In this document: one piece after another, positions 1 through 38,957 of the stretch | Position numbering within the stretch: position 1 is the stretch's first letter | How the letters are laid out: each line of letters begins with the position of its first letter | Assembly (NCBI RefSeq): GCF_002159765.1 | Contig: NZ_NFJH01000016.1 | Coordinates: 1 to 38,957 of the forward strand | Source: Collinsella sp. An268 | GTDB taxonomy: Bacteria > Actinomycetota > Coriobacteriia > Coriobacteriales > Coriobacteriaceae | DNA: 38,957 nt | Reading direction: 5' to 3' | Notes under the pieces: generated by a model | The model's database searches: none | What the model saw: only the letters and a program-made list of their open reading frames with translations | What the model was told of the DNA's origin: nothing | Program-made: the position numbers and the translations under genes

Positions 1-57
1 GGTGAACCCGGCGCCGACGGCCTCGACGGCCAGCGCCCTCGTATCGTCGTCGTACAT
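1..57 (-). CDS. 5' end of an unrecognised protein gene (runs off the left edge)
   Basis: An ATG at 57-55 is preceded by a good ribosome binding site (GGAGG, six bases before the ATG on the minus strand) and opens a frame that runs out of the window. Only 19 residues are visible (MYDDDTRALAVEAVGAGFT), too few to assign a family. It lies beyond the aspS terminator and has its own leader, so it is probably a separate transcription unit. The start call rests on the Shine-Dalgarno sequence; I make no functional call. Confidence 0.55.
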   Translation of the reverse strand, partial: MYDDDTRALAVEAVGAGFT

Positions 58-208
58 GCGGACCTCCGATCCGGACACCCGCGGGTGTCCAACCTTTTGT
101 CCGCATCCCTGAGGGGCTCTAAAAGTGGCGAATCCGCACACGGGAACATACCCGGCGATACCGACTGCAGCATACCCGGCAACGCGCATAGCGCTGTGCC
201 TTTTATGC

Positions 209-247
209 AAAAAGGACCAGATCCGCCCACACGGCAGATCCGGTCCT
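209..247 (-). terminator. Rho-independent terminator of aspS
   Basis: On the minus strand the arms AGGACC and GGTCCT, extended by GATC/GATC past one A-C mismatch, form a hairpin followed directly by five T (213-209). It lies about 60 bases past the aspS stop codon. Confidence 0.85.
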
Positions 248-310
248 GGGGTGTATCGCACACAGGGCGCCTGAACTGAGGCACCACCTTAAAAACCGTG
301 CGGCCCGCGC

Positions 311-2125
311 CTACATCAGGCGAAGACCGACCTCCTTGAGCTGCGCCATCGAGACCTCGCTCGGAGCCGCGCTCATCAGATCGGAGCCGGAGCTCGTCTT
401 GGGGAACGCCATGACGTCGCGAATGGAGTCCACGCCGGCGAGCAGCATGCACACGCGGTCGAGACCGAGCGCGAAGCCGCCCATCGGGGGCGCGCCGAAC
501 TCGAGGGCGTCCATGAGGAAGCCGAACTGCGCGCGAGCGCGCTCCTCGGTAAAGCCCATGAACTCGAGCATCTTGAGCTGGAGGGCGGAATCATGGATGC
601 GCATGCCGCCGCCGCCCGCCTCGAAGCCGTCCATCACGAAGTCGTACGTGCAGCTGCCCATGGCGAGCGGGTTCGTCTCGAGCAGGTCGAGCTCGTCCAC
701 ATGCGGCTGGGTAAAGGGCTGGTGCTCGGCCTCGTAGCGCTTCGTGTCGTCGTCCCAATGGAAGAGCGGGAAGTTGACGACCCAGAGGAAGTCGTGGCCC
801 TCGCGCGGGACGTCCAGGGCGTCGGCCATATGGCTGCGCATGCCGCCCAGGATCTCGTCGGAAAGGAGGCGCGGGCCGGCGGCGAACATCACGAGGTCCC
901 CGGGCTCGACGTCGCAGCGGCGACGCAGCTCGGCCATCTCCTCGTCAGAGAAGAACTTGACGATGGGGCTGTTCATGGACCCGTCCTCGCGGAACGCGAT
1001 CCACGCGAGGCCCTTCGCGCCAAAGGTCTCGGCTACCTTGGCGAGCTTGTCGATCTTCGCCCGCGCCCAGGTGCCGGCGCCCTTGGCGTTGAGCGCCTTG
1101 ACGACATGGCCCTCGGTGTTGGCCGCGCCGGAGAACACCTTGAACGCGGAGTTCTCGAAGACATCGGTCAGGTCGACGAGGTGCATGCCGTAGCGCGTAT
1201 CGGGCTTATCGGAGCCGTAGGTATCCATCGCGTCCCAGTAGCTGATGCGGCGCAGCGGGGTCGGCATCTCGACGCCCACGTGCGCGAACGCGTCGGCGAG
1301 CACGTCCTCGAGCGCACTCATGACGTCGTCTTGGTCGACAAAGGACATCTCGATGTCCACCTGCGTGAACTCGGGCTGGCGATCGGCGCGCAGGTCCTCG
1401 TCACGGAAGCACTTGGCAACCTGGTAGTAGCGCTCCACGCCGCCCACCATGAGGAGCTGCTTGAGCAGCTGCGGCGACTGCGGCAGCGCATAGAAGTTGC
1501 CCGGCTGGATGCGGCTGGGCACGATGAAGTCGCGCGCGCCCTCGGGCGTGGACTTGAAGAGGGCCGGCGTCTCGACCTCCATGAAGGCGCGGTTGTGCAG
1601 CGCGCTGCGGATGGCAAACGTGAAGTCGGAACGGAGCTGCATGCGCGCCATCATCTCAGGGCGGCGCAGGTCGAGGTACCGGTAGCGCAGGCGCGTGTCC
1701 TCGGCGGTCTCGATGCCGTCCTCGATCTGGAAGGGCGGGGTCTTGCTGCGGTTGAGCACCTCGACGCGGTCGACGAGCACCTCGATCTCACCGGTGGGGA
1801 GCTTGGGGTTCACGGTCTCGGCATCGCGGGCAATGACGGTGCCGTGCACGAGGATGGGCCACTCGGGGCGCATGGTCTCAGCGGTGTGGAAAGCCTCGCC
1901 CGCGGCATGCTCGGGGTCGAAGGTGCACTGCGTCATACCCGTGCGATCGCGCAGGTCGCAGAAGATGAGGCCGCCGTGGTCGCGGCGACGCCACACCCAG
2001 CCGGTAAGCGTGACCTCCTCGCCGATGTTCTCGGCGCGGAGCTCGCCCGCCGTGCGGGTGTGAAGCGAATGGATGTCTGCGGGATTGGTAGCGGCTTGGC
2101 AGCCGGCAACGTGGTTATCTGCCAC
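311..2125 (-). CDS. aspS: Aspartate--tRNA ligase (AspRS), bacterial type
   Basis: Charges tRNA-Asp with aspartate in the cytoplasm. The 604-residue product has the usual bacterial AspRS length and order: an N-terminal OB-fold anticodon-binding domain (about 30-125, with GWVWRRRDHGGLIF), then the class II catalytic core split by a GAD insertion. Motif 2 is visible as YYQVAKCFRDEDLRADRQPE near 234-252, and motif 3 near the C terminus as GFALGLDRVCMLLAG, followed by the conserved FPKTSSGSDLM stretch. The start is a GTG at 2125 placed by AGGAGG seven bases upstream; the N terminus is about 20 residues longer than in many AspRSs. The gene is followed by its own terminator, so it is probably monocistronic. 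The RDHGG motif carries the His that is a feature of non-discriminating AspRSs (see findings). Confidence 0.97.
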   Translation of the reverse strand: MADNHVAGCQAATNPADIHSLHTRTAGELRAENIGEEVTLTGWVWRRRDHGGLIFCDLRDRTGMTQCTFDPEHAAGEAFHTAETMRPEWPILVHGTVIARDAETVNPKLPTGEIEVLVDRVEVLNRSKTPPFQIEDGIETAEDTRLRYRYLDLRRPEMMARMQLRSDFTFAIRSALHNRAFMEVETPALFKSTPEGARDFIVPSRIQPGNFYALPQSPQLLKQLLMVGGVERYYQVAKCFRDEDLRADRQPEFTQVDIEMSFVDQDDVMSALEDVLADAFAHVGVEMPTPLRRISYWDAMDTYGSDKPDTRYGMHLVDLTDVFENSAFKVFSGAANTEGHVVKALNAKGAGTWARAKIDKLAKVAETFGAKGLAWIAFREDGSMNSPIVKFFSDEEMAELRRRCDVEPGDLVMFAAGPRLLSDEILGGMRSHMADALDVPREGHDFLWVVNFPLFHWDDDTKRYEAEHQPFTQPHVDELDLLETNPLAMGSCTYDFVMDGFEAGGGGMRIHDSALQLKMLEFMGFTEERARAQFGFLMDALEFGAPPMGGFALGLDRVCMLLAGVDSIRDVMAFPKTSSGSDLMSAAPSEVSMAQLKEVGLRLM

Positions 2126-2282
2126 GGTTCCTCCTTACGATCTGTGCCGCCCCGTGCCGGAACGGGCGGCTGCGTACAGATGTGCCGGACCGCGTAGACA
2201 GCGCGTCCCGGCACGCGAAGCAGAATACTACCATCTGCCGCTGCAACGGGACCGCTCGGGCAGCAATCTAACCGCTTTGGTA

Positions 2283-2318
2283 ACAAAAAAGGACGGCACC
2301 TGGTGAGGTGCCGTCCTT
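2283..2318 (-). terminator. Rho-independent terminator of the HAD phosphatase gene
   Basis: A perfect stem of at least 10 bp (GGACGGCACC with GGTGCCGTCC) and a six-base loop is followed on the minus strand by six T. It starts about 25 bases after the stop codon at 2342. Confidence 0.9.
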
Positions 2319-2341
2319 GGTGGAGCCAGCCGCAGCACACG

Positions 2342-3160
2342 TTACCGCACAAACGGCCACTCCCCTGCCGCGACCTGTTCGATTATCTGCGCCACGGCGT
2401 CGTCGGCACAGGCGCCGATATGCCACCGTGCCGCCGCTGCTGCCTCAGGCGTTGCATTGGCGACGGCAACCGCGTTCTCCACCGCGTCAAACATGGTGAG
2501 GTCGTTGCCTGCGTCGCCAAAGACCACCACCTCATTAAGGCCGATACCCAGGCGGTCACAGAGGTACGTCACGGCGGAGCCCTTGTTCCAGCCCGCGGGC
2601 ATGATGTTGAGGTAGCCGGGCAGCGGAATATCGAAGTCGAGCGCGGACACCGCGTTGTTCAGTCGCGAGCAGAATTCCTCGGTCGTAAGGGCGTCTCCTG
2701 CCATAAAGGCGTTCGCCTTGATGATGGGCCAATCGGGCAGGGCACCCACCACATCGCAGGCCTCCGCGTAGCCGGGCATGCGCTCGGCGAGGTCTACGCG
2801 CTCACCCGCCACGAGCAAGGGGCGCGCCCCGTCGAAACAGATCAAACCCGCGCGAGGAATATCGTTCAGGACGTCGAGCGTCTGCTCGAGTGCCTCGCGC
2901 GGGAGATACTGGGCGGCAATACGCGCACCGCCGTGATAGACCTCGAGCCCGTTGGTGGCGATGCATGTCGAAAAGCACGCCGTGTCGCCCGAAAAAAACG
3001 GGGATATCTGGGCAAAGCCGCGGCCACTCGCAGGACCAACGACTATTCCCGCTTCGCGGGCAGTGTGGAACGCAGCGCGGGTGCGGTCGGACACGCGCGC
3101 AGCACCGCACGGCATGATAGTGTCGTCGATATCGGAAAGGATAAGCTTAATGCGCGGCAT
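2342..3160 (-). CDS. Cof-type HAD-IIB family phosphatase
   Basis: Haloacid-dehalogenase-superfamily hydrolase of the Cof/YbiV group, cytoplasmic enzymes that dephosphorylate sugar phosphates, flavin precursors or PLP; the substrate cannot be read from sequence. The 272 residues show motif I SDIDDT (nucleophile D10, acid D12), motif II around GPASGRG, and motif IV GDAGNDLTMF near the C terminus with the Mg-binding acidic pair. The intervening alpha/beta C2 cap is of the expected size. The ATG at 3160 has AAGGAGG seven bases upstream. The gene has its own terminator and is not obviously co-transcribed with aspS. A second protein of the same family is cut by the right edge of the window. Confidence 0.9.
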   Translation of the reverse strand: MPRIKLILSDIDDTIMPCGAARVSDRTRAAFHTAREAGIVVGPASGRGFAQISPFFSGDTACFSTCIATNGLEVYHGGARIAAQYLPREALEQTLDVLNDIPRAGLICFDGARPLLVAGERVDLAERMPGYAEACDVVGALPDWPIIKANAFMAGDALTTEEFCSRLNNAVSALDFDIPLPGYLNIMPAGWNKGSAVTYLCDRLGIGLNEVVVFGDAGNDLTMFDAVENAVAVANATPEAAAAARWHIGACADDAVAQIIEQVAAGEWPFVR

Positions 3161-3226
3161 GACGTCCTCCTTGACTGGCGTAGGCTGAGCCCAGTATAGC
3201 CGGTCGTCTCTGCCTTAACGCACCGA

Positions 3227-3856
3227 TCAACCCAAGAGCATCTCGGCGAGTGAGGCGCCCCAATAGCCCACAAAGGCACCGATTGCAGCCGCGATCAACG
3301 CCATGCCGATCGTGCGGATGACTCTCATCCAGCGCGGGATGAGCCGCTCGCGGCGACCGCGCTCGGTGTCACGGTCCACCGGCTCCCCATGCCAGAAGGA
3401 AAGGATCTCCTGATAGGTAATGAGGTCGTGGTCGCGCTTGATACGGTCCGCCCATACCTCCGCGAACATGGCGACGCCCCAGAGCACGAGGGCGAGCACC
3501 GCCGTGGGCACGGTCTGCTCAAGCGACCAGTCCCAAACGCCGAGCTGCACGGAAAGCCAAATGAGCGCCGCTACCATAAGCAATATGAAGACAGTCATCA
3601 CGTAGCTCAGGCGCTTCATGGTTTGAACGTCACGGTCGATGGTCTCGGTCATGGTGTCCACATCTCCTTTGATGAGGGAGTCCACGGTCACGTCGAAGAT
3701 ATCGGAGAGCAGAAGCAGGCTCTGGACGTCGGGGTAGGTTTTGCCGTTCTCCCACGAGCTGATCGTCTGGCGGCTCACGTACACGCGCGCCGCGAGGTCG
3801 TCCTGCGACATAGCCTGCGCCGCGCGGAGCTCGCGTATGCGCTGCCCGATTTCCAT
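3227..3856 (-). CDS. XRE-family HTH regulator with C-terminal membrane segments
   Basis: A 209-residue protein with a Cro/CI-type HTH at about 1-60 (QRIRELRAAQAMSQDDLAARVYVSRQTISSWENGKTYPDVQSL) and three hydrophobic segments: LSYVMTVFILLMVAALIWLSV, a second around VLALVLWGVAMFAEV, and a third near the C terminus (GMALIAAAIGAFVGYW). It is therefore probably a DNA-binding regulator tethered to the membrane, an arrangement common in Firmicutes and Actinomycetota; target and signal are unknown. I chose the ATG at 3856 because GGGAGG lies six bases upstream. An in-frame extension to 3934 is possible but its first 26 residues look non-coding. No partner gene shares its strand close by. Confidence 0.87.
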   Translation of the reverse strand: MEIGQRIRELRAAQAMSQDDLAARVYVSRQTISSWENGKTYPDVQSLLLLSDIFDVTVDSLIKGDVDTMTETIDRDVQTMKRLSYVMTVFILLMVAALIWLSVQLGVWDWSLEQTVPTAVLALVLWGVAMFAEVWADRIKRDHDLITYQEILSFWHGEPVDRDTERGRRERLIPRWMRVIRTIGMALIAAAIGAFVGYWGASLAEMLLG

Positions 3857-4153
3857 CGTCCGCCTCCCTTCGATTCCGTCGATGCGACCCTTACGGCCAC
3901 GACCATGCCACGTCGCATCGCATCGTACCATCAAAGGTTCTCGACAAGTGCCTGCATGCCGCCCAAATCGACCGTCAAGAGTTCTTTACACGGCATCTAC
4001 CTGCGCTCTTTTCCAATTCCCACCATCGGCGTAGTCAGTCATCCAACTGCAAGGTATCGCGACAAAAGCGAATCTCTATGCAACCGCCGCCCGAGAACCG
4101 ACGTTTTCTCAATCGCGCACCAAGCAGGCCATGCCTATGGTGGTCAGCTCGCA

Positions 4154-4209
4154 CAAATCTCCATCCGGAAATGTGGTTGTCAACCCCAAATCTCCATCCT
4201 AAAATGTGG
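4154..4209 (+). repeat. Two 23-bp direct repeats, 33 bp apart, upstream of the ATPase gene
   Basis: The first copy (4154-4176) starts CAAATCTCCATCC and ends AAATGTGG; the second (4187-4209) is the same except for two adjacent bases (GG in copy 1, TA in copy 2). The change creates the -10 box of the promoter listed at 4177. The remainder of the 404-base gap 3857-4260 shows no gene; it is more AT-rich than the surroundings. Confidence 0.85.
4177..4205 (+). promoter_or_regulatory. Sigma-70-type promoter of the AAA ATPase gene
   Basis: A TTGTCA -35 box (4177-4182) and a TAAAAT -10 box (4200-4205) are separated by exactly 17 bases. The -10 lies inside the second direct repeat and inside the left arm of the hairpin at 4192-4234. 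The expected start of transcription is near 4212, about 50 bases before the ATG. Confidence 0.65.
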
Positions 4210-4234
4210 GAGACTCACACTTTTTAGGATGGAG
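4192..4234 (+). promoter_or_regulatory. Inverted repeat over the ATPase promoter (candidate operator or leader hairpin)
   Basis: CTCCATCCTAAAA (4192-4204) is matched perfectly by TTTTAGGATGGAG (4222-4234), and pairing continues inwards past one mismatch. The repeat spans the -10 box and the probable start site, so it could bind a regulator as DNA or fold in the 5' leader as RNA. Confidence 0.7.
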
Positions 4235-4260
4235 TTCCCATGGTATGAGAGGAGCGCCGC

Positions 4261-5574
4261 ATGGAGCGACTGCTCATGAACGAACTGATCGCTTGGAAAA
4301 ACCGCACGGGAAGAAAACCGCTCCTGCTGCGCGGTGCGAGACAAACGGGAAAAACCTGGCTTCTTGAAGAATTCGGGCGCCGGGAGTTCACCGATATGGT
4401 CAAGGTCGACTTCATGCTGGATGCCCAGGCGCGCAGCATCTTCGAGCGAGACCTCGACCCCCATCGCATCATTTCTCAAATCGAGCTTCGCTACGGCAAG
4501 CGCGTTGTTCCCGGAGAAACCCTCTTGTTTTTCGACGAAATCCAGGAAGCGCCTCGGGGAATCACCGCCCTCAAGTACTTCTGCGAGCAGGCGCCGGAGT
4601 ATTTCGTCGCAACGGGCGGCTCGTATATGGGCGTCGCCTTAAGAAGGGAGGAGGAGTCGTATCCCGTCGGCAAAGTCGATTTGCTCACCTTGCGCCCCCT
4701 GTGCTTCGAAGAGTTTCTTCGGGCCGTTGCCGGCGCTCCCCTTGCCGACGCCGTCGCATCCGCAGACCTCGACTCCCTGACGCAAGTACAAGATGTGATC
4801 ACCGAACACCTTAAGGACTACCTCGTAGTAGGTGGCATGCCCGAGGTTGTCGCCGCATTTGCTAAGTCACGCGACTACTTCGAGGCACGGCGTCTACAAT
4901 CTCTCATAGTCTCCGACTACGACGCCGATTTCAGCAAACACGCTCCTGCACGACTGCTCGAGCGCATGCGTCTGGTATGGAAGTCGCTTCCCACGCATCT
5001 TTCACGGGAAAATAAAAAGTTTATCTATGGAGCCGTGAGACCAGGGGCTCGAGCGCGCGATTTTGAGGAGAGCATACAATGGCTTTCCGACTACGGTGCG
5101 GTTCATAAGGTCTGCCGAGCGTCGGCGCTGCGTCTTCCTCTAAGTTCGTACCAAGATGAAAGCATCTTCAAGCTGTTCTGCCTTGACGTAGGCTTACTTT
5201 GCGCGCTCTCGGGTCTTGAGCCCTCGGTGGTACTCGATGGATCTCTGCTCTTCACGGAGTTCAAAGGCGCGCTGACCGAGCAATATGTTGCGCAGGAGCT
5301 CCTAGCCCAAGGGCACGATCCTGCCTACTGGTCGTCTGACACGGGCAGGGCCGAGGTCGATTTTGCAGTTCAATCGAAATCGAGTGTGTTGCCTATCGAG
5401 GTCAAGGCAGGAGAGAATCTGCAGTCGAAAAGTCTCCGCGTCGCCTGTGAGAAATTCGCACTTGATAGAGCCGTACGAACATCGCTGAGCAAGTACCGCG
5501 ACGAGGGATGGCTGATCAATATCCCCTTGTGGGCAATCGGCTGCCTAGACAACCTTGCCGCAAAGCGACAGTGA
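4261..5574 (+). CDS. AAA-type ATPase with DUF4143 (archaeal-type ATPase family)
   Basis: A 437-residue ATP-binding protein of the AAA_14/DUF4143 family. Visible: Walker A GARQTGKT (25-32), Walker B LLFFDEIQ (88-95), a sensor-like VATGGSYMG (116-124) and a C-terminal DUF4143 region. Near residues 365-390 the pattern AEVDFAV...LPIEVKAGE resembles the D-ExK core of restriction-endonuclease-like folds. The biological role of the family is unsettled; many gut bacteria carry numerous divergent copies that behave like mobile accessory genes. Codon use and base composition are clearly more AT-rich than in the neighbours, suggesting transfer. The ATG at 4261 follows GAGAGGAG. It is convergent with ppc, and a long inverted repeat lies between the two genes. 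Confidence 0.93.
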   Translation: MERLLMNELIAWKNRTGRKPLLLRGARQTGKTWLLEEFGRREFTDMVKVDFMLDAQARSIFERDLDPHRIISQIELRYGKRVVPGETLLFFDEIQEAPRGITALKYFCEQAPEYFVATGGSYMGVALRREEESYPVGKVDLLTLRPLCFEEFLRAVAGAPLADAVASADLDSLTQVQDVITEHLKDYLVVGGMPEVVAAFAKSRDYFEARRLQSLIVSDYDADFSKHAPARLLERMRLVWKSLPTHLSRENKKFIYGAVRPGARARDFEESIQWLSDYGAVHKVCRASALRLPLSSYQDESIFKLFCLDVGLLCALSGLEPSVVLDGSLLFTEFKGALTEQYVAQELLAQGHDPAYWSSDTGRAEVDFAVQSKSSVLPIEVKAGENLQSKSLRVACEKFALDRAVRTSLSKYRDEGWLINIPLWAIGCLDNLAAKRQ

Positions 5575-5635
5575 AACCTTGCTGAGCAACCTCGAGCGAT
5601 CCTTCATTGATTTTGCACGCACAGCTGTAAACGCA

Positions 5636-5715
5636 GGGCGGGCGGCGTCCCAAAACCTTGTCGAGCGAATTCGCGAAGCGCTGAGTGAGACAAGGTATTG
5701 GGATACCGCCCGCCC
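5636..5715. repeat. Long inverted repeat (27-nt arms) between the convergent ATPase and ppc genes
   Basis: The left arm 5636-5662 (begins GGGCGGGCGG, ends CCTTGTC) is complementary to the right arm 5689-5715 apart from three mismatches, with a 26-base loop that itself contains the palindrome GCGAATTCGC. There is no T tract on either strand, so it is not a standard terminator, though it could act as a bidirectional one. Confidence 0.85.
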
Positions 5716-5742
5716 GGTGGGGACTGCGGATGCAGGCGTGCC

Positions 5743-8550
5743 TTACCCCGTGTTCTGAAGACCTGCCGACACGCCGGTCACGGTCGAGAGGATGAGCGAC
5801 AGGTACTTCGCCTTGGCCTCGGCCGCAAGTTCGTCTTGGTTCTCACGCACCTGGCGGAGCGCGCGCACCTGCGCGAGCGACAACGCGTCCACATAGGGAT
5901 TGCGTACGCGGACGGCGCGGCCGAGCACGCGACGGTGCTCGAGCGGCCACTCGTCACCCACGATCTTGAGCACCCACGAGCGCGTGAGCTGCATCTCGTT
6001 GTAGACCGTCTCGGCAAGGTCGCGGCGGTCTCCGAGCGCTAGGTACATCTTGGCGATACGGCCGTCGGTCTTGGCGATCGACATCTCGATGTTGTCAATG
6101 AACGTCGCAAAGAGAGGCCACTCCTTATAGGCGCGGCGCAAAAGCTCGAGGTCGCCGAGCGCCTCGCACGCGGACCCGAGGCCGTACCAGGCGGCGAGGT
6201 TGATGCGCGCCTGGCTCCACGAGAACACCCACGGGATAGTGCGCAGGTCGTCGAGTGACTGCGCGCCGAGACCGCGCTTGGCGGGGCGGCTGCCGATGGG
6301 CAGGAGGCCCACCTCGGTGAGCGGTGTCACGCACGAGAACCACGGCGCGAAGTCCGGCGTGTGCAGCAGGCTGAGGAACGCCTCGTGCGAGACGCTCGAA
6401 AGCTTACCCGCCATCTCGGCGTAGCGCTCCGTCGCCTCGGTATTGGTGCGCTCGACCGAGGGCGCGGAGTTAAGCAGCGTCGCCGCCGCCACGCTCTCGA
6501 TATGGCGCATGGCGAGCGCCTGGTTGCCGTAGCGCGCAAAGATGACCTCGCCCTGCTCCGTCACCTTGAAGAAGCAGTTGACCGAGCCCGCCGGCTGGGC
6601 CAGCATCGCCTTGTTGGCCGGGCCGCCGCCGCGTCCCACGGCGCCGCCGCGGCCGTGCATGAGCACGAGGTCGATGTCGTTGCGCTTCGCCCATGCGGCG
6701 AGGCGCTCCTGGGCGCGGTGCAGCGCGAGGGTCGCCGTGGTGGGGCCGGCATCCTTTGAGGAGTCCGAGTACCCGAGCATGACCTCAAGCTTGCGGCCGG
6801 TCTCGGCAAGGCGCTTCTGCACGGGCGGCAGCGCGATCATCTCGTCCAGCACGTCGATGCAGCCCTCGAGGTCCTCCAGCTGCTCGAACAGCGGGATGAC
6901 GTCGAGGGTCGGCACGTCCTCGACATGCGCGAAGGCGAGGTTCGCGAGCTCGTACACGTCGGCCACATGCTGCGCGCACTTGGTGAAGGAGATGATGTAG
7001 CGCCGCGCCATCTTCTGCCCGTAACGACGCTGGATGGAACCGATCGCGCGGAACGTGTCGAGCACCTCGCGCGTCATGGGGTCGAGCGGGCCGCGTTCGC
7101 CGTGCAGGCCGTGCTCGCGGATGTCCTCAAGGGCGCGCGTGTGCACGACGGAGTGCTGACGGAACTCCATCTCCACCATGTGGAAACCAAAGCTCTCCAC
7201 CTGCCAGATGAGCGTCTGCACAGGTCCAAAGGCGGCGCGGGTGGCGCCGGCGGCCACAAGCGAGCGCTGCACGACGCGCAGGTCGGCGAGGAAGTCCTCG
7301 GCCGTGCGGTACATCGTGTCGGCGTTGCGGCGCACGGTGGCGTCGAGGCGCGACGCCATGACAAGCATCACGGCGCGATGGGGCTCCGAACCGGAGATCT
7401 CGCGGGCGCGGCTCGTCAGCACCTCGCTCATCTCCACCTGATGGTTCCAGAGGTTGAGCAGCTCCTCGGACGGCTTGGTGTACGCGGCCTCCAGCGTGAG
7501 GTTGCGCCCCACGCGGCGGCACTTGTCGGCGAGCTTCTTCACCATGTGCGTCGAGAACTTGGCAGCCACCTCGCGCGACACCTTGGCGGTGACGTTGGGG
7601 TTGCCGTCGCGGTCGGACCCGATCCAGCTACCGGGGTGGAAGAATGCCGGGCACACGGGCTCGACGCTGCCGGCGAGGTCGCCCATCACCCAGTCGTCGA
7701 AGCGACGGTACACCAGCGGCACGATATCGAACAGCGTGTGATCGAAGATGTCGATGATGGTATCGGCTTCCTCCACCGGCGTCGGCTTCTTGACCGCCGT
7801 CGGGCTCGTGCGCACCAGGGCGTCGATCTCCTGCAGCATATGGCGCTCGTTCTCCACGAGCGCCGAGCCGCCGAGCCGGGGGTGCTCGTCGAGGAGCTCG
7901 GCGATGCGGCGGATCTTGCCCTCGACGGCCTTGCGGCGCGCCTCGGTGGGATGCGCGGTGAAGACCGGGTGGAACTCGAGCTTGCGCAGCAGGGCGTTGG
8001 CCTGCTCGGGACCGACCTCGTCCAGCAGCTGGTGATAGGCAACGGTGAGCTCGTTCGACGGGTCGACGGTGGAGTCGATGTCGACGGCGCGCTCGCGCTC
8101 GCGCAGCTTCTCGACGCGGTAGTTCTCCTCGGTCAGGTTGGCGAGGTGGAAAAACGACGTAAAGGCACGAACGACGACCTGCGCCTGGTCGAAGGGCAGC
8201 GCATCGATGAGCTCGACGGCATGGCGGAACGCCCGGGCGCCGGGAGTGTCCGCCGTGGGCACGCCCTCGTCATCCACCGGCTCGGCCACCGCCTCGGTGC
8301 CGGGGTTGCCCTCGTTGGCACGGATAACGCTGTTGAGCAGCTTGTCGAAGGTCTCGCAGATGACCGGGTCGTACTCCTTGAGCACACGGCGCTCCAGACG
8401 CAGGAAAAGCGCCAGGTTGTCGCGCAAGGACTGCGGGATGTCGATCTCGGTGTAGGCCTCGATGGCAGAATCGGTATCCACTGCGCCCAGCTGATGGGCC
8501 GTCGCCCACACGTGTTTGGCGTCACTCGCCAACGCTGATGATGCGGTCAC
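5743..8550 (-). CDS. ppc: Phosphoenolpyruvate carboxylase
   Basis: Carboxylates PEP to oxaloacetate, replenishing C4 acids for fermentation and biosynthesis; soluble, cytoplasmic. Signatures of the bacterial PEPC family: VFTAHPTEARR with the catalytic His, WIGSDRDGNPNVT, MLGYSDSSKDAGP, the glycine-rich loop LMHGRGGAVGRGGGP, and a C terminus ending in QNTG as in most PEPCs. The 935-residue length is normal. I place the start at the GTG at 8550, which has GAGGGAGG four bases upstream; the longer frame to 8625 lacks a ribosome binding site. It is transcribed in the same direction as hisS upstream, with a 170-base gap, and ends at the long inverted repeat 5636-5715. Confidence 0.97.
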   Translation of the reverse strand: MTASSALASDAKHVWATAHQLGAVDTDSAIEAYTEIDIPQSLRDNLALFLRLERRVLKEYDPVICETFDKLLNSVIRANEGNPGTEAVAEPVDDEGVPTADTPGARAFRHAVELIDALPFDQAQVVVRAFTSFFHLANLTEENYRVEKLRERERAVDIDSTVDPSNELTVAYHQLLDEVGPEQANALLRKLEFHPVFTAHPTEARRKAVEGKIRRIAELLDEHPRLGGSALVENERHMLQEIDALVRTSPTAVKKPTPVEEADTIIDIFDHTLFDIVPLVYRRFDDWVMGDLAGSVEPVCPAFFHPGSWIGSDRDGNPNVTAKVSREVAAKFSTHMVKKLADKCRRVGRNLTLEAAYTKPSEELLNLWNHQVEMSEVLTSRAREISGSEPHRAVMLVMASRLDATVRRNADTMYRTAEDFLADLRVVQRSLVAAGATRAAFGPVQTLIWQVESFGFHMVEMEFRQHSVVHTRALEDIREHGLHGERGPLDPMTREVLDTFRAIGSIQRRYGQKMARRYIISFTKCAQHVADVYELANLAFAHVEDVPTLDVIPLFEQLEDLEGCIDVLDEMIALPPVQKRLAETGRKLEVMLGYSDSSKDAGPTTATLALHRAQERLAAWAKRNDIDLVLMHGRGGAVGRGGGPANKAMLAQPAGSVNCFFKVTEQGEVIFARYGNQALAMRHIESVAAATLLNSAPSVERTNTEATERYAEMAGKLSSVSHEAFLSLLHTPDFAPWFSCVTPLTEVGLLPIGSRPAKRGLGAQSLDDLRTIPWVFSWSQARINLAAWYGLGSACEALGDLELLRRAYKEWPLFATFIDNIEMSIAKTDGRIAKMYLALGDRRDLAETVYNEMQLTRSWVLKIVGDEWPLEHRRVLGRAVRVRNPYVDALSLAQVRALRQVRENQDELAAEAKAKYLSLILSTVTGVSAGLQNTG

Positions 8551-8654
8551 GTTGCCTCCCTCTGTGTGCGTACAACGGCTCCCATTATAGGCACGCAGGA
8601 GAAGCGGAAACGCAGGCGTTACCAAAGAACGACGTTCTCCGCAAGAAAAACTGT

Positions 8655-8694
8655 GCAGACGGCGGCAGGCCTTCGGCAGACGGCGGTGCAGACG
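8655..8694. repeat. Short direct repeats GCAGACGGCGG between hisS and ppc
   Basis: GCAGACGGCGG occurs at 8655-8665 and 8676-8686, and a partial third copy GCAGACG at 8688-8694. On the minus strand a run TTTTTCTTG follows (8649-8641), so the block may belong to the end of the hisS transcript, but I could not draw a convincing terminator stem. Confidence 0.6.
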
Positions 8695-8720
8695 CCTAGA
8701 GTCTTGGCAGTCCCGGGCGC

Positions 8721-10034
8721 CTACAGGCGCGCGGCGACCGCGTCGCGCACGGCATCGCGAGCCACGAGCTCCTCGTCGTGCGTGCGCATATCGCGGACGC
8801 GGACCTTGCCCTCGGCGAGCTCGTCACCGCCCACGACGACGATGATGCGCGCACCGAGCTTGTCGGCCTGCTTGAACTGGCTCTTGAGCGAACGGCCCTG
8901 GTAGTTCGCCTCCGTGCGCACACCTGCCGCACGCAGCTCGCGGCAGAGCGCAAACACCTCGCCGCGCAGCTCGTCGCCCGCATTGGCAACGTACACGCAC
9001 GGCTCCTCATCCGCCCCGAGCTCGACGCCTTGCGCCTCGAGGGCCAACGCGACGCGCTCGAACCCGACGGCGAAGCCCACACCGGGCGTCGGCTTGCCGC
9101 CCTCGAGCTCTACCAGGCCGTCATATCGACCGCCGCCGCCGATGGAGCCCACGCCGGCACCCGGCGCCTCCACCTCAAACACCGTGCGCGTGTAGTAGTC
9201 GAGGCCGCGCACGAGCGTCGGGTCCTCAACGTAGGCGATGCCCGCCTCGTCGAGGTAGCGCTTGACCTGCGCGTAGTGGTCGCGGCACTCGTCGCAGAGA
9301 TGGTCGCGCATAAGCGGTGCCGCGGCCATGACCTCGCGACAGTGGTCGTTCTTGCAGTCGAACGCGCGCAGCGGGTTCACCTCGGCGCGCTCGCGGCACT
9401 CGTCGCACATCTCGTCCGCATGGTCGAGAATGAAGGCGCGCACCTCGTCGCGGTACGCCGGACGGCACGCGGGGTCGCCCATCGAGTTGATAAGCAGGCG
9501 GAGACGACCCAGGTCGAAGCCCAAACGACGGTAGAACTCCATCAGCATGATGATGCACTCAGCATCGGCCGCCGGATCGGCTGCGCCCAGCCACTCGATA
9601 CCCACCTGGTGGAACTGGCGCAGGCGCCCCTTCTGCGGGCGCTCGCCGCGAAACATCGCCTCGGCATACCACGCCTTGAAGGGCGTTCCTCCCTGCGGCA
9701 CCAGGTTGTTCTCCACCACGGAGCGCACCACGCCGGCCGTGCCCTCGGGGCGGAGGGCCAGACGCTGCTTGGGCTTGAGGCGGGCGTCGGTACCCTCGTC
9801 GAGCACGCGTGCGAAGTTGGCGCCCGAGAACACACGGAACATCTCCTTGCGCACGACGTCGGTCGACTGCCCGATGCCGTGCACGAACACATCGAGCTGC
9901 TCGATCGCGGGGGTCTCCATGGGGGCGAATCCGTACGGGCCGAACACCTCGGCCGCCACCTGCTGCATCCGCTGCCATGCGCGCATATCGCGCCCGATGA
10001 GGTCCTTGGTGCCCTCGGCCTTCTGTGCCTGCAT
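8721..10034 (-). CDS. hisS: Histidine--tRNA ligase (HisRS)
   Basis: Charges tRNA-His; homodimeric class II synthetase in the cytoplasm. The 437 residues show motif 1 near the N terminus, motif 2 with RPEGTAGVVRSVVE and FRGERPQKGRLRQFHQ, the histidine-A peptide LVRGLDYYTRTVFEV and motif 3 GVGFAVGFERVALAL, followed by the C-terminal anticodon-binding domain. A Cys-rich insertion (CDEC, a following CKNDHC, and a second CDEC) looks like a zinc-knuckle found in some HisRSs. The ATG at 10034 was chosen because GGAGG lies eight bases upstream; the frame extends further to 10148 but without support. The gene diverges from the aldolase-family gene at 10171 and precedes ppc on the same strand. Confidence 0.97.
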   Translation of the reverse strand: MQAQKAEGTKDLIGRDMRAWQRMQQVAAEVFGPYGFAPMETPAIEQLDVFVHGIGQSTDVVRKEMFRVFSGANFARVLDEGTDARLKPKQRLALRPEGTAGVVRSVVENNLVPQGGTPFKAWYAEAMFRGERPQKGRLRQFHQVGIEWLGAADPAADAECIIMLMEFYRRLGFDLGRLRLLINSMGDPACRPAYRDEVRAFILDHADEMCDECRERAEVNPLRAFDCKNDHCREVMAAAPLMRDHLCDECRDHYAQVKRYLDEAGIAYVEDPTLVRGLDYYTRTVFEVEAPGAGVGSIGGGGRYDGLVELEGGKPTPGVGFAVGFERVALALEAQGVELGADEEPCVYVANAGDELRGEVFALCRELRAAGVRTEANYQGRSLKSQFKQADKLGARIIVVVGGDELAEGKVRVRDMRTHDEELVARDAVRDAVAARL

Positions 10035-10097
10035 GGTTATACCCTCCGTTATCGTCGCCGCGCCCCAAGCGCCGCCTGCATTCGTTGTCGACGCTCC

Positions 10098-10103
10098 ATT
10101 ATA
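10098..10103 (-). promoter_or_regulatory. Candidate -10 box of the hisS promoter
   Basis: A perfect TATAAT on the minus strand lies 64 bases before the hisS start codon. No good -35 box is seen at 16-18 bases (the best is CTGCCG), so the call rests on the -10 alone. Confidence 0.4.
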
Positions 10104-10170
10104 CGAGAAGCCGCCATGCGCGGCAGAAGTGCGACAATAGGTTCGCAATCAGACATCACGGAGGTACCCC

Positions 10171-11256
10171 ATGCATCAGTTCCGGAACGACTACTCCGAG
10201 GGCGCTGCACCGGCGATTCTCGACGCACTCGTCCGCACCAACGCCGAGCAGTGCCCCGGCTACGGCGCCGATGCGCACTGCGCCCGCGCCGCCGACCTCA
10301 TCCGCGCCGAGATCGGCCAACCGGACGCCCATGTCACCTTTGTGCCCGGCGGCACGCCCGCCAACATCCTCGCGATCACCGCGCTCACCGAGGAGTTCGA
10401 GGGCCCCCTCTGCGCCGCCGACGCCCATCCCACCATCCACGAGACCGGCGCGATCGAGGCTCACGGCAGGCGCCTGCTCGCCACCCGGGACCCCTGGGGC
10501 CGTCTGACGCCCGCGGGCATGGAGCCGCTCTGGGATGCCGCCGTCGCCAACGGCCCCGCAACCACGCGCCCCGGTATGCTCTACTTCTCGCACACCAGCG
10601 AGCTCGGGTATGTCTACACCCGTACCGAATTCGACGCCCTCTGCGACTGGGCCGAGGCGCGCGGCCTCGCCGTCTACGTTGACGGGGCGCGCATGGCGAG
10701 CGGCATCATGGCCGCCGGCTCCGACCTCACTATCCGGCATATCGCGGCTCGCGCCGACGTCTTCACCCTCGGCGGCACCAAAAACGGCATGCTCTTTGGC
10801 GAGGCGCTCGTGGTGAGTCCGCGCACCGCCCGCGGCCGCCGGGCCATCGCGCGCCTCCCCTATCTCACCAAGCGCGCGGGGCAGCTTTCTGCCAAGGGCC
10901 GCGTCATGGGCGTCATGTACGAGGCCGCTTTCGACCCCGCCGGTGCCGACGAGCAGGGGCGTGCACTGTATTGGCAGCTCGCCGCACATGCCAACGACCT
11001 CGCGTGCCGGCTGGCGGACGGCCTTGTTGCCGCGGGGTTCGAGCCGTACCTCACCACCACCGGTAACCAGCAGTTTTTCTGGGTAACGCCCGATGAGGGC
11101 GCACGGCTCTCCGAGGCGCTCGGCGCCGAGCTGCAGGTGCAACCCGACCCTCTCAGTGCCGGACGCATCGTCGCCCGCTTCGTGACGAGCTGGGCCACCG
11201 AAACCGCAGATGTGGACGAGGCCGTTTCGTTTGCGCGCGCACTTCGCGCCTCGTAA
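10171..11256 (+). CDS. Threonine aldolase / beta-eliminating lyase family PLP enzyme
   Basis: A 361-residue fold-type I PLP enzyme of the low-specificity threonine aldolase family, which cleaves L-threonine or L-allo-threonine to glycine and acetaldehyde; cytoplasmic. Visible: FVPGGTPANILAI, the cofactor-ring aspartate in VDGARMASG (171-174) and the Schiff-base lysine in TLGGTKNGMLFGE (K204). The conserved N-terminal NDYSEGA...LVRTN pattern also fits. The ATG has GGAGG six bases upstream. It diverges from hisS and stands alone, so context gives no pathway clue; a role in another beta-elimination or aldol reaction is not excluded. The gene is followed by a long inverted repeat at 11332. Confidence 0.9.
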   Translation: MHQFRNDYSEGAAPAILDALVRTNAEQCPGYGADAHCARAADLIRAEIGQPDAHVTFVPGGTPANILAITALTEEFEGPLCAADAHPTIHETGAIEAHGRRLLATRDPWGRLTPAGMEPLWDAAVANGPATTRPGMLYFSHTSELGYVYTRTEFDALCDWAEARGLAVYVDGARMASGIMAAGSDLTIRHIAARADVFTLGGTKNGMLFGEALVVSPRTARGRRAIARLPYLTKRAGQLSAKGRVMGVMYEAAFDPAGADEQGRALYWQLAAHANDLACRLADGLVAAGFEPYLTTTGNQQFFWVTPDEGARLSEALGAELQVQPDPLSAGRIVARFVTSWATETADVDEAVSFARALRAS

Positions 11257-11331
11257 CCGTCGCTGCCGGGTCTTTCCATAGCCCCGCACAGGACCGCAGC
11301 CAACGCTCGGCATCCTGTCAGCGCGTCTTTC

Positions 11332-11392
11332 CAAGGAACCCGCTCTTAGGCCCCATTCTCGACGCCCAAGGGGACTAAGCGCGGGTTCCTTG
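11332..11392. repeat. Inverted repeat with 18-nt arms downstream of the aldolase gene
   Basis: CAAGGAACCCGC... (11332-11349) pairs with ...GCGGGTTCCTTG (11375-11392) with one mismatch; a GGCCCC/GGGG pairing extends the stem inwards. No T tract follows on either strand. The remaining gap 11257-11627 contains only the small hairpin at 11515 and no convincing gene. Confidence 0.8.
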
Positions 11393-11514
11393 AGCTGCCG
11401 TCGAAGAAACGGTACCTTCGCTGCCGACGCGCGCCGCGGATAGGACCCCTATAGAGTCCGCTTCAAAGGAAGAATCCACCCAAAAAGACACCTTGAGCGC
11501 AGCGCCATACAAGA

Positions 11515-11541
11515 GGCGCCGCCCCACAGGGAGGCGGCGCC
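11515..11541 (-). terminator. Weak hairpin terminator of pyruvate kinase
   Basis: GGCGCCGCC and GGCGGCGCC form a perfect 9-bp GC stem about 85 bases past the pyk stop. The downstream bases on the minus strand (TCTTGT) are only weakly T-rich, so efficiency is doubtful. Confidence 0.45.
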
Positions 11542-11627
11542 AACCAGATACGTATGATGTGCGCCGGCAGCACGGGCTACCTATCGCTGCCCCAACCGAA
11601 CGGAGGCCGCGAGCCAGAAAACTGCCG

Positions 11628-13088
11628 CTACATGACCTGCGAGACGTAGACCACGTTGGTGGAGACCTCGCTGTCGCGGAGCTTCACCGGGATGGCCGGG
11701 TCGCCGGCGGTAACCACCACGAGGTCGTCCTGCTTGACGATGCCCGTCATCTTGGCCTCGACCACAGCGTTGTCCACCACGTAGGCGATGCTGCCCACCG
11801 AGCGGCCGGAGAGGATGGGCTCGACGCCCCAATAGATGGTCATCTTGCGCACGGCCCAATCGTTGGGCGTCACGGCCTGGATGGGAAGCACCGGGCGGAA
11901 GTTGGAGACCAGACGTGCCGAGCGACCGGAGTTGGTGGGCGTGAGGATGGCCTTGGCACCCACGTTGAAGGCGGTGGTCACTGCAGAGAGGCCCACGGCG
12001 GCGTTGACCTTGTTGCGGCCGGGCTCGAGCGCCTCAAAGTCGAGCGGCTTATGCTCGGGCATGGTGGCCTCGGCGATGAGCGCGACGTTGGCCATCATCT
12101 TCACGGCCTCGACCGGGTACTTGCCGGCCGCGGTCTCGCCGGAGAGCATCGTGGCGTCGGTGCCGTCGCTAATCGCGTTGGCGACGTCGGTGACCTCGGC
12201 GCGCGTCGGGCGCGGGTTACGGATCATGGAGTCGAGCATCTGCGTGGCGGTGATGACCGGCTTGCACGCGGCGTTGCACTTGGAGATGATCTCCTTCTGG
12301 ATGACCGGGCAGACCTCAGGCGCAACCTCGACACCCAAGTCGCCGCGGGCGACCATGATGCCGTCGGAGACCTTGAGGATGTCATCGAAGTGATAGACCG
12401 CGAGCGCGCACTCGATCTTGGGAATGATGCTCACGTGCTCGCCGCCGTTCTCGTCGCAGAGGTGGCGGATCTCCTTGACACCCTCGGCATCGCGCACAAA
12501 CGAAGCGGCGATGAAGTCGATGCCCTCGGAGAGGCCGAAGAGGATGTCGGCACGGTCCTGCTCGGTGATGGTGGGAAGCGACAGCTTGGCGTTGGGGACG
12601 TTGACGCCCTTCTTCTCGCCCAGCTCGCCACCGTTCTGCACGGTGCAGCGGATATCCTGGCCGTCGATCGAGTCGACGGTGAGGCCGATGAGGCCGTCGT
12701 CGATGAGGATGGTGCCGCCCACGCCGACCTCGCGCGGCAGCTCGAGGTGATCGAGGTAGAAGTGCTCGGCAGTGCCCTCAAGCTCCTCGGAGGTCTCAGC
12801 GGCGGTAACCGTGACCTGCGAGCCCTCGGCGAGGGTGACCTTGGCGTGGTCCTTCAAGAAGCCGGTGCGGATCTCGGGGCCCTTGGTGTCGAGTAGGATG
12901 CCGACGGGGATGCCGAGCTCGCGGGAGATCCGCTTGACGCGCTCCATGCGCTCGTGATGCTCCTCGTGGCTGCCATGACTAAAATTAAAGCGGGCGACAT
13001 TCATGCCCGCCTTGATCATCTCGCGCAAAATGTTCTCGTCATCGCAAGCCGGACCCATGGTGCATACGATCTTGGTGCGCTTGTTCAT
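11628..13088 (-). CDS. pyk: Pyruvate kinase
   Basis: Converts PEP and ADP to pyruvate and ATP, the last step of glycolysis; cytoplasmic. The 486 residues contain the N-terminal MIKAGMNVARFNFSHG, the substrate/metal loop LLDTKGPEIRTG at the edge of the B domain, MVARGDLGVEV, the family signature around IPKIE with the catalytic lysine, and TATQMLDSMIRNPRPTRAEVTDVANAI. The C-terminal allosteric domain is complete, and no extra PEP-utiliser domain is fused. The ATG at 13088 is supported by GGGAGG four bases upstream. It stands alone; a GC-rich hairpin lies about 50 bases before the start. Together with ppc, this window carries both main PEP-consuming enzymes, alongside PTS genes that also use PEP. 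Confidence 0.97.
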   Translation of the reverse strand: MNKRTKIVCTMGPACDDENILREMIKAGMNVARFNFSHGSHEEHHERMERVKRISRELGIPVGILLDTKGPEIRTGFLKDHAKVTLAEGSQVTVTAAETSEELEGTAEHFYLDHLELPREVGVGGTILIDDGLIGLTVDSIDGQDIRCTVQNGGELGEKKGVNVPNAKLSLPTITEQDRADILFGLSEGIDFIAASFVRDAEGVKEIRHLCDENGGEHVSIIPKIECALAVYHFDDILKVSDGIMVARGDLGVEVAPEVCPVIQKEIISKCNAACKPVITATQMLDSMIRNPRPTRAEVTDVANAISDGTDATMLSGETAAGKYPVEAVKMMANVALIAEATMPEHKPLDFEALEPGRNKVNAAVGLSAVTTAFNVGAKAILTPTNSGRSARLVSNFRPVLPIQAVTPNDWAVRKMTIYWGVEPILSGRSVGSIAYVVDNAVVEAKMTGIVKQDDLVVVTAGDPAIPVKLRDSEVSTNVVYVSQVM

Positions 13089-13136
13089 GCATCCTCCCAA
13101 TCAAACGGAGTGTCATACCTTATACCAGTGTACCGA

Positions 13137-13162
13137 GTTAACGCCCCTCGCGGGGCGTCAAC
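13137..13162. promoter_or_regulatory. GC-rich inverted repeat in the pyk upstream region
   Basis: GTTAACGCCCC and GGGGCGTCAAC pair over 11 positions with one G-T wobble. It lies 49 bases before the pyk ATG. TTTT follows only on the plus strand, where no gene precedes it, so an operator or leader structure is more likely than a terminator. I could not identify a convincing -35/-10 pair around it. Confidence 0.45.
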
Positions 13163-13305
13163 TTTTACAATTTGAGCTTCAGCACAAGGGTTTACGTCGG
13201 TGATACGCTGCGCTTACACGCACGAAGCAATAATATGCTTGATTTCGCCATCATTTCTCCCCGGTCGCGGCACTGCCAAAACCTGCCCATCAGCGCGACG
13301 CGCGC

Positions 13306-13485
13306 TCAAAGGGACAGGCGGTGCATACATCCGCCCTTCTCACCAAAGCGAACATAAAACTGAGCCCCAGGCTTCTCGTTGCGAGATTTCCGGCAATGCT
13401 CTTCGTGATACGCCGCGATCTGGAATATAGCCCTCATCCCGCGCCGTTTTGAAGCCTCGCCTGCGCGGCCGAGCGCGACCACCAT
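13306..13485 (-). CDS. Possible small hypothetical protein or gene relic
   Basis: A 59-codon frame begins MVVALGRAGEASKRRGMRAIFQIAAYHEEHCRK and continues in frame upstream for some 18 codons (LSSNELAER) before it meets the aldolase terminator. The upstream half has GC-rich third positions like real genes here. I see no clear ribosome binding site and do not recognise a family. It could be the tail of a decayed gene. The rest of the 671-base gap 13089-13759 contains only the pyk hairpin and the aldolase terminator. Confidence 0.22.
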   Translation of the reverse strand: MVVALGRAGEASKRRGMRAIFQIAAYHEEHCRKSRNEKPGAQFYVRFGEKGGCMHRLSL

Positions 13486-13600
13486 GCGTTCCGCCAGCTC
13501 GTTCGAGGACAGCCGGTTCGTGCGAGCATTCGACGGCACCGTCCATGAGCTGCTATGTGCACAACCTACGCAATCAGCATGCGGAACCGGTGGGCGGCAA

Positions 13601-13652
13601 ACAAGAAAGGCCGGGCAAAACCACACCGGCAACAGCATGGTTTTGCCCGGCC
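13601..13652 (-). terminator. Rho-independent terminator of the lacABC-aldolase transcript
   Basis: A perfect 15-bp stem (GGCCGGGCAAAACCA with its complement, arms 13609-13623 and 13638-13652) is followed on the minus strand by a T-rich tail TTTCTTGT. It lies about 110 bases after the aldolase stop codon. Confidence 0.8.
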
Positions 13653-13759
13653 GCCTTTTGGTGCCAGGAATATGCACAGGGCCGTCCCCCTCGCCGTTTC
13701 GGGCACCTCAATGGACCCACCGGCGCTCATGGGCACAACGCCCTCGGAGACACGCAGTG

Positions 13760-14608
13760 TTACGCGCGGCCGACCGAACCGAGGTTCTCCATGCGGATCT
13801 TCACGATCTTGGTGATCTCGGCCATGCCCGCCTGACCCGGCTTCTTGGGGTCGAAGCACGTGGGGTTCTCGGCCATGTAGGCCATGAAGCCCTTCGTAAA
13901 GGCCTGGCGGAGCTCGGTGGCGTAGTTGACCTTGCAGATGCCGTTCTTGACGGCCTCGGCGACCTGCTCATCGGGCACGCCGGACGTGCCGTGGAGCACA
14001 AGCGGCACGTCCACGGCGGCGCGGATGGCCTTCACGACATCCTGCTCGATGTGCGGCTCGGCGGTGTATACGCCGTGCGAGGTGCCGACGCCGATGGCGA
14101 GCGAGGTGCAGCCGGTGCGCTCGACGAACTCGCGGGCCTCGTCCGGGTCGGTGTAGGGGCTCTCGCCCTCAACCTCGACGTCGTCCTCCTTGCCGCCGAC
14201 CTTGCCGAGCTCGGCCTCAACGGGCACGCCCATGGCGGCGCCGGCATCGGCGACGAGCTTGGTGAGGGCGATGTTGTCCTCAAAGGTCTCGTGGCTACCG
14301 TCGATCATGACGGAGGTGTAGCCGGTGCGCAGGGCCTTCATGCAGCGGTCGTAACCGTCGCCGTGGTCGAGGTGAAGCGCCACGGGCACCGAGGTGCGCT
14401 CAGCGGCGGCTTTGACCATGCCGTAGAAGTAATCGAGGCCGGTCATCTTGATCGTGCCCGAGGTGGTCTGCATGATGACGGGGGACTTGGTCTCCTCGGC
14501 AGCAGCGAGGACCGCCATAACAAACTCGAGGTTCTCGACGTTGAAGGCGCCCACAGCGTAGTGGTTCTTCTGCGCGTCGAGCAGCATCTCCTTGGTGGTA
14601 ACGAGCAT
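13760..14608 (-). CDS. Class II ketose-bisphosphate aldolase, GatY/KbaY-like
   Basis: Zinc-dependent class II aldolase, cytoplasmic. Position after lacA-lacB-lacC indicates cleavage of tagatose-1,6-bisphosphate to DHAP and glyceraldehyde-3-phosphate; the family also includes fructose-1,6-bisphosphate aldolases, so a dual role in glycolysis is possible. Zinc/catalytic motifs are visible: LHLDHGD (D81 acid, H82 ligand), GVGTSHGVY (H178) and VLHGTSGVPDEQV (H206). The 282-residue length fits GatY/KbaY. I prefer the ATG at 14608 because AAAGGA lies eight bases upstream; the ATG at 14617 overlaps that site. It takes the place of LacD, the class I aldolase of the Firmicute lac operon. The 214-base gap to lacC holds a tandem repeat. 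Confidence 0.88.
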   Translation of the reverse strand: MLVTTKEMLLDAQKNHYAVGAFNVENLEFVMAVLAAAEETKSPVIMQTTSGTIKMTGLDYFYGMVKAAAERTSVPVALHLDHGDGYDRCMKALRTGYTSVMIDGSHETFEDNIALTKLVADAGAAMGVPVEAELGKVGGKEDDVEVEGESPYTDPDEAREFVERTGCTSLAIGVGTSHGVYTAEPHIEQDVVKAIRAAVDVPLVLHGTSGVPDEQVAEAVKNGICKVNYATELRQAFTKGFMAYMAENPTCFDPKKPGQAGMAEITKIVKIRMENLGSVGRA

Positions 14609-14734
14609 CTTGCCCATCCTTTCGTAACGCCCCGCGTGTACGATCGCGGGTATTCGCCTGCCCCTATTCTAGGCAACAGAGCACCGTGTAACTGGCTCAA
14701 ATTGGTAGTACCAGCTGGATACGCCGCCAAACGT

Positions 14735-14780
14735 CTTGGCGAGATGCCAGCCGACGACTCTTGGCGAGGTGCCAGCCGAC
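14735..14780. repeat. Two 21-bp tandem repeats between lacC and the aldolase gene
   Basis: CTTGGCGAGATGCCAGCCGAC (14735-14755) recurs at 14760-14780 with a single A-to-G change, a 25-base period. It is inside the probable lacC-aldolase transcript. No terminator is apparent here. Confidence 0.85.
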
Positions 14781-14822
14781 AACGCCGCCGGGCCGCCCGT
14801 GCACCCGCCCAAACACGAGCGC

Positions 14823-15758
14823 TTAGAGCTCGTTGACCTGAATGGCGTTGTACACCTCGTCCCAGCGCTCGATTACCAGATGGCCCGTCTGGGGGTCCAT
14901 GGCGTTGAGCTTGCCGCACGCGTTGCCGCAGCGCAGCACCGTGTCATCGTCGGCGTCGCGCGCGATGGCGTGGGCAAAGCCGGCGATGGTGGAGTCGCCC
15001 GAGCCCGTCGCATTCACAGCGGGGATGTTCGGCATGATCACGCGGTAGCCGCGGCCCTCGTGGAACGCAACCGCGCCGGCGCCGCCCATGGTCACCACGA
15101 CCCAGGGGATGGACGCAAAGCGCGTGTCGGCCTCGAGCGCGGCCTTGAGCGCCGGCAGGTCGTCCGGCGTGAAGCTCGTGCTCAAAAGACCGTTGATCTC
15201 GGTGAGGTTGGGCTTGATGAGGGTGGGCTTGACCTCGGCGTTGAGCGCGGCATCGAGCGCAGCGCCCGAGGTGTCCAGAAGCACCGGCTTGCCAGCGGCG
15301 GCTGCCGTAGCAACCATGCCTGCATACGCATCTGCGGCGACGCCCTTGGGCAGGCTGCCGGAGATGGTCACGCAGTCGGCCTGCTCGACCAGCTCGGCAT
15401 AATTGGCGAGAAACGCCTCAAGCTCCTCGGCCGAGACCTCGGGGCCGCTCTCGAGCAGCTCGGTCTGGTTGCCGTCGTGGAGGATAGCGACGCAGGTACG
15501 GCTCTCACCCGCGATGGGCGTGAAGCGGTGCGGGATGTTGTCGGCGTCCATCAGGCTGCCGAGGTACGCGCCCGCATGTCCACCAAGGAGACCCGTCGCA
15601 AGCACGTCGTCGCCCAGCTGAACGAGCACGCGGCTGACGTTTAGGCCCTTGCCGCCCGCGGTCTTTTTGGGCACAACGCGGTTCACGTCGTCGATGATGA
15701 GGTGGTCGAGCTGATACGCCGTATCGATCGACGGGTTCATAGTAACGGTCAGGATCAT
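14823..15758 (-). CDS. lacC: Tagatose-6-phosphate kinase (PfkB family)
   Basis: Phosphorylates tagatose-6-phosphate to tagatose-1,6-bisphosphate with ATP in the cytoplasm. The 311-residue product has the PfkB/LacC/FruK architecture: N-terminal MILTVTMNPSIDTAYQL, the first signature around KKTAGGKGLNVSRVLVQLG, and the second signature NATGSGDSTIAGFAHA with the catalytic aspartate. FruK (1-phosphofructokinase) is the closest alternative; the neighbouring lacA, lacB and aldolase genes favour LacC. The ATG at 15758 follows AAGGAGG closely. It is separated from lacB by 103 bases and belongs to the same leftward operon. Confidence 0.9.
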   Translation of the reverse strand: MILTVTMNPSIDTAYQLDHLIIDDVNRVVPKKTAGGKGLNVSRVLVQLGDDVLATGLLGGHAGAYLGSLMDADNIPHRFTPIAGESRTCVAILHDGNQTELLESGPEVSAEELEAFLANYAELVEQADCVTISGSLPKGVAADAYAGMVATAAAAGKPVLLDTSGAALDAALNAEVKPTLIKPNLTEINGLLSTSFTPDDLPALKAALEADTRFASIPWVVVTMGGAGAVAFHEGRGYRVIMPNIPAVNATGSGDSTIAGFAHAIARDADDDTVLRCGNACGKLNAMDPQTGHLVIERWDEVYNAIQVNEL

Positions 15759-15861
15759 GTTTCCTCCTTGGTGGAAGGTCTGGCGACTATCCGATTGTAC
15801 CGCGCCGTACGGACCAATCGGGGCCCCATCATCGGTCACGACGCGTTCCTCCATGCGATCG

Positions 15862-16389
15862 TTAGTCGTGATACTCGCCGCGATCCCACTTCTCAATAAA
15901 CTCGTCAAAGAAATGCGGGTCTGCCTGCGCTTCAGCGTCTGCCTTGTTCACAGCGTCAAGTTTGGCCACCAGCGCATCGTGCTCAGGCGTGGCCTCGTAG
16001 CCCTCCTTGAGGAAGGCGAGCATGATGTCCGCCATGAGGAACTCGCCGGTGATCTTGCCGCCAAAACCCACAACATTGGCATTGAGGCAACGGCGGGCGT
16101 AAAGGGCGCTCGTCATATCGCGAACGAGCGCGCAGCGGGCGCCCGGCACCTTGTTGACCGAGTTGGTGATTCCAATACCGGTGCCGCAGAGCACCACGCC
16201 CAGATCGGCGCGACCACTTGCCACGGCCTCGCCTACGGCCTTGCCGTAAATGGGATAATGCGTGCGGGTGTGGCTATAGGTGCCGCAATCAAGCACCTCG
16301 TAGCCCGCCTCTTCGAGACGATCGTGAAGATAGGTCTTCTCGTCGGTGACGATGTGGTCGCACCCCAGTGCGATGATCTTCTTGGTCAT
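15862..16389 (-). CDS. lacB: Galactose-6-phosphate isomerase subunit LacB
   Basis: With LacA forms the heteromeric isomerase turning galactose-6-phosphate into tagatose-6-phosphate. It is a 175-residue RpiB/LacAB-family protein with [11 protein letters not shown] at the N terminus and the catalytic-type cysteine in [17 protein letters not shown]. The C-terminal KWDRGEYHD tail is characteristic of LacB and separates it from ribose-5-phosphate isomerase B. The ATG is preceded by GGAGGGG. It lies 15 bases after lacA in the same operon. Confidence 0.93.
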
Positions 16390-16404
16390 GATGCGCCCCT
16401 CCCC

Positions 16405-16833
16405 TTACGCCATCTTGTTGAGCATGTCGACACGGATCTGGTGGCGGCCGCCGGCGTAGTCGGCCGCGAGGAACTCGCGGGCGATCTTCTTGGCAACCTC
16501 TGTACCCACCACGTTGGGGCCCATGCAAATCATGCGCGAGTTGTTGTGCTCACGCGTCATATAGGCGCTGCGCTCATCGGAGATGTTGGCGGCGACCATG
16601 CCCTTCACGCGCGTGGCTGCCATGTAGCTGCCCACGCCGTAGGCGTCGAACGCGAAGCCGAGCGAGCCCTCGTGTGCGATAAGGTCGTGGGCAACCGCCG
16701 TCGCCGCATCGACGAAGTCGGCGGCGGGCGCCTCGGAAAGGTCGACGACCTCGTGACCATCGGCCACGAGCGTCTCTTTAATGATGTTCTTGAGGGGCAT
16801 GCCCTCGGCATCGGAACCTATGACAACTCTCAT
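16405..16833 (-). CDS. lacA: Galactose-6-phosphate isomerase subunit LacA
   Basis: Partner of LacB in the tagatose-6-phosphate pathway for lactose and galactose entering through the PTS. The 142 residues match LacA in length and motifs: [41 protein letters not shown] (with no catalytic Cys, as usual for LacA) and [17 protein letters not shown]. The ATG at 16833 has AAGGAGG six bases upstream; the longer reading frame to 16965 lacks support. First gene of the leftward lacA-lacB-lacC-aldolase unit, it diverges from the EIIA gene across a 375-base AT-rich regulatory gap. Confidence 0.93.
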
Positions 16834-17027
16834 GTGATCCTCCTTGGGACGACGCGCGTGCGCGCGCCCGACGATCTTGTTCAGTAGTCTGTGGCATGCC
16901 GCGCATTCCGGGCAGATGCGCGAGACGAGCCTCCCGGCGCGACCGCCGGGGCGCTCTTGCACCACATTGTGTATTCAAACACATTCGAACAGTTATCTCA
17001 AGTATATTGTGCGTTTATAATCAGAAT

Positions 17028-17085
17028 TACCGTTCATCGGCAGATATCTACCGTTCATAGTTGTTCGTTATTTGTTGAACGAACA
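17028..17085 (+). promoter_or_regulatory. Candidate operator cluster in the lacA / EIIA-Lac divergent region
   Basis: TACCGTTCAT occurs twice, at 17028-17037 and 17049-17058. The second copy is followed by the 8-bp inverted repeat TGTTCGTT (17062-17069) / AACGAACA (17078-17085). The same 10-mer lies before galM and the GH35 gene. A TATAAT at 17016-17021 sits just upstream on the plus strand, but I cannot fix the promoters of either gene. The rest of the gap 16834-17208 is AT-rich and holds no gene. Confidence 0.6.
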
Positions 17086-17208
17086 GTTTTCAGAATACAT
17101 GGTACTGTGGTTACGTCCTCGCCCGCCGACACTGCCCGGAAACCGAGCGGGCCAAGGGACTCGTCTAGAATCGCACGGTGCACACGCACCCTTACGCCAG
17201 GAGGAACC

Positions 17209-17547
17209 ATGGCAACCAAACAGGAAATCTCAATGATCGGCTTCGAAATCGTCGCCTATGCAGGCGATGCCCAGACCGATCTCATCGCCGCCCTCGACGC
17301 CGCGCGCACGGGCAACTTTGAGGAGGCGGAGCGTCTGCACAAGCAGGCGAGCGACGAGCTTATCGGCGCGCATGATACGCAGACGAAGCTCCTCTCGCAG
17401 GAAGCGGGCGGTGGCGAGATGGACGTCACCTTTATCATGGTGCACGCGCAGGACACGCTTATGACGACCATGATGCTCGAGAAGCAGACGCGTTTCATGA
17501 TCGACGAGTACCGCCGCATCGCCGCCCTGGAGGCGAAGCTCTCCTAA
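17209..17547 (+). CDS. lacF: PTS lactose/cellobiose-family EIIA component
   Basis: Cytoplasmic phosphocarrier that takes phosphate from HPr and passes it to the EIIB domain of a lactose/chitobiose-type permease. The 112-residue helical protein carries the phosphorylation site FIMVHAQDTLMT; H79 is the expected phospho-His and D82 the metal-binding Asp. The ATG at 17209 has AGGAGG five bases upstream. It stands alone: no lactose-family EIIB or EIIC and no 6-phospho-beta-galactosidase (lacG) is in the window, and the only other PTS here is of the unrelated mannose family. The lacABC neighbours support a lactose or galactoside substrate; the lacF symbol is therefore by context. Confidence 0.88.
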   Translation: MATKQEISMIGFEIVAYAGDAQTDLIAALDAARTGNFEEAERLHKQASDELIGAHDTQTKLLSQEAGGGEMDVTFIMVHAQDTLMTTMMLEKQTRFMIDEYRRIAALEAKLS

Positions 17548-17559
17548 CGGAACTCCCCT

Positions 17560-17645
17560 AGCCCCTAAACACGCATCCGAGAAGCGGGCCCCGCCGTGTG
17601 CATACGCACAGCGGGGCCCGCTTCTCGGATGCGTGTTTAGGGGCT
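17560..17645. repeat. Perfect 35-bp inverted repeat after the EIIA gene
   Basis: The left arm 17560-17594 (starts AGCCCCTAAACACGC, ends GGGCCCCGC) is exactly complementary to the right arm 17611-17645. The 16-base centre can itself pair as GTGTG/CGCAC. It begins 12 bases after the EIIA stop codon. No T tract follows on either strand. Confidence 0.95.
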
Positions 17646-17670
17646 GATATGTAGACTATCCTGTCAAGAG

Positions 17671-17710
17671 CCAAAACCGTCCCCGCCCGTGTTTCGCGGG
17701 CGGGGACGGT
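17671..17710 (-). terminator. Hairpin terminator at the outer end of the IS110 relic
   Basis: ACCGTCCCCGCCCG (17676-17689) pairs perfectly with 17697-17710, leaving a seven-base loop; on the minus strand TTTT follows. It lies downstream of the relic transposase on the same strand. Confidence 0.65.
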
Positions 17711-17934
17711 CTCTCTATATCCGTATCCGATCCGGGGCGGCGGCGCGGCGGAGAGCCGGCTGGCTTCAGCGAGCTCCAGTCTGACATCCGCGCGTCGAGG
17801 CGCATTCCGATCCATCCGGCGCGGGGCGCCCGCTTCTCTAGTACCGCGCGCGGCCCGAGGGCCGCGCATAGCCGGTCCGCGGTTCTCCCCATCGCCCGCC
17901 GCTGCCGCCTCCCCGGCGGTTGTCGGCCCTCGCA

Positions 17935-18179
17935 GTTGGCGAGGGCCCAGACGAAGCCGGCGAGCTCGCGCGCCGCCTCCTGCCCCGGCGTGGGGCAGAG
18001 GCGCTCCACGGCGTTCCCGACCGCGAGCATCCTGGAGAGGAACGCGGCGTCCCTCTTGTCGGTCTTCACCCGGTCCCCGGACGGCTTGAACATCTTGCTC
18101 ACCGCGCCCACGCAGGTGGGCAGCCCGAGTCCGTCGAGCGGGCGCGTACGTCGAGGCCGATGCCGGCGCGATAGATCAT
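17935..18179 (-). pseudogene. IS110-family transposase (DEDD recombinase) relic
   Basis: The ATG at 18179 has GGAGG eight bases upstream and starts MIYRAGIGLDVRARS, the usual N terminus of IS110-family transposases. From about 18138 the homology continues in another frame with LDGLGLPTCVGAVSKMFKPSGDRVKTDKRDAAFLSRMLAVGNAVERL, the family's conserved stretch with the DARRDA-like RVKTDKRDA motif. The segment that should join them (about 60 residues, including early catalytic-domain residues) is missing, giving an internal deletion plus frameshift. Homology fades after QEAARELAGFVWAL, so the 3' half is also lost. Cannot encode an active enzyme. It separates the EIIA gene from lacR and records an old insertion in the locus. 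Confidence 0.85.
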
Positions 18180-18290
18180 GGCTGGGACCTCCTATGACTT
18201 GTGGCGGGCCTGTCCTGCGACTCGAGCCCAACCCACGTCGCCGCAGATGCGGCCTTCGATTCATAGAGAGAGGTCCCAGTCGCTCTCTAC
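18180..18290 (-). ncRNA. Structured leader of the IS110 relic, possible bridge-RNA remnant
   Basis: Directly upstream of the relic ATG, CTGGGACCTC (18182-18191) and GAGGTCCCAG (18270-18279) form a 10-bp inverted repeat around about 78 bases that include the hairpin GCCGCA/TGCGGC. On the minus strand the inner copy overlaps the Shine-Dalgarno sequence. IS110 elements are known to encode a bridge RNA in this position; here that is inference from location and fold. Confidence 0.3.
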
Positions 18291-18369
18291 ATATCTTCTA
18301 GTCGGAGCGCCGAAGAGCCGTGTTCGCTCAGCCGGCGGCGCCCCCGCACTGCCCGCCGGATGGATCGGG

Positions 18370-19134
18370 CTACTGCAGGACCTCCGTGTACTCGGACAGC
18401 TGCCGCAGGGCCTCAGGGGCTATCGTCTCATCGGTAATGAGAGCGTCGAGCTTGATGAGATGGTAAAACGAGAAGAAATCGCGCCTTCCCACCTTGCTCG
18501 CGTCAGCCACCAGGTAGCGGGCGTCCGCCTTCTCGAAGGCGAGCTCTTGGAAATGCCCCTCCTCGGCGTTGGAGGTGGAGACCTCGCCGTCGTAAATTCC
18601 GTTGGCGCCGATGAAGGCGATATCGAGCCCCAGCTTGCCGATGGCGTCCTCAGCGAGCGGTCCGACGAAGGCGCCTGTCCGTGGGCGATACATCCCGCCG
18701 ATCAGGCAGAGGTCATACCCCGCGCTGCCCTCCAGCCTGTTGAACACCGAGAGCGAATTGGTAACGATACGGAGGCGGCAGGCAGGCAGGAGGGGAACCA
18801 TCTGCTCCACCGTCGTCCCCGTACCCAGAAATACCGTCGAGCCCTCCTCGATGAGCGACACGGCGCGCGCTGCGATGGCGCGCTTCTGCGCCGTGTTGCG
18901 ATCGCGCTTCTCAGAATGGCTGTACTCTTGGCGCAGCATCGAGTGCCGGCGCGCACCGGCGCTGCGGGCGCCGCCGTGGACGCGCACGAGCTCGCCGGAG
19001 CTTGCCATCTCCTCCAGATCGCGCCGTACGGTCATCTCCGAGACGTCGAGCTGAGCGGCGATATCCTTCACCGACGCGGATCCGCGCTCCTCAACAAGGC
19101 GCTTGATGCTGTCCTGTCGCTCCGCTTTTATCAT
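18370..19134 (-). CDS. lacR: DeoR/LacR-family transcriptional regulator
   Basis: A 254-residue DeoR-family repressor: N-terminal HTH at about 1-57 (RQDSIKRLVEERGSASVKDIAAQLDVSEMTVRRDLEEMASSGELVRVHGGA) and a C-terminal DeoRC sugar-phosphate sensor domain (FLGTGTTVEQM, VTNSLSVFNRL, LIGGMYRP, FIGANGI). LacR of Gram-positives responds to tagatose-6-phosphate; the position between lacABC and galMKT makes it the natural regulator of both. I chose the ATG at 19134 because it gives the usual family length; a weak GAGGATGG lies upstream. The protein diverges from galM, with the candidate operator TACCGTTCAT in the shared gap. AgaR- or FruR-type alternatives are possible from sequence alone, so the symbol is by context. 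Confidence 0.8.
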   Translation of the reverse strand: MIKAERQDSIKRLVEERGSASVKDIAAQLDVSEMTVRRDLEEMASSGELVRVHGGARSAGARRHSMLRQEYSHSEKRDRNTAQKRAIAARAVSLIEEGSTVFLGTGTTVEQMVPLLPACRLRIVTNSLSVFNRLEGSAGYDLCLIGGMYRPRTGAFVGPLAEDAIGKLGLDIAFIGANGIYDGEVSTSNAEEGHFQELAFEKADARYLVADASKVGRRDFFSFYHLIKLDALITDETIAPEALRQLSEYTEVLQ

Positions 19135-19417
19135 AGGTTCCCATCCATCCTCTGTTGCTCTGAACGCAGCGCCCGAGCTCGCGTAAAGGTAAGCGCGCGG
19201 CTGCGGAGACATTGTGCGGCACGGCACCTTCTTGCAAGTTGGTTGGCACACACAACGCCGTCACCGGTCTCGTCTCGGCAAGGCGTACCCCTCGGAACCG
19301 ATCCATTATATGCATACGTTGCCATCGTTCATTATCATACCCGACCGTCAGGTTTCTCTGATGATATGCGTTCGTTCTGTTCGATTACCGCCCATTACCC
19401 GTTTGCTGCATAAATAC

Positions 19418-19460
19418 TACCGTTCATAGATGTTAGTTATTGTTTATTTTGCTATATACT
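19418..19460 (+). promoter_or_regulatory. galM promoter with upstream TACCGTTCAT motif
   Basis: The 10-mer at 19418-19427 is followed by TTAGTT (19433-19438) and TATACT (19455-19460), a 16-base spacing. The bases after the motif resemble those after the second lac copy (TACCGTTCATAG.TGTT.GTTATT). A weaker copy TACCGCCCAT is at 19386-19395. The remaining gap between lacR and galM (19135-19685) shows no gene. Confidence 0.6.
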
Positions 19461-19534
19461 CACACGCTGGTAACGTGCTCTTAGAAGAACAGCGCTCATC
19501 TTTCCGAGCACCCAACCGCTCTGCTTCTCCCAGG

Positions 19535-19550
19535 GCGCACCTAGGTGCGC
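19535..19550. repeat. Perfect 16-bp palindrome in the galM leader
   Basis: GCGCACCTAGGTGCGC is self-complementary throughout. It lies about 75 bases after the galM -10 box and 135 bases before the start codon, so it is probably within the 5' leader. It could be a protein site or a short hairpin. Confidence 0.7.
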
Positions 19551-19685
19551 GTCGGATGGGGCGGGCACGCATCTGCACCTGTTTTTCGCAACGCAAATTG
19601 GCGTGCGGTTCACGTCTCGCAGCCGCGGCATAAGCCGCATAATGGAGAGAGGATGCGCAGCCATGCCCACCTGTTGGAGGACCCC

Positions 19686-20750
19686 ATGATAGAAGTATCT
19701 TCGTTCGGTACCGCGGCGGGCGGCACGCCCGTTTGCGCCTACACGCTCACAGCAGCGAACGCGCCCGTAAGCGTACGCGTCATGGACTTTGGTGCCACCA
19801 TCCTCGGCATCACCTGCCCTGACGCGCAGGGCAACGTCGCCGACATCGTGCTCGGCTTTGACGCGCTCGAGGGCTACTTCGACAACCCCGCCTGCTACGG
19901 GGCGACCATAGGCCCCGTAGCCAACCGCACAGCGGGGGCCTCGCTCGACATAGCCGGCGAGACGTGGCACCTTGTTGCCAACGAGGGCCCGAACAACCTG
20001 CACACCGACCTCGTCCACGGCCTTCACAAGCGCGTGTGGGACGCGGCGGTCGACGAGGGCGCCAACCGCGTGACCTTTACCTGCCGGCTCGCCCATGGCG
20101 AGCTCGGGCTGCCGGGCGAGCGCACCGTCACGGCAACCTACACGCTTGATGCGGACGGCGCGCTCACCCTCACCTATCGCGTCGATACCGACCGCCCCAC
20201 CTACGCGAACATCACGAACCACACCTACTTCAACCTCGCGGGGCATGCCGCGGGGAGCGTCCGCGAGCAGCGGGTCGCCGTGCACGCCGTTCGCTATCTG
20301 CCCGTGCGCGAGGATTCCGTCTCCGCGGGCGAGATCGCCCCTGTTGAGGGGACGCCGTTCGACCTTGCCGCCGGTGCGGCGCTCGGCTCCGGCCTCGACG
20401 CAGACGACCTGCAGATTGCCCGCGGGCATGGGTACGACCACTGCCTCTGCGTCTTTGGCTTCGAGCCCGGCGCGGCGCCGCGGCCCGCGCTCGATGCGGT
20501 CGACCCGGCGAGCGGACGCACTCTCAGCATCTGCATCACGCACCCCGGAGCGCACCTCTACACCGGCAACTGGCTCGGCGACGGCCCCGCGCTCACCAAA
20601 GACGGCGCTACGTACGGCCCGCAGGCGGGCTTTGCCTTTGAACCTGAGTACTACCCCGACGGCGTGCACCATCCCGCGTGGCCGCAACCCGTCTGCACGC
20701 CCGACCACCCCTACGAGGAGTCCATCGTCTACCGCTTCGGTATAGCCTAG
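19686..20750 (+). CDS. galM: Aldose 1-epimerase (galactose mutarotase)
   Basis: Interconverts beta- and alpha-D-galactose so that GalK can act; cytoplasmic. The 354 residues match the GalM family: GPVANRTAGASLDI, the sugar-binding EGPNNLHTDLVHGLHKRVWD, catalytic His in the NITNHTYFNLAGH segment and the general-base region FAFEPEYYPDGVHHPAWPQP. The ATG at 19686 was chosen because GGAGG lies five bases upstream; the reading frame is open further upstream to 19545. First gene of galM-galK-galT; galK follows after 43 bases. Free galactose could come from the GH35 enzyme of Region 3. Epimerases of this superfamily can act on other sugars, but context supports galactose. Confidence 0.93.
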   Translation: MIEVSSFGTAAGGTPVCAYTLTAANAPVSVRVMDFGATILGITCPDAQGNVADIVLGFDALEGYFDNPACYGATIGPVANRTAGASLDIAGETWHLVANEGPNNLHTDLVHGLHKRVWDAAVDEGANRVTFTCRLAHGELGLPGERTVTATYTLDADGALTLTYRVDTDRPTYANITNHTYFNLAGHAAGSVREQRVAVHAVRYLPVREDSVSAGEIAPVEGTPFDLAAGAALGSGLDADDLQIARGHGYDHCLCVFGFEPGAAPRPALDAVDPASGRTLSICITHPGAHLYTGNWLGDGPALTKDGATYGPQAGFAFEPEYYPDGVHHPAWPQPVCTPDHPYEESIVYRFGIA

Positions 20751-20793
20751 CCGCCAAACCAGTCCCACCCGGGACCGAGAAAGGAAGGAAACC

Positions 20794-21999
20794 ATGTCAG
20801 ACTTCACGCAAGCACCCGAATTCGCCCGCGCGCGAGCGCTCTTTGAGCAGGAGTTCGGCACGCCCGCGCCGGACGCCCGCCAGCTCGCCGTCTACGCCCC
20901 CGGCCGCTCCGAGATCGCCGGCAACCACACCGACCACGAGGGCGGCCACGTCATCGCCGGTGCCGTCAACGTCGCCGTCTTCGGCATCGCCGTCGCCAAC
21001 GGCACGAACAAGATCCGCATCGCCGACGAGGGCTTCCCCACCTTTGAGATCACGCTCGACAACCTCGATCCCGTAGAGGAGGAGAAGGTCACCTCGCAGA
21101 GCCTCGTACGCGGCATGGCGCGCGCGCTCGCCGACACGGGCCGCACGCCCGAGGGTTTCGACTTCTCCTTTGTCTGCACCGTTCCCTCCGGTGGCGGCCT
21201 CTCCAGCTCCGCCGCGGTGGAGGCCGCGTACGGCCGCGCCATGGAGGCCCTCTGGCCCGGGCGCGCCATCACGCCGGTCGAGCTCGCCCAGATGAGCCAG
21301 ATGGCCGAGAACCGCTACTTCGGCAAGCCGTGCGGCCTTATGGACCAGCTTGCCGTGTGTCTGGGCGGCCTCGCCTACATGGACTTCCGGGAGAGCGAGC
21401 CTAAAACCGCCAAGCTCGACTTCGACTTCGACGCAGCAGGCTATGCGCTCTGCCTCGTCAACGTGGGCTGCGACCACAGCGCCTTCACCGACGACTACGC
21501 CGCGGTGCCGGTGGAGATGCAGCAGGTTGCCGCCGAGTTTGGCGTGAATCGCCTGTGCGAGGTCGATCCGGCCGTCTTTGACGAGGCGCTGCCGGCGCTG
21601 CGCGAGAAGCTCGGCGACCGCGCGGTGCTGCGCGCCATCCATTATTGGTATGAGAACGACCTCGTCGACCGTCGTTGGGACGCCCTGAACGCCGGCGACA
21701 TCGACGCGTTCCTCGCGCTCACGCGCGACTCGGGCGCGAGCTCGGGCATGTTCTTGCAGAACGTCTCCACCGGAGGCTCCTACCAGCCCGCGATGCTCGC
21801 CCTCGGCATGGCCGAGCGCCTGCTCGATGGCGAGGGCGCCATCCGCATCCACGGCGGCGGCTTTGGCGGCTCCATCCAGTGCTTCGTGCCGGTGGAGAAG
21901 GTCGATGGCTTCATCGCGCAGATGAACGCGTGGCTCGGCGAGGGCGCCTGCCGCCACTACCTCATCTCCGAGGAAGGGGCGTGCGCGCAATGGCTGTAA
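20794..21999 (+). CDS. galK: Galactokinase
   Basis: Phosphorylates alpha-D-galactose to galactose-1-phosphate, first committed step of the Leloir pathway. GHMP-kinase family, 401 residues. The galactokinase signature is visible as APGRSEIAGNHTDHEGGHVI, the ATP loop as VPSGGGLSSSAAVEAAYG, the catalytic aspartate in KPCGLMDQLAVCLGG and motif 3 as RIHGGGFGGSIQ. The first signature differs from the common GRVNLIGEHTDYN form (SEIAGNHTDHE), as in other Firmicute/Actinomycete-type enzymes. The ATG follows AAGGAAGG. Its last 10 bases overlap the galT start, suggesting translational coupling. Confidence 0.96.
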   Translation: MSDFTQAPEFARARALFEQEFGTPAPDARQLAVYAPGRSEIAGNHTDHEGGHVIAGAVNVAVFGIAVANGTNKIRIADEGFPTFEITLDNLDPVEEEKVTSQSLVRGMARALADTGRTPEGFDFSFVCTVPSGGGLSSSAAVEAAYGRAMEALWPGRAITPVELAQMSQMAENRYFGKPCGLMDQLAVCLGGLAYMDFRESEPKTAKLDFDFDAAGYALCLVNVGCDHSAFTDDYAAVPVEMQQVAAEFGVNRLCEVDPAVFDEALPALREKLGDRAVLRAIHYWYENDLVDRRWDALNAGDIDAFLALTRDSGASSGMFLQNVSTGGSYQPAMLALGMAERLLDGEGAIRIHGGGFGGSIQCFVPVEKVDGFIAQMNAWLGEGACRHYLISEEGACAQWL

Positions 22000-23606
22000 C
22001 CGACGAGGTGATCGGCGCGACCACCGCGGCGCTTGCCGACTACGCCTACCTGACGGGCATGATTGACGCCGCCGACCGCGTCTGGGCCTACAACACGATC
22101 CTGGACGAGATGGGAGCCGAGGGTCCGGCGCCCGCCGAGGGATGGGTCCTTGCCGAGCCCGCGGCGGACGACGGGTTTGACCTCGACGCCGCCCTCGCGG
22201 TGCTTGCCGAGGCCTCCGCTGCGCACGGACGCGTAGAGGACACCGCCACCGGCCACGACCGCGCCGCCATGCGCGTTATGGGCGCCCTCATGCCCCGGCC
22301 CTCCGCCATCGCCGCGCGGTGGGAAGCCCTTCGCGCGAGCGACGGCCCCGCAGCCGCGACGGACTGGTTCTACCGCCTCTGCTGCGACGCGGGCTACGTG
22401 CGCCGCAGCGCCATCGCCAAGAACATCGCCTGGAAGACGCCCACGCGCTGGGGCGACCTCGAAATCACCATCAACCTCTCCAAGCCCGAGAAGGACCCGC
22501 GCGATATCGCCCGCGCCGGCGCCGCCAAGAACACGGGTGAGAAGTATCCCGCCTGCCAGCTCTGCATCGAGAACGAGGGCTACTCGGGCCGTGGCGCTGC
22601 AAGCCCTATGGGCGACCACCCCGCACGCCAGAACCTCCGCATCGTACCCATCGAGCTCGGCGGCGAGCGCTGGGGTTTCCAGTACAGCCCCTACGCCTAC
22701 TTTAACGAGCACAGCATCGCCATGAGCGCGCACCACCGGCCCATGCATATCGACCGCGCCAGCCTGACGTGCCTCCTCGACTTTGTCGATACGCTCCCCC
22801 ACTACTTCATCGGCTCCAACGCCGACCTGCCCATCGTGGGCGGCTCCATCCTCTCGCACGACCACTTCCAGGGCGGCGCGCACGAGTTCCCCATGATGCA
22901 CGCCGAGGTCGCCCGAGCCTTTACCATGCCCGGATTCGAGGATATCGAGGGTGCCGTGCTCACTTGGCCGCTCTCGGTCCTGCGCCTGCGCGCCGACGAC
23001 CGCGCGCGGCTGCTCGACGCCTGCGTGCACGTCATCGACAGGTGGCGCGACTGGACCGATGAGGAGGTCGGCGTCATCGCCCGCACGCCGGACGGCACGC
23101 CCCATAACACGGTGACGCCGGTCATCCGGCGCGTGGATACCGAGGGCCGCGTGGGCGGCGAGCGGTATGAGGCGTACCTCGCGCTGCGCTGCAACATCAC
23201 CAGCGAGGAGCATCCCCTGGGGGTCTTCCACCCGCACGCGGAGTACCATCACATCAAGAAGGAGAACATCGGCTTGATCGAGGTCATGGGCCTGGCCATC
23301 CTGCCCGCACGCCTGAAGACCGAGCTCGCGGCCGTGGGGGCGCGCTTGCGCGCCGCCGCGCAGGCCGGAGCGGCTCCCGCTGACGTGCTCGCCGCACTCG
23401 AGGCCGACCCCGCCTGCGCCTCGCACGCCGCATGGGCCCGCGAGGTATTCGCCCGCCGCAGCGACGAGCTCGCAGACGGCGACGTGGACGCGATCCTGCA
23501 CGAAGAGGTCGGCGCCGTCTTTGGGCACGTGCTCGAGGACGCCGGCGTCTACAAGTGGGACGAGGCCGGTCGGGCGGCACAGCAGCGCTTCATCGACGCA
23601 CTGTAG
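21990..23606 (+). CDS. galT: UDP-glucose--hexose-1-phosphate uridylyltransferase, Firmicute-type (GalT2)
   Basis: Exchanges galactose-1-phosphate and UDP-glucose for glucose-1-phosphate and UDP-galactose. The 538-residue product belongs to the long GalT class of Gram-positives, not the 350-residue HIT-type enzyme. The active-site stretch is FIGSNADLPIVGGSILSHDHFQGG, with the nucleophilic His expected in HDHFQ, and a second conserved block FHPHAEYHHIKKENIGLIEVMGLAILP. The start overlaps the galK stop. The ATG at 21990 is 13 bases after AGGAAG; an in-frame GTG at 21981 is better spaced and is an alternative. Third gene of galMKT; galE is not in the window. Confidence 0.95.
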   Translation: MAVTDEVIGATTAALADYAYLTGMIDAADRVWAYNTILDEMGAEGPAPAEGWVLAEPAADDGFDLDAALAVLAEASAAHGRVEDTATGHDRAAMRVMGALMPRPSAIAARWEALRASDGPAAATDWFYRLCCDAGYVRRSAIAKNIAWKTPTRWGDLEITINLSKPEKDPRDIARAGAAKNTGEKYPACQLCIENEGYSGRGAASPMGDHPARQNLRIVPIELGGERWGFQYSPYAYFNEHSIAMSAHHRPMHIDRASLTCLLDFVDTLPHYFIGSNADLPIVGGSILSHDHFQGGAHEFPMMHAEVARAFTMPGFEDIEGAVLTWPLSVLRLRADDRARLLDACVHVIDRWRDWTDEEVGVIARTPDGTPHNTVTPVIRRVDTEGRVGGERYEAYLALRCNITSEEHPLGVFHPHAEYHHIKKENIGLIEVMGLAILPARLKTELAAVGARLRAAAQAGAAPADVLAALEADPACASHAAWAREVFARRSDELADGDVDAILHEEVGAVFGHVLEDAGVYKWDEAGRAAQQRFIDAL

Positions 23607-23640
23607 CCCGCACCGCCTTGCCAGGGCGCCTACTTACCGC

Positions 23641-23680
23641 AAAAGGCACGGGACCAAATGGGTCCCGTGCCCTTCTTGTT
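23641..23680. terminator. Bidirectional terminator between galT and nagA
   Basis: GGCACGGGACC (23645-23655) and GGTCCCGTGCC (23661-23671) form an 11-bp stem with a 5-base loop. On the plus strand CTTCTTGTT follows; on the minus strand TTTTGC follows. It serves the convergent galT and nagA transcripts. Confidence 0.88.
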
Positions 23681-23735
23681 ACCCAGCGCGCCGGCCGTGC
23701 GGCAGCGCTCGGCCGGACGATACCTGTATCCAGCC

Positions 23736-24905
23736 CTAAGCGGTGACCGACACGCCGTTCACATACGTGTCGTTAAGGGTCATATCGCCGTTGAAGATCG
23801 TGAGGTCGGCGTTGCGACGCGGCTTAATGAAGCCCACCTTGTCGTCGATTCGCGCCGAGCGCGCCGCGACCTCGGTCGCCATGCGGATGGCCTGCTCGGC
23901 CGTCACGATCTGCCAATCGACCATGTTCTTCACGCCCTCGGCGAGCGTGAGCACCGAACCGGCGATGGAGCCGGTGGTGCCGTCCTCGTTGCGCAGGTAG
24001 CACAGGCCGTCCTTCATGACAACGGGCAGGCCGCCGGACATATAGTCACCCTCGGGCATACCGCCGCAGCCGAGGCAGTCGGTGATAAGCACCGTATGAT
24101 CCCAGCCCTTGGCGGTGACGAGCGCCCTGATGGCGGCGGGCGTCACGTGGCGCCCATCGCAGATGATCTCGGCATAGGTGCCGTTCGTCGTCATAGCTGC
24201 GCCCACCACGCCCGGATCGCGGTGATGCAGGCCGCGCTGACCGTTGTAGGTATGCACAAAGCAGCTCGCACCCGCGTTGACCGCCGCGAGCACCTCGTCG
24301 TACGTCGCATCGGAGTGGCCGATCGATGTCACGACCCCCATCGCATCGAGTGCGGCGCAGTAGGCGGCTGCCCCGTCGCGCTCGGCGGCAAGCGCGCTCT
24401 TAACGATACGGCCGCCAGCCCTCTCCTGCCAAGCAGAGAACACGTCCACATCGGGCTCGATAAGGTACACCGGATTCTGGGCGCCCACGTGCTTCATCGT
24501 GAAGAAGGGGCCCTCGAGGTAGATGCCGCCGATGTGCGCACCGACAAAATCCGCGTCGCGCGCCTCATCTGCCGCGGCGATAGCGGCACAGGAGTCCGCA
24601 ATCTGCTCCACCGACTCGGTAAACGTCGTAGGCAGCCAACAGGTCGTGCCTCGGCGCGCGAGTTCGATGCTCGAGAGGTTGATGCCCTCCGCCTCACGGT
24701 CGGTCGTCGCATGGTTGTAGAACCCGTGGATATGCGTATCGACAAGGCCCGGACCGACGATGCAGCCCGTGTAATCGCGAACCTCGCAGTCAGGCTCCTC
24801 GGCGCTCCACGCACCGAAGACGCCATCCTCGATCGTAAGGTAGCCGCCCTGCATGGTGGCACCGGGAAGAACGAATCGATCGGCTTTGATCGCAAACGTG
24901 CTCAT
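23736..24905 (-). CDS. nagA: N-acetylglucosamine/N-acetylgalactosamine-6-phosphate deacetylase
   Basis: Removes the acetyl group from amino-sugar 6-phosphates, giving GlcN-6-P or GalN-6-P and acetate. Amidohydrolase superfamily, 389 residues: metal-site DTHIHGFYNH, YLEGPFF, the SIGHSDATYDE and HTYNGQRGLHHRDPG histidines, and the catalytic aspartate in VLITDCLGCGG. Next to the AgaS-type gene it may act as AgaA on GalNAc-6-P; sequence alone does not separate NagA from AgaA. The ATG is preceded by AAGGAGAG. It is last in the leftward GH35-PTS cluster, with a 173-base gap to AgaS that contains a 10-bp hairpin, so it might be expressed at a different level. Confidence 0.9.
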   Translation of the reverse strand: MSTFAIKADRFVLPGATMQGGYLTIEDGVFGAWSAEEPDCEVRDYTGCIVGPGLVDTHIHGFYNHATTDREAEGINLSSIELARRGTTCWLPTTFTESVEQIADSCAAIAAADEARDADFVGAHIGGIYLEGPFFTMKHVGAQNPVYLIEPDVDVFSAWQERAGGRIVKSALAAERDGAAAYCAALDAMGVVTSIGHSDATYDEVLAAVNAGASCFVHTYNGQRGLHHRDPGVVGAAMTTNGTYAEIICDGRHVTPAAIRALVTAKGWDHTVLITDCLGCGGMPEGDYMSGGLPVVMKDGLCYLRNEDGTTGSIAGSVLTLAEGVKNMVDWQIVTAEQAIRMATEVAARSARIDDKVGFIKPRRNADLTIFNGDMTLNDTYVNGVSVTA

Positions 24906-24994
24906 GGATGTGCTCTCCTTACTCTTGCGGCGCCCCCGCGCGGACGCCGGTTGACACTCTACCTGCTAGATACCCTGCACCCTTCCGCATAAAC

Positions 24995-25030
24995 CGATGC
25001 CCGCCCGCCGTGGAGGCGAAGCGGGCATCG
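24995..25030 (-). terminator. Hairpin between agaS and nagA, possible partial terminator
   Basis: CGATGCCCGC (24995-25004) and GCGGGCATCG (25021-25030) pair perfectly. On the minus strand GGTTTATG follows, a poor T tract, so partial termination or transcript protection is plausible. Confidence 0.4.
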
Positions 25031-25078
25031 CTCATACCGCCGAGAGGTGCGCAGAGGCGCCTGGCTGTTCGCTGTCGG

Positions 25079-26242
25079 TTACGCCAGCGGATGGATCGTC
25101 ACGCCCTTGACCACGCGGTTAACGGTGCCCGTGGGGCTCGGGGTGTCGGGGGTGTTGCCGACGCGCACGGAGTTCAGGAGCGACACCGTCTGACCGACCA
25201 TGATGAACGGCAGAGCAAGGTAGCCCTCGGGCAGCGCCTCGTGGCCGGAGAACGTGAACGACTCGTGCGCGAACGCGGGCTCGACGTCCTGCTGGATGGC
25301 GATGGTCTTCTGGGCGATGCCGTCGCCGTCGATTTCGCTCAGGATGTCGAGGTCGTACTGGCGCGTGTAGGGGTCGTTGTTTACAAAGACGAAGACGAGC
25401 GTCTTGTCGTCAACGAAGCTCTTGGGTCCATGGCGATAGCCCATGCAGCTGTCCCACGAGGTGGCCACGAGGCCGTGCGCGAGCTCGAGGATCTTGAGCT
25501 GGGCCTCCTGGGCGAGACCGGTGAACGAGCCGGAGCCGAGGTAGGTCACGCGGTTGAAGTCACCGGCGAGGAAGGCGGCGACCTCGTCCTCGCGTGCGAT
25601 GACCTCACGGCCCATCGCGGCGATCTCGGACACCCACGCCTTCTTCTGCTCGTCGCTCGCGGTGTCGAAGATGAGGGTCGCGAGCAGCGTCATGCAGCTG
25701 AAGCTACCGGTCATGGCGAAGCCCTTGTCGTTCGCGCGCGGGATGAGGAGCGTCAGCGCATCCGGGTCGTCGGCGCTCTCGACGGCGAGACGCCCTTCAG
25801 GCGCGCAGGTGATGTTGAGGAACTTGACGTTTTTCACGACCTGCTTGGCGATCTCGACGGCAGCCAGGCTCTCCGGGCTGTTGCCCGAGCGGGCGAACGA
25901 GACCACGATGGTCGGGTCCTCGGCGCGCAGGTAATCATAAGGGGCGGACACGATGTCGGTCGTGGCGATGGGCTTGAAATCATACGTGTCGGTATCGCCG
26001 GCGCGGCGTAGATAGCTCGCGCAGGTATCACCGACGTAATCAGAGGTGCCGGCGCCGGTGAAGACGACGACCGTGCGCCCCTCGCCCATGGCGTTGGCCT
26101 CGGCCAAGAACGTCTCAATCGCGGCCTTGTTATCGGTGTAGATCTGGAAGGTGTCCTCCCAGAGGTCGGGCTGCTGGGCAATCTCGGCCGTGGTGATATC
26201 GGCGCCGAGCGCCTTGAGCTCGTCTACGCTCTTCTCAAACAT
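25079..26242 (-). CDS. agaS: AgaS-family SIS-domain enzyme (galactosamine-6-phosphate deaminase/isomerase)
   Basis: A 387-residue protein with two SIS sugar-phosphate domains: the first carries VVVFTGAGTSDYVGD (about 57-72) and SFARSGNSPES (115-125), the second VTYLGSGSFTGLAQEAQLKILELAHG (about 232-258) with the MGYRHGPKSFVDD loop. Length and pattern fit the AgaS family, which converts galactosamine-6-phosphate to tagatose-6-phosphate and ammonia. This product feeds LacC of Region 2. AAAGGA precedes the ATG. GlmS-like isomerases and phosphosugar-binding regulators are less likely because there is no glutaminase or HTH domain. It lies 33 bases after the GntR gene. Confidence 0.88.
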   Translation of the reverse strand: MFEKSVDELKALGADITTAEIAQQPDLWEDTFQIYTDNKAAIETFLAEANAMGEGRTVVVFTGAGTSDYVGDTCASYLRRAGDTDTYDFKPIATTDIVSAPYDYLRAEDPTIVVSFARSGNSPESLAAVEIAKQVVKNVKFLNITCAPEGRLAVESADDPDALTLLIPRANDKGFAMTGSFSCMTLLATLIFDTASDEQKKAWVSEIAAMGREVIAREDEVAAFLAGDFNRVTYLGSGSFTGLAQEAQLKILELAHGLVATSWDSCMGYRHGPKSFVDDKTLVFVFVNNDPYTRQYDLDILSEIDGDGIAQKTIAIQQDVEPAFAHESFTFSGHEALPEGYLALPFIMVGQTVSLLNSVRVGNTPDTPSPTGTVNRVVKGVTIHPLA

Positions 26243-26275
26243 GTACGCATCCTTTCTGTTTGCGTCGGAACGGCA

Positions 26276-27007
26276 CTAATCGCGCCGATGGTGGAAGACC
26301 TTGTACTTGAACTGGTCGCCGCGCGCTACCGAGAGCGTGTACTCGACGACTTCGTTGTTAACGTTATAGGTCGTGCGTACCAAATCGAGTACCGGTGCGT
26401 TCTCGCTGATACCCAGGAGCCGCGCATCCGCGGGACGGGCGATGCTCGCGTAGAACTCCTCCTCCGCCACGCGAATCTCCTCGTGGTAGTCCTTCTCGAT
26501 GATGTCGTAGAGGGGCTTACGCTCCAGAAGCGGACGCTTGAGCGAGAGGAATTTGCGCACCGGAAGATACGAGCGCTCGACCATCATGGGCATGCCGTCA
26601 GCAGAACGGAGGCGCTTCAATTTGAAGATGCGATCTCCCGGACGGATCTGCATGCACTCGGCCATCTTCCCGTCGGCATCGAGTTCGCTGAACTCCAAGA
26701 TGGTCGTCTCGGGCTCGCGCCCCAACTCGCGCATCTGGTCCGTGAAACTGTACGACTGCAAAAGATTTGCTGAATGGGCGGAGCGGTCGGCCACAAAGGT
26801 ACCGCGCCCGTGCTGCCTGACCACGAGCCCCAAACGCTCTAGCTCCTGGAGGGCGAGGCGAACCGTCGTGCGCGACAGTCCGTAACGCTCCGAAAGCTCG
26901 CGCTCTGAGGGCATCAGGTCGCCGGGCCGGTATTCGTATTCGATTTTCTCCGACAGTATATCCACGAGCTGGTCGTAGAGCGGCTGTCGCTTCGATCTCA
27001 TGGCCAT
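26276..27007 (-). CDS. GntR/HutC-family regulator with UTRA domain
   Basis: A 243-residue transcription regulator: winged HTH at about 5-75 (PLYDQLVDILSEKIEYEYRPGDLMPSERELSERYGLSRTTVRLALQELERLGLVVRQHGRGTFV) and a C-terminal UTRA effector domain (MMVERSYLP, EEEFYASIARPADARLLGI, VEYTLSVARGDQFKYKV). Relatives such as NagR/YvoA, AgaR2 and GnbR respond to amino-sugar phosphates, so it likely controls the surrounding PTS/amino-sugar cluster. I start at the ATG at 27007, five bases after GGGAGAG; an ATG two codons later is possible. It is encoded inside the cluster between EIIA and AgaS, in keeping with autoregulation. Confidence 0.88.
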   Translation of the reverse strand: MAMRSKRQPLYDQLVDILSEKIEYEYRPGDLMPSERELSERYGLSRTTVRLALQELERLGLVVRQHGRGTFVADRSAHSANLLQSYSFTDQMRELGREPETTILEFSELDADGKMAECMQIRPGDRIFKLKRLRSADGMPMMVERSYLPVRKFLSLKRPLLERKPLYDIIEKDYHEEIRVAEEEFYASIARPADARLLGISENAPVLDLVRTTYNVNNEVVEYTLSVARGDQFKYKVFHHRRD

Positions 27008-27039
27008 GGGTCTCTCCCCGGCTCCTCGGGCACGCACGT

Positions 27040-27063
27040 CGGGGGCGCCCGAGGGCGCCCCCG
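27040..27063. repeat. 10-bp perfect hairpin between EIIA and gntR
   Basis: CGGGGGCGCC (27040-27049) and GGCGCCCCCG (27054-27063) pair fully around four bases. It has no T tail, so it more probably stabilises or processes the transcript than ends it. Confidence 0.6.
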
Positions 27064-27080
27064 ATCCGAGGTGTCAGATC

Positions 27081-27515
27081 CTACATCTCGTCGTCCTCGT
27101 CGTCCTCATCGTCGCCCGCGGTCGGGAGCGCCATGGTGATCACGCCGTCCTTGCCGACCTGAACGGCCTTCTCGACCAGCTCGTCGAGGGTAGAGGAGTC
27201 GCTGCGGGTCATGATGAGCTCGATGAGCATCGGCAGGTTGGTGCCGGCGACCACGGCCATGTTGTCCACATCGGCGGAGACGAGCATCGACTGGTTGAAC
27301 GGGGTGCCGCCCAGAAGGTCCACAAAGACGAGGACGCCGTCCTGCTCAGAGCGCATCTTGGTGATGGCGGCGCGCAGCGTGTCGGCGTACTCGCCCGCCT
27401 TGTCGCCCTCAAAGGGGACGATCTCGAAGGCAGGCTGCTCGCCGGCGACCATGTCGATGGCGCTCTTGAGGCCGTTGGAGAAGTGACCGTGGCCGGTCAG
27501 AATGAATCCGATCAT
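27081..27515 (-). CDS. PTS mannose-family EIIA component
   Basis: Cytoplasmic phosphocarrier of a mannose-family (Man/Aga/Gnb type) PTS. The 144-residue protein opens MIGFILTGHGHFSNGL, with H9 as the phosphorylation site, and carries the FVDLLGGTPFNQS block. It is a free EIIA, not fused to EIIB. The C terminus ends in a strongly acidic tail (DDEDDEDDEM). I chose the ATG at 27515 because AAGGAGG lies eight bases upstream. It sits downstream of the TPR gene, separated from EIID, whereas in most such operons the EIIA gene adjoins the other components. Homologous roles: AgaF, GnbA or ManX-N. Confidence 0.92.
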   Translation of the reverse strand: MIGFILTGHGHFSNGLKSAIDMVAGEQPAFEIVPFEGDKAGEYADTLRAAITKMRSEQDGVLVFVDLLGGTPFNQSMLVSADVDNMAVVAGTNLPMLIELIMTRSDSSTLDELVEKAVQVGKDGVITMALPTAGDDEDDEDDEM

Positions 27516-27643
27516 AAGAGGTACCTCCTTAATACACACCCCGAACCTCATCGGGGTAGATGCCATGTTGGTAATATCTGGTAGACGTCGGCAGACGTCC
27601 CGGAATCGTCAACCACATGCAGCCGCGAAAGCGACCGCAACGC

Positions 27644-28267
27644 TTAGCCCTCCGCAGGCGCCTGGGGACGCTGCGCCGCTTTGAGCTCGTCGAAGCGCGC
27701 GCGGTAGGCGCGGGCGCGCTCCTTGTTGCCGGCGTTGGCGTACTGCTTCGCCAGCAGAAAATACAGCTTCCCCTTCTGCGCGTCGTTCGCGTTGGGAAGC
27801 AGGGATTCCATCTTGTCGATCATGTCATGCCGATACCCGCACACAATGTCGTAGGTGAGCTGGCAGTCGGCTATCACCGCGCGATCGGCACCCTTGACGG
27901 CCTTGAGGTCGGCCAAGAGCTCTTTCGCACGCTTCCTGTTGCCCGCTTGGGCGTAGTAGTTAAAAGCCAACGCGTCAATCTCCGCTTGGCGCTTGGCTGA
28001 GTTGCGCATGCGGAGCATCAGCTCGAGCATGCGCTCGGCGAGCTCGCGCTCGCCCCGGCCCTCATGGACGAAGAACCGGTACTTGTGCTGCTGATACGTG
28101 GTGAAAAGAATGCGCGGGAGAAACCTGTTGAGGTCACAGAACGCCTCGTCGTAGAGACCTGTCGAGATAAAGGCCTGGATGCGCATGTCATAGTAGCGCT
28201 TGGCGCCCTCGGTGCCCAAGAAGTAGACAACGAGAAACACGATGAATGCGATAACGGCGGGATTCAC
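27644..28267 (-). CDS. Membrane-anchored TPR-like protein inside the PTS cluster
   Basis: About 207 residues. The N terminus (NPAVIAFIVFLVVYFLGTEG) is one transmembrane helix with no cleavage site evident; the remainder is helical, with TPR-like repeats: AFISTGLYDEAFCDLNRFLPR, ALAFNYYAQAGNRKRAKELLADLK and LYFLLAKQYANAGNKERARAYRARFDELK. The C terminus ends in a loose Pro/Ala tail. It should hang in the cytoplasm or face it from the membrane. I chose the GTG at 28267, five bases after AAGGA; the ATG at 28273 is possible but overlaps that site. I do not recognise a named family or function. Its place between EIID and EIIA suggests a scaffold or assembly role with this PTS, which is inference only. 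Confidence 0.8.
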   Translation of the reverse strand: MNPAVIAFIVFLVVYFLGTEGAKRYYDMRIQAFISTGLYDEAFCDLNRFLPRILFTTYQQHKYRFFVHEGRGERELAERMLELMLRMRNSAKRQAEIDALAFNYYAQAGNRKRAKELLADLKAVKGADRAVIADCQLTYDIVCGYRHDMIDKMESLLPNANDAQKGKLYFLLAKQYANAGNKERARAYRARFDELKAAQRPQAPAEG

Positions 28268-28340
28268 GAGCATCCTTCTCTCTCAGGGCGCCAGGCGCGC
28301 CCATGGGGGACAAAACGCGCCTGCGTTATGCGCCGTGCGA

Positions 28341-28412
28341 CAAAAAGCGGACGCACGCCTCGGGAGAATGGGAAAGAACCGGCGCGGTTCCAACCGTGAG
28401 GCGCACGTCCGC
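28341..28412 (-). terminator. Internal terminator between EIID and the TPR gene
   Basis: On the minus strand GCGGACG..CGCCTC (28412-28398) pairs with GAGGCG..CGTCCGC (28361-28347) through 13 of 15 positions and is followed by five T (28346-28342). The long loop carries a second small stem (GGTTGGAACC). It lies about 75 bases after the EIID stop and splits the cluster. Confidence 0.75.
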
Positions 28413-28486
28413 TCCAATCCGTCTCGCGACGGAAAGCGGCACCCCGTGCGGGAGGCGCGGGGCGCCGCAACGCAGACCGGAAGGTC

Positions 28487-29308
28487 TTAGCCCTTGGCGA
28501 CCCAGCCAAGAGCGCCGAGCACGATGCCCAGGATCAGGACGATGAAGATCGCCTTGGTCGAGGTCATGCCCTTCTTGCCGAGCAGCCAGTACACGAAGCC
28601 AACGAGCGCCGCAGGCACGAGCTTGGGGCAGATGACGTTGGCGATGTGCTGCAGGTCGACCGTAACGCCACCCAGATCGATCGGGGCGGTGATGACGATG
28701 CCGACGTTGGTGGAGACAAGCGCGCCGACCATGAAGACGCCCATGACGGTAGCGGCGTCGGTGATGGCGTTCAGCTGGTCGCTCATCGTGGTGACGAGCT
28801 TCATGCCCTGATCGTAGGCGATGTAGGTCTGCTTGCAGCGGAACCAGTCGACCACGATGTTGACGGCAATCCAGATGAAGATGCCGAGCGGGTTGCCCTG
28901 CATGGCCATGTTGGCGGCAAGAGCGCCGAAGATGGTCGGGAGCAGGGAGCCGAAGATGGAGTCGCCGATGGAGGCGAGCGGGCCCATGAGGCCGGTCTTC
29001 AGCGAGGCGACCGTCTCGAGGCTGTCGAGACCGTCGGTCTCCTCGAGGGCGAGGTCGATGCCCGTGATGATGGTGTTCAGGAAGTTCGAGGTGTTGAAGA
29101 ACGGGGCGCACTGGGTGCGGGCGGCGGTCTTCAGGGCCTCGGTGTTGTCCCCGTAGATCTTGCGGAGCTGCGGCAGGATGATCCAGAGGTAACCGGAGTG
29201 CTGCATACGCTCGTAGTTCCAACCGGCCTGGAAGCCAAGCAGGTTACGACGGTTAATCTGCTGGAAGTCAGCCTTAGTGAGCTTGTAGCCAGTGGTATTA
29301 GAGCTCAT
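28487..29308 (-). CDS. PTS mannose-family EIID component
   Basis: Membrane subunit that, with EIIC, forms the translocation pore of the mannose-family permease. 273 residues: an N-terminal cytoplasmic part (LTKADFQQINRRNLLGFQAGWNYERMQHSGYLW, typical of EIID), the MGPLASIGDSIFGSLLPTIFGALAANMAMQGNPLGIFIW core and further hydrophobic stretches near the C terminus (VPAALVGFVYWLLG and AIFIVLILGIVLGALGWVAKG). I start at the ATG at 29308, with GGGAG nine bases upstream; an ATG at 29317 sits too close to that site. The start overlaps the end of EIIC by 11 bases, so the two are coupled. A terminator follows. Confidence 0.92.
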   Translation of the reverse strand: MSSNTTGYKLTKADFQQINRRNLLGFQAGWNYERMQHSGYLWIILPQLRKIYGDNTEALKTAARTQCAPFFNTSNFLNTIITGIDLALEETDGLDSLETVASLKTGLMGPLASIGDSIFGSLLPTIFGALAANMAMQGNPLGIFIWIAVNIVVDWFRCKQTYIAYDQGMKLVTTMSDQLNAITDAATVMGVFMVGALVSTNVGIVITAPIDLGGVTVDLQHIANVICPKLVPAALVGFVYWLLGKKGMTSTKAIFIVLILGIVLGALGWVAKG

Positions 29309-30185
29309 CGTCGTCATCTCCCTCCGCACCAGCAGCGACGGCGGCAACGGGAGCGGCCTGATGCTGCTGATAGTAGATGTAGGCGAGCGCGAAGCCGATG
29401 AGGGCGATCGTCAGCATGGACAGCGAGTTGTAGTCGCCGCCTGCGATCTCAGCACCAGCAGCGCCGGCAACGGTGGCGACATCGCCGCTGATGCCCGCGA
29501 TGCTCGTGAAGGCGGTGCCGAGGAGGGCAGCGATCACGAAGCCGAGGATCAGGTAGGCAACGTGCTTCTTAACGGGCAGGTAACGGAGCAGGATGGCGAA
29601 GCCCACGGCGGGGAGCATACCGCCGGCGACCGTGAGGCCGGTGCCGAGCCAGGCAAGATCGCCGTTGAGGGCGGTGGTGATGGCCTCGACCAGCGGCTGG
29701 CCGAATGCGAGGGCCAGGAACACCGGGACCATACGGCTAAGCATCCAGGAAACAGCGCCCATGAGGTAGTGGACGTTGTAGGCGTTCCAGTTCATCTTCT
29801 CGATATCGGCATCGCAGGCGTGACCCCAGAAGGTGTTGGCCATACGACCGAGGATATCGGTGTAGACGAGGATAGCGGCCACCGGCACGCCGAGGGCGGC
29901 GAGCGCCTGCTCCGGGTCCATGCCAGCGCTGACGGCGAAGGCCGTGGCGATGAGGGTGCCGGAGTTCGCGTCGATACGGGACGCGCCACCAAAGGTGCCG
30001 ACGCCCAGGATGGTGAGCTGCATGCTACCACCGATGAAGAGACCAGTTGCCATATCGCCCATTACCAGGCCGGTGATGAAACCGGAGAACACGGCGGAGC
30101 CAGCACTGGAGTACCAGTGGAGCTCGTCCATGATCTGGAAGCCTGCATAGAGGGTGAGCAAAAGAATTTGCCACCAAGCAATCAT
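29298..30185 (-). CDS. PTS mannose-family EIIC component
   Basis: Polytopic inner-membrane subunit of the mannose-family permease, 295 residues with several hydrophobic helices. The N terminus (MIAWWQILLLTLYAGFQIMDELHWYSSAGSAVFSGFITGLVMGDM) and the block GLFIGGSMQLTILGVGTFGGASRIDANSGT are typical of EIIC of the Aga/Gnb/Sor group. It ends in an unusual Ala-rich, acidic cytoplasmic tail (AAGAEGDDDDEL). AAGGAGG precedes the ATG closely. The EIIC end overlaps the EIID start. The 95-base gap to EIIB carries a 7-bp hairpin. Confidence 0.93.
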   Translation of the reverse strand: MIAWWQILLLTLYAGFQIMDELHWYSSAGSAVFSGFITGLVMGDMATGLFIGGSMQLTILGVGTFGGASRIDANSGTLIATAFAVSAGMDPEQALAALGVPVAAILVYTDILGRMANTFWGHACDADIEKMNWNAYNVHYLMGAVSWMLSRMVPVFLALAFGQPLVEAITTALNGDLAWLGTGLTVAGGMLPAVGFAILLRYLPVKKHVAYLILGFVIAALLGTAFTSIAGISGDVATVAGAAGAEIAGGDYNSLSMLTIALIGFALAYIYYQQHQAAPVAAVAAGAEGDDDDEL

Positions 30186-30241
30186 GGTTTTCCTCCTTCT
30201 TCCAATCTCGAACGTAAACGTACATTCCTTACGCTATGTCA

Positions 30242-30265
30242 AGCCGTGCATCTCCCCTCACGGCT
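30242..30265 (-). other. Small hairpin between EIIB and EIIC
   Basis: AGCCGTG (30242-30248) pairs with CACGGCT (30259-30265). On the minus strand it is followed by a perfect -35-like TTGACA, with no good -10 at 16-18 bases. Possible processing site or weak internal promoter. Confidence 0.35.
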
Positions 30266-30280
30266 CAGCACCAAAGAAAC

Positions 30281-30745
30281 TTAGAGCTTGAAGTCCTGCG
30301 GGTTGTCCTGCGGGGTAAGCTGGATAACCATCGGGACGCCCATGCTCTGAAGCTCGGTCAGCGCGTCGACGTCGTCCTGGCCGCAGTTGATGTTGCGGCT
30401 GTAGCTCTTGACGATATCCATCGACGTGATGTTGCCGAGGATGATCTGATCAAACTTGACGCCGGCCTTGGCGAGCTTGAGATAGGTCTCGGGCTTCTTG
30501 ACGACGATGAACAGACGCTGAGCGTCGTACTTGCCAGCAAGGATGTTGGCAGCGGCCTTCTCAACGGGAAGGACGGAAAGCTTGCAGGTAGCGGGCGTAG
30601 CCATGCGCAGAACCTGCTTCTGGGTAGCATCCTCGGCGATCTGATCGTCGACGACCATGAAGCGGCTCACCTGACGAGCGTTAGCCCAGAGGTTGCCCAC
30701 CTGGCCATGAATCAGACGGAAATCAACGCGTGCACCTACGATCAT
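30281..30745 (-). CDS. PTS mannose-family EIIB component
   Basis: Cytoplasmic phosphotransfer subunit that receives phosphate from EIIA-His9 and passes it to the sugar. 154 residues with the phosphorylation site VDFRLIHGQVGNLWA (H13). It belongs to the sorbose/Aga/Gnb-type EIIB group. I place the start at the ATG at 30745, nine bases after AAGGAG, because a TTG at 30754 would touch that site. There is only one base between the GH35 stop and this ATG, so it is translationally coupled with the beta-galactosidase. Likely cognate of EIIA at 27081. Confidence 0.93.
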   Translation of the reverse strand: MIVGARVDFRLIHGQVGNLWANARQVSRFMVVDDQIAEDATQKQVLRMATPATCKLSVLPVEKAAANILAGKYDAQRLFIVVKKPETYLKLAKAGVKFDQIILGNITSMDIVKSYSRNINCGQDDVDALTELQSMGVPMVIQLTPQDNPQDFKL

Positions 30746-30746
30746 G

Positions 30747-32555
30747 TCACTCAACTCCTTCGGTCTCGAGTGTGTGGATGAGAGGCTCGGCGCGCAGGGA
30801 GATGGCGTCGCGGACGTGCCCCTCGGTTTCGAACAAAACGAGCTCGTTGACCCCGGCGCGCGTCAGCCCATGCGGCACGTAGAGGGTTGCGATGGGACCG
30901 ATCTCCCAGTAGCGCCCCACGTTGGTACCGTTGACAAACGCGACACCCTTGCCAAAGCCCGTGGTGTCGATAAAGGTATCCGCCGGCTCGTCGAGCGTGA
31001 ACTCGAAGCGGGTGAACGAGGGCGTGCCCTCGGCCCAACCGGCGGAATAATCGATAGCCGAGATGTCGTCGAGCGGGAGCGTATAGGCTTCCCAGTTCTG
31101 GACAAAGTGGAGGTCGACGCACACGCCGGTACGGATGCCCTTGTGCTGCGTGTCGGCCAGAAGCTTATGGCCGTAGTTCACGCGGCCCATGTTCTCCATA
31201 AGGATGTCGAGGCGGTTCTCGCGCTCCGGAAGCACGCAGCGGATATCCTCGCCGATGTGCTCCTGATACTGCGTGGCGACGAGCTTGCCCTCCACGTAGA
31301 CCTTCGCACGGTCGCGCCCGTCGATGACGCGGATGCGCTCCTCGGCGTCCGGCGCCACATCGCGCTCGATGCGCGTGCGGTAGAGCGTGTAGCCATAGGA
31401 CTGGCCCATATCCTCCATCGCCTGGGGATACAGCGACCGCACCGGCTCGGACAGGTTGTCAAGGTTCTCAAAGAGACCGGTGCGACCCGTCATGGTGAGG
31501 GCGTCCTCGGAGCACGCAACAGCCTGCTTGATGAGGGGCTCCGCCGTCCACGCATCCGGGAAGAGATCGCGCACGACGTCGCGAAGCTTGTACCACTTCT
31601 CGGTGGGGTTACCCTCCTCGTTGAGCGGCGCGTCGTAGTCGTAGCTCGTAACCTGATGCAGGTCGTGGGTGTGGCGAGCCGAGCAGCCGTTCATAAAGCC
31701 GAAGTTCGTGCCGCCGTGGAACATGTAGAGGTTGATGCTGCCGCCGAGCTCCAAAAGCTCGCGGACGCAGTCGGCCAGGTCCTGCGCATCGCGGCGAATC
31801 ACGTTCTCCCCCCAGCGGTTGAACCAGCCGTCCCAGAACTCCATGCACATAAGGGGCCAGTTCTTACCATGCTCCTCATGGAAGGCCTTGAGCGCAGCGA
31901 AGTTCTCCTTTGAGCGGGACCCGAAGTTGCCCGTCACGAAGACGTCGTCATCGATGAGCGTGCCGGCGCGCAGGCACCCGCGCCACGGACCGTCAGAGGT
32001 GCAGAGCGGCACGTCGACGCCGCGCTCGAGCATGAGGTCGCGAATCGCGCGCAGGTACTCCTTATCCTCGCAGTAGGAGCCGTACTCGTTCTCCACCTGC
32101 ATCATGATGATATTGCCGCCGCGGGTGATCTGACGCTCGGTCAGGATGGGCATGAGCGCATCGTAATAGCGCGCAACGCATGCGAGGAACTTGGGATCGC
32201 GCGAACGGGGGCGCATGGTGCGATCGGTGAGCAGCCATGCCGGCAGGCCGCCGAACTCCCACTCGCCGCAAGAGAACGGCGTGGGCCGCACGATAATCCA
32301 AAGGCCGAGCTCGGCCGCCTCATCAAGGAAGCGGGCCACGTCGGCGATGCCCTCGAAATCGAAGACGCCAGGCTCGGGCTCGTGCAGGTTCCACGGCATG
32401 TAGGTCTCAACGGTGTTGAAACCCATCGCCTTCAGGTTGTACAGAGAGTGATGCCAGTCAGAAGGATGAACACGGAAGTAGTGAATCGCGCCGGAGAGGA
32501 TGGTGAAGGGTTCACCGTCGAGTAGGAACCGATCGCGAATCTCAAATGTGTGCAT
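30747..32555 (-). CDS. GH35 beta-galactosidase (BgaC/GnbG-like), cytoplasmic
   Basis: A 602-residue family 35 glycoside hydrolase close in size to S. pneumoniae BgaC, which is specific for Gal-beta-1,3-linked HexNAc. The acid/base is expected in MMQVENEYGSY (E157) and the nucleophile in PLMCMEFWDGWFNRWG (E239). Other GH35 marks: SGAIHYFRVHPSDW, GFNTVETYMPWNLHEP and a C-terminal all-beta region. There is no signal peptide, so it acts inside the cell. The cluster suggests the substrate is galacto-N-biose or lacto-N-biose, possibly phosphorylated by the PTS; products would be galactose and a HexNAc(-6-P). AAGGAGG precedes the ATG at 32555. First gene of the leftward cluster, with a good promoter upstream. 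Confidence 0.92.
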   Translation of the reverse strand: MHTFEIRDRFLLDGEPFTILSGAIHYFRVHPSDWHHSLYNLKAMGFNTVETYMPWNLHEPEPGVFDFEGIADVARFLDEAAELGLWIIVRPTPFSCGEWEFGGLPAWLLTDRTMRPRSRDPKFLACVARYYDALMPILTERQITRGGNIIMMQVENEYGSYCEDKEYLRAIRDLMLERGVDVPLCTSDGPWRGCLRAGTLIDDDVFVTGNFGSRSKENFAALKAFHEEHGKNWPLMCMEFWDGWFNRWGENVIRRDAQDLADCVRELLELGGSINLYMFHGGTNFGFMNGCSARHTHDLHQVTSYDYDAPLNEEGNPTEKWYKLRDVVRDLFPDAWTAEPLIKQAVACSEDALTMTGRTGLFENLDNLSEPVRSLYPQAMEDMGQSYGYTLYRTRIERDVAPDAEERIRVIDGRDRAKVYVEGKLVATQYQEHIGEDIRCVLPERENRLDILMENMGRVNYGHKLLADTQHKGIRTGVCVDLHFVQNWEAYTLPLDDISAIDYSAGWAEGTPSFTRFEFTLDEPADTFIDTTGFGKGVAFVNGTNVGRYWEIGPIATLYVPHGLTRAGVNELVLFETEGHVRDAISLRAEPLIHTLETEGVE

Positions 32556-32625
32556 GCTCCTCCTTGCTCCTACCGGGCCGACTGCCGCACAGCAATGGCC
32601 ATGCAGTCCGTCGCTGATGGTAGTC

Positions 32626-32682
32626 ACTATACACGCTCTCTCGATACATGTCGACAAATTGTGTAGAGCAGGATGAACGGTA
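32626..32682 (-). promoter_or_regulatory. Promoter of the GH35-PTS cluster with TACCGTTCAT motif
   Basis: On the minus strand a TCGACA -35 box (32654-32649) and a TATAGT -10 box (32631-32626) are 17 bases apart, each one mismatch from consensus. The 10-mer TACCGTTCAT reads in the same direction at 32682-32673, just upstream, as before galM. Transcription should start near 32619. Confidence 0.7.
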
Positions 32683-33215
32683 GGGAATCACCCGTGAGCG
32701 GTATGTCACATTTCCGCAGGTAAAGTGGTATCTCTTTACGAGACCACTTATGATTAGTGCGTTTACATGGTGTTTAACTGGTTGTAACAACCGAACTTTT
32801 TAGACCACTGGTACTTCTGTCTCTCAGGTGCGTGGAGCGCCCGGCGACCTTCCCGTGCTGGGCATATGATGGTCGCACGGTGCCGTTTTCTCTCACCGAA
32901 ACGACCTGAGTCCCCGTCTTTTCCGCCACGCTCAATTACACTCGAACAACCCTGCGACCCGCTCGGTGCTGTGTCAGCCCGATTTACTTTCGTTTACCAT
33001 TTCTGCCGCGCGACAGGATAGTTCCTCCACACGGCAAACAGGAACACGCCCCGCTCCGCACCCCATCCCCCCGATCCATGCGGTCGCTGGGGACTACGCT
33101 CATGGCACCCTGCGCACGATACCGGGGCACAACCAACCGCCGAGCTCAGCTCCACGGCTCGCCTCTAGGGCTCGCCTTCAGGCAACCGAGCTCTCCCATA
33201 TTTTCTATTTTCATC
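32683..33215. other. Intergenic stretch without a convincing gene
   Basis: About 530 bases between the GH35 promoter and the tRNA promoter. It contains the hairpin AAGTGGT...ACCACTT (about 32726-32749) and the repeated octamer AGACCACT. I see no start codon with a ribosome binding site and coding-like composition. Part of it may hold further regulatory sites for the GH35-PTS cluster. Confidence 0.5.
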
Positions 33216-33244
33216 TTGCGCCGCAGCGGGTTTCCACGTAATAT
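33216..33244 (+). promoter_or_regulatory. tRNA-Thr promoter
   Basis: TTGCGC (33216-33221) and TAATAT (33239-33244) are 17 bases apart, ending 37 bases before the mature tRNA. Confidence 0.55.
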
Positions 33245-33281
33245 AGTCATCCGTTGGAGTGCTCACGCACGCCCACGGGAT

Positions 33282-33357
33282 GCCAGCATAGCTCAGTTGG
33301 TAGAGCACCGCTCTCGTAAAGCGGGGGTCATCGGTTCGAGTCCGATTGCTGGCTCCA
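33282..33357 (+). tRNA. tRNA-Thr (anticodon CGU)
   Basis: A 76-base cloverleaf: acceptor GCCAGCA/TGCTGGC, D arm AGCTCAGTTGGTAGAGC, anticodon stem CCGCT/AGCGG with loop CTCGTAA (anticodon CGT, reads ACG), T arm ATCGGTTCGAGTCCGAT, and an encoded 3' CCA after discriminator T. It decodes the most GC-rich threonine codon, in keeping with the base composition. Confidence 0.97.
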
Positions 33358-33367
33358 TGCATGTGAT

Positions 33368-33398
33368 AACCGCCGCGGGTTTCCTCGCGGCGGTTTTT
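33368..33398 (+). terminator. Rho-independent terminator of tRNA-Thr
   Basis: CCGCCGCG (33370-33377) and CGCGGCGG (33386-33393) form the stem, followed by five T (33394-33398). Confidence 0.9.
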
Positions 33399-33400
33399 CA

Positions 33401-33439
33401 TTAGCCCTGAACATCAGGGTTTATAGACCCTGGGGCTAA
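33401..33439. repeat. Nested, mutually exclusive hairpins after the tRNA terminator
   Basis: An outer stem TTAGCCC (33401-33407) / GGGCTAA (33433-33439) encloses two alternatives: CCCTG...CAGGG and CAGGGT...ACCCTG, which share the central CAGGG. Confidence 0.6.
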
Positions 33440-33544
33440 ACAGAGGCTGCCCTACCGCGCTGGTTTACCCGAGCGCATTCCCGAAAAGACCTCTCCTGTT
33501 CGATTACGGCTGGCTCGAGATGGCGCGCAACGCAATCTCTCAAA

Positions 33545-33626
33545 TAGGTATACGCAAACGCCAAAGTTGCGTATACCTAGATCGCCGGGTATACGCAAAC
33601 GGAAGCGTTGCGTATACCCGGCGATC
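33545..33626. repeat. Two adjacent long palindromes sharing GTATACGCAA
   Basis: The first palindrome (33545-33579) has 12- to 13-base arms (AGGTATACGCAA and its complement); the second (33580-33626) has 19-base arms (starting GATCGCCGGGTATACGCAA). They abut and share the core GTATACGCAA, present four times. They lie 18 bases past the argD stop codon, between convergent argD and the tRNA gene. A weak T-rich stretch (CTATTTG) follows on the minus strand. Confidence 0.9.
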
Positions 33627-33643
33627 CGAATCTCATGGCGCCT

Positions 33644-34927
33644 CTACCCCAGAACGCGCTGCAGGGCCGCGATCAACACGTCGACATCCTCGCGCTCGCA
33701 GATAAGCGGTGGCAGGAAGCGAAGCGTGCGCACGCCCGTCGCGTTGGCGATAACACCCTCGGCCATGAGGCGCGCCACCACGTCGTGCGCATCTCCCGCC
33801 TCCTCGACCAGGTCGCACCCGCGCATCAGGCCCGCGCCGCGCACCTCGGTCACCTGCGGCAGCTCCTCCAAACGCGATGCGAGGTACGCGCCCACCGAGG
33901 CGGCGTGCGCGGCATAGTCGCCCCGCACGAGCTCGGCGAGCACCGCCTCCGCGGCCGCGACGGCAAGCGCGCTCCCGCCAAACGTCGAACCGTGGTCGCC
34001 GGGGCGGAACACGTCTGCGACCTCGGCGCGCGCGACTACGGCGCCCATCGTCATGCCGCCCGCGATGCCCTTGGCAAGACTCATGATGTCCGGCGTGACC
34101 CCCGCGAGCTGCACGGCAAACGGCGCTCCGCAACGGAAGACGCCCGCCTGCACCTCGTCAGAGATGGTGAGGCCGCCCACTCCGTGCACAAGCTCGTCGG
34201 CAGCCCGCAGGAACTCGGGCGTGAGCGGGTGGACACCGCTCTCGCCCTGGATGGGCTCGAACATGACCGCGCAAATCTCCGAACCGTACCGGTCGAAGAT
34301 CGCCCGCAGCTCCGCGACGTCATTGGGCTCGCACGCGATGAACCCGCCCGGCAGCGGCGTAAAGCTTTCCTGCAGCCAATCCTGCATCGTCGCCGCAATG
34401 GTCTCGAGCGTGCGGCCATGGAAGCCGCCCTTGAGGCAGACGATGGTGTTTCCGCCGTTGCCCTGCCGACGCGCAAAGAGGCGGGCGAGCTTCATGGCGC
34501 CCTCGTTGGCCTCGGCACCCGAGTTGGCAAAAAACGTCTTCCACACCCGCTCCCCCGGCTTAGGCGAGGCGGCCGCGTCAAAAGCGCCCTCATCGGCAGC
34601 GTCAAGCGCCGCCACCAGCGCGCGAGCGCCATCGAGGTCGTCGTTGGCGAGCTTCGAAAGCAGCGCCGCCACCTCGCCGCGGTGCTCGGTGTAGAAATAG
34701 TTGGAGACGGAGGTGAGCTTCGTCGCCTGCTCGGTGAGCGCCCGCGTCACGGCCGGATGGTTGTGGCCGAGGGAGCACACGCCGATGCCCGCCAGAAAAT
34801 CGCGGTACGCGCGGCCCGCATCGTCAAAGAGCTCCATCCCCTCCCCGCGCACGAACTCGACGGGAAGACGACCGTACGTGTGCATGACATAGGCGTCGTC
34901 GAGGCGCTTCTGATATTGATAGGACAT
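33644..34927 (-). CDS. argD: Acetylornithine aminotransferase
   Basis: PLP enzyme converting N-acetylglutamate semialdehyde to N-acetylornithine with glutamate as amino donor. 427 residues, class III aminotransferase fold: FLAGIGVCSLGHNHPAV, FFANSGAEANEGAMKLAR, GGFHGRTLETIAAT, EPIQGESGV, TISDEVQAGVFRCG and the Schiff-base lysine in MSLAKGIAGGM. The ATG has AAGGAGG close upstream. It is the last gene of argC-argJ-argB-argD, 74 bases after argB. Ornithine aminotransferase is a close relative; the operon settles the call. Transcription ends near the double palindrome at 33545-33626. Confidence 0.96.
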   Translation of the reverse strand: MSYQYQKRLDDAYVMHTYGRLPVEFVRGEGMELFDDAGRAYRDFLAGIGVCSLGHNHPAVTRALTEQATKLTSVSNYFYTEHRGEVAALLSKLANDDLDGARALVAALDAADEGAFDAAASPKPGERVWKTFFANSGAEANEGAMKLARLFARRQGNGGNTIVCLKGGFHGRTLETIAATMQDWLQESFTPLPGGFIACEPNDVAELRAIFDRYGSEICAVMFEPIQGESGVHPLTPEFLRAADELVHGVGGLTISDEVQAGVFRCGAPFAVQLAGVTPDIMSLAKGIAGGMTMGAVVARAEVADVFRPGDHGSTFGGSALAVAAAEAVLAELVRGDYAAHAASVGAYLASRLEELPQVTEVRGAGLMRGCDLVEEAGDAHDVVARLMAEGVIANATGVRTLRFLPPLICEREDVDVLIAALQRVLG

Positions 34928-35001
34928 GAACTTCCTCCTTGTGCAACAGGGCGCGGGCGGCGCGGGTCGCGGTACCGGGGCAGGCTGGTCGCCTGCGCCA
35001 T

Positions 35002-36030
35002 CTACGCGCCCTCGGGGATATCGATGTTTTCTGCCAGGCGCGAGGCAAACGTGCCGAGGGGGTGCGGGTGCTGGTCGTACTCATAGGCCTCGTGCGTCGA
35101 GTGGATGACGGTGCCCACGCCCGTATCGGTGAGCAGCTCGAGCAGCAGCGCGTGCGGGGTGGTCCCGTTGATGATGTGCGCGCGGAAGACGCCGCCCTTG
35201 AGCGCCGCGACGCATGAGCTGAGCTTGGGGATCATCCCCTTTGCAACCCGTCCGTCGGCCAGCATCTCCTCCGTCTCCTCGATGGTGAGGTTGGAGATGA
35301 GGGAATCCTTGTCCTCGAAATCCTCGTACAGACCGTCGACGTCGGTCAAGAAGATCGCCTTGTGCGCGTGCACGGCGGCAGCGATGGCGCCCGCGGCGAC
35401 ATCGGCGTTGATGTTGTAGAAGCCGCCGTCCTCGCCCTGGGCGACGGTGGCGATCACGGGGATATACTCGCTTGCCATGAGGCGCTCGAGGTAATCGGCG
35501 TTGACGCGCACGATCTTGCCCACGCGGCCGAGCGCGGGGTCGAGCGCGGTCGCCATGATGGTGCCGGCATCGGTGCCGGACACCCCCACCGCCACGTTGC
35601 CGTGCTGGTTGAGCGCCGCCACGAGCTCCTGGTTCACCTTGCCGACGAGCACCTCGCGCACGATGTCCATGATTTCGGGCGTGGTGACGCGCTGGCCGTT
35701 TGCAAACGAGACGGGCAGGTTGTAGTGGCCGAGGGCCTCGTTGATGGCGGCGCCGCCCCCGTGCACGATGACGATGTTGGCACCGATGATCTTGAGGAGC
35801 AGGATGTCGCCCATCACATCGGCGCGGAGCTGATCGTCTACCATGGCCGCGCCGCCGTATTTGATGACGACGGTCTTGCCCGTGAGGTTCTTGATCCAGG
35901 GCAGGGCCTCGAACAGAAGGCGCGCGGTCTCCTCATGCGAGATGGAGGTGCGCCGGTCGCGTGCGTACTTCATATAAAACTCCCCGGTAAGTTGAAAGGG
36001 ATGGCCGGGCAAGGCTGCAGCAGTGCTCAT
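35002..36030 (-). CDS. argB: Acetylglutamate kinase
   Basis: Phosphorylates N-acetylglutamate to N-acetylglutamyl-5-phosphate; usually the feedback-regulated step where ArgJ recycles acetyl groups. Amino-acid kinase family: KTVVIKYGGAAM, VHGGGAAINEAL, VGVSGTDAGTI, YNINADVAAGAIA and TDVDGLYEDFED. The start is uncertain. The ATG at 36030 (342 residues) has GGAGG six bases upstream; an ATG at 35973 (323 residues) has GGGGAG and begins MKYARDRRTS, closer to the usual length. An N-terminal extension is a feature of arginine-sensitive enzymes. It is third in the operon, 68 bases after argJ. Confidence 0.95.
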   Translation of the reverse strand: MSTAAALPGHPFQLTGEFYMKYARDRRTSISHEETARLLFEALPWIKNLTGKTVVIKYGGAAMVDDQLRADVMGDILLLKIIGANIVIVHGGGAAINEALGHYNLPVSFANGQRVTTPEIMDIVREVLVGKVNQELVAALNQHGNVAVGVSGTDAGTIMATALDPALGRVGKIVRVNADYLERLMASEYIPVIATVAQGEDGGFYNINADVAAGAIAAAVHAHKAIFLTDVDGLYEDFEDKDSLISNLTIEETEEMLADGRVAKGMIPKLSSCVAALKGGVFRAHIINGTTPHALLLELLTDTGVGTVIHSTHEAYEYDQHPHPLGTFASRLAENIDIPEGA

Positions 36031-36098
36031 GAGGGGCCTCCGAAGCGAACAGGACTGACGGTGGGACAAACAGCGGGCGCCGCTAGGGCGATGCGCCC

Positions 36099-37367
36099 TT
36101 ACGTGCGGTAATCGCCGTTGATGGTGACGTAGTCGTGCGTGAGGTCGCACGTCCACACGCGCGCCGCGCCCGCGCCGGCGCCCAGGTCCGCCGTGATGAA
36201 GATCTCGGGCGCCTCAAAGCGGCGAAGCGCCTCGTCCTCATCGAAGGGCACGGTGAGCCCGCCGCGGCAGACGGGGATGCCCATGATGTCGATGGCGACG
36301 TTCTCGGCATCAAACGCCGCACCGCTCTTGCCGAGCGCCGCCGCCACGCGGCCCCAGTTGCAGTCATGGCCGGCGATGGCGCATTTGACGAGCGGCGAGT
36401 TGGCGACGGCGCGTGCGGCGACATCGGCCTCGGCATCGCTTGCCGCACCCGTGACGGTTACCGTCACCAGGCGCGAGGCGCCCTCGCCGTCCGCCGCGAT
36501 CGCACGGGCGAGCGCCTCGCACACCACATAGAGCGCGCTCTCGAACTCCGAGGCGGCCAGCGTGCCCGCCTGTATGGGCGCCGCGCCCTCGGGCGCCGCC
36601 TCGCCCGAGGCGAGAAGAACGCACGTGTCGTTGGTCGAGGTGTCGGAGTCGACCGTCACGCAGTTGAACGTGCGGTCGACGGTCGCCCGCAGCGCCTCGT
36701 GCAGGCAGGCGGGCTCGACCGGGGCGTCGGTGGTGAGGCAGGCGATCATGGTGGCCATATTGGGCATGATCATGCCCGAGCCCTTGCACATGCCGCCCAC
36801 GGTAAACACCGCACCGGCGTAGGCGGGGTCTGCGCTCACGTAGGTCACGGCGTACTCTTTTGGTCGCGTGTCCGTCGTCATGATGGCGCGGGCTGCCGCG
36901 GCGCCGCCCGCCGGCGACAGCGCGTCGGCTGCTGCGGGGACCCCCTGCTCAAACGGCTCCAGCGGCAGCTGCTGGCCTATGACGCCCGTCGAGGCGACAA
37001 GCACCTCGTCGGGCTCGCAAGCGAGCACCTGCGAGACGATATCGCAGGTAGACCGTGCCACGCGAAGACCGTCTTCCCCCGTTGCCGCGTTGGCGTTGCC
37101 CGAGTTGACGGCAAGCGCGCGGATGTGTCCGTAACCGACGCCGCCCAGATGCGCGCGGCTCACCGTAACGGGCGCGGCGCAGAAGCGGTTCTGGGTGAAG
37201 ACGCCCGCCGCCGCCACGGGATGCTCCGCCGCGATGAGGGCGAAGTCGAGCCGCTCCGGGTTCTTGCGGAAGCCGGCGTGCACGCCCGCCGCGCGAAAAC
37301 CGCGGGCGCTGGTAACGCCCCCGTCCGGCACCCCGCGCAAACGAGCCTCGAACGATTCGTTGTCCAT
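36099..37367 (-). CDS. argJ: Bifunctional glutamate N-acetyltransferase / ornithine acetyltransferase
   Basis: Moves the acetyl group from N-acetylornithine to glutamate, making the pathway cyclic, and may also use acetyl-CoA. The 422-residue precursor self-cleaves; the site is MPNMATMIACL, with Thr of the ATM sequence as nucleophile of the beta chain. C terminus HDYVTINGDYRT is typical. The ATG at 37367 follows AAAGGGA. It lies 102 bases after argC and 68 before argB. There is no argA or argE in the window, as expected for the cyclic route. Confidence 0.97.
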   Translation of the reverse strand: MDNESFEARLRGVPDGGVTSARGFRAAGVHAGFRKNPERLDFALIAAEHPVAAAGVFTQNRFCAAPVTVSRAHLGGVGYGHIRALAVNSGNANAATGEDGLRVARSTCDIVSQVLACEPDEVLVASTGVIGQQLPLEPFEQGVPAAADALSPAGGAAAARAIMTTDTRPKEYAVTYVSADPAYAGAVFTVGGMCKGSGMIMPNMATMIACLTTDAPVEPACLHEALRATVDRTFNCVTVDSDTSTNDTCVLLASGEAAPEGAAPIQAGTLAASEFESALYVVCEALARAIAADGEGASRLVTVTVTGAASDAEADVAARAVANSPLVKCAIAGHDCNWGRVAAALGKSGAAFDAENVAIDIMGIPVCRGGLTVPFDEDEALRRFEAPEIFITADLGAGAGAARVWTCDLTHDYVTINGDYRT

Positions 37368-37469
37368 CAGATTCCCTTTCTATCTGGCGCTCCGCACGCT
37401 ATCAGGCCGATGCCCCGCGCGAGGCGCGCCGCGCTTGGTGCCGCGCCGACCCGTCGCGCGACATCGACG

Positions 37470-38537
37470 CTACACCGCGAGCGCCGTGAGCGAGAGGCCA
37501 GCCGTCTCATCGAGCCCCATCACGATGTTCGCGCACTGCACGGCCTGCCCCGCCGCGCCCTTGCCGAGGTTGTCGATAGCCCCCATGGCGACGAGCACGC
37601 CCGTGCGCGCATCGAGGGCCAGGCCGACATGGCAGCCGTTGGTGCCCGCGACGGAGGCCGTCTGGGGGCAGGCGCCCGCATCGAGCACGCGCACGCAGGG
37701 GCGCCCGGCATAGAACGCCCGATAGCGTTCCACCAGCTCCACGGCATCGATTCCGGCGGCAGAGGGCTCGAGCACCAGCGTGACGGTGGAGAGCAGCCCG
37801 CGCCTGAGCGGCGCCAGGTGCGGCGTGAAGACGACGCGCCCGGGCAGGCCCAGGATCTGCTCGATCTCGGGCGTATGCCGGTGGCGGCACACGTTATAGG
37901 CCTCGAGGTTCTCGTCGGCATGGCAGTAGTGGGTGCGCGCGCTGGGCGTCTTGCCCGCACCTGTCACCCCCGAGATGGCATCCACCACCACGGGAGAGCC
38001 CGGCGCGACGAGCCCCATGCGCACCGCCGGTGCGGCGGCGAGCGATGTCGCCGTAGGATAGCAGCCCGCACAGGCCACGAGCACCGCCTCGCCCGCCGCA
38101 CGGCGCGCCGCGAGCTCAGCCAAGTCGGAGGCAAAAAGCTCCGGCAGCCCGAAGGCGCGCGCGGCAAGAAGCTCGGGCGAGGTGTGGGGCGTGCCGTACC
38201 ACGCCTCGTAGATTGCCGGGTCGTCCAAACGGTAGTCGGCCGAGAGGTCGAACACGTTCACCCCCGCCGCCAAGAGCGACGGCACCTGCTTGAGCGCCGC
38301 CGTATGTGGCACCGCCAAGAACACGGCGTCGCACGCGGCGAGCTCCGGGTCGTCGTGACGGGAGAACACCAAGTCGCTCGCGCCGGTAAACGCGGGGTAC
38401 ACATCCGCCAGAGGCACACCCGCGTCGGCGTTCGAGGTGATGACGGCAAGCTCGAAGACGGGGTGGCCCAGCAAAAGGCGCACGAGCTCCGCACCCGCAT
38501 AGCCAGCCGCGCCCACCACTCCTACGCGCATCTTCAT
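37470..38537 (-). CDS. argC: N-acetyl-gamma-glutamyl-phosphate reductase
   Basis: Reduces N-acetylglutamyl-5-phosphate to the semialdehyde with NADPH. 355 residues: Rossmann motif VGVVGAAGYAGAELVRLL at the N terminus, the catalytic cysteine in VACAGCYPTATSLA, and the GVTGAGKTPS and TPHLAPLRRGLLSTVTL blocks near the active site. The ATG at 38537 has GGGAGG six bases upstream; a second in-frame ATG two codons later is less likely. It is the first gene of argCJBD and has two ARG-box-like sites immediately upstream. Confidence 0.97.
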   Translation of the reverse strand: MKMRVGVVGAAGYAGAELVRLLLGHPVFELAVITSNADAGVPLADVYPAFTGASDLVFSRHDDPELAACDAVFLAVPHTAALKQVPSLLAAGVNVFDLSADYRLDDPAIYEAWYGTPHTSPELLAARAFGLPELFASDLAELAARRAAGEAVLVACAGCYPTATSLAAAPAVRMGLVAPGSPVVVDAISGVTGAGKTPSARTHYCHADENLEAYNVCRHRHTPEIEQILGLPGRVVFTPHLAPLRRGLLSTVTLVLEPSAAGIDAVELVERYRAFYAGRPCVRVLDAGACPQTASVAGTNGCHVGLALDARTGVLVAMGAIDNLGKGAAGQAVQCANIVMGLDETAGLSLTALAV

Positions 38538-38550
38538 CTCAAACCTCCCT

Positions 38551-38600
38551 TATGCATACTTTTCGCATATATCGTACGTTTTATGCATCTTTATGGCATT
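38551..38600 (-). promoter_or_regulatory. Two ARG-box-like operators upstream of argC
   Basis: TATGCATACTTTTCGCATA (38551-38569) and TATGCATCTTTATGGCATT (38582-38600) share the pattern TATGCAT..TTT..GCAT and start 31 bases apart, about three DNA turns. ArgR operators are paired AT-rich boxes of about 18 bp of this kind. Placement 14-63 bases before the argC ATG fits repression of argCJBD by ArgR with arginine. Confidence 0.7.
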
Positions 38601-38763
38601 TCTTACGATGCCCGACAGGATAGCACGAGAGAGGGGGCATACCCGCCCGCATACGGTCCGTCACCGATTCGCAACATGAGCGCCACAGACGGGGCATGAC
38701 GGCCAACGGCGCGGGCGGGCAGGCAGAGCCCGCACCCCGCAGGCCAAACGCGCGGCAGCGCCG

Positions 38764-38957
38764 TCAGATGAGCCCGAAGTGCGCGAGTCCCGCCGGCACG
38801 CCCTCGTCTGCCGCAGAGAGCGTCACATAGTCCGCCGCCGCCTTGACGCCGGGCAGCGCGTTGCCCATGGCGACGAACGTCTCCACCGCGGGCGCCATGG
38901 AGAGGTCGTTCTCCGAGTCGCCGAAGGCGAAGGTGTTCGCGCGGCCGTGGCCCATGT
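38764..38957 (-). CDS. C-terminal end of a Cof-type HAD phosphatase (runs off the right edge)
   Basis: The last 63 or more residues of a HAD-IIB hydrolase: FAFGDSENDLSMAPAVETFVAMGNALPGVKAAADYVTLSAADEGVPAGLAHFGLI. The GDSENDLSM block is motif IV with the metal-binding acids, and the GNA..GVKAAADYVT stretch is typical of the family's end. The 5' part is outside the window; the ATG at 38955 is almost certainly internal. The 226-base gap to argC holds the ARG boxes and no gene. It is a relative of the HAD gene at 2342. Confidence 0.9.
   Translation of the reverse strand, partial: MGHGRANTFAFGDSENDLSMAPAVETFVAMGNALPGVKAAADYVTLSAADEGVPAGLAHFGLI

Follow-up and report, generated by a model that had tools for sequence, protein, structure and literature searches.

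What is the perfect palindrome that directly follows a phosphotransferase EIIA gene in Collinsella sp. An268? The window, i.e., the whole stretch of DNA analysed here (38,957 nucleotides), is the entire contig C8 of a 2.37-Mb genome (G000) that is listed as 99.96% complete. The initial annotation described two exact 35-base arms around a 16-base self-pairing centre, longer than a terminator needs and followed by no T tract, and offered three readings: a non-autonomous palindromic element, a mobile-element end, or an extremely stable 3′ RNA structure. Arm alignment and RNA folding confirmed the arms and the centre. Of the three readings, the last was found to fit best. The palindrome is probably (roughly 0.6) an unusually long gene-end (3′-UTR) hairpin of the EIIA transcript, acting as a putative terminator or 3′ boundary, and is best read as a new, extreme case of a known kind of gene-end hairpin. 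It is present in a single copy, was entered later by an IS110-family element at its CTAG foot, and resembles a class of long intergenic hairpins that are over-represented in convergent gaps.

The palindrome and its surroundings

The features of the locus are as follows.

17209-17547, plus strand: lactose/cellobiose-type PTS EIIA gene (PF02255, E 4.6e-29), a single gene on this strand
17560-17594, plus strand: left perfect arm of the palindrome, inferred to have spanned 17558-17594 before the insertion
17595-17610, plus strand: centre of 16 nt; after a single mismatch, five more pairs (one G-U) form around CATA
17611-17645, plus strand: right perfect arm of the palindrome; its final CT is the inferred left core of the IS110 insertion
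17646-18299, minus strand: IS110-family relic, 654 bp compared with 1480 bp for the copy in the genome G079, with a broken transposase
17646-17655 and 18286-18295: inverted repeats near the ends of the relic, GATATGTAGA and TCTACATATC, respectively
17676-17710, minus strand: 14-bp hairpin of the IS110 element, downstream of the transposase and followed by TTTGGC; it recurs in the G014 and G079 copies
18300-18301, plus strand: host bases AG, which continue the right arm once the insertion is left out, giving arms of 37 bp
18370-19251, minus strand: DeoR-family regulator (PF00455 and PF08220), convergent with EIIA; start codon as in the ORF-tool listing

The two arms, of 35 nt each, are perfectly complementary, and the palindrome is real. 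The sequence of its centre is CGTGTGCATACGCACA. Folding of positions 17540-17680 as RNA gave a minimum free energy of −95.3 kcal/mol, compared with a shuffle mean of −41.8 kcal/mol (z −14.4), and none of 200 shuffles was as good. Among perfect arms with a loop of 3-20 nt, 35 bp was the second-longest in the 1.24 Mb sampled from four genomes. A perfect inverted repeat of 36 bp with a 3-nt loop, one pair longer than that of the window, was found in a sister species (G005:C11:84530-84604; L181:4530-4604). Composition shuffling of a 300-kb part yielded two 11-bp hairpins and none longer; thus, the palindrome did not arise by chance.

The palindrome is located between EIIA and the IS110-family relic, as had been described, with the relic starting at 17646. 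The CT found on both sides of the relic is taken as the core dinucleotide of the insertion. Joining the flanks on this CT gives GGGGCTAG and lengthens the perfect arms to 37 bp (CTAGCCCC...GGGGCTAG), which far exceeds what a terminator needs. Because the joined arms are longer and still perfect, the palindrome predates the insertion and is not an end of the element. Before the insertion, the palindrome would have lain between EIIA and DeoR, two convergent genes, with its foot 68 nt from the DeoR stop in the joined site; the 654-bp relic now separates it from DeoR.

The left arm starts 12 nt after the EIIA stop codon (17545-17547), and a G+C-rich stem-loop is thus present shortly after the stop, as at intrinsic terminators. 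The bases after the right arm are GATATGTAG / GATATGTA, without the U tract that directly follows the stem of such a terminator; the absence of a T tract had been noted correctly. In the joined site, the 37-bp stem is followed by TCGGAGCG. The lack of a T tract on both sides of the palindrome, and in the joined site as well, excludes a textbook intrinsic terminator, and 17560-17645 was not reported by a consensus terminator scan.

To the left of EIIA are minus-strand genes encoding a LacAB-type isomerase and a class II aldolase. The named relatives of EIIA belong to Coriobacteriia, Collinsella and Enorma among them, and more distant relatives are found in Bacillota; the orthologues in Collinsella-type genomes reach 88% identity. 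When the whole locus was compared with those of four named relatives, DNA similarity was observed to extend to the EIIA stop and to end there. As synteny is lost at this point in all four, neither an orthologous junction nor an orthologue of the exact hairpin was found among them. The nearest relatives carry a different sequence after EIIA, with a short U-tailed terminator at that place.

Other features of the window may be mentioned here. A 103-aa minus-strand open reading frame (17558-17869) spans the palindrome and the relic. Rfam families in the window were limited to an aspS RNA (RF02930; 2129-2212, minus strand, 79.2 bits) and a tRNA. Two adjacent hairpins with 13- and 19-bp arms and common GGTATACGCAA/TTGCGTATACC are present at 33545-33626, about 190 nt downstream of tRNA-Thr, and resemble a repeated dyad. 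Long, slightly imperfect intergenic hairpins with 27- and 23-nt arms are located at 5636-5715 and 11332-11392, respectively.

Long hairpins at gene ends

Is a hairpin behind EIIA exceptional? One hundred EIIA loci, some of them paralogues, were fetched, and 56 were examined after the stop codon. One (L071) was too short; from the others, 35 distinct downstream sequences were obtained, of which the 31 coriobacterial ones were counted and the four from Bacillota were not. In 21 of the 31 coriobacterial sequences, a stem of at least 7 pairs was found in which four or more of the six bases at or just after the foot are T. The T tail was absent in 10 of the 31, including the palindrome of the window and a 19-pair hairpin of Enorma. 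A hairpin after EIIA is usual, but the length of the palindrome is not. The idea that it is just the ordinary EIIA terminator is therefore nearly right: related EIIA genes have a hairpin soon after the stop, in most cases with a U tail, and the palindrome differs in its length and in its missing tail.

The wider class was characterised in a sample of 1,238,957 bases from the same genome and three relatives, with long inverted repeats defined by arms of at least 20 nt, up to 12% mismatch and a loop of up to 60 nt. Of 41 such repeats, 39 are outside any called gene; convergent gaps account for 15 of them, co-directional gaps for 17 and divergent gaps for 7. These counts depend on a home-made hexamer gene caller rather than on standard annotation. 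Convergent gaps make up 20% of intergenic bases, yet contain 15 of the 39 repeats, which are thus over-represented there. A modest excess was also seen close to stop codons: 15 of 32 stop-adjacent repeats lie within 40 nt of a stop, compared with a mean of 10.5 for random placement within the same gaps as the real repeats (71 of 2000 simulations were as high). The part of the sample from the genome of the window contains 10 long repeats, compared with 1 after block shuffling, and 9 of these 10 are each confined to one position in the sample.

Most members of this class lack a U tail: in 33 of the 41, the next eight bases contain fewer than 4 T and the preceding eight fewer than 4 A. Among 65 intergenic perfect hairpins of at least 12 bp, 17 have at most 2 of these bases on both sides, and 15 have at least 5 T after or at least 5 A before, although this last count rests on an earlier version of the gene caller, which mis-called EIIA. 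The hairpin between gap and pgk was considered as further evidence for a U-less class and rejected: its stem is kept in the 8 aligned genus genomes (9 searched), with differing loops, and at least 4 T follow the stem in 6 of the 8. The tails at 21 of 31 EIIA hairpins, 15 of 65 intergenic hairpins and 6 of 8 gap-pgk hairpins indicate that U tails are not foreign to the lineage. Overall, the data point to a trait of Coriobacteriaceae, in which long gene-end hairpins often lack U tails and can be missed by a consensus terminator scan.

How would such a hairpin act? Since the palindrome is symmetric, RNA from either strand would form much the same hairpin. The EIIA mRNA may have its 3′ end defined by this hairpin, which may also have bounded the convergent deoR mRNA before the insertion. 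Two routes are conceivable. The hairpin could stop the polymerase without a U tail, or Rho-dependent termination could come first, with the hairpin then blocking 3′-to-5′ exonucleases. Rho-dependent termination followed by exonuclease trimming back to a stem can form a 3′ end, and stems above about 20 bp are typical RNase III substrates. That poly-U is not always needed for intrinsic termination has been argued from 13 genomes (PMC8355165).

The palindrome resembles intrinsic terminators, including those reported to lack poly-U, in being a G+C-rich hairpin just after a stop codon, but differs from them in its perfect arms of 35-37 bp and missing U tail, and termination here is putative. The likeness to bidirectional terminators lies in the probable pre-insertion position between the EIIA and DeoR stops and in a symmetric stem that could serve both strands. 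Unlike these, it has no U tail on either side, its foot is 68 nt from the DeoR stop even in the joined site, and the relic now parts it from DeoR.

A rather unlikely explanation is that the palindrome is a mutational by-product: template switching during replication would have extended a modest terminator or quasi-palindrome and made its arms perfect, with no function beyond that of a short hairpin. Quasi-palindromes have been described as undergoing template-switch mutation (PMC7202029), and the fully perfect arms, the single copy and the short U-tailed terminator of the nearest relatives at that place are all consistent with this origin. However, long hairpins recur in the four sampled genomes, and their excess in convergent gaps is not given by a position-blind mutational process alone. 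The gene-end reading can itself accommodate the perfect arms: template switching during replication may correct arm mismatches, while selection for the 3′ end may keep the hairpin structure.

Copy number and the IS110-family relic

Could the palindrome be a non-autonomous mobile element of the MITE or REP type? Multi-copy palindromes do exist in the bacterial family, and those with ACGCAATAAG arms occur in G012 at 6 places in the sample. However, MITEs and REPs are present in several copies, whereas a search of the palindrome's own genome gave one full copy, the next match being 30 nt long (E 0.0146). No full-length copy was found in the 39 relatives among the 40 genomes searched, the best match there being 29 nt (E 0.003). 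Searches with the palindrome against 72,556 plasmid and 50,697 phage records gave no match, and a 24-nt stretch of the arm had no exact match in IMG/VR, collections from which records close to this genome may have been left out. Being single-copy and absent from the other genomes and records searched, the palindrome is not a multi-copy mobile element. The mobile-element reading is improbable and already largely refuted. Like REP/BIME and MITE palindromes, that of the window is intergenic and was entered by an IS110-family element; it differs from them in being single-copy, with no family found in its genome.

Two candidate signs of a family were also rejected. Weak matches at C9:29326 and C22:17406 do not form the same hairpin. 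In G004, the loop 12-mer GTGTGCATACGC also occurs between gap and pgk, in a hairpin of 13 bp, which was judged a coincidence; the 12-mer was found at 14 places in 64 genomes, with a stem of at least 7 pairs only there and in the window, and the gap-pgk hairpin of the other aligned genus genomes except G001 has the same stem with another loop.

Palindromic repeat families were observed elsewhere in the bacterial family. The palindromes with ACGCAATAAG arms are intergenic and multi-copy and are present on G012:C1 (L157-L176), e.g., at 385227-385306, 380454-380523 and 265439-265504, and TGGGTCA..GGGACG palindromes occur in G012 and G005.

What, then, is the relationship between the palindrome and the element that touches it? 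The 202-aa open reading frame of the relic itself had no Pfam match. The G079 copy, which is 88-93% identical to the relic in three stretches, contains PF02371 and PF01548, i.e., a DEDD transposase with IS110 domains, and the family assignment is made through this copy. DNA of the relic was matched in 5 of 65 family genomes, its own included. The left boundary GCT|GATATG is shared by the window, G014 and G079, and the right boundary CATATCTTCTAG by these three and G084. In all four, CTAG follows the element, as with insertion at a short defined site with a core dinucleotide. In G014 the element is located at the end of folB; the uninterrupted folB of G009 ends in CGCGCTAG, and the CTAG beside the element is therefore host sequence. 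The 14-bp hairpin at 17676-17710 was considered as the EIIA terminator and rejected, since it recurs in the IS110 copies of G014 and G079.

It is very improbable that the palindrome is a part or product of this element, be it an end, a circle junction or a target made by the element. It is in direct contact with the end of the element, and IS110/IS1111 elements have been described as able to target palindromic sites (PMC11208160, PMC11187229, PMC1525189); insertion sequences targeting REPs (PMC1525189), and a CT core with REP targets for IS621 (PMC11208160), have been described as well. However, the G079 and G014 copies share the same end, and no perfect hairpin longer than 6 bp was found within 120 nt beside it, in a comparison in which the G079 right flank and the G010 end were not used. 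The element thus recognised sequence, not the hairpin. In addition, no copy of the element in the 65 family genomes was found to include the 35-bp arm, and the host origin of CTAG and the longer, still perfect palindrome of the joined flanks place the palindrome before the insertion. The suggestion of a mobile-element end is accordingly not upheld. As in the IS110-type element IS621, the core is CT, with insertion at GCT/AG; the difference is that other copies lie beside flanks without a long palindrome, so that the target was not signalled by the hairpin. Even a conspicuous palindrome next to an insertion sequence is thus not necessarily mobile; here, the insertion sequence came second, at the foot of the palindrome.

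Perfect palindromes can also arise as fold-back chimeras in assembly or amplification, but this origin is highly improbable here: the site is internal to a 38,957-bp contig of a nearly complete genome, its centre is asymmetric, the sequence on either side of it is unique, and its arms continue as AG beyond the 654-bp insertion. An operator or other protein-binding palindrome, for the adjoining DeoR regulator or a nucleoid protein, would account for a symmetric site beside the DeoR gene, but is equally improbable for arms of 35-37 bp that lie downstream of both genes and are not repeated as a whole elsewhere in the genome.

The R1 hairpin family

Outside the window, an inner motif common to three long hairpins was found, and a pattern search with it gave five copies in the sample, from which a covariance model (R1) was built. 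Matches at E ≤ 0.001 were obtained in 25 of 40 genomes, with up to 22 per genome and 4 in the genome of the window. All 9 genomes of the genus and 15 of 16 from the rest of the family had matches, as did 1 of 15 from other families, the last being marginal. Across these 40 genomes, the R1 family thus appears nearly confined to Coriobacteriaceae. It was considered as the parent of the palindrome and rejected, since no R1 match was found at 17560.

R1 hairpins contain conserved internal loops. In an alignment of 47 distinct rows, which was fitted to the structure and in which some places are represented by both strands, 95.6% of cells pair. In the same alignment, 22 of 26 pairs have changed on both sides, and none of 500 shuffles was as high. 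Gap types were scored for 31 of the 55 matches, leaving out 19 reverse-strand matches, three repeats of the same places or orthologues, L248 and L249. The 31 places comprise 13 convergent, 12 co-directional and 5 divergent gaps, and one edge position. At 11 of the 12 co-directional places, a gene ends 21-48 nt away and the model is on its antisense strand, so the sense RNA is the reverse complement.

A scan of three 20-kb stretches detected no Rfam family at gathering score, and no description of R1 was seen in Rfam or in literature searched for other purposes. R1 is possibly a new 3′-UTR element beside stop codons. A broader and doubtful proposal is that Coriobacteriaceae often end transcripts with very long, near-perfect, U-less hairpins, some of which (those above 30 bp, as here) would have the length for cleavage as double-stranded RNA in an RNase III-type manner, and that convergent pairs thereby share a single double-stranded 3′ boundary. 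In that case, the palindrome at 17560 would be an extreme example, and the R1 family a conserved, possibly protein-bound version. Examples of R1 sites are G005:C11:170319-170392, G003:C1:72958-73025 (L190:12958-13025) and G000:C21:97487-97555 (L238:1501-1569).
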